From Alphaproteobacteria bacterium (GTDB taxonomy: Bacteria > Pseudomonadota > Alphaproteobacteria > UBA8366), in contig JANQKC010000009.1 of the NCBI GenBank assembly GCA_028281325.1, positions 62,001-126,000 on the forward strand: a stretch of DNA of 64,000 bases. The letters are read 5' to 3'. Positions 1-64,000 of the stretch are shown in pieces. Position numbers and translations under genes: made by a program. A model generated the notes under the pieces. It was not told the DNA's origin. It ran no database searches and saw only the letters and a program-made list of their open reading frames with translations. Numbering within the stretch: position 1 is the first letter of the stretch; each line of letters opens with the position of its first letter.

Positions 1-26
1 CCTAAAGCGCTGGGGGCGGCCCGGGA

Positions 27-275
27 TCAGGCGACCAAATGCATTTCGAGATAGGAAACCGCAGAATCGAGCGAATCGAGCTTTGCGTAATCGGCCTCGG
101 GAATGTCGATCCCCAACCGTTCATGCAGCCCGGTAACCAGTGTCAGAAAGTCCATGGAATCGATATCGAATTCCTCTCGAATATCGCCGTCCCGATCGAC
201 AAGATCGATATCGACCTCGGGCGCGATATGCCCAAGCTCGTCGGTAACAACCTGTTCGATTTCCTCTCGCGTCAT
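27..275 (-). CDS. acyl carrier protein
   Basis: An 82-residue acidic protein with the phosphopantetheine attachment motif DSMDF (Ser40), as in acyl carrier proteins. Its ATG overlaps the stop of the upstream E2 gene (ATGA), so it is the last gene of a dehydrogenase-complex operon rather than part of a fatty-acid synthesis cluster. It is too divergent and out of context to be the housekeeping AcpP. An ACP coupled to a 2-oxoacid dehydrogenase suggests it carries an acyl intermediate made or used by that complex; this is inference. The family assignment is secure, the specific role is not. Confidence 0.9.
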   Translation of the reverse strand: MTREEIEQVVTDELGHIAPEVDIDLVDRDGDIREEFDIDSMDFLTLVTGLHERLGIDIPEADYAKLDSLDSAVSYLEMHLVA

Positions 276-1438
276 AAAACCTCCGGATGTTGTAACTGCT
301 CGCCCAGTTTCCTGAGGAACAAGGCGCCGCGGTGACCGTCGCTGACCCGATGATCCGCCGCCAGCGTGGCGGTGATGACCGCCCGCGGTCTCACGGTTCC
401 GTCGATGACGCAGGCGCGTTCGGTAACGCTTCCGAGCCCGACGATCGCAACCTGCGGCGGATAGATGACGCCGAACAACAGGTCGACGCCGCGTTCGCCG
501 AGGCTGGACACGGTGACCGTCGGATCGGCCAGTTCCGAGCCGCGGAACCGGCCGCCACGGACCCGCTTGGTCAAGTCCCGCAGCTTCGCCATGACCTCGT
601 CCAGTGACAATTGGTCCGTATTATGGATCGCCGGCGCCACGAGCCCGCCGCCGCGGATTGAAATTGCCGCGCCGACGTGGATGGCGTCGCTCGGCCGAAA
701 TCCGCCGTCTTCGAAGAACCCATTCAGGTCGGGAAACTTCCGCAGCGACAGGGCGACCGCCTTCAGGCATGCCGCGCCGATCAACACGCGCTCCGCCGGC
801 GGACGGTCGGCGTTTGCCGCCGCGAGCCAATCCTGCAAGCCGGTGACATCGATTTCGTATTGCAGATAGTAGTGCGGAATCTCCCGCTTGGACCGCGCCA
901 TCGCAGCGGCGATCGCCGACCGCATCGCGGTCAAACCGTCGCCCGCAGCCGGTTGCCGTTCTTTGCCGCCCGCGCCTTCCACGTCGGCGTATAGGATTGC
1001 GCCGCCCGCACCGCTTCCGGACAGGGTCGACAAATCCAGCCCGATAGCCGCCGCGAGCTTCCGCGCGGCCGGCGAGGCCCGCACGCGGTCGCCGGGGGAC
1101 GGCGCAACTATAGCCCGCTTCGGTGGAACGGGCGGCACGGTTACCGGCGGCACGCTTGCCGGTTCTGCGGGTTCTGACGGCACAGGCTGCACGGGTGCAT
1201 CCGCGCCGCCGCTGATCATCGCCAAGGGCGTGCCGACAGGCACGGTCGTCCCCGGATCCACGAGAAGCGAGTCGACCGTGCCGTCCTGGAATACCTCGAT
1301 CTCGATCGCGCCCTTCTGCGTGTCGACCACCGCGATGATATCGCCGCGCCCGACGCTGCTGCCAGGTTGAACGAGCCACTCGACGAGCGTGCCCGCCTCC
1401 ATGTCCGCGCCCAGCGACGGCATGCGAAACTCGGTCAT
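272..1438 (-). CDS. dihydrolipoamide acyltransferase (E2) of a 2-oxoacid dehydrogenase complex
   Basis: A 388-residue E2 component. It has an N-terminal lipoyl domain (residues 1-75) with the lipoyl lysine in VDTQKGAIE, a Pro/Val-rich linker, a peripheral-subunit-binding domain starting at [15 protein letters not shown], and a C-terminal catalytic domain ending in the acyltransferase motif DHRVSDG. The frame stays open further upstream, but the ATG at 1438 is chosen because it overlaps the E1 beta stop (ATGA) and gives the normal lipoyl start [10 protein letters not shown]. It transfers the acyl group from lipoamide to CoA. Substrate (pyruvate, acetoin or branched oxoacid) cannot be read from the sequence. 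Confidence 0.93.
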
Positions 1439-2457
1439 CCGCCGGACCCCATAGTCCCAAGCGTCTGTTTCGTCGCCGCAACAATTTGATCCGCTTGCGG
1501 GATCGACGCCTGTTCCAAATGCGCCGGATAGGGAATGGGCACCTCTTCGCTGCAAACCCGACCGACCGGCGCGTCCAATTCCCAAAAGACCTGCTCGACG
1601 ATACGCGTCGTGATTTCCGCCGCGAGACTGCCGCTTCGCCATCCTTCGTCGACGATGACCGCGCGCCGCGTCTTGGCGACGGACGCCATGATGGTTGCAT
1701 CGTCCAAGGGGCGCAGCGTGCGCAGGTCGACGACTTCCGCGTCGATCCCCTCGCCCTTAAGCCGGTCGGCGGCCTCCAACGTCTTCCACAGCGACCCGCC
1801 ATAGGTGATCAGCGTCACGTCGCTTCCGGGCCGCCGAATGGCGGCCTTGTCGATCGCCACCGCGCCCGCATCGGCGGCCAACGAACCCGTCCGGTTGTAA
1901 AGCATGACGTTCTCGAAAATCAGAACCGGGTCCGGATCTTCCAAGGCGGTCCACAGCATCCCCCGGGCGTCCTCGACGGTCGCCGGCGCGAGAATCTTGA
2001 TGCCGGGAATATGGGCATACCACCCTTCGAGGCTGTGGGAATGCTGGGCGGCAAGCTGTCGGCCGGCCCCGGTCGCCATCCGAATCACCACGGGCACGCC
2101 GAACTGACCACCCGACATATGCCGGATCGTCGCCGCGTTGTTGAGGATCTGATCCAAGGCCAGCAAGCTGAAGTTGACGGTCATCAACTCGACGATCGGC
2201 CGCACGCCCGCCATCGCGGCCCCGATCCCCGCGCCGGTGAACCCGGATTCCGACAACGGGGTGTCGCGGATACGGTCGGCGCCGAACTCGTCGAGCAGCC
2301 CCTTGCTGACCGCGTAACAGCCGCCGTACCGGCCGACATCCTCGCCCATGAGAAAGACTCGCGGATCGCGCTTCATCGCGTCGCGGATCGCTTCCTTCAC
2401 GGCGTCCCGATACGTGATCTCCGCCGACTCCGCGAGCGTGTTCTGGACCGTGGTCAT
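1435..2457 (-). CDS. 2-oxoacid dehydrogenase E1 component, beta subunit
   Basis: A 340-residue transketolase-like beta subunit of the PdhB/AcoB type. Typical segments are [50 protein letters not shown] and [11 protein letters not shown]. It forms the ThDP active site with the alpha subunit encoded six bases upstream. The order E1 alpha, E1 beta, E2 with overlaps shows one translationally coupled operon. No E3 (lipoamide dehydrogenase) is present in the visible cluster, so it probably borrows the cell's common E3. Confidence 0.93.
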
Positions 2458-2463
2458 ACCGCC

Positions 2464-3450
2464 CTATGCCTCCGCGTAGACATGTTTCGTCAGGTCGGCC
2501 AACGGTTCCCACTCGGCGGCCTCGGCGAACGCGACCGACGCATCGATCTCCGCCTGGATCTCCTTCTCGATCGCCTCGACCTCCCCGGCGTGGGCGAGTT
2601 CGTTTTCCCGCAACCACCCCTGAAACCGCACGATCGGCCCTTTCTCGCGCCACGACGCGACTTCCGCCTTGTCGCGATAAAGTTGCGCATCGAACATCGA
2701 ATGCGGCCGGAACCGGTAAGTCCGGCATTCCAGGAAGACCGGTTTGCCGTCGCGGCGGATCGTCTCCACCGCGCGCCGGGCCGCCGCCTCGACCGCGACG
2801 ACATCCATGCCGTCCACGGCCTCGGAGGTCATGTTGTAGCTCGCCGCCTTAGCGTGAATATCGGTTTCGGATTCGGTCAATTCGAGCGCGGTGCCCATGG
2901 CGTATCCATTGTTCTCGCAAACAAAAAGGACCGGCAGGTTCCACAACGACGCCAGGTTCAGGCTTTCGTGAAACTCCCCTTCGGCGACTGCGCCTTCGCC
3001 GAAGAAACACACCGTGACATGGTCGTCGCCACGCATATGGTCGGCGAGCGCAAGCCCGATCGCCAGCGGCAGTCCCCCGCCGACGATCGCATTGCCGCCA
3101 TAGAAGTTGGTCGCGGCGTCGAACAGGTGCATCGATCCCCCGCGCCCGCCGCTGCACCCCGATTGCTTGCCGAACATTTCCGCCATCACCGACGTCATCG
3201 ACACGCCGCGCACCAAGGCGTGGCCGTGCTCGCGATAGGTGGCCACGACCCGATCCGCCGGCGTCAGCACGGGGATGATCCCGGCGGCAACCGCCTCCTC
3301 CCCGTCATAGAGGTGAAGGAAACCGCGGATCTTTTCCTGGGTGTACAGTTCGGCGCATTTATCCTCGAACATGCGCACCCGGATCATGTGCCGCAGAAGG
3401 TCGAGCAGATGCTCGCGGGTCAGCCGCGGTTTGTCGCCGGACTCGGTCAT
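2464..3450 (-). CDS. 2-oxoacid dehydrogenase E1 component, alpha subunit
   Basis: A 328-residue ThDP-binding alpha subunit of the PdhA/AcoA type. The ThDP-Mg motif starts at [16 protein letters not shown] and closes with CENNGYAMG. The segments [15 protein letters not shown] and [15 protein letters not shown] are family hallmarks. The start ATG overlaps the stop of the acetate-CoA ligase gene (ATGA). Together with E1 beta it decarboxylates a 2-oxoacid (or cleaves acetoin) and acylates the lipoyl group of E2. Confidence 0.93.
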
Positions 3451-5204
3451 TTCTCGTCGCTTTCTAGGGTGGAGATATCGCCTTCCGGCAGGCCCAACTC
3501 GCGCGCCTTGAGAAGCCGGCGCATGATCTTGCCGCTCCGCGTCTTCGGAAGGTTTTCGCGGAATTCGATCATCTTGGGCGCAACCGCCGGACCAAGCCGT
3601 TTGCGCGCGTGACCGCGCAACTCGCGGTTCAGGGCGTCGTCGGCCGTGAAGCCCGGTTTGAGCGCGACATACGCCTTGACCATTTCCCCGGCGGTCGGAT
3701 CGGGCACGCCGATGACGCCGGCTTCGGCCACGGCGGGGTGTTCCATCAGGGCGCTTTCCACCTCGAACGGGCCGATAAGATGGCCGGCCGCCTTGATCAC
3801 GTCATCCGCGCGGCCGACGAACCAATAATAGCCATCCGCGTCGCGCGTCGCGAGATCGCCGGTGAGGTACCAGTCGCCCGAAAAGCATTTGCGGTAGCGT
3901 TCTTCCTCATCCAGATAGCCGCGCATCATCGACGGCCAACCCGTCTTCAACGCCAATTCGCCCATCGCGCCGGGCTCGGTGAGTTCCTTCACCGCGCCAT
4001 TCGCGTGCTCGACCACGGCGGCTTCGATGCCGGGCAACGGCTTGCCCATCGACCCCGGCTTCACCGGCATCGACGGGTAATTGGCGATCATGATGCCGCC
4101 GGTCTCCGTCTGCCACCAATTGTCGTGGAACGGCCGCCCGAAGGTTTGATCGCCCCAAACCACCGCCTCTGGGTTCAGCGGCTCGCCGACGCTCGCCATG
4201 AACCGCAACGCCGACAGGTCGAACGTTTTCGGAAGATCGGCGCCAACCTTCATCAGCATGCGGATGGCGGTCGGCGCGGTATACCAGACCGTCACCCGTT
4301 GATCCTGCAGGATTCGGTACCATCGCTCCGCGTCGAATTCCGCCTGATCGACGATCATCGTCACGCCATTGGTCAGCGGCGAGATGATGCCGTAGGAAGT
4401 GCCGGTCACCCAACCCGGATCGGCGGTGCACCAGTAGACGTCGCCCGGCTGCAGATCGAGCGCGTATTTGCCGGTAACATGATGCGCGGTAACCGCGGCA
4501 TGGACGTGGATCGCCCCTTTCGGCCGGCCGGTCGTGCCGCTGGTGAAATGCAGCAGCGCCATATCCTCGGGGTCGGTGGCGACGACATCGAAGTCGCCGG
4601 ATGCCGACGCCAGCGCATCCGACAAGGAAACCGTGCCATCGGGCAAGTCGTCCGTCCCGTCGATCAGCAGCACATGCTCCAAGGAGTCCAGCTGGGCCCG
4701 GATCGGCGCGACCTTCCGCCGGTACAACGACTTGGTCGTCACCAACAACTTGGCGCCGCCGATGGTCATCCGCGCCTTGATCGGCTCCGGCCCAAAGGCG
4801 GAAAACAGCGGGGAAAAGACGTGACCGCCCTTCAATGCGCCCAGCGCCGCGATATACAACTCCGGCGTCCGGCCGAGAAGGCTGAACACACGATCGCCAG
4901 ACTTTAACCCAAGCGCCGCAAGAACATTGGCGAACCGGTTCGTGGCGGTCGCCAGGTCGGCGTAGCTGAGGTCATGCGCCGTCTCGTCGTTATCGATCCA
5001 GCGCAGCGCGAGCCGGTCGCCGTTGCCATGCGCGACGTGACGATCGACCGCCTCATAGGCGATGTTCAGGCCGCCGTCCGGCAAACCGTCCAACAGACCG
5101 CGGGCGTCGGACCACCGAAACGCCCGGCATGTCCCATCGTAATCGTCCAGGTTGGGCCGGTCGTCCGACCGCGCGCTCTGCGCTTCTATCGTGGGGAGTG
5201 TCAT
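3447..5204 (-). CDS. acetate-CoA ligase (AMP-forming), Acs-like
   Basis: A 585-residue adenylate-forming ligase. Visible motifs are the P-loop-like [36 protein letters not shown], and [11 protein letters not shown] with the catalytic lysine. The [12 protein letters not shown] segment is typical of acetyl/propionyl-CoA synthetases. It is somewhat shorter than housekeeping Acs (about 650). The ATG at 5204 is preferred over an upstream in-frame start at 5282 because the added residues do not resemble the family. First gene of the ligase-E1a-E1b-E2-ACP operon, so it probably works on the same acyl pool. Acyl specificity (acetate versus propionate or other) is uncertain. Confidence 0.9.
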
Positions 5205-5398
5205 CGACGGACAATCTCTTTCAATGGCCAACACCGGGAAACACTTCCACGCAACGGCGCCGGCGACCTTGACCCACGTCAAGGCGGCGGCGCATCGGGC
5301 GACCTAGGCATGGAACCGTGCCGGGCGGATTGATTCGTATGAGGGCGCGGCGGTGTTGGTGATGGAAAAGGCTGAGACCGCCATCTAGAATAGAGAAA

Positions 5399-5426
5399 GG
5401 GGCCAGCGGCAAAAACCGCTAACCCC
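5399..5426 (-). terminator. rho-independent terminator of tRNA-His
   Basis: Read on the minus strand, GGGG(TT)AGCGG pairs with CCGCT(GG)CCCC around a short T-rich loop, followed by TTTCTCT. It lies about ten bases after the CCA end of the tRNA gene. Confidence 0.75.
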
Positions 5427-5435
5427 TTGAAATTT

Positions 5436-5513
5436 TGGGGTGGCATATGGGAATTGAACCCACGACCTCCAGATCCACAATCTGGCGCTCTAACCAACTG
5501 AGCTAATGCCACC
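5436..5513 (-). tRNA. tRNA-His (anticodon GTG)
   Basis: The minus strand folds into a full cloverleaf. The acceptor stem is GTGGCAT/ATGCCAC with an extra G at -1 facing C73, the identity signature of tRNA-His. The D arm is GCTC...GAGC, the anticodon stem is CCAGA/TCTGG with loop TTGTGGA (anticodon GTG), and the T arm is GTGGG-TTCAATT-CCCAT. The CCA end is encoded. The gene stands alone between the ligase operon and the divergent aminotransferase. Confidence 0.97.
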
Positions 5514-5767
5514 ATATGGGCCCGGCGTTACCCAAAGGCCTATCTTGCTTATAGGCCCGGACGACTCCGAGGGGCCTGATTTAGTCCCGGCGCTCTGCGC
5601 CGTCAAGCATCCTCGACGGGCAGGGACCGCCGGCTAGCCCGGCAGGCGCTGTTCTCCGCCCCCTCGCCTTGCCATCCGGCTTGCTGTACAAGCAGAATAC
5701 AGGAAAACGAGGGTTCTTGCCGGGATTTCCGGGGTAGCCCTCCGATGGGAATCAAGGGGAGACCGCC

Positions 5768-6931
5768 GTGCTGCAACTGGCCGACAATCTACACCGTCTC
5801 GGGACCGAGACCGCCTTCGAGGTCCTGGCGCGCGCCGCCGCGCTCGAGGCCGAGGGCCGCAGCATCATCAATCTCGGCATCGGCCAGCCCGATTTCAAAA
5901 CGCCGGACCATATCGTCGAGGCCGCCGTCAAAGCGCTGCGCGACGGCCACCACGGCTACACCCCGGCGAACGGCATCCTGCCCCTACGCGAAGCGGTGGC
6001 CGCCGACCTGAACAAGCGGCACGGCGTCGCGGTCGATCCCGAGGACGTGGTCGTCGTCCCCGGCGGTAAGGTCACCATGTTCTTCGCCATCATGATGTTC
6101 GGCCAGCCGGGCGCGGAGATCATGTATCCGGACCCGGGCTTCCCAATCTACAAGTCGGTGATCGACTATTGCGGCGCCAAGGCGGTGCCGATCGTGTTGC
6201 GCGAAGAAAACCAATTCGCGTTCAGCGCCGAGGAGGTGCTGAGCCAGATCACGCCGAAGACCCGGCTGATCATCCTGAACAGCCCGGCCAACCCAACCGG
6301 CGGCACGGTGCCCAAATCCGAGTGGGACACACTGGTCAACGGCCTCGCCGCCCATCCCGACGTCGCGATCCTGGCGGACGAGATCTACAGTCAGATGCTC
6401 TACGAGGGCCGCGAGCATGTCAGCCTGCTGCAGTATGAGTCGATCCGCGACCGGGTCATCATGCTGGACGGCTGGTCCAAGACCTATGCGATGACCGGCT
6501 GGCGGCTCGGCTTCGCGGTCTGGCCGTCCGCCCTGGCGCCGACCGCGACCCGCCTGGCGGTGAACTGCCATTCCTGCGTCAACGCGCCGACCCAGTTCGC
6601 CGGGATGGCCGCCCTGACCGGCCCGCAGGACGCGGTGCAGGAGATGGTGCAGGCCTTCGACGAACGACGGCGCGTCATCGTCTCGGAATTGAACCAGATC
6701 GCCGGCTTCCGCTGCGTCGACCCCGGCGGGGCCTTCTACGCCTTTCCCAATATCGAGGGCACCGGCCTGTCGGCGCGCGACCTGCAGAACCGGTTGCTGG
6801 AAGACGCCGGCGTCGCGACCGTCGCCGGCACCAGCTTCGGCGATTACGGCGAGGGATATATCCGCTTTTCCTACGCCAACAGCGTCGAGAACATCCGCGA
6901 AGCCATCACGCGCATCAAAACCTGCTTATAA
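5768..6931 (+). CDS. PLP-dependent aminotransferase, class I/II
   Basis: A 387-residue fold-type I aminotransferase. It has the substrate/cofactor motif NSPANPTGG, the PLP-binding aspartate in ADEIYS, and the Schiff-base lysine in DGWSKTYAMTGWRLGF. The GTG start at 5768 is preceded by an AAGGGGAG ribosome binding site eight bases upstream. It resembles aspartate or broad-specificity aminotransferases. No neighbouring pathway fixes the substrate; it stands alone between tRNA-His and glnB. Confidence 0.88.
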   Translation: MLQLADNLHRLGTETAFEVLARAAALEAEGRSIINLGIGQPDFKTPDHIVEAAVKALRDGHHGYTPANGILPLREAVAADLNKRHGVAVDPEDVVVVPGGKVTMFFAIMMFGQPGAEIMYPDPGFPIYKSVIDYCGAKAVPIVLREENQFAFSAEEVLSQITPKTRLIILNSPANPTGGTVPKSEWDTLVNGLAAHPDVAILADEIYSQMLYEGREHVSLLQYESIRDRVIMLDGWSKTYAMTGWRLGFAVWPSALAPTATRLAVNCHSCVNAPTQFAGMAALTGPQDAVQEMVQAFDERRRVIVSELNQIAGFRCVDPGGAFYAFPNIEGTGLSARDLQNRLLEDAGVATVAGTSFGDYGEGYIRFSYANSVENIREAITRIKTCL

Positions 6932-7031
6932 TTTGATCGCATGCCTATTTTTTATACATTTCAAGATTTCGAATAGCGAGGCATCTCACCAAAGTTGAAT
7001 AGTTTTAAGAGCTTAACGGTCAACGGCCAGA

Positions 7032-7047
7032 TGGCACGGCGCGTGCT
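7032..7047 (+). promoter_or_regulatory. sigma-54 promoter of glnB-glnA
   Basis: The sequence TGGCACG-GCGC-GTGCT matches the -24/-12 consensus TGGCACG-N4-TTGCW with one mismatch. The invariant GG and GC are exactly ten bases apart. It lies about 90 bases before glnB, the expected place for nitrogen-regulated transcription activated by NtrC. No clear NtrC dyad was identified upstream. Confidence 0.75.
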
Positions 7048-7090
7048 TATTATTGCGTCGTAACGCGCGGCACCGCGGCAAGCTGCGTGA

Positions 7091-7474
<384 letters not shown>

Positions 7475-7596
7475 CGGACTTCAGAAACACAGTGCCCGCG
7501 CCTGCATTCATTGGCGGCAGGGCGTACAGAATGCGGCGTAACACCACGTCGCAAATGCGAAACCAAAGCAAAACCAAGACTCCAAGGAGCGAATAA

Positions 7597-9006
<1,410 letters not shown>

Positions 9007-9060
9007 ATCACGGGCCAAGCGGTTCCGTCCCGTGGCGGACCGCGATACCCTGACGAAAAG

Positions 9061-9085
9061 CCGGGCCGCGCATTGCGTGGCCCGG
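9061..9085 (-). terminator. hairpin terminator between glnA and the convergent small gene
   Basis: Seven-base GC stem CCGGGCC/GGCCCGG with an eleven-base spacer. On the minus strand it is followed by CTTTTCG, so it mainly terminates the minus-strand gene at 9093-9458; it may also stop glnA transcripts. Confidence 0.6.
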
Positions 9086-9092
9086 TTCGCGT

Positions 9093-9458
9093 TTAAGGCG
9101 CCAACTCGACCCGTTTCTCGGCGCCGCCGTAGCCGTGTACAGAATCATGCGCCCGGATGATGACGAATTTCGTCCCCACCGGGATACGGATGCCGGACTG
9201 CGACCGGGTAAACGGCTGCTCGTCCACATGCGGGTGATGCAGCGTGCGTGTGCCCAGCACGGTCTTGCCGTCCGGCGCGAACACCTCCCATTTATTCGCG
9301 AAATGCTTCCAGCCGGTATCCGCATGGCGCACGGTGACGTCGAAGGAATAGGTTCCATCACCGTCCTTCCGGATCTCAACGCCGACGACATCGGCCTCCC
9401 CGGCCGATGCCGCGCCGCTCATCGTCATCAGCGCGATCAGCACCGCCCACCGTCGCAT
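9093..9458 (-). CDS. small exported protein of unknown function
   Basis: A 121-residue protein with a signal peptide (MRRWAVLIALMTMSGAASA) and a mature part of about 100 residues rich in beta-strand pattern (GTYSFDVTVRHADTGWKHF, VDEQPFTRSQSG). Start supported by AAGGAGGGGAT directly before the ATG. I do not recognise a named family. The mature domain looks like a small periplasmic beta-sandwich. It is convergent with glnA and divergent from the C13 peptidase genes. Confidence 0.75.
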   Translation of the reverse strand: MRRWAVLIALMTMSGAASAGEADVVGVEIRKDGDGTYSFDVTVRHADTGWKHFANKWEVFAPDGKTVLGTRTLHHPHVDEQPFTRSQSGIRIPVGTKFVIIRAHDSVHGYGGAEKRVELAP

Positions 9459-9526
9459 ATCCCCCTCCTTTTCCGTCTCGCTTCCGCCAATCCATCGTCG
9501 ATGGCCGCCCGGTCATCGGTCATAGG

Positions 9527-9541
9527 TTAACGCCGCATTAA
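9527..9541. promoter_or_regulatory. CtrA-type box TTAA-N7-TTAA
   Basis: TTAACGCCGCATTAA matches the full CtrA recognition sequence (TTAA, seven bases, TTAA) and sits inside a larger palindrome GGTTAAC...ATTAACC. It lies between the divergent starts at 9458 and 9657, so it could control either gene. Assignment is by motif only. Confidence 0.5.
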
Positions 9542-9656
9542 CCTTTGCGCGATAGATACAAATCATGACGAAAATAAGGCGTGGCCGGTCGGGCCGGCCG
9601 TCGCGCGTTGGCGGCATGTCCGCAGCCGCCGCCGGCACTTTCGTCGACGGAGCGCA

Positions 9657-11066
9657 ATGACGCGCGATGAGGCACGAACGACGATGCTGCAGGATCTCGG
9701 CCGAAACCTGATTAGTGGCGCACGCCTGTGTTTTCTGCTGTCCGTCGACCGGCGCGATTTTCGCGTCAGCGTCGATCAGGCCTTTCTGCTGCTGCTTCTC
9801 GCCATCGGCACCATCGTCGGCCTCGACATCGTTTTGGCGGCGGAAGGCGGTTTGATCCCGCTGGAACGCGTCGGCATCTACGCCCTTGCGATCGTCACGG
9901 GCCTGCTTGGGTGTTTCGCCGCGATGCGACTGATCGGCACGCCGAACGACCTGACGCCGACCGTGGTCATGCTGCTCGCCGGGCTGTTCTGGCTGATTCC
10001 CGTTTTCGCGCCGCTGGTTTTGGTCGCGGGTCCCGACAAACTGGGACCGACGACGACCGCCGGTATTGCCGCCGGCTGTACCGTCGTGCTGTGGGTCCTG
10101 GTGATCGCGATGCGCAGCGTGCAGCGCATCACCCGCGGCGGCGTGATGAAGGCGACCGTCGCCGCCTGCGTCATGGTGATCTTTACCGCGTTGCCGCGCC
10201 TGCTGGTCTCCGACACCACCTCGTGGCTGCCGGCCCCGGCCCGCCTGCCGTCCGCCGCCATGCAGGAAAACCTGTATTACGGGCAATTCGGGATGATGGA
10301 CCGGGCGATCAGCTGGATCGATACGCACCGCAAGGGAACGACCGACCTTTACTTCGTCGGCTTCGGCGCCGACGCGCGCGAGGATGTCTTTCTGAACGAG
10401 ATGCGGTCGGTCGTGCGCCTGTTCGACAGCCGCTTCGGCACCAAGGACCGCTCGATCGTGCTGCTGAACCATCGCAGCACGGTCCGCCAGGTGCCGCTGG
10501 CGAACGTTCACAACCTGGGCCGCGCGCTTGGGGAAATCGGCAACCGCATGGACCCGGAGGAAGACGTGCTCTTCCTCTATCTCTCGGCGCCCGAGTTGGA
10601 CGACACGCAACTGCGGCCGACCTTCGAGCCGCTCGACCTGTTGCCATTGCATGCGTCGGAAATCCGCCACATGCTGAACGACGCCGGCATCAAATGGCGG
10701 ATCATCGTCCTATCGGCCTGCACCTCGGACAACTTCGCGGACCGGGTCGCCGACCCGAACACGCTCGTCATCACGGCAACCGGGCAAGGCGGCCGGGCGC
10801 ATGGCTGTACCGACGACCGGCCGCACACGGATTTCGGCGGCGCATTCTTCGACCAAGCCTTGCAGGAAACCTATTCGATCCGGACGGCCTTTCTCGACGC
10901 CCTCAAACGGATCGCATCCCACGAAAAGGCCGAAGGATTGCGCCCTTCCGACCCGAAAATGACGGTGGGCAGCGCCATTGCACCGCAACTCGACCGCCTG
11001 ACCAAACGACTCATGCAGCAAGAAAAACCCAACGCGTCGACAAGCACCCTGCCGCCCCGGCAATAA
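9657..11066 (+). CDS. membrane-anchored C13-peptidase-like protein, catalytic His missing
   Basis: A 469-residue protein. The first 185 residues hold about five hydrophobic segments (near 41-60, 72-92, 101-124, 133-152, 163-184). Residues about 205-445 align along their length with the C13-type protein encoded just downstream (YYxQFGMMDRA, SVVRLFDSRFGTKDRS, EEDVLFLYLS, IKWRIIVLSACTS). At the site of the catalytic His the sequence reads SAPE where the neighbour has TSHG (Pro312), and the Cys motif SACHSG has become SACTSD, although Cys355 remains. Probably proteolytically inactive or altered, perhaps a membrane partner of the active paralogue. The family call (peptidase C13, legumain/caspase-like fold) rests on the paralogue. 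Confidence 0.75.
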   Translation: MTRDEARTTMLQDLGRNLISGARLCFLLSVDRRDFRVSVDQAFLLLLLAIGTIVGLDIVLAAEGGLIPLERVGIYALAIVTGLLGCFAAMRLIGTPNDLTPTVVMLLAGLFWLIPVFAPLVLVAGPDKLGPTTTAGIAAGCTVVLWVLVIAMRSVQRITRGGVMKATVAACVMVIFTALPRLLVSDTTSWLPAPARLPSAAMQENLYYGQFGMMDRAISWIDTHRKGTTDLYFVGFGADAREDVFLNEMRSVVRLFDSRFGTKDRSIVLLNHRSTVRQVPLANVHNLGRALGEIGNRMDPEEDVLFLYLSAPELDDTQLRPTFEPLDLLPLHASEIRHMLNDAGIKWRIIVLSACTSDNFADRVADPNTLVITATGQGGRAHGCTDDRPHTDFGGAFFDQALQETYSIRTAFLDALKRIASHEKAEGLRPSDPKMTVGSAIAPQLDRLTKRLMQQEKPNASTSTLPPRQ

Positions 11067-11170
11067 GCGGCCGAGGTCCTGGACCGGCCGACCGCCGCAG
11101 TCGGCCGGTCTCGCCGACCCTATCCAATTTGTTACCGGACAGGACGGCGCGAATCCCCTATTGTCCATCG

Positions 11171-12163
11171 ATGGACGCTCGTTCCGAACACCGAAACCGT
11201 CGTAAGTCCTGCCTGCATCGCGCGGTGGCCGCGGTCGCGCTCAGCGCGTTGGTCGCCGGCGGCATTGCCGGCGCTGCCGCCGCCGCCGACGAAAAACCCG
11301 CCGTGGCGCCCGGCACGCAGTCGATCAAGATACAGCCGCCGCCGGTGAAGAAACTGAATGTCGAGAAAGTCTATTACTCGCAGTTCGGCATGATGGCCAC
11401 GGCGACGCGCCGGCTGGCGCATCATCGCCACAATGTGCCGGATCTCTATTTCCTGGCCTTCGGCGGGGACGCCCATCAGGACGTGTTCCTGCGCGAAGTC
11501 GTGTCGGTCGGCAAGCTGTTCGACGAACGCTTCGACACCAAGCAGCGGTCGGTCCTACTGGTCAATAACGTCAACACGGTCGCCAAGTACCCGTTGGCGA
11601 ACAGCCATAACCTGCTGGCGGGCCTCGGCCGGATTTCCGGGATGATGGATGTCGAGGAAGACGTGCTGTTCCTGTTCCTCACGTCGCACGGTACGCCGGA
11701 CGTCCTGTCGGTCAACTTCAAGCCGATGCAGATGAACGACCTGACCGCCAAGAACCTCAAATACGTTCTCGACAAGTCGCGTATCAAATGGCGCGTCATT
11801 GTCGTCTCGGCCTGCCATTCCGGCAGTTTCATCGACGATCTCAAGAACGAGAATTCCCTGATTATCGCCGCCGCGCGCGAAGACCGGGTATCCTTCGGCT
11901 GCGACCACGAAAACGACTGGACCTATTTCGGCCGGGCCTATTTCGATCAGGCGCTGCGGGACACCTTCTCCTTCGTCGACGCCTTCCCCCGCGCCGCCAA
12001 GACGGTCGGCAAGTGGGAGAAGGAACAGAAGCTGGAGCCCTCGCTGCCGCAGATTCATGTCGGCGCCGCGATCGAGCCGAAATTGAAGGAACTCGAAGCG
12101 CGCCTTCAGAAACGCTGGAAGAGCGCCAAGGCCAACGGCGTCGCGAAACCCGCCTCGCGGTAA
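11171..12163 (+). CDS. C13 family (legumain/caspase-like) cysteine peptidase, exported
   Basis: A 330-residue protein. A basic start and hydrophobic stretch (residues 17-39, ending AAAAAD) form a signal peptide or anchor. The peptidase domain carries FLTSHG with His173 and VVSACHSGSF with Cys215, the His-Cys dyad arrangement of C13/caspase-like peptidases. The C-terminus is charged and helical. The ATG at 11171 is used; the frame is open far upstream but that stretch shadows the preceding gene. Tandem with the degenerate paralogue, 104 bases apart. Substrate unknown. Bacterial C13 proteins are poorly characterised. Confidence 0.82.
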   Translation: MDARSEHRNRRKSCLHRAVAAVALSALVAGGIAGAAAAADEKPAVAPGTQSIKIQPPPVKKLNVEKVYYSQFGMMATATRRLAHHRHNVPDLYFLAFGGDAHQDVFLREVVSVGKLFDERFDTKQRSVLLVNNVNTVAKYPLANSHNLLAGLGRISGMMDVEEDVLFLFLTSHGTPDVLSVNFKPMQMNDLTAKNLKYVLDKSRIKWRVIVVSACHSGSFIDDLKNENSLIIAAAREDRVSFGCDHENDWTYFGRAYFDQALRDTFSFVDAFPRAAKTVGKWEKEQKLEPSLPQIHVGAAIEPKLKELEARLQKRWKSAKANGVAKPASR

Positions 12164-12241
12164 CCGCCGGTATCTTCACTCAGCTTGCCGATCTTTTCGC
12201 TTGTCTTTCGCCCAATGACGGCGGCCAGTAAAACCGCAACA

Positions 12242-12261
12242 ACCCACAAGATATCGTGGGT
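12242..12261 (+). terminator. probable terminator after the C13 peptidase gene
   Basis: ACCCAC-8-GTGGGT stem-loop followed by GTTTGTCTT, about 80 bases after the stop codon and before parE. The T tract is interrupted, so strength is uncertain. Confidence 0.5.
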
Positions 12262-12324
12262 GTTTGTCTTAAAATCTACTGCATCATGCTTGCGCGCGCC
12301 TCGGGCCGCCGTATAATCGCCGCC

Positions 12325-14313
12325 ATGCCAGAGGATCTATTTTCCAGCGCGCCGAAGCGCAAATCGAAAAGCTATTCCGCTAAAGACATCGAAGTCCTGG
12401 AAGGGCTCGAACCGGTCCGCCGCCGCCCCGGCATGTATATCGGGGGGACGGACGAGCGCGCGATGCATCATCTCGCCGCAGAAGTGCTGGACAATGCCAT
12501 GGACGAGGCGGTCGAGGGTCACGCCAGCCGGATCGAGATCGAACTCGACGCCAAGGGTTACGTGACCGTGCGCGACAACGGGCGCGGCATCCCGGTCGAT
12601 CCGCACCCCAAGTTCAAGAAGAAGTCGGCGCTGGAGGTCATCCTGACCACGCTGCATTCGGGCGGCAAGTTCTCCGGTAAGAATTACGAGACCGCGGGCG
12701 GCCTGCACGGCGTCGGCATCTCCGTGGTCAACGCGCTCTCCGACGACCTGACGGTCGAGGTCGCGCGCGACCGCACGCTCTACCGGCAGAGCTACAGCCG
12801 CGGCAAACCGAAGGGCAAGCTCAAGGATTGCGGGGCGATCAAGAACCGGCGCGGTACGACGCTGACCTTCCACCCCGACCCGGAGGTGTTCGGCGAAAAG
12901 ACGGCGTTCCGCCCCGCGCAGTTATTCCGCATGGCGCGGTCCAAGGCGTATTTGTTCCGCGGCGTCGAAATCCGTTGGACCTGCGATCCCAAGCTGATCA
13001 CCGGCAAGGACGACGACACACCGGCCAAGGCGCAGTTGCATTTCCCGGGCGGCCTGCAGGACTATCTGGCGGCCACGATCGACGCGCGCCCCACAGTGAC
13101 GCCCAAGGCCTTCGCCGGGCGCGCCGACGGCAACGGCTCCGGCGGCAAGGTCGAATGGGCAATCTGCTGGCCGCAGGACGAGGACGGCTTCGTCCACTCC
13201 TACTGCAACACGATCCCGACGCCGCAAGGCGGCAGTCACGAAAGCGCGCTGCGCACCGCGTTGACTCGCGGCCTGAAGAACTTCGCCGAGATGTCGGGCG
13301 CGAAGAAGGCGTCGTCGGTGACCGGCGACGACATCCTGGGCGGCGCCTGCGTCATGCTGTCGGTCTTCATCCCCGACCCGCAGTTCCAGGGCCAGACCAA
13401 GGAGAAGCTGAATTCGCCCGACGCCGGCAAGCTGGTCGAATCCAACCTGCGCGATCACTTCGAATTGTGGCTGTCCGGCGACCCGAAAAGCGCCAACGAC
13501 CTGCTGGAACGCGTGCTCGAACGCGCCGAGGAACGGCAGCGCAAGCGCTCGTCCCGCGACCTGGCGCGCAAGAGCGCGACGCGAAAACTCCGCCTGCCCG
13601 GCAAGCTGGCCGACTGCAGCAAGAACTCGTCGGAAGGCACCGAGCTGTTCATCGTCGAGGGCGATTCGGCGGGCGGCTCCGCGAAACAGGCGCGCGACCG
13701 CGTGACCCAGGCGATCCTGCCATTGCGCGGCAAGATCCTCAACGTGGCCAGCGCGTCGGCGGACAAGCTGGCCGGCAACCAGGAACTGGCCGACATCATG
13801 CAGGCGCTCGGCTGCGGCCGGCGCGGCGACTATGACGGCGACAAGCTGCGCTACGACCGCATCATCATCATGACCGACGCGGACGTGGACGGCGCGCATA
13901 TCGCCTCGCTGCTAATGACCTTCTTCTACCGCGAGATGCCGGGGCTGGTGCGCGACGGCCGCCTCTACCTCGCGATGCCGCCGCTCTATCGGTTGAACCA
14001 GGGCAGCACGACGGTGTACGCCCGTGACGACGCGCATAAGGAAGAACTCACGAAGACGGTGCTGAAGGGCAAGGCGAAGATCGAGGTCAGCCGCTTCAAG
14101 GGCCTCGGCGAGATGCCGCCGGCGCAGCTCAAGGAAACCACGATGAACCCGGAGACCCGCACCCTGTTGCAGGTCAGCATCCCGGACACCGACGAGAAGG
14201 ACCGCAGCCGCGACACGGCGAAGCTGGTCGAAAGCCTGATGGGGCGCAAGCCCGAGAAGCGCTACAAATACATCCAGGAAAACGCCGAGTTCGTGCGCGA
14301 CTTGGACGTTTAG
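12325..14313 (+). CDS. parE: DNA topoisomerase IV subunit B
   Basis: A 662-residue type IIA topoisomerase ATPase subunit. The GHKL ATPase motifs are EVLDNAMDEAVEG, RDNGRGIPVD and GGLHGVGISVVNALS. The TOPRIM motifs are FIVEGDSAGGSAKQARDR and DADVDGAHIASLL. The C-terminal end KRYKYIQENAEFVRDLDV is typical of ParE. It decatenates chromosomes with ParC, which is not in this window. The ATG at 12325 gives the normal start MPEDLFSSAPKRKSKSYSAK. It overlaps the convergent hydrolase gene by four bases. Confidence 0.95.
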   Translation: MPEDLFSSAPKRKSKSYSAKDIEVLEGLEPVRRRPGMYIGGTDERAMHHLAAEVLDNAMDEAVEGHASRIEIELDAKGYVTVRDNGRGIPVDPHPKFKKKSALEVILTTLHSGGKFSGKNYETAGGLHGVGISVVNALSDDLTVEVARDRTLYRQSYSRGKPKGKLKDCGAIKNRRGTTLTFHPDPEVFGEKTAFRPAQLFRMARSKAYLFRGVEIRWTCDPKLITGKDDDTPAKAQLHFPGGLQDYLAATIDARPTVTPKAFAGRADGNGSGGKVEWAICWPQDEDGFVHSYCNTIPTPQGGSHESALRTALTRGLKNFAEMSGAKKASSVTGDDILGGACVMLSVFIPDPQFQGQTKEKLNSPDAGKLVESNLRDHFELWLSGDPKSANDLLERVLERAEERQRKRSSRDLARKSATRKLRLPGKLADCSKNSSEGTELFIVEGDSAGGSAKQARDRVTQAILPLRGKILNVASASADKLAGNQELADIMQALGCGRRGDYDGDKLRYDRIIIMTDADVDGAHIASLLMTFFYREMPGLVRDGRLYLAMPPLYRLNQGSTTVYARDDAHKEELTKTVLKGKAKIEVSRFKGLGEMPPAQLKETTMNPETRTLLQVSIPDTDEKDRSRDTAKLVESLMGRKPEKRYKYIQENAEFVRDLDV

Positions 14314-15155
14314 TTTTCCGGGAAGCGCCCCTGTAGTACATCCAGAAAGAAGTCGCGGGTCCGGTTCGACGCCTTGACGCTGTCATGCGACACGCCGGGC
14401 ATAATGTCGAGCCGGGTCTTCACGCCGAGGCCGCGCAGCGCCGCCTCCAAGGTCTGGATGCGGTCGACCCGCGTCTCCCCCGCCATGTTGGCGTTCTCCA
14501 TCCAGTTCTTGCCGCCCGGCGCGTGGCTGATTTCCCAGGTCTCCCGATCCGCGCCGCCGACCACCAGATGCACCGGCACCTTGGCGATGGCTTCGGGGTC
14601 CAAGGCGATCCCGAACACCGCCTCCAGGTTCCGGCAGCCGACCCAGTAGTCGTTCCTGTCGTCCGGCAACGTGACCGAACCGGGCGCCCCGATCGACGCC
14701 GCCTTCAGCCGGTCCGGGTGGAGATAGAGGAAGCGGTGGGTGAAATGACCGCCGCCGGAGAACCCGTAGAGCAGAAACTTGTCGACCGGCACGCCGTAGC
14801 GGGTTCCGATCTCGTCGAGCATGCCCAGCAGCACGGCGTCGTAGCGGATGCCGTCCTCGTGCATCTGCTTGTAGCCGTCGCTGTTGCCATCGCCGTTCGG
14901 CCCGACGGGAAACAGCGGCGCGATCACCAGGCAGTCGTTGTAGCGCCCGAACTCGGAAAACACGTCCCGGTTCTCCCACACCCGGCGGCCAGTGCCGTGT
15001 ACCGCGACCAGCACCGTGGTCTTCGGCCCGACATTGGGCGGGACATACAGCGTATAGCTGAACCGGGGGTCGACCTTGGCGCTGAAGAAGGTGGTGGCGC
15101 CGCGATTGTACATCTGCTCGCGCCGGGCGGCGGCGGAGTCGTCGGAAGTCGTCAT
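14310..15155 (-). CDS. alpha/beta hydrolase, PHB-depolymerase/esterase-like
   Basis: A 281-residue serine hydrolase. The nucleophile elbow is GFSGGG in LLYGFSGGGHFTHRF, the oxyanion region is VAVHGTGRR, and the candidate catalytic His is in MPGVSHDSVKA near the C-terminus. No signal peptide, so cytoplasmic. Closest in layout to LpqC/poly(3-hydroxybutyrate) depolymerase-like esterases. Substrate unknown. Convergent with parE, with the stop codons overlapping. Confidence 0.75.
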   Translation of the reverse strand: MTTSDDSAAARREQMYNRGATTFFSAKVDPRFSYTLYVPPNVGPKTTVLVAVHGTGRRVWENRDVFSEFGRYNDCLVIAPLFPVGPNGDGNSDGYKQMHEDGIRYDAVLLGMLDEIGTRYGVPVDKFLLYGFSGGGHFTHRFLYLHPDRLKAASIGAPGSVTLPDDRNDYWVGCRNLEAVFGIALDPEAIAKVPVHLVVGGADRETWEISHAPGGKNWMENANMAGETRVDRIQTLEAALRGLGVKTRLDIMPGVSHDSVKASNRTRDFFLDVLQGRFPEN

Positions 15156-15234
15156 GATGGTGTCTCGGGTTTATTAAGGCGGACCCTCATCCAACTGGGA
15201 ATCACGCCACGGCGCAAGGGCATTCCTACCCGGT

Positions 15235-15627
15235 CTATGCCGAAATTTCAGACAGTTTCTTGAGCAAGGCCTCGATATCGTACTGGTGGCACAAGTCCTT
15301 TAGGCGCTTTTCCGTAGCGTCTATTCCAACACGGTGCAATTCTTCGAGTTGCTTCGCTGTTACCCCATCGCCGAGGTAGACAGCATCCACAACGTCGAAT
15401 GTGATTTTCTCATGTAGTTCAATGAAGGCGGATAGGTCAGCAAGAACTTGTTTTTGATCATCATTAGCCTCATGACCATCCAGCGCTTCATAGTGGTAGT
15501 AATCACCATACTCACCAACAAATTCATGCAAAGTGCAGTCACCCTTTCGCCACCTGTCGACGAGCAACGTGGCAGTGCGCAATCCGTCTAAAACACTGGC
15601 TCTGTACGCAGCTAATGACTCATCCAT
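15235..15627 (-). CDS. hypothetical protein
   Basis: A 130-residue acidic, largely helical protein with no signal peptide or membrane segment. It has conspicuous pairs such as GDYYHYEALDGHEANDDQK and a Leu-rich C-terminal helix. Not recognised. Its codons are AT-richer than those of parE or the downstream transporter, and it sits beside a DUF4279 gene, so this looks like a small acquired islet. Confidence 0.65.
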   Translation of the reverse strand: MDESLAAYRASVLDGLRTATLLVDRWRKGDCTLHEFVGEYGDYYHYEALDGHEANDDQKQVLADLSAFIELHEKITFDVVDAVYLGDGVTAKQLEELHRVGIDATEKRLKDLCHQYDIEALLKKLSEISA

Positions 15628-15706
15628 GATCGGTGTTCCAAATCTTGTGTGAGTGCCTAGTTAGTGCATTTGCTGTGTCGGGAAACGGCTGGCGTCAAAA
15701 TTTGAG

Positions 15707-16120
15707 TTACGAAAATACAAACTCGAAGTGCAGCCCCAAGTCGCACATACGCTTCAACGTTTCAAAGGGAATATCGAATTCAAGAGCCGTTTCATTTTCT
15801 TCGCCGCTGAATGCGCCGATATAAACCAATGCTCTATCGACGCCTTCTATGTCCGAAATCTTCCCCTTGTCATACTCAATCTGACTCAGAACAAAATTGA
15901 GATGTTCCAGCGGATCGTCCGACTCAAATATCGATTTGGTATCCAGTGCCCATAATCCTCCTTTAGCGATCCAGGTTGTGTCGTGGTGCGGTGAGGTCAT
16001 GACCTGACCTTTGACACGTTCCTTTGTAGGCGTCGTCCCCAGCATCTTGGTGATTTCGGACGGCTTCAATGAATTCCCGTGGATCAACAGGGAAACACTG
16101 AAAATGGGTGTTTCGCTCAT
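15707..16120 (-). CDS. DUF4279 domain protein
   Basis: A 137-residue protein matching the DUF4279 layout: an N-terminal strand FSVSLLIHG, then LKPSEITKMLGTTPTKERVKG, KGGLWALDTKS, and a C-terminal LKRMCDLGLHFEFVFS. Members are often found near toxin/immunity loci, but no toxin gene is visible here. It is AT-rich like the neighbouring 130-residue gene and transcribed in the same direction, 79 bases upstream of it. Biochemical function unknown. Confidence 0.7.
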   Translation of the reverse strand: MSETPIFSVSLLIHGNSLKPSEITKMLGTTPTKERVKGQVMTSPHHDTTWIAKGGLWALDTKSIFESDDPLEHLNFVLSQIEYDKGKISDIEGVDRALVYIGAFSGEENETALEFDIPFETLKRMCDLGLHFEFVFS

Positions 16121-16305
16121 TCAAAATGCTCATAACCGAGGGTTAGATCAGCAAGATGAACCTTCATTCGTAGCGATTAAAGAGATTTATGCCTCGCAAA
16201 GGAATAATTGTGTGTTTCAAGAGGCATCGCCAATAGGTGCCGCGTAATGCGAGACAAGCACTCTCGAACGATGCCACAGTGTGGCCCCGCCATCTGGAGC
16301 ATCAT

Positions 16306-17220
16306 TTGTCCACGCCCCTCACCGACCGCCCGTCCGCCACCGCGCCACGCTGGATCGACCTCGCCCTGTTGCTGCTGCTGGCGACGCTATGGGGCGTCGC
16401 CTATACCTTCACCAAGGTTGCGGTCGAAAGCATCCCGCCGCTGACCGTCGCCGCGGTACGCGTCACCGTCGCCGGGGCGTTGCTCGGCCTGTACATCGCC
16501 TATCGCGGCGAGCGCATTCCGCGCACGGTCGCGACATGGCGGCGGCTGTTCGTGCAGGGCTGCCTGAACAGCATCATCCCCTTCACGCTGATCGCCTGGG
16601 GACAACAGCATATCGACAGCGGGCTCGCCGGCATCCTGAACGCGACGCCGCCGCTCTTCGTCCTGCTGATCACCTGGCTGTGGACCCGCCACGAGCCGAT
16701 CACCGGCCGCAAGCTGGCGGGCGTGGTCAGCGGGTTGGCGGGCGTGACGCTGATCATCGGCGTCGACGCGCTGGGCGGCATCGGCACGCACACATTGGCC
16801 CAGATCGCCATCACGGTTGCCAGCATCTCCTATGCCGGGGCGGTGATCTACGGGCATCGCCATCAAGACATCACACCGGCCGCCATCGCCGCTGGGACGT
16901 TGATCTGCGCCACGCTGGTCCTGGTACCGGCCAGCCTTGTGTTCGATGCGCCGTGGACCCTCACGCCCAGCCTGCAATCCGTATTGGCCGTGGGGGCGCT
17001 GGCGGTCTTCTCGACGGGGATCGCGCTGATGATCTATTTCCGGCTGCTCCGCACGCTCTGCTCAATGGGGCTCGCGAGCAACAGCTATCTGCGGGCGGGG
17101 ATCAGCGTTCTCTTGGGCGTGGTCTTCCTCGGCGAGCAAATTACCGCGACGGTAATCGGCGGCTTGGTGCTGGTCGTGGCCGGCGTCGCGGCAATTGTCG
17201 GTGTCGGTCGGCGCGGCTAA
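16306..17220 (+). CDS. EamA/DMT-family transporter
   Basis: About 304 residues with ten hydrophobic segments in two EamA repeats (LLLLLATLWGVAYTFTKVAVE in the first; FSTGIALMIYFRLLRTLCSMG and ISVLLGVVFLGEQITATVIGG in the second). Inner-membrane exporter of the drug/metabolite superfamily, substrate unknown. A TTG at 16306 with GGAG six bases upstream fits the usual start (LSTPLTDRP...); an ATG at 16237 is the alternative and would add 23 atypical residues. Confidence 0.85.
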   Translation: MSTPLTDRPSATAPRWIDLALLLLLATLWGVAYTFTKVAVESIPPLTVAAVRVTVAGALLGLYIAYRGERIPRTVATWRRLFVQGCLNSIIPFTLIAWGQQHIDSGLAGILNATPPLFVLLITWLWTRHEPITGRKLAGVVSGLAGVTLIIGVDALGGIGTHTLAQIAITVASISYAGAVIYGHRHQDITPAAIAAGTLICATLVLVPASLVFDAPWTLTPSLQSVLAVGALAVFSTGIALMIYFRLLRTLCSMGLASNSYLRAGISVLLGVVFLGEQITATVIGGLVLVVAGVAAIVGVGRRG

Positions 17221-17237
17221 CACGCAATAGGCCGGCC

Positions 17238-17603
17238 TCAGAACCCGCCGCCGCCCGCGTCTCCACCGCCGCCTCCGCCGCCGCCGTCGAACCCGCCATC
17301 GAAGCCGCCGATATCCGCGCCCCCGGCATAGTCGCCCCCCGCACCGGCCTGCGCGTCATTCCCATGCAGACCGACCCACAAGACGTGAAAGATCGCGACG
17401 TAGCCGATCATGCGGGTGGTTTCGACCAGCGTATCTTCCTTCATGCGCTGCCGCGCCAATATCCGCTTCCCGCGCCGGTAAGCATCGAACATCAACCCGA
17501 ACACCAGCAAGAGCGGGACGATCGACCAGACGGCGGCGGGTGTCGTCGGCAGGAAGATGAACAAGGCGATAACGACGGCGATCAACGCGATTAGCTTCAT
17601 CAT
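17238..17603 (-). CDS. small membrane protein with glycine-rich tail
   Basis: A 121-residue protein. Two N-terminal hydrophobic segments (LIALIAVVIALFIFL and WSIVPLLLVFGLMF), a basic loop YRRGKRILARQR, a third weak segment, and a C-terminal tail of about 30 residues that is almost only Gly with Asp/Ala/Phe. The tandem ATGs at 17603/17600 follow AAAGGA; the longer frame upstream lacks a ribosome site. Glycine-rich tails of this type occur in several small TPM- or DUF-type envelope proteins, but I cannot name the family. Confidence 0.65.
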   Translation of the reverse strand: MMKLIALIAVVIALFIFLPTTPAAVWSIVPLLLVFGLMFDAYRRGKRILARQRMKEDTLVETTRMIGYVAIFHVLWVGLHGNDAQAGAGGDYAGGADIGGFDGGFDGGGGGGGGDAGGGGF

Positions 17604-17783
17604 CGGCGGATCCTTTCGCGACAGCGCGCCGCAACCCGGCGCGAAACGGCTTAGAACCAACGGCGTCGGCTTAGATTACCATATATAGGACGGCCGGCGC
17701 GGACTTCCCGCGTTTCGCCGAAATCGCCGGGATACGGTACTCTGCCGGGACCGCGCCAACAAAGTATCGGAAGGAAACGCGTC

Positions 17784-18548
17784 ATGGCCGATAGGAACTC
17801 GGAACTCGCGAATAAGGCCGCCATCGTCACCGGCAGCGCCCGTAACATCGGCCGCTCGATCGCCGAGGAACTGGCGCGCGCCGGGGCGGCGGTCACGATC
17901 AACGCGGTCAGTGCCCTCGACCTGGCGGAGGAAGTCGCCGAGGGCATCAAATCCGCCGGCGGCCGGGCGATCGCCGTGAAGGCGGACATCACCGACGCGG
18001 GCGACGTACAGCGCCTGGTCGACGGCACGGTCGAGGCCTTCGGCGGGCTCGATATCCTGATCAACAACGCCGCCGTCCGCACCAATGTGGAATTCACGGA
18101 ACTGACCTTCGAGGAATGGGAGCGCTGCCGCGCTGTGGCGCTCGACGGCGCCTTCCGCATGTGCATGGCGTCGGTCCCGCACATGATCGAACGCGGCGGC
18201 GGCGCCATCGTCAGCATCGGCGGCATGAACGCCTACAAGGGCGTGCGCGGCGGCGCGCATAAGTCGGCGGTCAAGGAAGGCATGAGCGGCATGGTGCGCG
18301 GCATGGTCTACGACCTGGGCGCACACAACATCACCACGAATGTCGCCGTGGTCGGCCCCTTCGACACCGAGCGCAAGGGCGGCAGCGGCATGGCGAAAGT
18401 CCAGGACGCCAACCCCACCATTCCCATGGGCCGCCGAGGCGCGCCCCAGGACATGGCCGACCTCGTCCGCTTCCTCGTCGGCCCCTACGCCACCTTCATC
18501 ACCGGGCAGACCATCCACGTGAACGGCGGCGCGCATATGCCACATTAG
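17784..18548 (+). CDS. SDR-family protein lacking the catalytic tyrosine
   Basis: A 254-residue Rossmann-fold short-chain dehydrogenase homologue. Cofactor motif GSARNIG (17-23), NNAA at 94-97, and C-terminal VNGGAHMPH. The canonical YxxxK is not intact: Lys160 is present in GGAHKSAV, but the residue four before it is Gly156 where a Tyr is expected. Tyr151 is out of register. The protein may be catalytically altered or use another residue. Start supported by AAGGAAACGCGTC. Substrate unknown. Confidence 0.85.
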   Translation: MADRNSELANKAAIVTGSARNIGRSIAEELARAGAAVTINAVSALDLAEEVAEGIKSAGGRAIAVKADITDAGDVQRLVDGTVEAFGGLDILINNAAVRTNVEFTELTFEEWERCRAVALDGAFRMCMASVPHMIERGGGAIVSIGGMNAYKGVRGGAHKSAVKEGMSGMVRGMVYDLGAHNITTNVAVVGPFDTERKGGSGMAKVQDANPTIPMGRRGAPQDMADLVRFLVGPYATFITGQTIHVNGGAHMPH

Positions 18549-18618
18549 GGCGGTGTGAATGCATAGCTAAGCAAATATTGCTGGAGCTGTTGAGGGCTAC
18601 CGGAAAAATGGATTTGGC

Positions 18619-18915
18619 ATGGTAGTTGTGAGTTACCCTTCAGAATCCTTCGTGGAGGTTATCGAAGCTCTCTGTGATAGGGGCGAAGACTTTGATGTAT
18701 GCGTGAACGCAAATTCAAAGACGAAGCAACAGATCCTCGAATTACTTCCCATAATGACTGGACAAACGAATAGGGAACCAATCGGAAATGTTCCTCGCGT
18801 TTTCAAAACAATGGATTTTCAACGAGCTTATGCCTTTGTCCATGAACATAAGGACGGTTATGAGGTCACGTATGAAGATCAAGGTGATCTCATCATTCAC
18901 TTCCGGAGAGTTTAG
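18619..18915 (+). CDS. hypothetical protein in an AT-rich islet
   Basis: A 98-residue soluble acidic protein (MVVVSYPSESFVEVIEALC...). No recognised domain. AT-rich codons contrast with the SDR gene just upstream. It is the first gene of the segment that ends with two copies of the DUF1194 gene tail. The start is the first ATG in the frame; ribosome-site support is weak. Confidence 0.55.
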   Translation: MVVVSYPSESFVEVIEALCDRGEDFDVCVNANSKTKQQILELLPIMTGQTNREPIGNVPRVFKTMDFQRAYAFVHEHKDGYEVTYEDQGDLIIHFRRV

Positions 18916-18991
18916 TTATGCCTAATTCTGCGGTTAGGTGCCATACGGTGGTGAATAACTCATTTCCAATGGGACTATTTGACCCTTTGGT

Positions 18992-19093
18992 GGATAAAGG
19001 CCCAACGCAATCGCCTACCGCGCCGACGCGGTCGTGTCCGGCTGCTCGCCGGCAATCTCCAATATCATTTTCTTGAGGATCGCCCGGATAAAG
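18992..19093 (-). pseudogene. duplicated 3' tail of a DUF1194 gene
   Basis: This stretch aligns without gaps to 20064-20165, at a fixed offset of 1072 bases, the end of the intact DUF1194 gene plus about 25 bases beyond its stop. The last 21 or so codons (AILKKMILEIAGEQPDTTAS) are conserved with only two, synonymous, base changes, and both copies have a stop (TAG here, TAA there) at the same place. The rest of the gene is absent. A remnant or recombination footprint. The 74-residue plus-strand frame over it is not a real gene. Confidence 0.8.
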
Positions 19094-19204
19094 TTAGAAC
19101 GACAGTTAGCTCGTTTTGGTCTCTGACAGTACCTAGAATAGTAAAAGAAATTCATCCAACTGATAGAAAAACAAATATTTGCTTAGAAATTTTCTACGTT
19201 TAGA

Positions 19205-19891
19205 ATGCGAAAGCTACTATCGAAAATTGAAATTGACAAAACGATGTGGTTAAGAGCAGTCGTTGTGTTGGCCTTTTTCGGCACAATCGCAGTCAACTCA
19301 GTGAACGCCGCGGCATCAAGTGACCCGCATGTTTCTATTGCAGAACTTAAGGATGTGCTGCGTTCCGAAAACTACGACCCCATCAACAAGACATTGAACG
19401 ATGTTAAGAGCATGTCCAACAGAAAAGGAATTTTACCATTCATCAGAGATTTATGGGAGTTAAGAAAAGATCGTTACACGGACGTACCGTGGAACGTTGT
19501 TAATGACGACATAGTCCGGTTAGGTCTTGCCGATGTGCTACTTCAAGCACGGAGCAATAGAATTATCGAATTTGATCCCAATGATATGTCGGCCTTTGCA
19601 GTTGGGCGACTACGTGCTCCAAGCGTTCGAGTTCGAACCGCCGCCATGTTTGTGTTGGCCGTCTCGGAAACGGATCAGGCAGTAACAGAATTGTTTAAGG
19701 TGGCAAAACGAGAACATTCGGACACGTACCGTGCGGCTATATTGGCCTTAATCGAAATGTGTAATCCTCGCGCAAGACAAGCAATCGCTGAGTTGCAGGA
19801 GTCGGTGAAGGACAGAGTTCGCCGGAAATTCATACGAGACCAATTGGAACAATGGGAAAATTTCAACAAAGGGCACCCATGGTGCAATTGA
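19205..19891 (+). CDS. HEAT-repeat-like protein with N-terminal membrane segment
   Basis: A 228-residue protein. Residues 15-37 (MWLRAVVVLAFFGTIAVNSV) are a signal peptide or anchor. The rest is helical and has HEAT-like repeats, best seen in VRTAAMFVLAVSETDQAV and TYRAAILALIEMCNPRARQA. Probably periplasmic protein-protein interaction module; function unknown. AT-rich and flanked by the two DUF1194 tail copies, so it looks inserted. Confidence 0.65.
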   Translation: MRKLLSKIEIDKTMWLRAVVVLAFFGTIAVNSVNAAASSDPHVSIAELKDVLRSENYDPINKTLNDVKSMSNRKGILPFIRDLWELRKDRYTDVPWNVVNDDIVRLGLADVLLQARSNRIIEFDPNDMSAFAVGRLRAPSVRVRTAAMFVLAVSETDQAVTELFKVAKREHSDTYRAAILALIEMCNPRARQAIAELQESVKDRVRRKFIRDQLEQWENFNKGHPWCN

Positions 19892-20063
19892 TTTGGTTTT
19901 TCCTATTTGCTAGGCGAAGCCCACCTAAACAATGGCTTGGACACCGTCCTTGGAGCTTAGTTCAATAGGTATTCTGCGATAGCCGGTTTCTCTAGGTGAC
20001 AGTACAGTCGGTACTACCCGAAGGTCTGCACGCTGCGGATCCACTTCACCTTGGGCCTTCCAG

Positions 20064-20165
20064 GGACAAGGGCCCGGCGCGATCCCTTATCGCGCCGACG
20101 CGGTCGTATCCGGCTGCTCGCCGGCGATCTCCAATATCATTTTCTTGAGGATCGCCTGGGCGAAG
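20064..20165 (-). repeat. second copy of the 102-base direct repeat (intact gene end)
   Basis: Partner of 18992-19093. This copy is the functional 3' end and immediate downstream region of the DUF1194 gene at 20087-20815. Both copies point the same way, so they form a direct repeat enclosing about 970 bases of AT-richer DNA. Confidence 0.8.
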
Positions 20166-20815
20166 GTCTGGCGGCTTTCGGCCTTGATGACGAAGGAGCC
20201 GGGGCCGCCGGTGACGTTGCCGCGGAAATAGGCGTCCAGGTTCGGCATCATCGGGCGTTCGATGACCAGGCCGTTGATCGTGGTGCCGGTGGCGACGATC
20301 ATGTCGCGCACCAGTTCGACGGGGCTGCCGAGCGTGTTAGGACCGTCGCCGGAGATGTCGATCACCCGTCGGATACCCTTGAAGCTGTTCTTCTCGATCG
20401 ACGTGGCGGCGAAGGCGAGCGCATCACCGACCGCGTTGCCGCCGGGACAGAACATCAGCGGCTGCGCCAGGATTTGTTCGCCGAAGGCCTCGGCGCTGGC
20501 CTTGTCGTGGACGCGGGTCCAGGGGACGCTGAGCCGCTCGCAGCCGTCGGCCGCGAATTCGATATAGGCGACCGCGATGGCGTTATGCAGCCCGCCGGTG
20601 ATCGCCTCCAGCACGCGGTCGTTGCGCAGCGCGTCGAGATAGCCCTGCCGCTGCAGCTTGGTCTCGTCCTCGTCGATGCTGGCGGACGCGTCGACGACGA
20701 AGGCAAGCTCTAGGTCGACCGGCGTCGGGTCGGCCACGGCGCGGTCGCCGGCGGCCGCCAGGCCCAGGCTCAGCGATAATAGGAAAACAGCACTCCGAAC
20801 AAAGCCACGTCCCAT
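20087..20815 (-). CDS. DUF1194 (von Willebrand factor A-like) exported protein
   Basis: A 242-residue protein with a signal peptide (residues 1-28) and a VWA-type fold. The MIDAS-like metal motif is DASAS in LELAFVVDASASIDEDE. DISGDGPN and NGLVIERP are hallmarks of DUF1194. Probably a periplasmic protein-binding module; biochemical role unknown. Start supported by AAGGAGG. It lies 23 bases after argJ on the same strand and so is the last gene of that operon. Confidence 0.85.
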   Translation of the reverse strand: MGRGFVRSAVFLLSLSLGLAAAGDRAVADPTPVDLELAFVVDASASIDEDETKLQRQGYLDALRNDRVLEAITGGLHNAIAVAYIEFAADGCERLSVPWTRVHDKASAEAFGEQILAQPLMFCPGGNAVGDALAFAATSIEKNSFKGIRRVIDISGDGPNTLGSPVELVRDMIVATGTTINGLVIERPMMPNLDAYFRGNVTGGPGSFVIKAESRQTFAQAILKKMILEIAGEQPDTTASAR

Positions 20816-20838
20816 AATCCAAGCCTCCTTTTAGCGGG

Positions 20839-22026
20839 CTAAACGGCGACGGTATAGGCGGTCGCCCTCCCCTCGCCGACGCCGACATCGACACTCACGT
20901 CGAGCTTATCGTCCACCAAAACGGCCGACTTGGCTACCATCGATCCGTCGGTGAATTCGCCGTCGCGCATCGTCTGCACGCCGCCGATGCGGAGGTCGAG
21001 CTTGTCTTGATCCACTTTCTCCGCCGCCATGCCGATCGCCGCGACGAACCGGCCAAGGGCGAGCATGTCGTCCCGCAGCACCATGCGGTGAATCATGCGC
21101 GACTCCCGGACGGTCGCGGCGATGCGGCGCGCGGCCTCGACCGTCTCCGCGCCGTTGACACGGATACGGATCAACGTGCCGTCCTTCCGGCCGTCCTCGA
21201 CAATCATCAGCGCCAGCCCGGCGAGCAAATCGCGCAGCTTCACCCGAAAGTCATGAAAAGCTGGATCGGCGATGTCCTGGACCTCTGGATGATCCGCCCC
21301 GGTCCCGGTCGCGAACAGCAGGATCGTGTCATTCGTCGACTGCGTGTTGTCGACCGAGATCATGTTGTAGGTGTCGGCCGTCGCCTCCCGCAGCGCCGCC
21401 TGCAGGATATCGGCCGGTATCCGCGCGTCGGTGAACAGGAAGCTCAACGTCGTCGCCATCGACGGCGCGATCATCGTGCTGCCCTTGGTCATGCCCTGCA
21501 GCGCGACCGGCACGCCGCCGATCGCCGCATCGACACGCCCCGGTTTCGGATAACGGTCGGTGGTCATGATTGCCGCCGCCGCCTGGTCCCAGTTATCGGG
21601 TGACAGCGCGGCATGCGCGGTCCGGATCGCCGCGCCCATCTTCTCCAGGTCGATTTGCACGCCGATCTTACCGGTCGAGGCGATATAGACGTTGTCGGCG
21701 TCGCATCCCAGCAAATCACCCGCCTGCCCCGCGGTATAGGCCACCGCCTCGTCGCCCCGCTTACCGGTGAAGCAGTTGGCGTTGCCCGCCCCGACGACCA
21801 ATCCGCCCGGCGGCGCGCCGCGCGCCAGCAAATCGCGGGTCCAGCGCACCGGCGCGGCGGCGGTCGTCGACGTGGTCAGCACGCCGGCAACCGTCGTTCC
21901 CGCCTCGAACCCCGCCATCATCACGTCCGGGCGGCCCGCATAGCCGATCCCCGACGCCGCCGTGCCGATCCGCACCCCCGGCACCGGCTCCAACGCGCTT
22001 TCCAGTTTCGGTGTGTCTTCCACCAT
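20839..22026 (-). CDS. argJ: glutamate N-acetyltransferase/amino-acid acetyltransferase, ArgJ-type
   Basis: A 395-residue ArgJ homologue that recycles the acetyl group between N-acetylornithine and glutamate. It keeps AGNANCFTGKRGDEA, IASTGKIG, IMTTDRYPK and the self-cleavage region IAPSMATTLSF, where the nucleophilic Thr follows MA. Departures from the usual KGSGMIAP-MATML are KGSTMIAP and MATTL, and the segment after AGVLTT is also unusual. The ATG at 22026 follows GAGGGAGCG; the longer frame overlaps the upstream gene. No arg genes nearby, so a divergent paralogue is possible. Confidence 0.8.
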   Translation of the reverse strand: MVEDTPKLESALEPVPGVRIGTAASGIGYAGRPDVMMAGFEAGTTVAGVLTTSTTAAAPVRWTRDLLARGAPPGGLVVGAGNANCFTGKRGDEAVAYTAGQAGDLLGCDADNVYIASTGKIGVQIDLEKMGAAIRTAHAALSPDNWDQAAAAIMTTDRYPKPGRVDAAIGGVPVALQGMTKGSTMIAPSMATTLSFLFTDARIPADILQAALREATADTYNMISVDNTQSTNDTILLFATGTGADHPEVQDIADPAFHDFRVKLRDLLAGLALMIVEDGRKDGTLIRIRVNGAETVEAARRIAATVRESRMIHRMVLRDDMLALGRFVAAIGMAAEKVDQDKLDLRIGGVQTMRDGEFTDGSMVAKSAVLVDDKLDVSVDVGVGEGRATAYTVAV

Positions 22027-22052
22027 TCGCTCCCTCGCTCGTTTCGTTCTTC

Positions 22053-22748
22053 TCAGCGGGTCAGCCAGTCCCGCAACATCGCCGTCGCGGCTTCGGGCCG
22101 TTCCATCGTCGCCAGATGCCCGCAATCCTCGATCACCGACAACCGCGCGCCGGGAATGGCCGCCGCCATCTCCTCATGCCGTTCCAACGGCGTCAGTCCG
22201 TCCTGCCGCCCGCACAGCACCAGCGTCGGAACTTTTATGGAGGCGAGATGCGGCCGGCTGTCGATTCGGCCCAGGATCGCGCGCTGCTGCCGCAGGAAGG
22301 CGTCTTTGCCGACACGCGCCGCCATGTCCATCACCGCGCCGGTCAACGCGGCGTCGGTCAAGCGGTCCGGATGCAGGAAGAGCGGCAGCAGCCGCGGCGT
22401 CACGCCCTTGAACTTGCCGGTCTCCGCCAGCTTGATCAGATCCAATCGGTTTTTGCGCTTTTCCGCATCGTCGGCGACGGCGGCCGTGTCGAGCAAGGCC
22501 AGCCGGGTTATCCGTTCCGGGGCCCGGCGCATGATCTCCAGGCTGATGTATCCGCCCATGGACAACCCGGCCAGCGCGAACCGGTCGGGCGCGGCCGCCA
22601 GCACGGCCTCGGCCATGCCCGCCATCGAATCGGCGTGCATCGTATCGCCGATCTCGATATCGGCGATGTCCGCCAGATGCCGTGTTTGATGCGCCCACAA
22701 CGCGGCGTCGCACAACAAGCCGGGAATGAGGACGAGCGGAGACTTCAT
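22053..22748 (-). CDS. alpha/beta hydrolase
   Basis: A 231-residue hydrolase with the nucleophile elbow GLSMGG (ALAGLSMGGYISLEIM), an oxyanion segment LIPGLLCDAALW, Asp in LVLCGRQDGLTP, and His in EDCGHLATMERPE. Cytoplasmic and of the small esterase type. First gene of the run hydrolase-argJ-DUF1194 on the minus strand, 26 bases before argJ. Substrate unknown. Confidence 0.85.
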   Translation of the reverse strand: MKSPLVLIPGLLCDAALWAHQTRHLADIADIEIGDTMHADSMAGMAEAVLAAAPDRFALAGLSMGGYISLEIMRRAPERITRLALLDTAAVADDAEKRKNRLDLIKLAETGKFKGVTPRLLPLFLHPDRLTDAALTGAVMDMAARVGKDAFLRQQRAILGRIDSRPHLASIKVPTLVLCGRQDGLTPLERHEEMAAAIPGARLSVIEDCGHLATMERPEAATAMLRDWLTR

Positions 22749-22954
22749 GTCGACGAAATGGGCTCTATATTGGCGTGATAAGGCGGTGCGGCTGCATCAT
22801 CCGGGGCCACGTTACCGCGTGTTTCCCCGGTCGGCAATCGACCGCAAAGGGAATAAACCCGGAATAGGGCGTTGACTCGCCCCCTTATATGCACACTATG
22901 CGGCAGGATTCTTTTACCAGCCATTAACCATCACGTGACATAACACCGAAACTC

Positions 22955-24418
22955 ATGCGTTTCGAAGACCTTGGACTATCGAGCGAAATCCTGCGCGCCA
23001 TCGACGACGCGGGATACGAGGCTCCCACGCCGATCCAGGAACAGGCCGTCCCCTACGTGCTGATGAACCGGGACATTCTGGCCTGCGCGCAAACCGGCAC
23101 TGGCAAGACGGCGTCTTTCGTGGTGCCGATGCTGGACATTCTGGCGGCCGGCCGTGCCCGCGCCCGCATGCCGCGCTCCCTCATCCTTGAGCCGACGCGC
23201 GAGCTGGCCGCGCAGGTCGCCGACAATTTCGAAACCTACGGCAAATACCAGAAACTCTCGATGGCGCTGCTGATCGGCGGCGTTTCCTTCGAAGAACAGG
23301 AGAAGCGCCTGGATCGCGGTGTCGACGTGTTGATCGCCACGCCGGGGCGGCTGCTGGACCATTTCGAGCGCGGCAAGGTGCTGCTGTCCGACGTGAAGAT
23401 CCTGGTCATCGACGAGGCGGACCGGATGCTCGACATGGGCTTCATCCCGGACGTCGAGCGTATCGTGAAGCTGCTGCCGAAGATTCGCCAGACGCTGATG
23501 CTGTCCGCGACGATGCCAAAGGAAATCAAGCGGCTGGCCGACCAGTTCCTGATGAACCCGAAGGAAATCACGGTCAATCCGGAATCCTCGACGGCGGATA
23601 CGGTCGAACAATCCATCATGATCGTCGCGCAACGGGACAAGCGCGAGGCGTTGCGGACGCTGATGCGGGCCGAAGACGTCTCCAACGCGCTGATCTTCTG
23701 CAACCGCAAGCGCGACATCGGCGTCCTGCACCGGTCGCTGAAACGGCACGGTTTCGAAGCGGGCGCCCTGCACGGCGATATGGACCAGTTCAGCCGCATG
23801 GACACGCTGAAATCGTTCAAGGACGGCGATATCAAGTATCTCGTCTGCTCGGACGTCGCCGCGCGCGGCCTCGACATCGCCGGCATGAGCCATGTCTTCA
23901 ATTTCGACGTGCCGACCAACGCCGAGGACTACGTCCATCGCATCGGCCGCACCGGCCGCGCCGGCAAGTCCGGGCGCGCCATCACCCTGGCCACCGGCGA
24001 AGACGGCAAGTACGTCGCCGCCATCGAACGGATCACCGGCGGTCCGATTCCCCGCATGGCGATCGACGGTGTCGACGAGGCGGAGATCGATACATCGGAC
24101 GACGGCAAGCGCCGCCGGCGCCGGAGCAGCCGGAAATCACCATCCGAAAGCCGCGGTTCGGGGCGGCAGGCGGCGAAACGAAGCGCGCCGTCCGACCGCA
24201 AGGAATCGAAGAGCCGGTCCCAGCGCGAAGAGACGGAGCAAAAAGAGACTGAAAAGAAGACCTCCGGGCGCAAGAAAGCCGCGCGATCCAAGCAGGACGA
24301 GAGGCCCGCGGCCGAAAAAGCCAAATCCAAACCTTCGAAGGGCGGCAGCGAACCCATGCAAGGTTTCGGCGACGACGTTCCGGCCTTCATGCTTCGCCCG
24401 GTGAAAATCTCCTCATAG
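22955..24418 (+). CDS. DEAD-box RNA helicase
   Basis: A 487-residue DEAD-box protein. Q motif near the N-terminus (YEAPTPIQEQ), Walker A AQTGTGKT, DEAD in VIDEADRMLDMGF, SAT (motif III), and HRIGRTGRAG (motif VI). After residue about 385 comes a long basic, Lys/Arg/Ser/Glu-rich disordered tail ending in FGDDVPAFMLRPVKIS, typical of RhlE-like helicases acting in ribosome assembly or RNA decay. Stands alone with a 200-base leader that contains no other gene; no good Shine-Dalgarno precedes the ATG. Confidence 0.92.
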   Translation: MRFEDLGLSSEILRAIDDAGYEAPTPIQEQAVPYVLMNRDILACAQTGTGKTASFVVPMLDILAAGRARARMPRSLILEPTRELAAQVADNFETYGKYQKLSMALLIGGVSFEEQEKRLDRGVDVLIATPGRLLDHFERGKVLLSDVKILVIDEADRMLDMGFIPDVERIVKLLPKIRQTLMLSATMPKEIKRLADQFLMNPKEITVNPESSTADTVEQSIMIVAQRDKREALRTLMRAEDVSNALIFCNRKRDIGVLHRSLKRHGFEAGALHGDMDQFSRMDTLKSFKDGDIKYLVCSDVAARGLDIAGMSHVFNFDVPTNAEDYVHRIGRTGRAGKSGRAITLATGEDGKYVAAIERITGGPIPRMAIDGVDEAEIDTSDDGKRRRRRSSRKSPSESRGSGRQAAKRSAPSDRKESKSRSQREETEQKETEKKTSGRKKAARSKQDERPAAEKAKSKPSKGGSEPMQGFGDDVPAFMLRPVKISS

Positions 24419-24424
24419 CGCGCC

Positions 24425-25825
24425 TTATCCGGCGGCCTGCTGCCCTTCCGGCAACGTCACCGATACGATCAGGCCACCCTCTGGCCGGTTCGCGAGGTCG
24501 ATCTCCCCGCCATGGCGGCGCACGATGCTGCGGGCGACCGACAGGCCGAGCCCCGTGCCGCCCGTTTCGCGGCTGCGCGAGCCTTCGAGCCGGAAAAACG
24601 GGGTAAAGACCTGCTCCCGCATCTCCGGCGGAATGCCCGGCCCACGATCCGAAATCTTCACGACCACGTCCGACCCATCGCGGGCGGCGGTTAGGGCCGC
24701 TTCATCGCCGTATTTCACGGCATTCCCGATCAGGTTCGAGAACATGCGCCGGATCGCGACGGGCTGGCAGCGGATCGTAAGGCGGTCGCCGCTTTCGAAC
24801 GTGACCTTCTGTCCCGAATCGCGCAGATCGTCGCACAGACTTTCCAACAGCGACGACAGGTCGACGGCGGTGCGGGCTTCCTCGGTCGTCTCGTCGCGCG
24901 CGAAGGACAAGGTGACGTCCAGCATGGCCTGCATCTCGTCGATGTCGGCCAGCGCCTTCTGCCTCTGGGGATCGTCTTCAATGAAGTCGGCGCGCAATTT
25001 TAGCCGCGTCAGCATCGTCCGCAGGTCGTGCGACAGCGCCGCCAGCATCAGCGTCCGGTCGCCGACCAACCGGCGCAACCGCTCCTGCATCCGGTTGAAG
25101 GCGCGGGTCGCCTTGCGCAATTCGCGGGAGCCATGCTCCGGTAAGGGCGGCGCGGCGACATCGACGCCGAACCGGTCGGCCGCCTCGGCAAAGCGCTTCA
25201 AGGGCCGCGTCACGAGATGCGCCGCCCACAGCGCGAAGATCAGGATGATCACCGCCGACCCGACGATAATGAAGATCAGCCGCCGCTCCCAAGGCGGCGG
25301 AAGGGCGCGGACGGGCGCCTGAAAGACCAGCCACGCCCCGCTCACTTTGCCGATCGCAATGGCAATGCGGCGATAGTCCTTCCGGTCGCGCGCCGGCCGC
25401 CACATACGCCGGTCGCCGTCTTGTTCGAGGTCCGGCGCGCGCTTCGCGGCGGACCGCTCGAGGATGCCGACTTCGATGGGCCGGTCGCTGAGCGCGGCGA
25501 GGTTGGGCCTCAACAGTTCCTCGAACTCGAGAATGTAGGCATTGTCCGACTTTCGGATCGGCGGGGCGTCCGGCATGAGCCGAACCTTGAAACGCCGACC
25601 CCGCATGACGCGCAACGCTGCCCGCCGCTCATCCGGCGAGCTGTTCTCAATGAGGTCGACAACCGAAATGATACGGTCCGCGATACCGGTGATCGCAAAA
25701 CGTTTGATCGTCGCGCTACGCTCATGGATGAAGAAAGCCGTTCCGATCGCCACGATAAAGACGACCACCGCCACCAGGATGATCGCGACATGACCGGTCA
25801 GGCCAAGGCCCCAACGCCGACTCAT
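24425..25825 (-). CDS. sensor histidine kinase, EnvZ-type
   Basis: A 466-residue inner-membrane kinase. TM1 about residues 10-32, a periplasmic domain, TM2 about 183-205, HAMP, then the dimerisation H-box LSHDLRTMLTRLKL, N-box NLIGNAVKYG, G1 DRGPGIP and G2 TGLGLSVARSI. In the H-box the usual Pro (HDLRTPLTRL) is Met. The ATG overlaps the stop of the response regulator gene upstream. The pair probably senses an envelope signal. Confidence 0.92.
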   Translation of the reverse strand: MSRRWGLGLTGHVAIILVAVVVFIVAIGTAFFIHERSATIKRFAITGIADRIISVVDLIENSSPDERRAALRVMRGRRFKVRLMPDAPPIRKSDNAYILEFEELLRPNLAALSDRPIEVGILERSAAKRAPDLEQDGDRRMWRPARDRKDYRRIAIAIGKVSGAWLVFQAPVRALPPPWERRLIFIIVGSAVIILIFALWAAHLVTRPLKRFAEAADRFGVDVAAPPLPEHGSRELRKATRAFNRMQERLRRLVGDRTLMLAALSHDLRTMLTRLKLRADFIEDDPQRQKALADIDEMQAMLDVTLSFARDETTEEARTAVDLSSLLESLCDDLRDSGQKVTFESGDRLTIRCQPVAIRRMFSNLIGNAVKYGDEAALTAARDGSDVVVKISDRGPGIPPEMREQVFTPFFRLEGSRSRETGGTGLGLSVARSIVRRHGGEIDLANRPEGGLIVSVTLPEGQQAAG

Positions 25826-26541
25826 TGCGGGATGACCCCGCTCGACAGGACATAGCCGCCGCCCCGCACCGTCTTGATGATCGACGGTTCCTTCGGATCG
25901 CTTTCGATCTTGCGGCGCAATCGGCTGATCAGCACGTCAACGCTGCGGTCGAAGGGCGCCGCATCGCGGCCGCGCGTCAGGTCGAGCAGTTGGTCCCGGC
26001 TCAACACCTGTCCCGCGCGTTCGACCAGCGCCGCCAGAAGCTCGAACTCGCCCGCCGTCAGCGGCACCAACGCGCCGTCGGGCGAGCGCAACTCGCGCTT
26101 CACCGTATCGAGACGCCAGCCTTCGAAGACATGCATCGACGCATCGGCGGATACGACGGTCGCGCCGCGGTCCGCCGCCCGCCGCAACACGGCCTTGATC
26201 CGCGCCAGCAACTCCCACGGGTTAAACGGCTTGGGAAGATAGTCGTCCGCGCCCATCTCCAGCCCGATGATGCGGTCCATCTCCTCCCCCATCGCGGTCA
26301 GCATGACGATCGGCAAGGACGAGTCCGCCCGCACCCGGCGGCATAGCGACAATCCATCCTCGCCCGGCAGCATCAGGTCGAGCACGACGAGATCGAACCG
26401 CCCCTTGTCCAAGAGGCGCATCATCTCGCGTCCATCGGCCGCCGCCGTCACGCGATATTCGTGTTTCTTCAGGAACTGGGCGACGAGGCTCCGGATTTCC
26501 CGGTCGTCGTCGACGATCAATATGTGCGGTTGGCGCGGCAT
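25822..26541 (-). CDS. OmpR-family response regulator
   Basis: A 239-residue regulator. The receiver domain has the acidic pair VDDD, the phosphoacceptor Asp in VVLDLMLPGEDG, Thr in MLTAMGEE and Lys in YLPKPF. The C-terminal winged helix contains DVLISRLRRKIE and IKTVRGGGYVLSSG. The ATG at 26541 gives the normal start MPRQPHILIVDDD; the 26 extra upstream codons are not family-like. Divergent from the Spy-like gene at 26728, a likely target. Confidence 0.93.
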   Translation of the reverse strand: MPRQPHILIVDDDREIRSLVAQFLKKHEYRVTAAADGREMMRLLDKGRFDLVVLDLMLPGEDGLSLCRRVRADSSLPIVMLTAMGEEMDRIIGLEMGADDYLPKPFNPWELLARIKAVLRRAADRGATVVSADASMHVFEGWRLDTVKRELRSPDGALVPLTAGEFELLAALVERAGQVLSRDQLLDLTRGRDAAPFDRSVDVLISRLRRKIESDPKEPSIIKTVRGGGYVLSSGVIPQ

Positions 26542-26727
26542 GGCCGGATTATACGGCGCAAAACCGCCGGACCCTGAGAATTTTGTAAACGAATGTTGCT
26601 GTGCGCCGGTACGAAACACAGCCTTACAAAGCGTTTCACCCGAGACATCGGGACGCGGCTATCCTCCGGTATATCCCGTTGCCAGCGGACACCCACCGCA
26701 TGGCACTGGATAATTTGGAGACAGCAG

Positions 26728-27312
26728 ATGAACGGCAAACAGTTTCTCATGATCGGCGGATTGCTCGCCTCGGTCGCCGGCCTTTCCATCGTCACGGTTG
26801 CGGCCGCCCCGTCGGCGCCCAGCCTGACAAGCGTCGGAGCCGTCGGCGACCCGGCCTTCCTGGGCGCAACGCACAAGGTCCGACACGACGGACGGCGTTG
26901 GGGCCGCGGCGGCCATTTCTGCGGCAAATGGGTTGGCAAGCGGATGGAGCGCATGACCACCGTGATCGAAGGCCTGATGACCTTCACGCCCCCGCAGCAG
27001 ACCGCGTGGAACGACCTGAAAACCGCAATGGATAACGGTAAGGCGTCCATCGAGAGGGCCTGCGAGGCGGCTAAAAGCGAAGAGAAGCCGAAGACCGCAC
27101 CGGAGCGCTTGGCCCGGATGGAATCGATGATGACCAACCGCTTGGATGTCCTGCGGACGGTGCGTCCGGCCTTCGACACCTTCTATGGAACGCTGACCGA
27201 CAAGCAGAAGGCCGCGATCGACGGCCTGATGACGCGCGGCCACGGCAGATTCAAGGGTGGTGAGCGCGGGCAACGCGGCGACCGCGGCCCGCGTGGACAA
27301 GGCAGAGAGTAA
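26728..27312 (+). CDS. Spy/CpxP-like (LTXXQ) periplasmic protein
   Basis: A 194-residue protein with a signal peptide (MNGKQFLMIGGLLASVAGLSIVTVAAA) and a helical body with the LTxxQ-like repeats FTPPQQTAWNDLK and LTDKQKAAIDGL. The C-terminal tail is Gly/Arg-rich. Spy/CpxP proteins are periplasmic chaperones and, in CpxP, feedback inhibitors of a sensor kinase. Its start, with GGAG upstream, faces the response regulator start across 186 bases, the same layout as cpxP-cpxRA. Confidence 0.8.
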   Translation: MNGKQFLMIGGLLASVAGLSIVTVAAAPSAPSLTSVGAVGDPAFLGATHKVRHDGRRWGRGGHFCGKWVGKRMERMTTVIEGLMTFTPPQQTAWNDLKTAMDNGKASIERACEAAKSEEKPKTAPERLARMESMMTNRLDVLRTVRPAFDTFYGTLTDKQKAAIDGLMTRGHGRFKGGERGQRGDRGPRGQGRE

Positions 27313-27392
27313 CACCGAGCGCACTCCCCCCACCGGTATAGGCACACCACCCAACCGTGCCTATACCGGCCCCTCTTCAGGAGTTTTCATCG

Positions 27393-28001
27393 ATGCGGCG
27401 CATATCCGATCCAAGACACCAAGGACCCGTTCTCCTGGCGCTTTCGGCCGGAATGGCGCTTGCGTCGCTCGTGACGACGCACGCGGCGGCCGGGCCCTAT
27501 GGGGCCGGTGACGCCTACGGCCGCCACGATGGGACCGGATCGATCCAGAAAGTGGATCATCGCCGCCACGCCCACAAACACCATCATACGCACAAACGCG
27601 TGGTCGTCGTCGCACCGCGCCGCCGCTACAAGGATGTCTGGGTCGTGCGCCCGCACGGGCACCGCTACCGCGGCTACGCCCATTATCATGACGACGCGCT
27701 GGCGTATCGCTGGCTTGGTTTCACCGCCATTACACTGGTGTCGCTCGACCGGCTGTCCGTGGCGCAGCAACGACGACATGAAACGGCGCAGATATCCGCC
27801 ACCACCGCGCCGGTCGGCGAAACGATCCATTGGAAGGACGACACCGCAAGCGGGTCGGTCCGGGTGGTGCGCGACGGCACCAGCAGTTCCGGACGCTATT
27901 GCCGGGAATTCCAACAGGAAATCAAGATCGGCGGCAAGACCGAGGACGCCTACGGTATTGCCTGCCAACAGCCCGACGGAGCGTGGGAAATCTTGCCATA
28001 G
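27393..28001 (+). CDS. His-rich exported protein with 17-kDa surface-antigen-like C-terminus
   Basis: A 202-residue protein. Signal peptide to about residue 33, then a His/Arg-rich stretch (HRRHAHKHHHTHKR) likely to bind metal, then a C-terminal domain with SGRYCREFQQEIKIGG and ACQQPDGAWEILP. That end resembles the outer-membrane surface-antigen family (RT0821/Lpp0805-like). The ATG at 27393 follows CAGGAG. Eighty bases after the Spy-like gene, so possibly co-regulated with envelope stress. Confidence 0.7.
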   Translation: MRRISDPRHQGPVLLALSAGMALASLVTTHAAAGPYGAGDAYGRHDGTGSIQKVDHRRHAHKHHHTHKRVVVVAPRRRYKDVWVVRPHGHRYRGYAHYHDDALAYRWLGFTAITLVSLDRLSVAQQRRHETAQISATTAPVGETIHWKDDTASGSVRVVRDGTSSSGRYCREFQQEIKIGGKTEDAYGIACQQPDGAWEILP

Positions 28002-28079
28002 CTCCGCGCGGACGGCCGCCGGCTTTTCCCGAGGCCCAGCCGGCGGCCGTCCATCCTATTCATAGAAAACCAGCTCTGA

Positions 28080-29843
28080 CTAAGGCCTACTGAGACGTCC
28101 GGCAATGTCGCCCAATGGAATCGGCGCGTCGCCCAACAGCCATTCGGCATCCGCCGTTTCGGTGTCGACATCCGCCTCCGCGAGCGGGTCCGACGGCGAT
28201 AGTTTCTGCTCGATCGCCAGTTTCGCCAGCAGCAACCGACGCGCGTCGCCCTTCTCCTCCGCCAGCGCCGCGCCCTCGACCGCCATAACCACGGCCGATG
28301 CGGCGTGATACAGCGCACTGGCCGCCTGCCGGGCCGACCGTTCCCCGGTTGCGCCGGCAGCAGCCGCCCGCGCCACCAGATCCACCGCCTGGTCGAGCCG
28401 TTCCGACAACGCCGTTCGGAAATCATCGGGAATGCCATGCGCCGCCGCCACGTTTGCCGAAAGTTCCTTGCGCAGCCAGACATGCGCTTCCTCGCGTTTC
28501 GCCGCACGCAGAACATCCAGCGCCGTGATATTGCTGGTCCCCTCCCAGATGGAGCCAAGATGGGAATCGCGCACCAAACGCGCCTCGATCCATTCTTCGA
28601 TATAGCCGCAGCCGCCGCGCACTTCCATCGCATCGCCGGAGACCTTGCGCGCATCCCGGCAGACACGGAACTTCAACAGCGGGGTCAGGATTCGCCGCAT
28701 CTTCATGCCGGTCTCGTCGCCCTCATCGGCGCGGCGCAACGCCACGGCGGTGAACAGGCACAGCGATAACGCCTGCTCGGTCGGCAGCAGCAACTTCAGC
28801 AGTTGGCGTTGCATCAACGGAAGGTCGATCAAATGGCTGCCGAACGCCGTCCGGTTTCGCGAGACACAGAGGGCTTCATGCAGCGATCGCCGCATCATGC
28901 CGGCCGACCGCACCGCATTCGACAACCGCGACTGGTTCACCATCTCGGCGATTTGCACGAAACCGCGGCCGAGATCGCCGACCAGCCAGGCGGACGCACC
29001 TTCGAGGGCGATCTCCCCCGATGCCATCGATCGCGTGCCGAGCTTGTCCTTCAGGCGGATGATCCGGTACCGGTTCGACGATCCGTCCGGCAGAACACGC
29101 GGCATCAGGAACAGGCCCAAGCCGCGGGTCCCCTCGCCCCCGCCTTCCGGCCGCGCCAGCACCAGCACGACATCGGCATCCGCGTTGGAACAGAACCATT
29201 TATCACCGTAAAGCCGCCACGCGTCGCCGTCGGGCACCGCGGTCGTGACCGTTTCGCCGACGTCAGAGCCGGCGTCCGGCTCGGTCATGAACATGGCGCC
29301 CTGCGCCGCGGCCTCGAAGTCTTCGGCCAGCAAGGCCGGCAGGTAGCGATCCAGCAGAGACTGATCCGCATAGCGGATCAGCGTCCGCGTCAACGAATCC
29401 GTCATGCTCAACGGGCAGAGCAGGCCGAATTCCGATTGGGCGAACAAATATTGCAGGGCGTATTTGGCGACATGGTGGATCGGGTCCGGCCACCCCAACG
29501 CGGGCCGGTGCGACATCGCCGCCATCTCGAAGGCGCCGAAGGCGAACCGTTCCATCTCGACATAGGCGGGATGTTTCTCGACGCGGTCGTCGTCCTGCCC
29601 TTGACGGTTGCGGACTTGCAGGGCGGGTGGGTTCCGGTCGGCCGCCCCCGCCAGATCGTCGAGCCGATCGCCCACCAACGCGCCCAGTTTACGAAACTGC
29701 GGCGTCAGATGCTCGCGTTCCGGCGACGGCAGATAGAGCGACAACAGGGACTGCAGCGCCGGATCGGCATCGAAGAAGTTCATCCCCCGGGTTTCCGGCT
29801 GGGGATTCGTCGGCTCCCTTCGAGGCGGCGGCGGTGTCGTCAT
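28080..29843 (-). CDS. acyl-CoA dehydrogenase, AidB-like
   Basis: A 587-residue flavoprotein of the acyl-CoA dehydrogenase superfamily, AidB-like subgroup. Motifs are FMTEPDAGSDVGETVT (flavin/substrate side), LYGDKWFCSNADADVVLVLARP, and GGCGYIEEWIEARLVRDSH with IWEGTSNI, the region holding Arg/Glu that bind FAD. Longer than classical enzymes (about 390). Start coupled to the CoA-transferase stop (TAATG). The pairing suggests a catabolic pathway for a CoA-activated acid; AidB-type DNA-alkylation function is less likely in this context. Confidence 0.88.
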   Translation of the reverse strand: MTTPPPPRREPTNPQPETRGMNFFDADPALQSLLSLYLPSPEREHLTPQFRKLGALVGDRLDDLAGAADRNPPALQVRNRQGQDDDRVEKHPAYVEMERFAFGAFEMAAMSHRPALGWPDPIHHVAKYALQYLFAQSEFGLLCPLSMTDSLTRTLIRYADQSLLDRYLPALLAEDFEAAAQGAMFMTEPDAGSDVGETVTTAVPDGDAWRLYGDKWFCSNADADVVLVLARPEGGGEGTRGLGLFLMPRVLPDGSSNRYRIIRLKDKLGTRSMASGEIALEGASAWLVGDLGRGFVQIAEMVNQSRLSNAVRSAGMMRRSLHEALCVSRNRTAFGSHLIDLPLMQRQLLKLLLPTEQALSLCLFTAVALRRADEGDETGMKMRRILTPLLKFRVCRDARKVSGDAMEVRGGCGYIEEWIEARLVRDSHLGSIWEGTSNITALDVLRAAKREEAHVWLRKELSANVAAAHGIPDDFRTALSERLDQAVDLVARAAAAGATGERSARQAASALYHAASAVVMAVEGAALAEEKGDARRLLLAKLAIEQKLSPSDPLAEADVDTETADAEWLLGDAPIPLGDIAGRLSRP

Positions 29844-31051
29844 TAGCGGCGTTTCTCCACCAATACGCCCGCGTCCGACAGCTTGGCGATCTCCGACTCG
29901 TCGAAGCCATGGGCCGCGAGGATTTCCCGCCCATGGACGCCGAATTTCGGCGGCGCGGTCCGCACCGCGCCCGGCGTGCGTGAGAACTTGATCGGAATGC
30001 CGGTCATTTGGTACCAGCCGTCCAACTCCACCGCCATCTTGCGGTGCTTGGTGTGCTCGCTCGCCATGACTTGCGCGGTGTCGAGGACAGGCCCGGCCGG
30101 CACGCCGGATTTAAGGAGTTGCTGGCAGACCTCTTCACCGTCGCGTTCCGCAAGCAGACCGGTGATCAATTGGGTGATCTCTTCCTTATTGCTGACCCGC
30201 AAGCCGTTGTCGGCGAACTTGGGATCATCAGCAAGCTCCGGTTTGCCCAGCACCGTGCAGAGACGTTGAAAGGCACGGTTGTTCCCGGCCCCGATGAAGA
30301 TATCCACGGTCTTCGTATGGTAGCGGTCATACGGCACCACATTCGTATGCTGGTTCCCGGTCAGTCCCGGCGTGTCGCCCGACATGTAGTAGTTCGGAAC
30401 GTGCGGATGCATGAGCGACACCGCGCAGTCATACAGCGTCATGTCGATATACTGGCCATGCCCCGACCGGCTGCGTTCCTGCAGCGCCATCAGGATAGCG
30501 ATCGCGCTGTACAGGCCCGTACCCATATCGACCATGGCGAGACCAACACGGGTCGGCCCCGCATCGGGCGCGCCGTTGACGCTGAACCACCCGGCCATCG
30601 CCTGGACGATTGCGTCATAGCCGGGGAATCCGCCGAGCGGCCCGTCCGCCCCGTACCCGCTGATGCGGCAATGGATCAGCTTCGGAAACCTCTCTTTGAG
30701 CACCTCTTCATAACCGAGGCCCCATTTCTCCATGGTGCCGGTTTTCAGGTTCTCGATCAGGACATCGGCGTCATCCAGCAAACGGAACAGGACGTCGCGC
30801 CCTTCCGGCACCGTCAGGTCGAGTCCGATCGAGCGCTTGTTGCGGTTGACGCCAACGAAATAGGACGCATCGCCTTCATGAAACGGCGGCCCCCAATCCC
30901 GGACCTCGTCGCCCTGCGGCGGCTCGACCTTCAGGACCTCGGCCCCGTGATCGGCCAAAATCTGGGTGCAGTAGGGACCGCCGAGTACCCGCGTCAGGTC
31001 CACCACCTTTACGCCGGCGAGCGCACCGAGGAAACCGTCATTATCGTTCAT
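29843..31051 (-). CDS. CaiB/BaiF family CoA transferase
   Basis: A 402-residue family III CoA transferase. It has the start VKVVDLTRVLGGPYCTQILAD, then GYDAIVQAMAGWFSVNG and the catalytic Asp region VGLAMVDMGTGLYSA. It moves CoA between carboxylates without a free acid-CoA hydrolysis step. First gene of the pair with acyl-CoA dehydrogenase. Substrate not evident. Confidence 0.92.
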   Translation of the reverse strand: MNDNDGFLGALAGVKVVDLTRVLGGPYCTQILADHGAEVLKVEPPQGDEVRDWGPPFHEGDASYFVGVNRNKRSIGLDLTVPEGRDVLFRLLDDADVLIENLKTGTMEKWGLGYEEVLKERFPKLIHCRISGYGADGPLGGFPGYDAIVQAMAGWFSVNGAPDAGPTRVGLAMVDMGTGLYSAIAILMALQERSRSGHGQYIDMTLYDCAVSLMHPHVPNYYMSGDTPGLTGNQHTNVVPYDRYHTKTVDIFIGAGNNRAFQRLCTVLGKPELADDPKFADNGLRVSNKEEITQLITGLLAERDGEEVCQQLLKSGVPAGPVLDTAQVMASEHTKHRKMAVELDGWYQMTGIPIKFSRTPGAVRTAPPKFGVHGREILAAHGFDESEIAKLSDAGVLVEKRR

Positions 31052-31165
31052 TTAGTCTTTCTCCGAGTGGTTGGCGCCGGCGGCGTTACATGAACCGAAT
31101 GCCGCCCCGCCCAAATTCGATAGGATTTGCCCGCATCTCCCGGCGCATCGGGCCGGGCGGGACCG

Positions 31166-31561
31166 CTACGCCGCGTCCGGTACCGGCCGTTCGTCGCGCG
31201 GACCCAAGGGCGGGCTATAAAGGACCAACGCCCTAAGCGGCGTATCGCCTTTGGTGTAAACCGCATGCAGCACTTTCGGCGGAATCCGGACCACGGTTCC
31301 GGGGCCGCACTCGACCGCCGGATCGTCTCCCAGGACGACATCGGCCATCCCGTCGAGGATGTAGATGATCTGATGCTCGTCCTCGTGCCGATGCGGCGAC
31401 GCCTCGCCGCCCGGCTGTACGATGCCGAGGTTCATTTCGAACGCGCCGCAGAACGCCGTATCGACGAGGCGGTAATTGACGGTCCCTTCGTGACCGGGCG
31501 GGATATAGGGCGTTATGTCACTCTCGTTTTGAATCAACGACCTGTACTGCCCGTCGCCCAT
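31166..31561 (-). CDS. single-domain cupin protein
   Basis: A 131-residue cupin. Motif 1 is PHRHEDEHQIIYILDG with the metal-binding His/His/Glu set, and motif 2 follows in PGTVVRIPPKVLHAVYT. The ATG at 31561 is chosen because GAGAGGA lies five bases upstream; a start at 31585 would add eight residues. Upstream of the CoA transferase on the same strand, 114 bases apart. Function unknown, metal-binding sensor or isomerase possible. Confidence 0.8.
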   Translation of the reverse strand: MGDGQYRSLIQNESDITPYIPPGHEGTVNYRLVDTAFCGAFEMNLGIVQPGGEASPHRHEDEHQIIYILDGMADVVLGDDPAVECGPGTVVRIPPKVLHAVYTKGDTPLRALVLYSPPLGPRDERPVPDAA

Positions 31562-31783
31562 ACCGTCCTCTCTTGCGGAATCCAACCCAAAGCGGCCCTA
31601 CTTAGCAGGAATCCGCCTGGTGGACAAAGGCCCAGTCGGGAGCGCAAGACGACGGAAAACGGGCGCTAAATCCCGTTGCAGCGCCTGAAAGCGCAGATCG
31701 AATTTAATCAAGTTGTATCGGCAAAACAGAATTTCTCCAAAAACGCCACACAACAATCAACTGATATTAAACGATTATTCTGC

Positions 31784-31798
31784 TTAACTTCAATTTAA
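31784..31798. promoter_or_regulatory. CtrA-type box upstream of the CheZ-like gene
   Basis: TTAACTTCAATTTAA is a full TTAA-N7-TTAA site, 78 bases before the ATG of the CheZ-like gene, in an otherwise gene-free AT-rich stretch (31586-31876). CtrA activates motility and chemotaxis genes in several Rhodospirillales, so the location is sensible. Motif-only evidence. Confidence 0.55.
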
Positions 31799-31876
31799 CT
31801 CTTCCCTTGCATAGATGGGGATGCCCGGAGCGTGAACAATTCCGGATTGGTCCGAACTACCGAAGAACCAAGTATC

Positions 31877-32416
31877 ATGTCCTACAAGCCCGACAATCGT
31901 CTCGAGAGCGAAATCCGCAACCTCGCGCAATACATCAAACGGTTCCGGATTGAGATCGCGCGCATTAACAAAGGCGATCCGGACAGCAATTTCAGGAACA
32001 TGTCCGACCATCTTGATGCGATCACGCAACATACCGATTCCGCGACGCATAACATCCTTCAGAATTTGGAAGGGATCGCCGATCTTGTCGGACAGCTCCA
32101 AGACAAGACCGAGGACGACGATACGAACGAGGTCTGCGACGCCGTAATGGAAAAGGCGACGAACGCGATGGAGGAATGCACCTTCCAGGACATCACGGGC
32201 CAACGGGTTACGAAGATCATCAGCTCGATCCGCTTCGTCGAGGAACGCGTCAACGCGATGATCGAACTGATGGGCCGCGACATGATCGAAGCCGAGGTGG
32301 AGGGCCTGCCCGAACCCGAACCCGATCCGGAGGACGCGGACGCTGATCTTCTGAACGGTCCGCAGTTGCCGGGTCAGGCGATCTCGCAGGACGATATCGA
32401 CAAGCTGTTCGCTTAA
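31877..32416 (+). CDS. cheZ: CheZ-like protein phosphatase
   Basis: A 179-residue helical protein. The CheZ active-site motif is TFQDITGQRVTKI (Asp and Gln as in FQDLTGQ), in a long helix with VEERVNAMIELMG. A Pro/Glu/Asp linker follows and the protein ends in ISQDDIDKLFA. CheZ dephosphorylates CheY-P. The C-terminal peptide resembles the SQxEIDALL CheY-binding peptide of FliM. No other che genes nearby. ATG at 31877 is preferred; a GTG 45 bases earlier is possible. Confidence 0.85.
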   Translation: MSYKPDNRLESEIRNLAQYIKRFRIEIARINKGDPDSNFRNMSDHLDAITQHTDSATHNILQNLEGIADLVGQLQDKTEDDDTNEVCDAVMEKATNAMEECTFQDITGQRVTKIISSIRFVEERVNAMIELMGRDMIEAEVEGLPEPEPDPEDADADLLNGPQLPGQAISQDDIDKLFA

Positions 32417-32441
32417 CCACCGCGAACACCACGCAAATGAA

Positions 32442-32472
32442 AATCGGGCCCATACACTGTACGGGCCCGATT
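32442..32472. terminator. bidirectional terminator between the CheZ-like gene and dctM
   Basis: Perfect ten-base stem AATCGGGCCC/GGGCCCGATT with an eleven-base loop. It is followed by CTTTT on the plus strand and TTCATTT on the minus, and separates two convergent genes. Confidence 0.85.
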
Positions 32473-32517
32473 CTTTTAGCGTCCGTTAGACGCTTTTGCT
32501 TTGGTCAATACGCGCCC

Positions 32518-33867
32518 TTAGTTGGCACCCGCGCCGAGCAGGCTCGGCAGCCAGGTGACGATCTCCGGGAACGCGATGAACAGCGCGACCGTGGCAACGT
32601 CCGCACCGAAGAACGGCGCGATACCGCGGAACACCGACCCGAGTGGTATATCCGGTCTGACCGCGTGAACCACGTAACAGTTCAGTCCAACGGGCGGCGT
32701 AATCAGACATACCTCGCACATCTTAACCACGATGATCCCGAACCAGACCGGGTCGTAGCCGAGTGCGATAACCGCCGGATACACTACCGGCAGGGTCAAC
32801 AGCAGCATGCCGATGGCGTCCATGAACATGCCGAGAACCGCATAGCCCAACAGGATCATGATCATGATCACGACCGGTGGGAACGGCAACTCGATGATCC
32901 ATTCCGCGAAGGCCTGCGGCAAACCCGCAAACCCGAGGAACCGGACGAAGATCAGGATGCCCCAGATCAGCGCGAAGATCATGACCGTCAGCTTCGCGGT
33001 TTCGAGCAAGGCTTCCTGCAGATTGCCCCACTTCATGCCGCGCATGATCGCGATCACGAAGATGACGAAGGCCCCAAGCGCGCCCGCCTCGGTCGGCGTC
33101 GCCTTACCGGAATACATCGAGTAGAAGATGATGGCGACCACCAGCGCGATCGGCATGATCGGCGGCAGCGTCTTCACCCGTTCCATGAGCGGCGGCGACT
33201 TCACCGGCTTGCCTTGCGACGGATCGATGACGCATTGGCCGATGATCAACAACGCGTAGATCAGCGCCGATACGACACCCGGCAGGAACCCAGCCAAGAT
33301 CAACGCCCCCACCGATTGCTCGACGATGATGGCGTAGATCACGAGGATTGCGCTGGGTGGTATGAGCGATGCCAGTGTACCGCCCGCCGCCACCACACCG
33401 GCCGATAACTGTTTGCTATAGCCGTTCTGCAGCATGTGCGGGATGGCGACACGGCTGAACACCGCCGCCGTCGCCGTACTGGCCCCGGACACGGCGGCAA
33501 ATCCAGCGGTCGCGAACACGGTCGCCACGGCCAGTCCGCCCGGCACCCAACCGAACCACGCCCGTGCAGCGTTGAACAACGCATGCGTCAATCCGGCGTG
33601 ATAGGCGATGAAGCCGATGAGAATGAACATCGGCAAGACGCTCAGCGCGTAGTTGATCGCCTTCGAATGCGGGATTGTTCCGACGATGCCGGCGCCGGCC
33701 GACCATCCGCGCGCCCAGTCCCAGCCGCCGCTCCCGTCGAGGGCGAGAATCGCGACGCATCCGACCAAGCCGGTCATTGCCGCCGCTGCGTAGACGCGGA
33801 CGCCGACGAACACCATCGCCAACAAGCCAATGGTGCCGATGATTCCAATGGTGAGTTGATCCATCAT
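32518..33867 (-). CDS. dctM: TRAP transporter large membrane subunit DctM
   Basis: A 449-residue membrane protein with about 12 hydrophobic segments. Segments such as FATAGFAAVSGASTATAAVF, PPSAILVIYAIIVEQSVG and MFMDAIGMLLLTLPVVYP are DctM hallmarks. It is the ion-coupled permease of a TRAP uptake system. Its start overlaps the dctQ stop (ATGA). Confidence 0.95.
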   Translation of the reverse strand: MMDQLTIGIIGTIGLLAMVFVGVRVYAAAAMTGLVGCVAILALDGSGGWDWARGWSAGAGIVGTIPHSKAINYALSVLPMFILIGFIAYHAGLTHALFNAARAWFGWVPGGLAVATVFATAGFAAVSGASTATAAVFSRVAIPHMLQNGYSKQLSAGVVAAGGTLASLIPPSAILVIYAIIVEQSVGALILAGFLPGVVSALIYALLIIGQCVIDPSQGKPVKSPPLMERVKTLPPIMPIALVVAIIFYSMYSGKATPTEAGALGAFVIFVIAIMRGMKWGNLQEALLETAKLTVMIFALIWGILIFVRFLGFAGLPQAFAEWIIELPFPPVVIMIMILLGYAVLGMFMDAIGMLLLTLPVVYPAVIALGYDPVWFGIIVVKMCEVCLITPPVGLNCYVVHAVRPDIPLGSVFRGIAPFFGADVATVALFIAFPEIVTWLPSLLGAGAN

Positions 33868-34520
33868 TCGGCTCCTTGCTTCTTAAGGGCCGTATCGGGG
33901 TCGTCCCTGTCGGCGCCACTGACGTGAATCTCGTGCTGCGCCTGATCGTCGACGGTTTCGATGATCGGCACCGCGATCGGCCGCGCGTCGGGTTTCCGGT
34001 AAAGACGGATGAAACCGAACAAGTTCAGAAACAGCCGGAACAGCAGCAAGGTGAATGCAATCGGCACCAGCAGTTTGGACGGCCAGAGCGCGAAATCACC
34101 GTCGATCGTGCTGTCGCCCAACTCATAGGCGCGCAGGAAATGCGTAAATCCATAGTACAGCAGTACGGAGATCACGATGATCACCACGACGGTTCCGAAG
34201 ATTTCGACCGCCCAAAAGGTGCGCCCCTTGAACCGCTTGATGATGATTTCCATTCGCACGTGCCCGCCGAGCTTCTGGCAATACGCAATGCCGAGAAACG
34301 CGAACACGCCCATCAAAATCTCAATGATATCAACGTAGGACGGCACCGGACGGTTGAAGAAACTCCGCCCCACCACTTGGATGACTCCAAGAAACATTAC
34401 GAGAAAAATCATCAACCCCGCTATGAAGTTGAAGAAGCTCTCGATCTTGAAAAAACCCTCGTCCACCTTGGACAGGGTTACCTCCCCTGGGGAGAGGTCA
34501 TCAGCGTCATTCATCGCCAT
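33864..34520 (-). CDS. dctQ: TRAP transporter small membrane subunit DctQ
   Basis: A 218-residue protein with four hydrophobic segments (FIAGLMIFLVMFLGVIQVVG, IIEILMGVFAFLGIAYCQ, VEIFGTVVVIIVISVLLYYG, LLVPIAFTLLLFRLFLN) and the GGHVRMEIIIKR segment typical of DctQ. Polar C-terminal tail. Forms the permease with DctM. Confidence 0.93.
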   Translation of the reverse strand: MAMNDADDLSPGEVTLSKVDEGFFKIESFFNFIAGLMIFLVMFLGVIQVVGRSFFNRPVPSYVDIIEILMGVFAFLGIAYCQKLGGHVRMEIIIKRFKGRTFWAVEIFGTVVVIIVISVLLYYGFTHFLRAYELGDSTIDGDFALWPSKLLVPIAFTLLLFRLFLNLFGFIRLYRKPDARPIAVPIIETVDDQAQHEIHVSGADRDDPDTALKKQGAE

Positions 34521-34550
34521 GACATCTCACTTCGCTCTGTTCTAGAAAGC

Positions 34551-34580
34551 TAAACGCCGGCCCCAAGGGACCGGCGTTTA
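34551..34580 (-). terminator. hairpin between dctP1 and dctQM
   Basis: Perfect ten-base stem TAAACGCCGG/CCGGCGTTTA. Followed on the minus strand by GCTTTCT. It probably attenuates transcription into dctQM so that binding protein is made in excess over permease. Confidence 0.65.
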
Positions 34581-34595
34581 TACCGTTTTCGCAGT

Positions 34596-35648
34596 TTAAC
34601 TGGATTCTGCCATTTTCAGGACAAGGTCCAGCAGTTCCTGTGCCGGAATGTTGGCCTCATTTTCCTTGACCCAAGCTTCCCACAGCGGCTTGCCGCCGAT
34701 CTTGCGGAACTCGGCCATTTCGCTTTCGGGAATTTCGACGGCCTTCATCTTCGTCTTCGCCCACTTGGCGATATTCGCCTTGTCCTTGGCCGCATACGCC
34801 GACTTCATGGCGTCATAGGCACCGGGCTTCGCTTCTTCCAGGATCTTCTTGTACTCGGCCGGAAGCTTGTTGTAGGCGTCCTTGTTGAAGACGGTCGGGC
34901 AGTTCACCGTCCCAAGCGACATGTTCGTCGTATACCAGTCGGAAATTTCATCCAACCGATACGCGGCGAAGGTGTAGCTGAACGGGAAGCCGATCGCATC
35001 CACGGTCCCGCGCTGCAGGGCCGTATAGGTTTCGGAGGCCGGCATGGTCGTCGGCACCGCGCCGATCGCCTTGGCCGAACGGCCCATGCCACCGAGCGCC
35101 CGCAGACGCTTACCCTTGAAATCGGCGACGGACTTCGGCGGCTCGCCGCGGCCCATGTATTCGTACTGCGGCAAAATGTTCGACATGTAGATAACGGCGT
35201 TCCACTTCGCCAACGCCTTCTGCGATGCCGGGTGACTGTAGACGGCGTCATGCACCTTGCGCATCACGTCGAAGTCGGACAGCGGCAGGAACGGCAAATC
35301 CAGAACGTTCAAGGGACGGTTCTTGCCCGGATGGTAAGCCGCGCAGAACGTACCCGCTTCGATCGCCCCGACGGAGATACTGTCCAGGTTTTCCTTACTC
35401 TTCGAGAGCTGTTCGCCGTAATAGAGTTTGACGGTAAAGTTTCCACAGGTCTGCTCGGACACACGCTCGGAAACATATTCCATGCCCTCGGTGAAGGCCC
35501 GGCGCTTGCCCCAAAGCGATAGACGCCAGTTCACCTTCGGCCCTTCGCAGGCCTTCGTTGCCGCTTCCGCGGTCGTCGGGATCGACGCACCCGTAAACGC
35601 GAAACCGGCCAGCGCCAAAGACGCAGCGGTAACAGTTAACATTTTCAT
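34596..35648 (-). CDS. dctP: TRAP substrate-binding protein, copy 1
   Basis: A 350-residue periplasmic protein with a signal peptide cut near PTTAEA-AT, followed by CEGPKVNWRLSLWGKRRAFTEG. The DctP-type core has YMGRGEPPKSVADFKGKRLR and MPASETYTALQRGTVDAIGF. It delivers a carboxylate to DctQM. It is close to copy 2 (36000-37052) over its length and farther from copy 3. Start supported by GGGAGG. Ligand unknown. Confidence 0.92.
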   Translation of the reverse strand: MKMLTVTAASLALAGFAFTGASIPTTAEAATKACEGPKVNWRLSLWGKRRAFTEGMEYVSERVSEQTCGNFTVKLYYGEQLSKSKENLDSISVGAIEAGTFCAAYHPGKNRPLNVLDLPFLPLSDFDVMRKVHDAVYSHPASQKALAKWNAVIYMSNILPQYEYMGRGEPPKSVADFKGKRLRALGGMGRSAKAIGAVPTTMPASETYTALQRGTVDAIGFPFSYTFAAYRLDEISDWYTTNMSLGTVNCPTVFNKDAYNKLPAEYKKILEEAKPGAYDAMKSAYAAKDKANIAKWAKTKMKAVEIPESEMAEFRKIGGKPLWEAWVKENEANIPAQELLDLVLKMAESS

Positions 35649-35999
35649 TGTGTTCAGCCTCCCTGCTAAACAATTGAGTATTTGCTATTACGCAATCACC
35701 AACCCGCTTATGCGATCTCGGCAATTACGATACGAACCATTGATTGGTCCGTATTTCTTAGGCGGCGAGCCTAGCGTGGTTTTGGTCCCGCATCAAACAT
35801 TACGGAATGTGTTCAGATCAATTTTTGCCGTTATTGACCGTTGACAATTGGAAAGCAGTTCATAATCAAGTCTATGCGCTGATTTACATAAACAATTAAA
35901 GAAGGGCGCCCGAATGGACGCCCTCCCTCGTAGTACTGCGGTTGTGCCGTAACGCGCGATAAACCGTAACGGAATACCGTCGGCGCAACCAGTTTTCGG
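35649..35999. other. gene-free stretch between two dctP genes
   Basis: 351 bases with no credible gene. It holds the terminator of copy 2 at 35903-35924 and AT-rich DNA likely to contain the promoter of copy 1. No clear -35/-10 pair or operator could be assigned on the minus strand. Confidence 0.6.
35903..35924 (-). terminator. terminator after dctP copy 2
   Basis: Six-base stem AGGGCG/CGCCCT with a ten-base loop, followed on the minus strand by TCTTTAATT. Confidence 0.7.
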
Positions 36000-37052
36000 C
36001 TATTGCTGGGCCGTCTTCAGCACGAGATCCAGCAACTCCTGCGCCGGGATCTTGTCTTGGTTGTCCTTCACCCAAGCTTCCCAAATCGGCTTACCGCCAA
36101 TCCGCCGGAATTCCGCCATTTCGGTCTCCGGGATCGTGACGGCCGTCATCTTGGACTTGCCCCAATTGGCCAAGTTCACCTTATCCACCGAGGCATAGGC
36201 CTCCTTCATGGCGTCATAGGCGCCGGGGATCGCCTCGTCGAGGATCGTCTTGTATTCCGCCGGAAGCTTGTTGTAGGCGTTCTTGTTGAAGACGGTCGGG
36301 CAGGTCACCGTGCCGAGCGACATGTTCGTCGTGTACCAGTCGGCGACTTCGTCCAGCCGATAAGAGGCGAAGCTATACGTGAACGGGAAGCCGATGGCGT
36401 CAACGGTACCGCGCTGCAACGCCGTGTAGGTTTCGGACGCCGGCATGGTCGTCGGCACCGCGCCGATCGCCCGCGCCGCAGCGCCCATGCCGCCGAGCGC
36501 CCGCAACCGCTTGCCCTTGAAGTCGGCAACACTCTTCGGCGGTTCGCCGCGGCCCATGTATTCGTATTGCGGCAGGATATTCGACATGTAGATAACGGCG
36601 TTCCATTTGTCTAACGCCTTCGCCGACGCGGGATGCCGGTAGATCGCATCATGCACCTTACGCAAGGTGTCGAAATCAGCCACTGGCAGGAACGGCAAAT
36701 CCAAAACGTTCAGCGGACGGTTCTTGCCCGGATGGTAGGACGCGCAGAATGACGCCCCGTCAATCGCGCCAACCGAGATGCTGTCGAGGTTTTCCTTACT
36801 CTTGGAAAGCTGTTCGCCATAGTAAATGTTGATCTTGAAGTTGCCGCAGGTCTGGTCCGACACATGCTTGGTGACGTGTTCCATCCCTTCGGTGAAAGCG
36901 CGGCGCTTACCCCAAAACGAAAAACGCCAACTTACCTTCGGCCCTTCGCAGGCCTTGGTCGCCGCTTCCGCGGCGGTCGGCATCGCCGTACTGCCGGCAA
37001 ACGCAAATCCGGCCAGCGCCAATGACGCCGCCGTTACTGTCAACACTTTCAT
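36000..37052 (-). CDS. dctP: TRAP substrate-binding protein, copy 2
   Basis: A 350-residue paralogue of copy 1. Signal peptide ends near PTAAEA-AT and the mature part starts CEGPKVSWRFSFWGKRRAF. It shares the YMGRGEPPKSVADFKGKRLR and MPASETYTALQRGTVDAIGF segments. Differences from copy 1 are spread along the protein, so it is an old duplication and not an assembly artefact. Own ribosome site (GGGAGG) and own terminator downstream. Confidence 0.92.
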   Translation of the reverse strand: MKVLTVTAASLALAGFAFAGSTAMPTAAEAATKACEGPKVSWRFSFWGKRRAFTEGMEHVTKHVSDQTCGNFKINIYYGEQLSKSKENLDSISVGAIDGASFCASYHPGKNRPLNVLDLPFLPVADFDTLRKVHDAIYRHPASAKALDKWNAVIYMSNILPQYEYMGRGEPPKSVADFKGKRLRALGGMGAAARAIGAVPTTMPASETYTALQRGTVDAIGFPFTYSFASYRLDEVADWYTTNMSLGTVTCPTVFNKNAYNKLPAEYKTILDEAIPGAYDAMKEAYASVDKVNLANWGKSKMTAVTIPETEMAEFRRIGGKPIWEAWVKDNQDKIPAQELLDLVLKTAQQ

Positions 37053-37370
37053 GATGTCTTATCCTCCCTATGGGGCCATTCGTGAAAACCGAATGCTCGA
37101 CGATCGCGTCGGCCGAAATTTCTGAATATGTGAGAGTTCGCCAAAGAAATCGACGAGCAAGGTTGCGCGAACATAACGTCCTTCTGCAAGCGCTTCAAAC
37201 ATCGAAAAGATATAAGGCTTCCAATGCCGTAAGTGTAGTTTCATCAGGAAATTCGATTTTTAGAATCGAATTTCCTATCACCTTGAACGCCCAAGTTGAA
37301 AAAGAGAAAGGCGCCTCAACGGACGCCTTTCCCCGAACCGCAGCCTGCGATCGGTCAGTCGATATCGGCG
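37053..37370. other. gene-free stretch between dctP copies 2 and 3
   Basis: 318 bases without a gene. It contains the terminator of copy 3 (37307-37330) and AT-rich DNA including a near-palindrome GAAATTCGATTTTTAGAATC. It likely carries the promoter for copy 2. Confidence 0.55.
37307..37330 (-). terminator. terminator after dctP copy 3
   Basis: Seven-base stem AAAGGCG/CGCCTTT with a ten-base loop, followed on the minus strand by CTCTTTTTC. Confidence 0.75.
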
Positions 37371-38423
37371 TTATTGCTTGGCCGTCTTGAGAACGAGGTC
37401 AAGCAGTTCTTGCGCCGGAATCTCGCCTTCATTCTCCTTGACCCAGGCATCCCATACGGGTTTGCCGCCGATCTTGCGGAATTCGGCAAGGTCCTTCTCG
37501 CTGAACTTTACCGCCTTCATCTTGGACTTGGCCCACCGCGGCAGATTAACGCTGTCTTTCGCCGCATAGGCCGCGATCATGGCCTTATAGGAGCCGTCTT
37601 TGACCTGCTCCAAAATCTGCAGGTATTTTTTCGGCAGCTTGGCCACGGCGTCCTTATTGAACGCAGTGAAACAATTGACGTTGCCGGCCTTCAGATTCGT
37701 CGTGTACCAGTCGGAAATCTCGTCCAACCGGTAGGCGGCGAAGGTGTAGGTGTAGGGAAAGCCGATCGCGTCCACCGTCCCACGCTGCAACGCTGTATAG
37801 GTTTCCGAGGCCGGCATCGTTGTCGGCACCGCGCCGATCGCCTTGGCCGCCGCACCCATGCCGCCGAGCGCCCGCAACCGCTTACCCTCGAAGTCGGCGA
37901 CGGTCTTCGGTGGAGTCCCGCGCCCCATATACTCATAAGACGGCAACAGGTTCTGGATGTAACGCACCGCATTCCATTTCGCGAGCGATTCCGCCATCGC
38001 CGGGTGCTCCCAAACCTTGTCGTAGACCCTGCGCATGGTCTCCCAATCCAGGAGCGGCAAGAAAGGCTGGTCGAGCACCGTCAGCGCCCGGACCTTACCC
38101 GGATGGTAGGACGAACAGACGAAGGCCGCTTCGATCGCGCCGACCTTCAAGCTGTCCAGGTTCTCTTTCGCCTTGGAGAGTTGCTCGCCGTAATAAAGCC
38201 GAATGTTGAAATTGCCGCAGGTCGCCTCGTTCACCGCTTTCGAGAAGTATTCCGACCCCTCGGTCACGGCCCGCCGTTTGCCCCACAACGAGTATTTCCA
38301 GCTTACCTTCGGACCATCGCAGTATTTCATGGCGGCATCGGCCGTCGTCGGCATCGCCACCGTGGAAAAGGCCAAGGCGGTCCCCACCGCCACGCCGATT
38401 GAAAGTACAGAGCGGACTTTCAT
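37371..38423 (-). CDS. dctP: TRAP substrate-binding protein, copy 3
   Basis: A 350-residue DctP-type protein, the most divergent of the three. Signal peptide ends near PTTADA-AM, the mature part begins CDGPKVSWKYSLWGKRRAV. It keeps YMGRGTPPKTVADFEGKRLR and MPASETYTALQRGTVDAIGF, but its middle differs (LLPSYEYMG, NCFTAFNKDAVAKLPKKY). The ATG at 38423 follows GGGAGGAAAGTA. Located first in the TRAP run. Confidence 0.92.
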   Translation of the reverse strand: MKVRSVLSIGVAVGTALAFSTVAMPTTADAAMKYCDGPKVSWKYSLWGKRRAVTEGSEYFSKAVNEATCGNFNIRLYYGEQLSKAKENLDSLKVGAIEAAFVCSSYHPGKVRALTVLDQPFLPLLDWETMRRVYDKVWEHPAMAESLAKWNAVRYIQNLLPSYEYMGRGTPPKTVADFEGKRLRALGGMGAAAKAIGAVPTTMPASETYTALQRGTVDAIGFPYTYTFAAYRLDEISDWYTTNLKAGNVNCFTAFNKDAVAKLPKKYLQILEQVKDGSYKAMIAAYAAKDSVNLPRWAKSKMKAVKFSEKDLAEFRKIGGKPVWDAWVKENEGEIPAQELLDLVLKTAKQ

Positions 38424-38624
38424 TACTTTCCTCCCGTTTGCCATTTGGTTTCGCTACCGCCAACACACGGACGCTGAAGCGCTGCGTCGCCATGTCGGGT
38501 CTAACGTGTATTTTTTGCTTAGGGAGAAAACTTTAACGAGATTTCCGAAGGCGGACAAATATCAAACGCGAATAAATCGAAGGTATTGGAATACCGAACA
38601 GCCGCGCCCCCCGGTCCTCCCGCG

Positions 38625-39458
38625 TCAGTGCGTCGACGTCACCCAGCGGCAAACGTCCTCGGGACTCGGCCGCCCGTCGCCCAACGCCGCGGAATCATCG
38701 AAAGTCCAGCGCCCCAGCGCGAAACCGCCGTCCTGCGCCCGGATCGTCATCCCGGTGACTTGGCATTCCGCCGAGGCAAGATACGCCACCGCCGGGGCGA
38801 CCTGTTCGGCGACGAACCGGTCGGCCGCGACGTCACGCTGCAACATGCGGGTCGCGGCGACGGGGGAAATCGCATTCACACGGATACCATAAGGCTCGCC
38901 TTCGGCCGCGAGCGCATGCATCAGCCCGATCGCCGCGGCCTTCCCGGCAGCGTAGGCGGACAGACCGGCCTGCGCGGCGCTTTTGAGAAGGGCGCGGCCA
39001 GAGGTCGTGAAGACAATCCGGCCGAACCGCTGTTCCCGCATCGCGGACCATGCAGCCTGGGTCAAGCGGTACGGCGCCGATACATGCACCGCCAGCATCC
39101 GCTCGAACAGGTCGTCCGGCATCGCCTCGATCCCGGCGTAGTGCAGGAGACCGGCATTGTGAATGAGGATATCGACGCGCCCGAAATGCTCGATGGCGAG
39201 CGACATTACGTCTTCAACCGCGCCATCGGCCGTCATATCCGCATGACAGGCAACCGCTTCCCCACCCGCGTCGGTGATGGACCGGACCACGGCGTCCGCG
39301 ATGGCGGTATCGGCATCCGTGCCGTCGGGCGCAACGCCGGCATCATGCACGATCACTTTGCAGCCGCGCCGCGCAAGCAGCATCGCATACGCCCGCCCGA
39401 GGCCACGCCCGCCGCCCGTCACCACCGCGACACGCTGGTCGAACCGGATTTCCTCCAT
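38625..39458 (-). CDS. short-chain dehydrogenase/reductase
   Basis: A 277-residue SDR with GGGRGLG (NAD(P) binding), HNAG, Ser in FTTSGRALLK and the catalytic YAAGK. The ATG at 39458 lies two bases after the stop of the ThDP enzyme gene, so the two are coupled. The frame is open farther upstream but that part shadows the ThDP gene. Probably reduces or oxidises an intermediate linked to that enzyme; substrate unknown. Confidence 0.9.
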   Translation of the reverse strand: MEEIRFDQRVAVVTGGGRGLGRAYAMLLARRGCKVIVHDAGVAPDGTDADTAIADAVVRSITDAGGEAVACHADMTADGAVEDVMSLAIEHFGRVDILIHNAGLLHYAGIEAMPDDLFERMLAVHVSAPYRLTQAAWSAMREQRFGRIVFTTSGRALLKSAAQAGLSAYAAGKAAAIGLMHALAAEGEPYGIRVNAISPVAATRMLQRDVAADRFVAEQVAPAVAYLASAECQVTGMTIRAQDGGFALGRWTFDDSAALGDGRPSPEDVCRWVTSTH

Positions 39459-39460
39459 CG

Positions 39461-41146
39461 TCAGCCCTTGCCGGCGGAAGCCTCGCGAATGGCGGTCAGG
39501 GTCGTTCGCGTTGTGATCAACTCGGGATCGACGCGCAGTTCGAGCAACGCGATGCGACCCGACTTCTGCGCCCGGTCGAACGCGCCTTCGAAATCCTCGG
39601 TCCGCTCGACCGCTTCGGCATAAGCCCCATAACTCTCCGCCCATTTCACGAAGTCGGGGTTCTGCAACGCCACGGCATAGTCGTGGCCCGGGTAATCGCG
39701 GTCCTGATGCATTCGGATCGTGCCATACATGTTGTTGTTCACGACCAGGATGATCGGCGCCGCGCCGTGCTGCACGGCGGTGCCGATCTCCTGTCCGGTC
39801 ATCATGACGCCGCCGTCGCCGACGAAACACACCACGGGACTTTCCGGGCGGACGATCTTGGCCGCGATCGCCGCCGGCACCGCATAGCCCATCGCCCCGC
39901 TGGTCGGACCGACCTGGGTCCGGAATTCGCGGAACTTGTAGAACCGCTGCGGCCAGCCGGAGAAATTGCCGGCGTCGTTCGCGATCACCGCATCGTCGGG
40001 CAGGACTTCGTTCAGGTGATCCATCACCACATGCATGTCGAGCCCGCCCGGCATCTCCCGGCTGGGCTTCCAGTTTTCGAGCTGGTCTTGCCGCGCGGCC
40101 TCGGCCCATCCGGACCATGCGGCGGAATCGACCGGATCGAGCGCCCGCGCGGCGGCGGCAAAACCCGCCATCGACGCGCAGATCGGCAGGTCCGGCCGGT
40201 AAACCCGGCCCAACTCGCCCGGATCCATATAGACATGGACCAAGGTCTGGTCCGGTTTCGGCAGTTTGACGAGGGAGTATCCCGACGTGGTCATCTCACC
40301 CAACCGCGACCCGACGACGATGAACAGATCGCAGTCGCGCACCCGTTGCGCCAGTTGCGGGCTGATGCTGGTGCCGAGATCGCCGACATAGTTGCGATGC
40401 TCGTTGTCGAACAGGTCCTGGCAGCGGAAAGATGCGGCCGTCGGCAGGTTGTTGGCTTCGGCGAAGGCCAGGATATCGGCGCAGGCCTCCGTGCTCCATC
40501 CCGCGCCGCCGAGCACCATCAGCGGCCGCTCGGCTTTCGACATCAAATTCCGCAGCGCCGCCATATCCTCAGCGCCCGCGCCCGGCCGCGCCGTTTGGTA
40601 GGGTGCGGCATCCGCGACATCGGTCAGATCCCGCTGCATGTCTTCCGGCAAGGAAACCGCGACCGGACCGGGACGGCCGGACATGGCGGTATGAAAAGCC
40701 TGGCTGATCAGTTCGGGAATGCGGTCGGCGGTTTCGATCTGAATCACCGCCTTGGCGATCGCGCCGTAGAATTTCCGGTAATCGACCTCCTGGAAGGCCT
40801 CGCGGTATTCCTGATCGCGGGCGACCTGGCCGATGAAGACGACCATCGGGGTGGAATCCTGCATCGCGGTATGCACGCCGATCGAGCCGTTGCAGGCGCC
40901 CGGTCCCCGCGTGACGAAGGCGATGCCGGGCTTGCCGGTCATCTTGCCGTAGCTCTCGGCCATATTCGTCACGCCGCCTTCCTGGCGGCAGGTGATCATG
41001 CGGATGTCGTCGCGCGCATCGTGCAGCGCGTCGAGCGTCGCCAGATAGCTCTCGCCCGGCACGCAGAAGGCCGTGTCCACGCCATGAATTCGAAGCTGGT
41101 CGACCAGCACCTGGCCGCCGGTCCGCTGGTTTGCGCCTGCGCTCAT
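39461..41146 (-). CDS. thiamine diphosphate-dependent enzyme, acetolactate-synthase-like
   Basis: A 561-residue ThDP enzyme. The N-terminal domain has FCVPGESYLATLDAL with the catalytic Glu in RQEGGVTNMAESYG. The C-terminal ThDP motif starts at FVGDGGVMMTGQEIGT and ends with NNNMYGTIRMHQ. It condenses or decarboxylates a 2-oxoacid. Not close to housekeeping IlvB. Next to an SDR and upstream of the TRAP genes, so it may act on the imported acid. Strong GGGAGG ribosome site. Confidence 0.9.
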   Translation of the reverse strand: MSAGANQRTGGQVLVDQLRIHGVDTAFCVPGESYLATLDALHDARDDIRMITCRQEGGVTNMAESYGKMTGKPGIAFVTRGPGACNGSIGVHTAMQDSTPMVVFIGQVARDQEYREAFQEVDYRKFYGAIAKAVIQIETADRIPELISQAFHTAMSGRPGPVAVSLPEDMQRDLTDVADAAPYQTARPGAGAEDMAALRNLMSKAERPLMVLGGAGWSTEACADILAFAEANNLPTAASFRCQDLFDNEHRNYVGDLGTSISPQLAQRVRDCDLFIVVGSRLGEMTTSGYSLVKLPKPDQTLVHVYMDPGELGRVYRPDLPICASMAGFAAAARALDPVDSAAWSGWAEAARQDQLENWKPSREMPGGLDMHVVMDHLNEVLPDDAVIANDAGNFSGWPQRFYKFREFRTQVGPTSGAMGYAVPAAIAAKIVRPESPVVCFVGDGGVMMTGQEIGTAVQHGAAPIILVVNNNMYGTIRMHQDRDYPGHDYAVALQNPDFVKWAESYGAYAEAVERTEDFEGAFDRAQKSGRIALLELRVDPELITTRTTLTAIREASAGKG

Positions 41147-41252
41147 AGGTCCTCCCGAAATTTCTTGAGTCCGGCCGAGACCGGAACCTGTACGAAACCG
41201 TTATAAGCATCCCGCCGCGCCCTTGTACAGCGACTGGCGGCAGAACCGCCGG

Positions 41253-41993
41253 TTACAGAGCAAGATGGCCGGACTTCACGTAGACGGTGCCGCCGCTTTC
41301 GGACTGCAAGGTCATCGCCTCGCCGGCCGGGACGCGCAACCAGCTGCCGGCCACGTAATGGCCCGCGCCGTCCTCGAAGGCGCCTTCCAAGACGAAGATC
41401 TCCGTTCCGCCCGGGTGATCGAGCGCAACGCCGCCCGACTGGGGTTCGCAGCTGACCAGCCGCATCGCTTCGGGATATCCGGCCTCTTCATAGAGCAGAA
41501 GATCGAGAACCCCCGGCGTTCCTGTCTCCCGCCAGGGCGCCTGCGTGCTGTCGACCTTAACCTGCTTGCGCCCGAGGCCGGGATACTGACGAAGCTTGAC
41601 GAACAGAACGCAGCCTTTCTCGGAGAACGGCGCGTGGCTGAAGCCTTCCGGGTTCAGGAGGTAGCTGCCGGCGGGGTAATCGCCGTGCTCGTCGGAAAAG
41701 ACGCCGTCCAACACGAGAATTTCCTCACCCTCGGGATGCGGATGTTCCGAAAAACTGCTGTTCGCATCATACCGCACAACCGAGGTGACCCGCCCAGCCT
41801 CCGCCGGCCCGGACAGATCGAGCCGCTTGCGCCATACCGTCGGGCTTGGGCTCGCCTGCCATTCCATCGCCGCTGTGTGAACCGTGGCAACCGCACTGAA
41901 ATCGGCGTTCAATGATGGTGTCTCAATCAAGGCACGGCCCCTCCTCATCGCTGCCCGTGTTGAGATAGCGGCCGGAGCATCGGGGATCAACAT
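41253..41993 (-). CDS. ChrR-like double-cupin protein
   Basis: A 246-residue protein with two cupin halves: one with EHPHPEGEEILVLDGVFSDE, then FSHAPFSEKGCVLFVKL; the other with DHPGGTEIFVLEGAFEDGAG and AGSWLRVPAGEA. This is the ChrR cupin-like arrangement. No zinc-binding anti-sigma N-terminal domain is visible, so not an anti-sigma factor itself. The exact start is uncertain: an ATG at 41948 is the alternative. Isolated between two minus-strand genes. Confidence 0.78.
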   Translation of the reverse strand: MLIPDAPAAISTRAAMRRGRALIETPSLNADFSAVATVHTAAMEWQASPSPTVWRKRLDLSGPAEAGRVTSVVRYDANSSFSEHPHPEGEEILVLDGVFSDEHGDYPAGSYLLNPEGFSHAPFSEKGCVLFVKLRQYPGLGRKQVKVDSTQAPWRETGTPGVLDLLLYEEAGYPEAMRLVSCEPQSGGVALDHPGGTEIFVLEGAFEDGAGHYVAGSWLRVPAGEAMTLQSESGGTVYVKSGHLAL

Positions 41994-42149
41994 GCAGCCC
42001 GGTCGTCGGCGACGCCCTTGCGCTCAGGCTTTCGGATTCTAGCGGGCAACACGACCCCCGCGCGAGCCGCCGTCTAGGCGGATCGACTATAGCATGCCGC
42101 GAGGGTGGTTATCCCAAATGCCCCGGAACCGCGTCAGGCCACGGCGCGG

Positions 42150-42932
42150 CTAGTCAGCGGCGGCGTCCGGCTCGTCGTCCCAGACCTTGTCCGGGACCGG
42201 CAACCCCGCGAGATCGTCCGCCGACAACGGCCGATCCGGCGTGATGCCCCGCTGTTCCAGGATCATCGCCGTCTGCCGCACATGCTGGGCCGCGTGCCAG
42301 GCGGTCCGCTCGAACACGTCATGGATCGGCTGGTCGCCGAAATAGGTCGGCACCATCTGTTCGCCGGTGACGTCTTCGAGTTGCAGCCACCACTTCTTCA
42401 CGCGCTTGCGGATGTCGTCGCCATAGGCCGCGATATCCTCGACGGTCGTCATGTCATCCGGCGGAGCCGTGGTGAGCATCTCGTAGCTCAGCGTCCTGCC
42501 CTCTGTCATTTCGAGGAAAGCTTCGGGGATACGGAATATATGGTGTCCCAGCACGAGATAGCTGCGGTCGCGGTTCGGCAGTTTTTCGGACAGCGCTTCG
42601 TTGGGCAATTGCCGCCACAGGCGCTGCGCCGCCGCCAGCACGAGATCGAGTTTGTCGACGAGTTCCGGCATGGACAACGTCGGCGCAACCGACGCGTCGA
42701 TGTCGAGGAATTCCGCGACATCGCGCAACGACTGCGCATAGACGAACTCTTCGCCTTTGGAGACGATGGGAACGGAGGTCGCGCCGAGGCTCGACAACAG
42801 GTCCATGCCCGCCGCGTTGCCTTCGACGTTTACGGATTCATGATCGATATTCTGAGACGAAAGAAACTCTTTCGCACGAAGACAGCTTGTTCACCCAGGG
42901 CGCCAAAAGACCCTGATCGTTTCCTCGGACAC
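42150..42932 (-). CDS. glutaredoxin-DinB fusion, candidate selenoprotein (in-frame TGA)
   Basis: A 260-residue reading if the TGA at 42893-42891 is decoded. GTG at 42932 has AGGAG six bases upstream. Translation gives VSEETIRVFWRPG-TGA-TSC, then LRAKEFLSSQNIDHE and the thioredoxin-fold cis-Pro motif TSVPIV (Pro55). The TGA (codon 14) stands exactly where glutaredoxins have the first Cys of CxxC, with Cys17 kept. Residues about 85-245 are a DinB-like four-helix domain with HH at 130-131 and WHAAQH (His213, His217). A hairpin fitting a bacterial SECIS follows the TGA. If the TGA were a true stop, the remaining frame from the ATG at 42806 would have no ribosome site and would lack half the redox domain. 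Alternatives: sequencing error or a decaying gene. Confidence 0.7.
42850..42880 (-). promoter_or_regulatory. SECIS-like hairpin downstream of the in-frame TGA
   Basis: On the minus strand a perfect six-base stem CGAAAG/CTTTCG closes a five-base loop AGTTT (42874-42858); flanking TTC/GAA can extend it. The loop begins 22 bases after the TGA and has a G among its first two bases, as described for bacterial SECIS elements bound by SelB. The hairpin lies within coding sequence, as bacterial SECIS do. Confidence 0.55.
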
Positions 42933-43255
42933 GTGGTTCTCCTGAAATTGTTGGCCACAGTATAGACGTCGCGGGCGACGCGGCAAATCACATCTGCCGA
43001 TGCCGGCGGGCGCCCACATGATTAATCCTTGTGGATTGATTTGAACAATGCCCGCAACTTGCATTTAAGAAAAATCAAATGATCGAAATTTTGTGACGAG
43101 GATTGATGTAAGAAAGACGTAAAAAATTAAGATAAAATACTATATTTTTGTAATACAATAACACTAACAAGAGTCATCATTACTACTTGAACTGGACAAT
43201 TAAACATATCGGGGGTTTGGGGAAATAGACGAGATTTATAAGGGAATGGAACGCA
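42933..43255. other. AT-rich intergenic region, divergent promoters
   Basis: 323 bases between the divergent glutaredoxin-DinB and dehydrogenase genes, with no gene. It is distinctly AT-rich in its right half and carries a hairpin AATCC-TTGT-GGATT at 43024-43037. Probably holds the promoters of both genes. No known operator recognised. Confidence 0.6.
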
Positions 43256-44305
43256 ATGACTGTATTCGACTCGCCGGAATTTGATCGTCACGAACAAGTC
43301 GTCTTCTGCGCCGACGCCGACAGCGGCCTCCGCGCCATCATCGCCATTCACAACACGAACCTCGGTCCCGGCCTCGGCGGATGCCGCATGTGGCCCTATG
43401 CCGATGACGCCGAAGCCTTGCAGGACGCGCTGCGCCTCGCCCGCGGGATGACCTACAAGTCCGCGATCACGGGATTGCCCTATGGCGGCGGCAAATCGGT
43501 CATCATCGGGGACCCGAAAACGCAGAAGACCGAAGCGCTCTTGCGCGCCATGGGTCGTTTCATCGACACCCTCGGCGGACGTTATCAGACGGCCGAGGAC
43601 GTCGGCACGACCGTCACCGATATGGATATCCTGCGCCAGGAAACCGAATTCGCGCACGGCCTGTCCGGGGCCAGCGGCGACCCCTCGCCCGCGACCGCCT
43701 ATGGCGTGTTCATGGGACTCCGGGCCGCGTTGTATTTCAAGCACGAGCGCGACGACCTGCGCGGCCTGACGGTCGCGGTCCAGGGCTTGGGCAATGTGGG
43801 CAAGCGGCTGTGCCGCTACCTCGCCGATGCCGGCGCGCGCCTGATCGTCGCGGACATCAGAGAAGACGCCATGCAGGCCGCGATCCGCGACTTCGGCGCG
43901 ACGCCGGTTTCCCCCGACGCCATCCATAAGATCGAGGCCGACGTCTTCGCGCCCTGCGCGCTCGGCGCGATCCTGAATGACGCCACCATCCCCGACCTGA
44001 GAGCCGGTATCGTGGCGGGCTCGGCCAACAACCAGCTTGCCGAACCCCGGCACGGCGAGGCATTGCGCGAACGCGGCGTGCTCTACGCGCCGGACTACGT
44101 GATCAACGCCGGCGGCCTGATCGATATCCATGTCGGCGAAGACGGCGGCGACCAAGAGGCCGTGCTGAAACGGACGGCGGAAATCTACAACACCACGCTG
44201 ACCATCCTGGAGCGCGCCGCCCGCGAGGAACGCGCCACCGACACGATCGCCGACCGCATGGCGGAGGAGCGCTTTCGAGGTCAACGGAAGGCGCGCGCCG
44301 CCTAG
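43256..44305 (+). CDS. Glu/Leu/Phe/Val dehydrogenase, leucine-dehydrogenase-like
   Basis: A 349-residue amino-acid dehydrogenase that oxidatively deaminates an amino acid with NAD. It has GPGLGGCRMWPY, Lys68 in MTYKSAITG, the catalytic Lys80 in LPYGGGKSVIIGDP, and the Rossmann motif VQGLGNVGKRL. The length is that of leucine/phenylalanine dehydrogenases, not glutamate dehydrogenase. Followed 26 bases later by an agmatinase-family gene, suggesting amino-acid catabolism. Confidence 0.9.
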   Translation: MTVFDSPEFDRHEQVVFCADADSGLRAIIAIHNTNLGPGLGGCRMWPYADDAEALQDALRLARGMTYKSAITGLPYGGGKSVIIGDPKTQKTEALLRAMGRFIDTLGGRYQTAEDVGTTVTDMDILRQETEFAHGLSGASGDPSPATAYGVFMGLRAALYFKHERDDLRGLTVAVQGLGNVGKRLCRYLADAGARLIVADIREDAMQAAIRDFGATPVSPDAIHKIEADVFAPCALGAILNDATIPDLRAGIVAGSANNQLAEPRHGEALRERGVLYAPDYVINAGGLIDIHVGEDGGDQEAVLKRTAEIYNTTLTILERAAREERATDTIADRMAEERFRGQRKARAA

Positions 44306-44331
44306 CCAGGCGATCCGGAGTGCAAACGACG

Positions 44332-45297
44332 ATGGACGACCGAGACCGCGCCCAACCGCCCGATCTGAACACGATGCCGCGCTTCGCCGGCGTGCCCAGT
44401 TTCATGCGGCTTCCGGTCGAGAGCGACTACACGAAACTCGATATCGCCTTGATCGGCGTGCCCTGGGACGGCGGCACCACGAACCGGGCCGGCGCGCGGC
44501 ACGGGCCGCGCGAAATCCGCAACATGTCGAGCCTGATCCGCCGCATCAACCACGCCACCGGACTGGCTCCGTTCGACCTGTGCCGCGTCGCCGACGTGGG
44601 CGACACGCCGGTCAACCCAATCAACGTCATAGATACGTTGGATCGCGTGCACGATTTCTACGACCAGATCGTGAAAGCCGGCGTGGTGCCGCTCAGCGCT
44701 GGCGGAGATCACCTGGTTACCCTGCCGATCCTGCGCGCCGTCGCCGCACGATGGCCGGTCGGCATGGTGCATTTCGACGCCCATAGCGACACGACGGACA
44801 GCTATTTCGGCGGCGAGAAATACACCCACGGCACGCCCTTCCGCCGCGCGGTAGAGGAAGGGCTGCTCGACCCGAAGCGCGTGGTGCAGATCGGCATCCG
44901 CGGCGCGTTGTTCGACGCGGGCGACTTGGATTTCGCCCGCGACAGCGGCATGCGGATTATCACCATCGAGGAGTTCCACGACCTCGGCATAGACGCGGTG
45001 ATCGCGGAGGCGCGCCGCGTCGCCGGCGACGGCCCGACCTATGTCAGCTTCGACGTGGACGGCCTAGACCCGGTCTACGCCCCCGGCACCGGCACGCCGG
45101 AAATCGGCGGCTTCACCACGCACGAGGCGCAACGCATGATTCGCGGCCTGCAAGGCCTCGACCTGATCGGCGGCGACGTGGTCGAAGTCGCCCCGCCCTT
45201 CGACCCCAGCGGCAACACCGCCCTGGTCGGCGCGACCCTGATGTTCGAGATCCTCTGCGCCCTGGCCGACGCGGTCGACCGCCGCCGGGGCGATTGA
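44332..45297 (+). CDS. agmatinase/ureohydrolase family enzyme
   Basis: A 321-residue binuclear manganese hydrolase. Metal-binding motifs are GGDH, FDAHSDT and SFDVDGLDP. The N-terminal half has IGVPWDGGTTNRAGARHGPREIR, typical of SpeB-like enzymes. It releases urea from a guanidino compound (agmatine, guanidinobutyrate or guanidinopropionate); the exact substrate is not fixed. The ATG at 44332 is chosen over a GTG at 44320 that directly abuts the GGAG. Confidence 0.9.
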   Translation: MDDRDRAQPPDLNTMPRFAGVPSFMRLPVESDYTKLDIALIGVPWDGGTTNRAGARHGPREIRNMSSLIRRINHATGLAPFDLCRVADVGDTPVNPINVIDTLDRVHDFYDQIVKAGVVPLSAGGDHLVTLPILRAVAARWPVGMVHFDAHSDTTDSYFGGEKYTHGTPFRRAVEEGLLDPKRVVQIGIRGALFDAGDLDFARDSGMRIITIEEFHDLGIDAVIAEARRVAGDGPTYVSFDVDGLDPVYAPGTGTPEIGGFTTHEAQRMIRGLQGLDLIGGDVVEVAPPFDPSGNTALVGATLMFEILCALADAVDRRRGD

Positions 45298-45369
45298 AAC
45301 GGGCCAGCGGTATACGCCACAAAAGATTCGTGTTGTGACAACCGTATCCCAACGCCTTACCCTCCATCG

Positions 45370-45885
45370 ATGGATCAGATCGAGAGCGTCCTCGACCCAG
45401 GCGAAACGCTGGTGTGGCATGGCCGGCCCGATAAGGATCGGTTCGTGCGCAAGCAATACGGCCGGTGCTTCTTCGCCGGCGTGTTTGTCGGGCTATCGCT
45501 GATCTGGGCCTGGGCATCTTTCCAGCGCGGCACGACGGTGAGCTTCTTCGTGGCGCTGCTATTCGCGGCCGCCGGCGCAATGGTCGTGGTCGCCAAGACG
45601 CGCGAGATCATGGCCGCCCGGAAAACCCGCTATCTCGTGACCGACCGCCGCGCCGTCATCGCGGTGAGTTGGAAAACGCCGGACATCCAGTCTTTCGCGC
45701 CGAACGATATCGGCCCCATCGAAATCAAGAACGAGAAAGACGGCACGGCGGACGTGGTGTTCAATCACTCGGTCACGCACGCCGACTTCACCGGCCTGCG
45801 GCCCACAACCAACGGCTTCATCGGCCTCAGCGATCCGGAAAAAGCCAAGGCAGCGCTGGAAGCGCTGTCGGCACCATCCGGGTAA
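45370..45885 (+). CDS. membrane protein with bacterial PH-like domain
   Basis: A 171-residue protein. N-terminal ESVLDPGETLVWHGRPDKDR is the usual lead-in of these proteins. Two hydrophobic segments follow (CFFAGVFVGLSLIWAW and FFVALLFAAAGAMVVVA), then a PH-like domain with KTRYLVTDRRAVI. Function unknown. Confidence 0.75.
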   Translation: MDQIESVLDPGETLVWHGRPDKDRFVRKQYGRCFFAGVFVGLSLIWAWASFQRGTTVSFFVALLFAAAGAMVVVAKTREIMAARKTRYLVTDRRAVIAVSWKTPDIQSFAPNDIGPIEIKNEKDGTADVVFNHSVTHADFTGLRPTTNGFIGLSDPEKAKAALEALSAPSG

Positions 45886-45959
45886 GAAACGGTTAAGCGC
45901 CGCCACCGGATGCTCTATGGTGATGGCCGCCGCCGCGATGAAATGGGGTAGAGGGAACC

Positions 45960-46811
45960 GTGACGACACTCGACAAACGCCTGCACGCCTATCGGGACGA
46001 TCTTGCCGACGCGGCCTTGAAGGATCGAGTCAATGCCGCCCGCTTCGCCGATGGAACCCCTTCACAAGTTACCGCCGAAACCGCCCCGCTACGCCGCGCG
46101 CCGGAAGTGGGCACGCAGCTCTCCTCCGAACTGCTGTTCGGCGAGACCGTGACCGTCTTCGAGGACACAGCCGGTGTCGCGTGGGTTCAGAACCGGACCG
46201 ACGGTTATGTCGGGTATACCAACAACGCGGCCTTGAGCGGCGCGGTCCACGCGCCGACGCATGTCGTCGCCGCCATCCGTACTTGCGTCTATGCCGACCC
46301 GCATGTGCGGTCGCCGGGCACGATGACGTTGCCGATCTGCGCGCCCGTTACCGTAATTGGAACGAAGGGCCGCTACGCCGAGCTGGCGACGGGCGGCTGG
46401 GTCCCGGCGCAGCATCTCGCGGAACCGGGTGAGGTCGAGAACGATTTCGTGGCCGTCGCCGAGCGTTTCATGGGTGCGCCCTATGTCTGGGGCGGCCGGT
46501 CCGACCGCGGGCTCGATTGCTCGGCATTGGTGCAATTGGCGCTGATGCGCTGCGGCGTCGATGCGCCGCGGGACAGCGACATGCAGGAAGCCGGACTGGG
46601 ATCGCCCGTGCCCTACGACGGCGACGAGGGCGTTCTGCAACGGGGCGATCTGGTCTTCTGGAAAGGTCATGTGGGCATCTGGATCGCGCCGGAGCGTTTC
46701 CTCCACGCCAACGCCATGGACATGTGCGTCTCCACCGCCCCCTTCCAAGACATCGTCCGGTACATTCAGGAACAGGAAAACCAACCGATCTCGTCGGTCC
46801 GGCGGCTGTAA
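45960..46811 (+). CDS. NlpC/P60 (C40) peptidase with SH3-like domains
   Basis: A 283-residue protein. Two SH3b-like segments (residues about 45-155) are followed by an NlpC/P60 domain with the catalytic Cys in RGLDCSALVQLALMRCG, His in GHVGIWI and a polar third residue in LHANAMDMC. It would cut gamma-glutamyl-diaminopimelate bonds in peptidoglycan peptides. No signal peptide is seen, so cytoplasmic muropeptide recycling is possible. GTG start with GAGGGA upstream. Confidence 0.85.
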   Translation: MTTLDKRLHAYRDDLADAALKDRVNAARFADGTPSQVTAETAPLRRAPEVGTQLSSELLFGETVTVFEDTAGVAWVQNRTDGYVGYTNNAALSGAVHAPTHVVAAIRTCVYADPHVRSPGTMTLPICAPVTVIGTKGRYAELATGGWVPAQHLAEPGEVENDFVAVAERFMGAPYVWGGRSDRGLDCSALVQLALMRCGVDAPRDSDMQEAGLGSPVPYDGDEGVLQRGDLVFWKGHVGIWIAPERFLHANAMDMCVSTAPFQDIVRYIQEQENQPISSVRRL

Positions 46812-46897
46812 AACGCCAACCAGCTTATTGCGTTGAATCAAGGCCAACGAACGGCAAGCGTGGCACGGTCGCACGACATAGAAAACGGAGGCTCGAC

Positions 46898-47323
46898 CTG
46901 GACAATTTCACCCCCTTTTCGGCCTTGATCGGCGGCGGCCTGATCGGCCTGTCGGCAACGGTCCTGATCCTCGTCAAGGGCCGCATCGCCGGGATCAGCG
47001 GCATCCTCGGCGGTGCCTTAACCCTCCCGACCGGCGATTGGGCGTGGCGGGTTCTCTTCCTCATCGGACTGATTGCCGGGGCGGCACTGTACAATTTCGT
47101 CGCGCCCGCGCCTTTCGTCGTGGCGTTCGATGCGGACACGCCGCTGCTGGTGATCGCGGGACTACTTGTCGGCTATGGGTCCAGCCTCGGCAACGGCTGC
47201 ACCAGCGGACACGGCGTCTGCGGCATCGCACGCCTGTCGCCCCGGTCGATTGCCGCGACCGTGTTGTTCATGGCCGTCGCGATGGCGACCTTGTTCCTGC
47301 TGCGGCACACGGGGGCGGCATGA
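46898..47323 (+). CDS. YeeE/YedE family transporter, first half (CTG start)
   Basis: A 141-residue membrane protein with about four hydrophobic segments and the family motif YGSSLGNGCTSGHGVCGIARLSP, whose Cys takes part in sulfur-compound transport in YeeE. No ATG, GTG or TTG lies in frame between the upstream gene's stop and the first membrane segment. CTG at 46898, giving (M)DNFTPFSALIGGGLIGLS, sits six bases after a perfect GGAGG and matches the usual MDNFTP start. It overlaps the second half by ATGA. Confidence 0.75.
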   Translation: MDNFTPFSALIGGGLIGLSATVLILVKGRIAGISGILGGALTLPTGDWAWRVLFLIGLIAGAALYNFVAPAPFVVAFDADTPLLVIAGLLVGYGSSLGNGCTSGHGVCGIARLSPRSIAATVLFMAVAMATLFLLRHTGAA

Positions 47324-47739
47324 TCGCCGCCGCCGTCTCCTTCCTGTCCGGCGTTTTGTTCGGCCTCGGCCTCGCGATATCGCAGATGACGAACCCGGCC
47401 AAGGTCCTGGCATTTCTGGACATCCTCGGCGATTGGGACCCCAGCCTCGCCTTCGTCATGGCGGGTGCGGTCGGCGTCGCCGCGATCGGCTTCGCGCAGG
47501 CGAAGAAACGCGCGACGCCGGTCCTCGAAGACGAATTCAAGATCCCGAAGCGGCGCGACCTCGACATGCCGCTGGTCCTCGGCGCCGCGCTTTTCGGCGC
47601 GGGCTGGGGCCTCGTCGGTCTCTGCCCTGGCCCGGCCATCGCCGGCCTGGTCGCCGGGCAAACGGAAACGGTGATCTTCGTCGGCGCGATGCTGGCCGGC
47701 ATGCTGACGAACCGCTTGATCGGTAGCATGCGGCGCTGA
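47320..47739 (+). CDS. YeeE/YedE family transporter, second half
   Basis: A 139-residue membrane protein with four hydrophobic segments, an N-terminal FLSGVLFGLGLAISQMTNPAKV and the second Cys motif GLVGLCPGPAIAGL. Paired half-transporters of this kind import thiosulfate or related sulfur compounds. The ATG overlaps the stop of the first half, so both are made together. Confidence 0.88.
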   Translation: MIAAAVSFLSGVLFGLGLAISQMTNPAKVLAFLDILGDWDPSLAFVMAGAVGVAAIGFAQAKKRATPVLEDEFKIPKRRDLDMPLVLGAALFGAGWGLVGLCPGPAIAGLVAGQTETVIFVGAMLAGMLTNRLIGSMRR

Positions 47740-47813
47740 ACGCGCCGGACGCCCATTTTACCCGCCTCACGCGACTGCCTAGTATTGGGCCCGATGGGAT
47801 AGCAGCAGGAGCC

Positions 47814-50486
<2,673 letters not shown>

Positions 50487-50562
50487 AGTTGAGACTAAAA
50501 CGGTATTCGAGGTCGCCGCTTAGCGGTGCGGCGACACCGTACGTACACTGCGGGAGGCTACT

Positions 50563-51003
50563 TTGAGAATTCGAGAGGCAACATCCGCGGACCTGCCGGA
50601 CGTATTGAAACTTTATCGGCAATTGAGTCCCGAAGACCCGATCCTCACGGATGGTGAGGATCGATCCGCGTTCCAGTTGATATTGGACACGCCGGGACTC
50701 TCCATTTTTCTTTTGGAGACTGACGGAAAGGCCGTCTCGACCTGTTACTTGAATATCATCCCGAACCTGACACGGTCAGCCCATTCCTACGCAATCATCG
50801 AGAACGTTGTCACGGACGAAGCCCACCGAGGCAATGGCTTCGGCAAGGCCGTCTTGCAGCACGCGATGGCGGTTGCTTGGGACAGCGGATGCTACAAAGT
50901 GATGCTCTTGACGGGATCGAAGACGGAAGCGACGCACGCGTTCTACAGGTCGTGTGGTTTCTCCGCGGACGAAAAAACCGGTTACGTCGCCAGATCCGCC
51001 TGA
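50563..51003 (+). CDS. GNAT-family N-acetyltransferase
   Basis: A 146-residue GNAT protein. The acetyl-CoA motif is VVTDEAHRGNGFGKAVLQHAM, preceded by SYAIIENV and followed by ATHAFYRSCGF. TTG start at 50563 with GGGAGG five bases upstream. Substrate unknown. Confidence 0.88.
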   Translation: MRIREATSADLPDVLKLYRQLSPEDPILTDGEDRSAFQLILDTPGLSIFLLETDGKAVSTCYLNIIPNLTRSAHSYAIIENVVTDEAHRGNGFGKAVLQHAMAVAWDSGCYKVMLLTGSKTEATHAFYRSCGFSADEKTGYVARSA

Positions 51004-51045
51004 TATCTCGCTACGCGGCATCGGATTTCCGGCAATCGGTTCGAG

Positions 51046-52185
51046 TCATGATTTCCGCAATCCCGCGCGCGCCGGTGACAGGTCGGCCGCTGTCACCCCG
51101 AAATCGCCGATCTCCGCCGGCACGTCCCCGCCGCGCGCGAGATCGGCGGTGAGCCGGCCCAAGGCGGGCGCGGTCTGGATGCCGTAGCCGCCCTGCCCCG
51201 CCAGCCAGAAGAATCCGGGCGCGGCGGGATCGAACCCGACCACCGGCGTCTTGTCGGCGACGAAGGACCGCAACCCGGCCCAATGGTGCGACACGCGGTC
51301 GACCGTCATCGTGGTCGCCGTCTGGATGCGGTCGATCGCGATGGCGATTTCCAACTCTTCCGGCTGCACGTCGCAAGGCGGCATCGGGGTTTCGTCGGCC
51401 GGGGAGCCCATCACCTTGCCTGCCTCGGGTTTGAAGTAGAATTCCTCGTCGACATCGATGGTCAGTGGCCAGGCATCGATATCCAGACCCGGCGGGGCAT
51501 CGAAAACGACCGCGGTGCGCCGCTTCGGCACCAATCCGACGGGATCGAGGCCCGCCATCGCCGCGAGTTCGTCACACCACGCCCCGGCCGCGTTGATCAC
51601 GACGGGTGCGGTGCACGCCCCGCCCGGCGTCTCGACCGACCAATCGGCCCCGTCGCGACCGAGGGCCAGCACCGCCGCCTCGGTCCTGATCGTGCCGCCC
51701 CGCGCGCGGATGCCCCGCACAAAGCCCTGATGCAGCGCGTGCACGTCGATGTCCATCGCATCCGGCTCCAAGACCGCACCGGCGACATAGTCGGGCCGCA
51801 ACACCGGCAGGATCGCGCACGCCTCGGCTACATCGACGCGGCGGACGGTGTCGACGAATTGCCGCCCTTCCGCCTCGGCTCGGTCAAGCGCTTCGCGTTG
51901 GTCGTCACGGCCTATGAACAAAGCACCTCGCGGGCCCAACAACGCATGATCCGAAAACCCTTCCGGCGGCGTGGTGAAGAAGTCGTGCCCGGCCACCGTC
52001 AACGCGCGCACCGCCGCATTGCCATACGCTTGTGTGTAGATCGCCGCCGACCGGCCCGTGGTATGATAGGCCAGCGCGCTCTCGCGTTCGAGCAGCAGCA
52101 AACGGCCATGCGGCGCCAGGAAATAGCCCGCCGACACCCCGGCGATGCCGCCGCCGACAACGATGAAATCGTATCCGTCGCTCAC
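51046..52185 (-). CDS. FAD-dependent oxidoreductase, DAO family
   Basis: A 379-residue flavoprotein with the FAD motif FIVVGGGIAGVSAGYFLA, LLLERESALAYHTTGRSAA, VINAAGAWCDELA and C-terminal WLAGQGGYGIQTAPALG, the arrangement of glycine-oxidase/D-amino-acid dehydrogenase-type enzymes. The GTG at 52185 with AGGAAA upstream gives the usual short start MSDGYDFIVVGGG; the longer frame runs into a tRNA-like sequence. Substrate unknown. Confidence 0.88.
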   Translation of the reverse strand: MSDGYDFIVVGGGIAGVSAGYFLAPHGRLLLLERESALAYHTTGRSAAIYTQAYGNAAVRALTVAGHDFFTTPPEGFSDHALLGPRGALFIGRDDQREALDRAEAEGRQFVDTVRRVDVAEACAILPVLRPDYVAGAVLEPDAMDIDVHALHQGFVRGIRARGGTIRTEAAVLALGRDGADWSVETPGGACTAPVVINAAGAWCDELAAMAGLDPVGLVPKRRTAVVFDAPPGLDIDAWPLTIDVDEEFYFKPEAGKVMGSPADETPMPPCDVQPEELEIAIAIDRIQTATTMTVDRVSHHWAGLRSFVADKTPVVGFDPAAPGFFWLAGQGGYGIQTAPALGRLTADLARGGDVPAEIGDFGVTAADLSPARAGLRKS

Positions 52186-52242
52186 GCCTGACCGTTTCCT
52201 TATCGCTTCATGATCCTGGCAGTTGGATGGTAGGTTTGGTCC

Positions 52243-52316
52243 GCCCTGATCGTTTAGTGGCAAGACATTCCGGTCCGAGGATCGGATTTCGTTGGGTTCG
52301 ATTCCCGCTCAGGGCA
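52243..52316 (+). pseudogene. tRNA-like sequence with abnormal anticodon arm
   Basis: Seventy-four bases with a perfect seven-pair acceptor (GCCCTGA/TCAGGGC), a normal D arm (GTTT-AGTGGCA-AGAC) and T loop TTCGATT. The anticodon stem only forms as TCCG/CGGA around an oversized ten-base loop (or eight bases with one G-U pair), with no U33-anticodon-purine layout. The T stem has one mismatch, and CTCA replaces CCA. A degenerate tRNA or tRNA-like element; no amino acid can be assigned. Confidence 0.55.
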
Positions 52317-52395
52317 CTCATCGACCTTTAACGAACGGACACCGCCGCCCAAGACTATACCCCTGCGCCCAATCGGGATGAACCAAGGAAACCCC

Positions 52396-53355
52396 ATGCG
52401 CCTCGCCATCATCAACGACTACCAGAAACTCGCCGAAGAAACCGCCGAGTGGGGAAAACTGCCGCCGGACATCTCGGTCGATGTCTATCAAGACCGGCTG
52501 TCCGACGCCGACGAAGCGGCAAAGCGGCTCGCGCCCTACGACATCGTCGTCACCGCGCGCGAGGAAACCCGGTTCGACCGGGCCTTGGTCGAACAGTTGC
52601 CGAACCTGAAACTCCTTGTCACCCATGGCCAGCGGAACGCCGCGCTCGACCTCGACGCGCTGACCGGCCACGGCGTGACCGTGAGCGGCACGGGCTACGG
52701 GTTTGCTAACGGCACGGTCGAGACCGCTTGGGGTCTGATCCTCGGCCTGGCGAAGCATATTCCCCTGGAGGACCAGGGCGTGCGGAACGGCGAGTGGGGC
52801 TTGGCCCTGCCGCGCGGCCTGACCGACAAGACGCTGGGCGTGCTCGGCCTCGGCCGGCTCGGCGGCGGCGTCGCCCGGGTGGGACAGGCGCTCGACATGA
52901 AGGTGATCGCGTGGAGCGAGAATCTGACCGAAGAGCGCTGCGCCGAACTCGGCGTCAAACGCGTCGGCAAGGAGGAGCTTTTCAAGCAGTCGGACGTGCT
53001 GTCGGTCCATGTGGTTTTGAGCGACCGGTCCCGCGGGCTGGTCGGGGCGGCGGAAATCGGCCTGATGAAACCGACGGCCTGGCTGATCAACACGTCGCGC
53101 GGCCCCATCGTGGACGAAGCCGCGCTGATCGACGCGCTGGAAACCGACCGCATCGCCGGCGCCGGGCTCGACGTCTACGACATCGAACCCCTGCCCGCCG
53201 GCCACAAGCTTCGCTCCCTCCCCAACACCGTGCTGACCCCGCATATCGGCGGCCGCACCTACGAGAACTTCGCGGCCCGCTATCAGGACAGCCTGGAAGA
53301 CGTGCTCGCCTGGCTCGACGGCAACCCGGTCCGCGTGATCGCCGCGCCAGGCTAG
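52396..53355 (+). CDS. D-2-hydroxyacid dehydrogenase
   Basis: A 319-residue NAD-dependent enzyme of the SerA/D-isomer family. It has the Rossmann motif VLGLGRLGGGVA, the catalytic Arg in NTSRGPIVDEAAL, Glu in YDIEPLP and His in LTPHIGG. The ATG at 52396 follows AAGGAA; an ATG at 52378 is less well placed. Substrate unknown. Short enough that no regulatory ACT domain is present, so not classical SerA. Confidence 0.9.
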   Translation: MRLAIINDYQKLAEETAEWGKLPPDISVDVYQDRLSDADEAAKRLAPYDIVVTAREETRFDRALVEQLPNLKLLVTHGQRNAALDLDALTGHGVTVSGTGYGFANGTVETAWGLILGLAKHIPLEDQGVRNGEWGLALPRGLTDKTLGVLGLGRLGGGVARVGQALDMKVIAWSENLTEERCAELGVKRVGKEELFKQSDVLSVHVVLSDRSRGLVGAAEIGLMKPTAWLINTSRGPIVDEAALIDALETDRIAGAGLDVYDIEPLPAGHKLRSLPNTVLTPHIGGRTYENFAARYQDSLEDVLAWLDGNPVRVIAAPG

Positions 53356-53426
53356 TCGCGACCGGCGCATGCGCCTGATATGCTGCCACCAACGGTTAGG
53401 ACCAACAGAAGAGACGGATCAAGATC

Positions 53427-54044
53427 ATGAAACTCATCGGCGGATACGGATCGCCCTTCGTCCGGCGCGTGGCGGTCAGCCTCAATTTCCTCGGGTTCGA
53501 CTGGGAACAGGAAGCGGTCTCGGTCTTCGACAGTCCCGACCCGGTCAAGAAGCACAATCCGTTGGTGCGCGTGCCGACGCTCGTGCTGGACGATGGCGAA
53601 GGGCTGGTCGAAAGCTATGCGATTCTCGACGCGCTGGACGACATGGCGGACGACGCGAAACGGCTGATCCCCGCCGGCGGGGCCGAGCGCCGGGCCGTCA
53701 TGCAACTCACCGCCGTGAGCACCGGCACGATGGACAAGGCGGTTTGGGCCTATTACGAGGGCCGGTTCCATCCGGCGGAGAAAGTGCACGAGCCCTGGGT
53801 CGAACATAACGACGGCCAAGTCATGGGCGGCCTCGGCCATCTCGACGTGTGCGCGGCCAAGGCCGGGGACGGCTGGCTTGCCGGTACCGGCCGGATCAGC
53901 CAGGCCGACATCAGCGCCACGGTCGCCATCACCTTCGCCAACCGCGTCCGGCCGCACCTCAACGTCATGGAGAAGTTCGGAAACCTTGCCGCCCTCGCCA
54001 ACCGCTGCGAGGCGATGGACGAGTTTTCAAGCGTAACGCCGTAA
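53427..54044 (+). CDS. glutathione S-transferase family protein
   Basis: A 205-residue GST with the N-terminal thioredoxin fold (MKLIGGYGSPFVRRVAVSLN), cis-Pro in VRVPTLVLDDGE and the glutathione-contact ESYAILDALD. The C-terminal helical domain contains ISQADISATVAI. The catalytic residue is probably the Ser/Tyr region near the N-terminus. Substrate unknown. Confidence 0.88.
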   Translation: MKLIGGYGSPFVRRVAVSLNFLGFDWEQEAVSVFDSPDPVKKHNPLVRVPTLVLDDGEGLVESYAILDALDDMADDAKRLIPAGGAERRAVMQLTAVSTGTMDKAVWAYYEGRFHPAEKVHEPWVEHNDGQVMGGLGHLDVCAAKAGDGWLAGTGRISQADISATVAITFANRVRPHLNVMEKFGNLAALANRCEAMDEFSSVTP

Positions 54045-54092
54045 ACGGAATTGGACCCAACAGGCCGCTGAAAGAGTCATGGTTCTCGGTCT

Positions 54093-54192
54093 CCATGGTT
54101 CGAGACGGCGCTATCGCGCCTCCTCACCATGAGGCTTTTGGTTGGTTTCCTTATCCTGAGGAGGGCCGGTAGGCCCGTCTCGAAGGATCCAA
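54093..54192. repeat. intergenic palindromic repeat
   Basis: About 100 bases forming a large imperfect inverted repeat: GGTTCGAGACGG and CCTCCTCACCATGAGG on the left against CCTGAGGAGGGCC and CCGTCTCGAAGGATCC on the right. It resembles the dispersed GGTTCGAGACGG...CTCGAAGGATG elements common in alphaproteobacterial genomes. It lies between convergent genes and could act as terminator. Confidence 0.7.
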
Positions 54193-54211
54193 ATACCTTT
54201 TCAGCAGCCAG

Positions 54212-54679
54212 CTAGAAGATCCCTGCGTCCACGCCATAGGCCATGGCCGCGCCGATTTCCCGGCATTGATCGACGAAGTCTTCCTGCCAATCACCCCGGC
54301 AAACGATCGGCTCCTGGACGGCGCGCCAGCGGAGGCCCGTGACGATCGTCTCCACGCCCCGCCGCGTCCCCGTGCCGTCATGTCCCGCGCGGATGTAGAG
54401 GCAGTAAGGTAGCCCTTGGGTCTCTTCCAGGACCGGATAGTAGGTCCGGTCGAAGAAATCCTTCAGCGCGCCGCTCATGTAGCCGAGATTCTCGGTGGTG
54501 CCGAGAATGATCGCGTTCGCCGCCAGAACGTCGTCGGGTCCCGCATTGAACGGGCTGAGCACGGTCACGTCGACGGCGAGGCCTTCGTCCGATTGCGCGC
54601 CTTCGACCACGGCGTCGCGAAGCCGCAGCGTGTTGTCGGAGGGCGTGTGCGCGACGATGAGGAGCCGTTTGTTCGGCAT
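54212..54679 (-). CDS. NAD(P)H-dependent FMN reductase/flavodoxin-like protein
   Basis: A 155-residue flavodoxin-fold protein. The FMN phosphate loop is in LLIVAHTPSDNTLRLRDA, and the second flavin contact is ILGTTENLGYMSGALKDFFD, typical of FMN reductases. The ATG at 54679 gives the family start MPNKRLLIVAH. No clear ribosome site. Convergent with the GST gene across the palindromic repeat. Confidence 0.82.
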   Translation of the reverse strand: MPNKRLLIVAHTPSDNTLRLRDAVVEGAQSDEGLAVDVTVLSPFNAGPDDVLAANAIILGTTENLGYMSGALKDFFDRTYYPVLEETQGLPYCLYIRAGHDGTGTRRGVETIVTGLRWRAVQEPIVCRGDWQEDFVDQCREIGAAMAYGVDAGIF

Positions 54680-54728
54680 GATGCGGCCGAGTGTCCCCTG
54701 TAGCCCTGCCCGATGCAAGCAGCGGCCG

Positions 54729-55655
54729 TTAGCCCGCCAGCAACGCGTCGATCTCTTTGAGATTGTCCGCGGTCAATTTCCACCGGATCGCGCCCGCGTT
54801 GGCCGCCATCTGTTCGGGTTTCGACCCGCCGCAGATGATGCTGGCCATCGACGGCTGAGCCGCGAGCCAGGACACCGCCAGGGTCAGGATGTCGTAGCCG
54901 TGGTCACCGGCATAGCCTTCCAGGCGTTCCAACAGGTCGAAATCCGCGTTGGCCAGATTGTCGTCCCCGGCCAATCGGCTGCCCGCCGGCGCATCGCTGT
55001 TACGCCGGTACTTTCCGGTCAGCAGCCCCCTTGCGATCGGGTAATACGGCAACAGGCCGATGCCGTGTTTCTCGCAGACCGGGATAAGGTCCGCCTCGAT
55101 CCCGCGCTCCAGCATGTTCCACGCGTTCTGCGCCGTGACGAAGCCCTTGAGGCCGGCCGTCTCGGCGGCGTCGACCGCCTCCTGCATCTGCGCCCCGGTG
55201 TAGTAGGAGCAGCCGTAATAGCGGATCTTGCCGGCGGATACGAGGTCTTCCAGCGCGCCCAACGTCTCGGCCACGGGGGTGTCCGGATCGGGGCGGTGCT
55301 GCTGATACAGGTCGATCCGGTCGGTCTGAAGCTGCGCGAGGCTCTTGTCGACGGCGACACGGATATTCTCCGGCGATCCTTTCGGCTTGCCCTCGACATG
55401 GGACTTGGTGTGGCCGAACTTGGTCGCGAGGAACACCTTGTCGCGCTTTCCCTTCAGCCCGGTCCCCATGAAGCGCTCGGACGCGCCGTCGCCGTAGGTT
55501 TCCGCCGTATCGAAAAAGTCGATGCCCGCCTCGATCGCGGCGTCGAGCACCGCATGCGTCCCCTTCTCGTCCACCCGGCGGCCGAAGGCGTTGCACCCAA
55601 GCCCCACCAACGAAACACTCAGTCCGCCGACGCCGCCAATCGTTCGTCTGTCCAT
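54729..55655 (-). CDS. aldo/keto reductase
   Basis: A 308-residue (beta/alpha)8 oxidoreductase. Catalytic set: Asp/Tyr in FFDTAETYGDG, Lys in LATKFGH and His in YQQHRPDPDTP. NADPH-binding end is ICGGSKPEQMAANAGA. The ATG at 55655 is used since the preceding open frame overlaps the downstream YghU-like gene region and does not fit the family. Substrate unknown. Confidence 0.88.
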   Translation of the reverse strand: MDRRTIGGVGGLSVSLVGLGCNAFGRRVDEKGTHAVLDAAIEAGIDFFDTAETYGDGASERFMGTGLKGKRDKVFLATKFGHTKSHVEGKPKGSPENIRVAVDKSLAQLQTDRIDLYQQHRPDPDTPVAETLGALEDLVSAGKIRYYGCSYYTGAQMQEAVDAAETAGLKGFVTAQNAWNMLERGIEADLIPVCEKHGIGLLPYYPIARGLLTGKYRRNSDAPAGSRLAGDDNLANADFDLLERLEGYAGDHGYDILTLAVSWLAAQPSMASIICGGSKPEQMAANAGAIRWKLTADNLKEIDALLAG

Positions 55656-55699
55656 AACCGTATCCGTTTCTTTTGTTGTCTGCGTCGTATCGCCGAAAA

Positions 55700-56542
55700 T
55701 CAATCGATATCGCTGGCGTCGTGGCGCTCCGGCACCCGTTGGTCTTCCGGGCCCGAGGTCCTGTTGACCCGCCGTCCACGTTGCACCGCCGGGCGCGCCT
55801 GAATCTCCGAGGCCCAACGGACGACATTCTCATAGGTTCCCACGTCGAGGAATTCCGCCGCCTCGTAGGCGTTGTTCAACACCAGGTTCCCATACCAGGC
55901 ATAGGTGGCGATATCGGCGATGTTGTAGTCGCCGCCGCAGAGGTAGCGCCGCTTCGCCAGATTCCGGTCCAGCACGTCGAGCTGCCGTTTGGTTTCCATC
56001 GTGTAGCGATCGATCGGGTATTCGAACCGCTCCGGCGCGTATTTGTAGAAATGGCCGAACCCGCCGCCGAGATAGGGCGCGCTGCCCATCTGCCAGAACA
56101 GCCAGGAGAAGCACTCGGCCCGCGCCGACGGATCGTGCGGCAGGAAGGCGTCGAATTTCTCCGCCAGATACAGCAGAATCGCGCCGGACTCGAACACGCG
56201 GGTCGGCGGCGACGTGCTCTGGTCCAGCATCGCGGGAATCTTCGAGTTCGGGTTTATCTCCACGAAGCCGCTGCCGAACTGGTCGCCCTCGCCGATCTTG
56301 ATCAGCCAGGCGTCATACTCCGCATCCTTCTTGCCGAGCGCCAGCAGCTCCTCGAACATCACCGTGACCTTGACGCCGTTCGGCGTCGCCAGCGAGTAGA
56401 GCTGATGCGGATGCTCGCCGCGCGGCAACGCCTTCTCATGCGTCGCCCCGGCGATCGGCCGGTTGATCTTCGCCCACTGGCCGCCGCTCTCGGCGTCCCA
56501 TTTCCAAACCTTCGGCGGGGTATATGTCGATGACTCGGCCAT
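55700..56542 (-). CDS. yghU: glutathione-dependent disulfide-bond oxidoreductase
   Basis: A 280-residue nu-class GST. It has the YghU-specific lead-in INRPIAGATHEKALPRGEHP, then LYSLATPNGVKV, IPAMLD, VFESGAILLYLAEKF and the helical-domain LFWQMGSAPYLGGGFGHFY. It reduces small disulfides with two glutathiones per subunit. Start supported by AGGATTAG. Same strand as the aldo/keto reductase, 44 bases upstream of it. Confidence 0.93.
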   Translation of the reverse strand: MAESSTYTPPKVWKWDAESGGQWAKINRPIAGATHEKALPRGEHPHQLYSLATPNGVKVTVMFEELLALGKKDAEYDAWLIKIGEGDQFGSGFVEINPNSKIPAMLDQSTSPPTRVFESGAILLYLAEKFDAFLPHDPSARAECFSWLFWQMGSAPYLGGGFGHFYKYAPERFEYPIDRYTMETKRQLDVLDRNLAKRRYLCGGDYNIADIATYAWYGNLVLNNAYEAAEFLDVGTYENVVRWASEIQARPAVQRGRRVNRTSGPEDQRVPERHDASDID

Positions 56543-56671
56543 ATCGTTCTAATCCTGACATTCATTGTGGTGGGACCGCAGGCGCGGGAAACACGAGAAA
56601 GCCGGCACACTGCCAGCGATAAGAGACTTAATCTGATTGCCGCGCGATGCTAGGTCAATCCCGCCGGGTCG

Positions 56672-57424
56672 CTATCCGCCAGCGTGCAGGACCGCGTATT
56701 CCTCGGAAATGCCGTAGATGTCGCTGATGGTTGCCGCGTTGATCACGTCCCGGGACTCGCCTTCCTTTGCGACCGAACCGTCCTTCAAAAAGTAGACTCG
56801 GTCGGCAAACTGGCGCGCCAAGGTCAGGTCATGCATCACGATAACGACGCCGAGGTTTTCCGTATCGCAAAGCCCGCGGATGAGGTCGAGCGCTTGATAC
56901 TGATGCTTCAGATCCAACGCCGAGGTCGGCTCGTCGAGCAAGAGATAAGCGTCGTTGCGCGCCCATATCTGCGCCAGGACGCGGGCGATATGGACCCGTT
57001 GCTGTTCGCCGCCGGATAAGGACGGCACGAGACGGTCACGCAGCGCCCAGGCATCCATCACATGCAGAGCTTCGTCCGCGATCTCTTCATCTTCCCGGGC
57101 ATTGCCTGCGGACGCATATGGATTGCGGCCCATGAGCACGATCTCCCGGGCGGTGAACGGAAAGCTCACGGCATGGGACTGCGACAGGACAGCGCGCAGT
57201 TGCGCCAACTCGATCAACGGGTAATCCGTGACGGAACGCCCCCGGATTTCGACCGATCCGGATGTCGGTGCGATCGAGCCTGTGAGGCATCCCAGCAACG
57301 TCGACTTACCGGCGCCGTTCGGACCCAGAACGACACTGATCCGTCCGGTTCCGAACTCGGCGCTGACATCCCACAAAATCGTTTGCTTGGCGATGCCATA
57401 GCAGAGGGACTTGGCGCTGATCAT
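56672..57424 (-). CDS. hmuV: haem ABC transporter ATP-binding protein
   Basis: A 250-residue ATPase. Walker A GPNGAGKST, Q-loop LSQSHAVSFPFTARE, signature SLSGGEQQR, Walker B AYLLLDEPTSALD and switch His in VIVMHDL. The SFPFTAREIVLMGRNPY segment is typical of HmuV. The ATG at 57424 overlaps the permease stop (ATGA). Last gene of the haem-uptake operon. Powers HmuU import of haem into the cytoplasm. Confidence 0.94.
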   Translation of the reverse strand: MISAKSLCYGIAKQTILWDVSAEFGTGRISVVLGPNGAGKSTLLGCLTGSIAPTSGSVEIRGRSVTDYPLIELAQLRAVLSQSHAVSFPFTAREIVLMGRNPYASAGNAREDEEIADEALHVMDAWALRDRLVPSLSGGEQQRVHIARVLAQIWARNDAYLLLDEPTSALDLKHQYQALDLIRGLCDTENLGVVIVMHDLTLARQFADRVYFLKDGSVAKEGESRDVINAATISDIYGISEEYAVLHAGG

Positions 57425-58458
57425 AGGACGTTCCGCGCGGCGTATTGGCGAACCAGCAGCCATAGGAAGAACGGGCCTCCGATCAGGCTTGTCAGGATAC
57501 CGACCGGCATTTCGGCGGGCGCCACGACCGTGCGGGCAACGGTGTCGGCGACCAGCAGCAGCACCGCCCCCAAAAGGCCGCACGCCGGCATCAACAGGCG
57601 GTGGTCCGGTCCGAGGCTCAATCGGATGAGATGCGGCACCACAAGACCGATGAAGCCAATGATCCCACTGACGGATATCGACGCGCCGACGGCGAGCGCC
57701 GCACAGATGATTACCCGCCGTTTCAATCGTTCCTCGTCGACGCCGAGATAGGCGGCCTCGTTCTCGCCGAGCAAGAGGAGGTTCAATTCGCGCGCATGCC
57801 GGATCAGGAGGAAGATCGCCGGAAAGACAATCGTCCCGACGACGATAACGGCCGGCCAAAGCGCCCCGCCCAAGCTGCCCAAGGTCCAGAACGTCAGCGT
57901 GCGTATTTGCTCGTCGGTGCTGAGAAACGTCAGGTAGCCGATACCGGCGGCGCACAGGGCGTTCACGGCGATGCCCGTCAACAGCATGTAGGTCACCGAA
58001 AAGCGGCCGGAGAGCTTGGCGAGCCGAAAGATCACGAAACAGGAGAATAGCGCGCCCACGAAGGCGGCGACGCTGAGACTGTACAAGCCGAGTACGCCGC
58101 CGATCGGGCCGACCAAAACGATGGTGACCGCAACGGCGAGCGCCGCGCTGGTCGAGATGCCGATCAAACCGGGATCCGCCAGCGGATTGCGGAATAACCC
58201 CTGCATCGCCGCGCCGGACACGGCCAGGGCGGCCCCGACGACCATGGCCAACGCGACCCGCGGCAGACGGATCGAAAGCAGGATCGACATCTGCTGGTCG
58301 GTCAGATTACCCGTGACCACGTCCCAAACCGACAACGGAACCGCCCCTGTCGCGGAGGCGATCAGTCCCGTTGCGGCGAGCAGCCCAGCCAACAGCAAGA
58401 GCGCAGGGACCTTCAGGATCGTGCGCGGCACCGACACGGATTTCAAGAACACGCTCAC
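57421..58458 (-). CDS. hmuU: haem ABC transporter permease
   Basis: A 345-residue FecCD-type permease with about nine or ten hydrophobic segments. Family segments are IRLPRVALAMVVGAALAVSGAAMQGLFRNPLADP and GLVVPHLIRLSLGPDHRLLMP (quoted in part). It forms the channel with HmuV and receives haem from HmuT. Two bases separate its start from the hmuT stop. Confidence 0.94.
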   Translation of the reverse strand: MSVFLKSVSVPRTILKVPALLLLAGLLAATGLIASATGAVPLSVWDVVTGNLTDQQMSILLSIRLPRVALAMVVGAALAVSGAAMQGLFRNPLADPGLIGISTSAALAVAVTIVLVGPIGGVLGLYSLSVAAFVGALFSCFVIFRLAKLSGRFSVTYMLLTGIAVNALCAAGIGYLTFLSTDEQIRTLTFWTLGSLGGALWPAVIVVGTIVFPAIFLLIRHARELNLLLLGENEAAYLGVDEERLKRRVIICAALAVGASISVSGIIGFIGLVVPHLIRLSLGPDHRLLMPACGLLGAVLLLVADTVARTVVAPAEMPVGILTSLIGGPFFLWLLVRQYAARNVL

Positions 58459-58460
58459 GG

Positions 58461-59288
58461 TCAGCGGGTCTGACGGTGAAGCTCCAGCGCCGCATCCGCC
58501 GTGCGCGGCCCGAATCCAAGCAGGTAGAGCGCATCCATGGAGATGATGCGCCTGTTCTTGGCGGCCGGCGTCAGGCTCACACCGGGCATGTCCAACACGC
58601 CATTCGCACCCCCGGACTGTTGCAGCCCCTGCGTGGTCACCAGGATGATATCCGGCGCGATCGCCACCGCCGCCTCCGGCGACAACGGCTTGTATCCCTC
58701 GTAGCCGGTGACCGCGTTCTCCGCACCGGACAGCGCGATCACGCTATCGGCGGCGGTGTCCCGGCCCGCCACCATCGGCGCGCCGCCGGTATGTTGCAGG
58801 ATGAACATGATCCGTTTGCGGCCGTTCCGGGTCGCCGTCGCCTGTTTCAGCTTCGCCGCGCTGGCCTCCAAGTCGGCTACGACGCGACGCGCCGATGCAT
58901 CGCGGTTCAACGCGGCGCCGATCGCGCGAATGTTGGCTTTGATGTCGTCGATCGATCGGCCGGCGCTGAGCGGCAACAGATCGACGCCCGCCGCCTTGAG
59001 CTGTTTCAGGACCTTCGGCGGCCCGGCTTCTTCGGAATGGATGACCAGATCGGGACCCAACGACAAAACGCCTTCGGCCGACAGGGTCCGCTGATAGCCG
59101 ACCTTGGGCAACGTCGCCGCTGCTTCCGGGTAATAGCTCGTGGTGTCGCTGCCGACCAACAGCTCGCCCGCGTCCAACGCATAGACGATTTCCGTCAACG
59201 CGCCCCCGACGGTGACGACGCGCTGCGGCGTTTCCGCAAAGGCGGGCAGCGATACCAGGACAACCAGGGCCGCGAGAAATCTGATCAC
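58461..59288 (-). CDS. hmuT: periplasmic haem-binding protein
   Basis: A 275-residue substrate-binding protein with a signal peptide ending PAFA-ETPQ. It has VVTVGGALTEIVYALDAG and VGSDTTSYYPEAA, the KVGYQRTLSAEGVLSLGPDL segment with the conserved Tyr, and a C-terminal TLYLLGFGPRTADAAL-like end (DALYLLGFGPRTADA). It carries haem across the periplasm to HmuUV. The ATG overlaps the exbD stop. Confidence 0.92.
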   Translation of the reverse strand: MIRFLAALVVLVSLPAFAETPQRVVTVGGALTEIVYALDAGELLVGSDTTSYYPEAAATLPKVGYQRTLSAEGVLSLGPDLVIHSEEAGPPKVLKQLKAAGVDLLPLSAGRSIDDIKANIRAIGAALNRDASARRVVADLEASAAKLKQATATRNGRKRIMFILQHTGGAPMVAGRDTAADSVIALSGAENAVTGYEGYKPLSPEAAVAIAPDIILVTTQGLQQSGGANGVLDMPGVSLTPAAKNRRIISMDALYLLGFGPRTADAALELHRQTR

Positions 59289-59716
59289 TGTTCCGTCTCT
59301 TTCTGCATGAGGATGTTGGCGGCGTCGATGCCGCGGGACTGGAGGTATGTCAGTACCCGCAGCAGTCTCTCGATGGCTATTTTCCGGTCGCCCGCGACGA
59401 TTAACTCGTGCTCCGGCTTCGCGGCCACGGCGCTGTCGAGCGTCTCCTTCAACGCCGCGAAATCAGGCATCTCTTCTCCATCAAGTGCGTAGGTTTCCGT
59501 CCGGATTTCGAGCAGGATATGCTTCGGCGTCCGCACGTCCGCGAGTTCTTCCTCCACGGCCGAGGGCAAGTTCAGTTCGAGGCTCTGCAACACACTACCC
59601 GCGGTCAGCAGGAAGAAGACGAGCAGCATGAAAAGGATATCCAGCATCGGCGTGAGATCCGGCGCGATATCCCGCAACGCGACACCGTGGCTTTCGTCGG
59701 TGTCTAAATCGATCAT
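59285..59716 (-). CDS. exbD: ExbD biopolymer transport protein
   Basis: A 143-residue protein with one N-terminal membrane helix and the proton-path Asp in APDLTPMLDILFMLLVFFL. The periplasmic part carries the domain with KIAIERLLRVLTYLQSRG. It forms the TonB-energising motor with ExbB. The ATG overlaps the exbB stop. Confidence 0.93.
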   Translation of the reverse strand: MIDLDTDESHGVALRDIAPDLTPMLDILFMLLVFFLLTAGSVLQSLELNLPSAVEEELADVRTPKHILLEIRTETYALDGEEMPDFAALKETLDSAVAAKPEHELIVAGDRKIAIERLLRVLTYLQSRGIDAANILMQKETEQ

Positions 59717-60324
59717 GGCCGCGCGGCGCCCGTCTTGAATTCGACGACATCCAACGGTTCCGCCGGTTCGTCATGCTCGAAGGAAAGCGAGAGCCGCCGC
59801 AAATCCAAGGCGAGCCGCTCGAGCTGGCGGTGCCCGAAAGCCGCGAACACCTGCACCATGACGAGCGCGGGAAGCGCGATCAACAAGCCCACGGCGGTGG
59901 TCAACATGGCCTCCCACAACCCGTCCGCGATCAACGACGGCGAGACGGGACCCGTATGCGCCGCGATGACCTTAAACGATGCGATGATCCCAAGCACGGT
60001 GCCGAGCAACCCGAGGATCGGGCTGACGGTGCCGATCATGCGCAACAGCTTCAATCCGCAGAAATAGGGCGGCCTTGCTTCCCTCAACCAAATCGCGATC
60101 TGCTCGTCCCGAACCGGCTTGGGGAGCGTTTGGCTGGACCTCAAATGGCCGGCAAGCCGCGCGCGTTGACGATCGAACCCCATGATCGTCCTGACGACGA
60201 AAACAGCCCGCTCAAAACCAATCGCGCAGGCGACAACGGCGCACACGGCGAGCGGCCACCCCATCAGCCCCAACTGCGAGAACCACGCCGGCATGGTCGG
60301 TGAGGCAAGCGCGTCAAGCGACAT
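59713..60324 (-). CDS. exbB: ExbB/MotA/TolQ-type motor protein
   Basis: A 203-residue membrane protein with three hydrophobic segments. MIGTVSPILGLLGTVLGII and the GLWEAMLTTAVGLLIALPAL segment are hallmarks of ExbB/TolQ. Located between hmuS and exbD in the haem operon, so it serves the TonB encoded upstream. Its start overlaps the end of hmuS by eleven bases. Confidence 0.93.
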   Translation of the reverse strand: MSLDALASPTMPAWFSQLGLMGWPLAVCAVVACAIGFERAVFVVRTIMGFDRQRARLAGHLRSSQTLPKPVRDEQIAIWLREARPPYFCGLKLLRMIGTVSPILGLLGTVLGIIASFKVIAAHTGPVSPSLIADGLWEAMLTTAVGLLIALPALVMVQVFAAFGHRQLERLALDLRRLSLSFEHDEPAEPLDVVEFKTGAARP

Positions 60325-61408
60325 CCGCGATGTCCTTGGCCGGGATTTCAGAAACGATATCCCGCCACAGGGTCAACTCCGGCACGCCCGGCTTGCGTCT
60401 CCCGAAGAAGGTTACGATCAGGTCGCCGGCTGAATCGAAGACTTCAACGGCCGTGACGATACCGTCCTCCGTCGGTTTCCGGGTCACCCAACTCTGCGCG
60501 ACGCCGGATTCGTTCAGGTGAAGGTTGAAGGCAGGATCGAGAACGTTGAACCAGGGCCCGTGCGGCAACAGCTTCTTGACCGGACCGGTGTGGATCTGGA
60601 TACAGCCGCGGTTGCCGACGAACACCATGATTTCGCATTGCCGGTCGCGGGCGGCCTCCAGCAGCCGTCGCGCCGCATCGTTATCAACCTCGAACGCGAG
60701 ATCGGCGCCGACATTCTCCAGGGCTTGTTTCCGCCCCACCTTGAATTTCCGCAGCATGGGAAAGAAATCGTGGGTGTCCTTCAGGCCCTCCCACGCGGCT
60801 CGAAACCCCTGCCAGTCGATTTCGTCATCCGGCGTATCGGCCTCATCCGGCGCATAGGGGTCGATAGCAATCTCAGGATCTTGCGCGTCGGACCGATGCG
60901 TCGCCACCAGCTTGTCGAAGGCCGTTTCATCGGATTTCTTGGTCAGGTAAATCTTGTGGACCGCCTCGCCTGCCTTGTCGAAGAATTGAAGACTCTTGCG
61001 ATCACCGGCTCTGCCGCTTTCGGTGACCGCGAACCCGTTGGCCCAATGATCCATGAACAGGCGAAGGTCGATGTCCGGATTGACGAAAAGACCGGTCCGG
61101 CGCGCGCCATGCGTGAAAAAGCTCGGATTCTCGTAGACGCCGTGGCGCTCGTGAACGCAATGCTCATTTCGGGTCAACGCCATCACCTCGCCGAGCGGCA
61201 GCACACTCCGGAGAACCGCCTCGGGATCGTCGGCGAGCCGGGTAACGCCGTCGCCGACCCGCGCGGCAACGAGTTCGGCTTCCGAGATGCCCAGGTCGGC
61301 GGCGGCATTTCGCGCTCTAATGGCGGGATTTTCCTGTTTCAACCGTGCATGCGCCGCGTTGATCTCGTCGACGCTGAGGCGCTGCTGACGGATCGGAGTT
61401 GAGGTCAT
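60314..61408 (-). CDS. hmuS: haem utilisation/haem-degrading factor HmuS
   Basis: A 364-residue protein of the HemS/ChuS/HmuS family with two homologous halves: MALTRNEHCVHERHGVYEN and IDLRLFMDHWANGFAV in the first, MVFVGNRGCIQIHTGPVKKL and WFNVLDPAFNLHL in the second. These proteins bind cytoplasmic haem and release its iron. The ATG at 61408 follows GAGGCGAATA; an ATG 36 bases earlier is less likely. Confidence 0.92.
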   Translation of the reverse strand: MTSTPIRQQRLSVDEINAAHARLKQENPAIRARNAAADLGISEAELVAARVGDGVTRLADDPEAVLRSVLPLGEVMALTRNEHCVHERHGVYENPSFFTHGARRTGLFVNPDIDLRLFMDHWANGFAVTESGRAGDRKSLQFFDKAGEAVHKIYLTKKSDETAFDKLVATHRSDAQDPEIAIDPYAPDEADTPDDEIDWQGFRAAWEGLKDTHDFFPMLRKFKVGRKQALENVGADLAFEVDNDAARRLLEAARDRQCEIMVFVGNRGCIQIHTGPVKKLLPHGPWFNVLDPAFNLHLNESGVAQSWVTRKPTEDGIVTAVEVFDSAGDLIVTFFGRRKPGVPELTLWRDIVSEIPAKDIADVA

Positions 61409-61430
61409 TATTCGCCTCTTCCTTTCCTTT

Positions 61431-62234
61431 TTATTGAATGACAAAGTTCACCGACACTCGAACCCAACTATCAGTCGTGGTTCCATCGACCGTCGTCGGC
61501 TCGAACTTCCATTTCCTGACCGCCGCGAGGGCCGCCAAATCGAGCAGCCGGTGTCCGGACGACCGGGCCACCTTCAACGCGCCCGGGTTGCCGTCGGTCA
61601 TCACCTGCGCATGCAGCGTCACGGTTCCCTGCTGGCCGAGGTCCAGAGCGCGGGGCGGATAGACCGGCGGGGTCTGGTGCCGATACCGTGCCTCATGGAT
61701 CACGGTCGACTCATCCAAACCGGTATCGCCGGCCGCAACCGCGGCCAGCTTGGTGTTGGACGGGGTTGCCGCCGGTTGCCGGGCCGGTTCGGTTTTTGCC
61801 GTGGATTGCGTTTCGGCGTTCCGCGGTTCATCGGATTCGGTCGGCAGCGCCGCCTCCGGCGGCGTTTCCACGGAGGGCCTTTCCGGCTTCGATCGTGCCG
61901 TCAGGTCCGGCTTCCGGTGCGGGACCGGCACCGCCGCAACCGGCGCCGCGATCTTTTCATGCGCGGTATGCACCGTTTCGATGGGAATCGGCGCGGCCTC
62001 CGCCACGGGAACGGCCGGCGCCGGCGGTTCGGCGACCGCAACCGGTGGCGGCGTCGCGGCCCGCGCCTTGGTGCTGAGGCTGACACGTAGCAGCGGCACC
62101 TCCACGCCCGGGGTTGACGGCAGGTCGAAGGTCACGGCAGAGACGAGCAGGACGTTGACGCCCACGGACAGGAGGAGATAGCCGAACCAACGGCTCCCCC
62201 TTCCCGTTCCGTAGATGCCGGCCGCCGCTACCAT
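61431..62234 (-). CDS. tonB: TonB energy-transducing protein
   Basis: A 267-residue protein. N-terminal membrane anchor (WFGYLLLSVGVNVLLVSAVTF), a Pro/Ala-rich periplasm-spanning middle, and the TonB C-terminal domain with PPVYPPRALDLGQQGTVTLHAQV and LDLAALAAVRKWKFEPTT. Dedicated TonB for the neighbouring receptor. Its ATG overlaps the receptor's stop region. Confidence 0.93.
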   Translation of the reverse strand: MVAAAGIYGTGRGSRWFGYLLLSVGVNVLLVSAVTFDLPSTPGVEVPLLRVSLSTKARAATPPPVAVAEPPAPAVPVAEAAPIPIETVHTAHEKIAAPVAAVPVPHRKPDLTARSKPERPSVETPPEAALPTESDEPRNAETQSTAKTEPARQPAATPSNTKLAAVAAGDTGLDESTVIHEARYRHQTPPVYPPRALDLGQQGTVTLHAQVMTDGNPGALKVARSSGHRLLDLAALAAVRKWKFEPTTVDGTTTDSWVRVSVNFVIQ

Positions 62235-64000
62235 TTATAGGCCAGTCGAACGTTATAGCTTCGGCCTTCCTCTTTCAGCGTGCTGAACCGCCTGGAATAG
62301 GATTTGTCGGTCACATTGGATACCGCGAAGTCGAGCGTGAGCGTATCCAGATGCGGCCGATCCGGTGTCCAGCGGTAGTAGATATCATAGACCGAGTAAC
62401 CCGACGTTTCGGTTTCACCGCTGCCGACCCGGCTGTTGGCGGCGGCGAAACGGCCGCGCACGCCGAACAGGCTGTCGATCTGACGCACCTGGTAATTCAG
62501 ATCTGCAACCAGCGTCAGCGGCACATTGTTGGAGAGATACTCGCCAGTGTCGTCATTTTCGGCCTCGACATACGAAAGGCCGAGCTTCGCCGTGACCGGA
62601 TAGAATTGGTATTCGCCGTCGATCTCGAATCCCATCAGCCGCGCATTCGGGATGTTGAGGTTCCGCGTCGTGCCGGCGGCGGTATCGACCTCCTGCGTGA
62701 TGAAATCATCGCCTTCGCTGAGGAACCACGACCCCTTGACGCGAATCTGATCTGTTTCGCCGAGAATACCGTCAAAGTTGACGCCCGCGCCCACCTCGTA
62801 GGTCGTCACGGTCTCGGGCTTCAAGTCTGGGTTGGGGACGAAGAAGTTATCCGGAAAGACGAAGGGAATGCCGGGGAAATGACGCCCGGAGGCATAAATC
62901 TCCGTCAGATTCGGTGCGCGGAACGCCCTCGATACGCTGCCGAACACCATCAGGTTCGGGATCGGCAGATAGCTTGCGGCGATCTTCGGCGAGATTTCCT
63001 GCTCGTCCTGGGAATTGCCATTCTCGTCGCTGCTGCTGTAAGAGTCGAAACGCGCTGCGGGGATGATCAGGAATTTGCCGACCGGCGTTTCGAGCGAAAC
63101 CTCATCCTGCAGGTAGAAACCGTAATTGGTTGCATCCGCATTCGGCACACCGGGGCGGGTGCCGGCGTTGGAGAGCGTGCCAGTCTGATCGTCACGGTAG
63201 ATCTCGAAACCGTATGACAGCGTATGGCGGTGGCTGTCGCCAAAGGCGAACACCGTCTGATTGTCCAGCGTGAACCCAAGAGTCTCAAGCTCACGCGTCT
63301 GCTCACGCCCTGCATTCGTGCCGGTGAGATCCCGCTCCTCGACGGTGACATCGTTGTAATAGAGATGCAGCTTTGGCTTCAGCCAGTTGTTACCGGGGTC
63401 GTCGAACGCATACTTCAGCGCAAACTGGTTGTCGTGGACCTCCTTATCCACGATCGGATTCGAGGCGGAAATGGTTCCGGAGCCGTTGTTCGGCTCCCGC
63501 CCGTCATTGGTAAGCCCCTGATACAGGAACTGCAGCGTGTTGACGTCGTTGAAGGTGTATCCAAGCTTGAGGTTGCCCGAGACCAGGTTGTCTTCCGTCT
63601 CCAACTTGTTGCCGTCACCCAGCCAGATGTCATCGGACTGCCGCACCCCGATCGATCCGATGATGTCCCAGCCGCCGCTTCGTGCGTAGGCCGCCGCGGT
63701 CGGCGCAATTTCATGATTGCCGGTGCGGTAGCCCATCGCCGTCAAGGCGCCATATGTCTCTCCTGGCTCCAGCAGGTCGGCGGCGTCCTTGGTTTCGAAC
63801 GCCACCACGCCGCCGATCGCACCACCGCCGTAAATCGCCGATGCCGAGCCCTTGACGACCTCGACCCGTTTCAGGAGCGCGGGATCAAGAAAGAAGCGGC
63901 CGTCATGCGCCGATTCAAAATTCTGCCGCCGGCCGTCGATCAGCGTGACGATGGCTTCGTCGTCGAACCCGCGGATCGAAATCGTCTGATTGTTCCGCCG
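62228..64000 (-). CDS. TonB-dependent haem/haemoglobin receptor (5' end outside window)
   Basis: Partial: the frame is open to the window edge at 64000, so the start, signal peptide and TonB box lie beyond. The visible 590 residues begin in the plug domain (ISIRGFDDEAIVTLIDG, LKRVEVVKGSASAIYGGGAI) and run through a beta-barrel ending in VRLAYKW, with the terminal aromatic residue expected of outer-membrane proteins. The operon with hmuSTUV points to haem or haemoglobin as ligand. First visible gene of the operon; any Fur box would lie outside. Confidence 0.9.
   Translation of the reverse strand, partial: RRNNQTISIRGFDDEAIVTLIDGRRQNFESAHDGRFFLDPALLKRVEVVKGSASAIYGGGAIGGVVAFETKDAADLLEPGETYGALTAMGYRTGNHEIAPTAAAYARSGGWDIIGSIGVRQSDDIWLGDGNKLETEDNLVSGNLKLGYTFNDVNTLQFLYQGLTNDGREPNNGSGTISASNPIVDKEVHDNQFALKYAFDDPGNNWLKPKLHLYYNDVTVEERDLTGTNAGREQTRELETLGFTLDNQTVFAFGDSHRHTLSYGFEIYRDDQTGTLSNAGTRPGVPNADATNYGFYLQDEVSLETPVGKFLIIPAARFDSYSSSDENGNSQDEQEISPKIAASYLPIPNLMVFGSVSRAFRAPNLTEIYASGRHFPGIPFVFPDNFFVPNPDLKPETVTTYEVGAGVNFDGILGETDQIRVKGSWFLSEGDDFITQEVDTAAGTTRNLNIPNARLMGFEIDGEYQFYPVTAKLGLSYVEAENDDTGEYLSNNVPLTLVADLNYQVRQIDSLFGVRGRFAAANSRVGSGETETSGYSVYDIYYRWTPDRPHLDTLTLDFAVSNVTDKSYSRRFSTLKEEGRSYNVRLAYKW

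Follow-up and report, generated by a model that had tools for sequence, protein, structure and literature searches.

A glutaredoxin–DinB fusion gene with a very probable selenocysteine codon in Alphaproteobacteria

The stretch of alphaproteobacterial DNA analysed here (the window, 64,000 nucleotides) contains a reverse-strand gene whose reading frame is interrupted by a single TGA, which raises the question of whether this codon is a site of selenocysteine (Sec) insertion, as an earlier note had proposed, and of what the resulting protein might do. The gene structure, the Sec machinery of the genome, the exchange of TGA with Cys codons, a SECIS-like hairpin, the selection acting on the gene and the folds of its product were all computed; the features are collected in Table 1. 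Read through the TGA, the protein is VSEETIRVFWRPG*TSCLRAKEFL... (the asterisk marks the TGA), with 260 residues and a TAG stop at 42152-42150, and a 246-codon open frame follows the TGA. The latter, codon 14, stands for the first Cys of the glutaredoxin CxxC, as had been claimed, and the second Cys (Cys17) and the cis-Pro (Pro55, in TSVP) are intact. Both domains are recognized by Pfam, Glutaredoxin with 35.1 bits (cut-off 22.9) on residues 7-64 and DinB_2 with 26.6 bits (cut-off 24.8) on residues 95-220, which confirms that a GTG, an AGGAG and one read-through TGA yield a complete two-domain protein; the PF00462 profile matches all 24 aligned members, and P55 is invariant in them. Inspection of the sequence revealed no Shine-Dalgarno site close to the ATG at 42806, downstream of the TGA, again in agreement with the earlier note.

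Table 1. Positions of the fusion gene and of its elements in the window.
Feature	Position	Strand	Evidence
Gene of the glutaredoxin–DinB fusion, very probably Sec-containing; 260 aa, Sec at codon 14	42150..42932	-	Read-through translation; TGA shared by orthologues and paralogues
Shine-Dalgarno AGGAG, 6 nt 5′ of the start	42939..42943	-	Sequence; AGGAG also precedes the GTG of L030/L023, a relative from the same genus
GTG start codon	42930..42932	-	Sequence; GTG kept in L030
In-frame TGA, putative Sec codon at the first-Cys position of CxxC	42891..42893	-	Sequence, family alignment
SECIS-type hairpin, 8-bp stem GCGAAAGA/UCUUUCGU, GUU loop at 42867-42865, 23 nt after UGA	42857..42875	-	Frozen synonymous sites in 11 sequences; criteria of PMC13188914
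Glutaredoxin domain, residues 7-64	42741..42914	-	Pfam PF00462; fold
DinB_2 domain, residues 95-220, with invariant His131, His213 and His217	42273..42650	-	Pfam PF12867; invariant columns; fold

The loci that were read gave 53 distinct family members; at one and the same codon, 39 of them have TGA and the other 14 have TGC or TGT. A further TGA member (L043, genome G025), frameshifted after the motif, was left out of the 39. Alignment of homologues, which the earlier note had recommended, found Cys codons in some relatives and TGA in the close ones and in others, and TGA members reach down to about 40% identity with the window protein. A TGA shared by 39 distinct homologues at this position is not a product of chance. 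The family is present in 20 of 43 genomes of the same order and in 32 of 385 genomes of a class-wide sample; a phylum-wide sample of 398 genomes returned no member beyond those already found in the class, and a search of viral contigs returned no relatives. The source genome has a second glutaredoxin–DinB copy (G000:C28:57539-58297; L049, L083), which is 49% identical to the first and also has the TGA, with a type-1 hairpin (see below); both copies have TGA in a same-genus genome, and genome G345 contains one TGA copy and one Cys copy. On the family tree, whose deep branches are weakly supported, the SECIS type must have changed at least twice and Sec/Cys at least three times; the support is too weak to give the direction of the Sec/Cys change. 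Cys-form homologues were also seen in plasmid records of two betaproteobacteria, Variovorax and Caballeronia, and on plasmids of Roseomonas and Rhizobium leguminosarum (L132-L135); in the records they are called glutaredoxin-domain or DinB family proteins, and some lie beside amidase, isochorismatase or TPP-enzyme genes.

The AlphaFold2 model of the fusion protein has a mean pLDDT of 92.5. Its N-terminal part matches the glutaredoxin-like 3zit (Z 13.4), cGrx1 7c10 (Z 11.9) and NrdH-like redoxins, and its C-terminal part matches DinB 6iz2 (Z 15.3) and mycothiol S-transferase 8f5v (Z 12.6), with further fold matches to mycothiol-dependent maleylpyruvate isomerase, BstA and ClbS. His131, His213 and His217, invariant across the 24 aligned members, form a predicted metal site. 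Eight DinB/STL proteins of Bacillus are metal-dependent bacillithiol transferases, whose sole fully conserved residues are three His, and in two-domain DinB members the choice of co-substrate is probably set by the extra domain (PMC5815605); a passage of the same paper cites glutathione S-transferases of the DinB superfamily. Since glutathione is the thiol generally used by Gram-negative bacteria, as a passage of PMC4360819 states, the best inference for the enzymatic role is a glutathione/selenol-dependent transferase or reductase, an assignment that we make tentatively. In the product, a UxxC glutaredoxin would be followed by a four-helix domain of the DinB (S-transferase-like) type, in which three His would form a metal site; the N-terminal selenol would most likely exchange with glutathione mixed disulfides or conjugates, the C-terminal metal site would activate glutathione or a co-substrate, and the protein would act on small-molecule intermediates as a glutathione transferase or reductase that depends on Se. 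Metal binding, the use of glutathione and the substrate class are thus predictions, as is a metal-dependent thiol transferase activity of the fusion protein. There is an appreciable, if somewhat doubtful, possibility that the protein is a plain seleno-glutaredoxin whose DinB domain binds a ligand or stays passive instead of acting as a metal-dependent thiol transferase: function is not shown by fold, and some DinB-fold proteins, among them the fold match ClbS, have other roles, but the three His of the expected metal site do not vary among the aligned members.

The source genome (5.1 Mb in 41 contigs, 98.9% complete) contains a tRNA-Sec (selC) with anticodon UCA (76.7 bits), selB (451.6 bits), selA (600.6 bits) and selD (411.7 bits), that is, all four genes for which the earlier note had suggested a search, and a single contig carries selC, selB and selA together. 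This selD has one in-frame TGA of its own, with a 6-bp hairpin (loop GUC) behind it; a second selD, joined to an oxidoreductase-like domain, has no TGA and Cys instead. The two selD loci lie at G000:C17:10982-11911 (L019) and G000:C33:123515-124432 (L020). A second selenoprotein was looked for adjoining selC and was not found there; from reading their sequences, we take the ORFs near selC to be one mandelate-racemase-like and one carboxymuconolactone-decarboxylase-like. The usual main Sec user is formate dehydrogenase. The sole full-length match to its alpha subunit in the source genome (G000:C16:34377-36431, L124) has no internal TGA, and the enzyme is apparently not a selenoprotein here, as judged from its coding sequence; therefore, proteins of the fusion type may help to explain the retention of the Sec system in such bacteria.

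The bSECIS criteria comprise a loop of 3-9 nt, a stem of 4-16 bp, a G within the first two loop positions, a distance of 16-37 nt from the UGA and an MFE of at most -7.5 kcal/mol (PMC13188914). The hairpin of the window gene lies within all these limits, with an energy of -7.7 kcal/mol, and that of the same-genus L030, with -7.4 kcal/mol, falls just short of the energy criterion. Stems of at least 6 bp at bSECIS spacing are found in 39 of 39 TGA genes and in none of the 14 Cys genes. In type 1 (11 genes, including the one in the window), the loop lies 23 nt after the UGA, and the codons AAA GAG TTT CTT TCG are identical in all 11, with synonymous differences in nearby codons. In type 2 (28 genes), a GUG loop lies 37 nt after the UGA and the pairing is kept through two-sided changes; the stem is 91.8% paired and its covariation score of 0.361, against 0.204 when shuffled, was not reached in any of 500 shuffles, but related sequences can beat such shuffles without any structure, and therefore the slid controls, which scored at most 0.111, and the split between TGA and Cys genes weigh more. 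For the window gene alone, an 8-bp hairpin arises in 0.7% of synonymous shuffles; the 58-nt region around the TGA as a whole folds no better than shuffles (z -0.36), and the local hairpin alone stands out. The occurrence of two hairpin positions within one gene family (L038-L048 and L054-L079 versus L029-L037, L049 and L050) provides, inside one coding sequence, a natural test of the permitted distance from the UGA.

The TGA form also goes with selB: of 38 genomes with this form, 34 have selB, as do 3 of the 13 whose family members all lack the TGA, three genomes (G295, G198 and G375) having been put in the latter group by the absence of an internal stop, with the motif unread. The four TGA genomes without a selB match are 64-88% complete; among genomes at least 90% complete, selB occurs in 28 of 28 with TGA versus 3 of 12 with Cys or no-TGA forms only (p = 8e-7). 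Of the 55 selB-positive genomes in the class sample, 18 have the TGA form, compared with 1 of the 330 selB-negative ones (p = 7e-16); both p values ignore kinship among the genomes. Insertion of Sec at codon 14 is, in our view, almost certain; the UGA would be decoded by SelB with Sec-tRNA(UCA), aided by the GUU-loop hairpin 15-33 nt downstream. It is very unlikely that the TGA is read by near-cognate suppression (as Trp or Cys, for example) or in a changed code: an open frame beyond the TGA does not by itself tell which residue is inserted, but the near restriction of the TGA form to selB genomes, a hairpin that fits the bSECIS model, Cys as the alternative residue at a redox site and a tRNA-Sec(UCA) in the genome all speak for Sec.

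Comparison of the window gene with its orthologue from the same genus gave a dN/dS of 0.14 over the 12 codons before the TGA, a stretch with few changes, 0.04 in the rest of the glutaredoxin domain and 0.07 in the DinB part; the second copy shows the same pattern. Purifying selection thus acts before and after the TGA, on codons described earlier as in frame and family-like, and a check for decay by stops or frameshifts in relatives found the frame intact in all those read except L043 of G025. Error or decay is disfavoured because the TGA stands at the same codon across members and copies. A pseudogene, or a sequencing or assembly error, in which the TGA would be a broken Cys codon and either a DinB fragment starting at ATG 42806 or nothing would be made, deserves hardly any credence: a 218-aa ORF does begin at that ATG and the Cys relatives have TGC or TGT at this codon, but the TGA is kept in 39 distinct genes, which come from many assemblies, dN/dS is low on either side of it, it tracks selB, and no ribosome site lies close to the internal ATG. 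The earlier reading of the TGA as Sec is therefore supported by the Sec genes, the TGA/Cys split, the hairpin, the co-occurrence with selB and purifying selection, none of the outcomes that the earlier note had named as refuting it was encountered, and the gene very probably encodes a selenoprotein with a two-domain glutaredoxin–DinB architecture.

Among solved structures, the best sequence match of the fusion protein is cGrx1 (7c10; E 9.4e-12), which we take to be the seleno-glutaredoxin of Clostridium oremlandii. The C. oremlandii glutaredoxin (PF00462, UxxC; PMC13188914, Table 1) likewise has Sec at the attacking Cys; unlike the fusion, the bacterial seleno-glutaredoxin has about 80 aa, stands alone and lacks a DinB domain. 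The DinB/S-transferase-like superfamily (BstA-H, mycothiol S-transferase, YfiT) shares the four-helix fold and the three-His site, whereas the characterised DinB members covered in PMC5815605 have neither Sec nor a glutaredoxin domain. A Sec glutaredoxin-like domain is found also in the UXX-star families and the HUGP/GUXX-star fusion (NF041212, NF041114, NF041211, NF045501); however, these profiles do not cover the DinB domain, and the fusion scores far under their cut-offs. With UXX-star NF041212 it reaches 25 bits, the cut-off being 66, and it was not assigned to that family. The Cys-form proteins, named “glutaredoxin domain-containing” or “DinB family protein”, have the same architecture with 31-46% identity, but carry Cys for Sec and, in the 14 tested, no SECIS-type hairpin.

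In a scan of NCBIfam, no model reached its cut-off with the window protein, and the 24 aligned members matched general glutaredoxin-type models only. A May 2026 review of 119 prokaryotic selenoprotein families and subfamilies has no DinB member, and a literature search for “DinB” and “selenoprotein” as whole words, with a coverage that leaves out most subscription papers and all preprints, returned no paper. The fusion is thus apparently an uncatalogued seleno-glutaredoxin in a new architecture, and it adds a widespread selenoprotein family, considering the share of sampled alphaproteobacterial selB genomes (18 of 55) with TGA forms; standard gene calling would miss such a gene or begin it at the wrong codon. 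A bolder view, which we consider unlikely, is that the glutaredoxin selenol and the DinB metal site, acting jointly in one chain on glutathione conjugates, constitute a new selenoenzyme class, that this class is a common Sec user in Alphaproteobacteria and helps to keep the Sec system where formate dehydrogenase is without Sec, and that the SECIS element moved by 14 nt within the family.

No gene is conserved beside the fusion among 45 regions, and the neighbourhoods are diverse. The neighbours are mostly catabolic enzymes, those that recur in a scattered manner being an amidase (7 loci), a TPP enzyme (6) and gamma-glutamyltransferase (5), the last of which is a glutathione enzyme. In the window, the neighbours between 39461 and 45297 comprise a TPP enzyme, a ChrR-type cupin with two matched stretches and a divergent Glu/Leu dehydrogenase-like gene, followed by an arginase-family gene.
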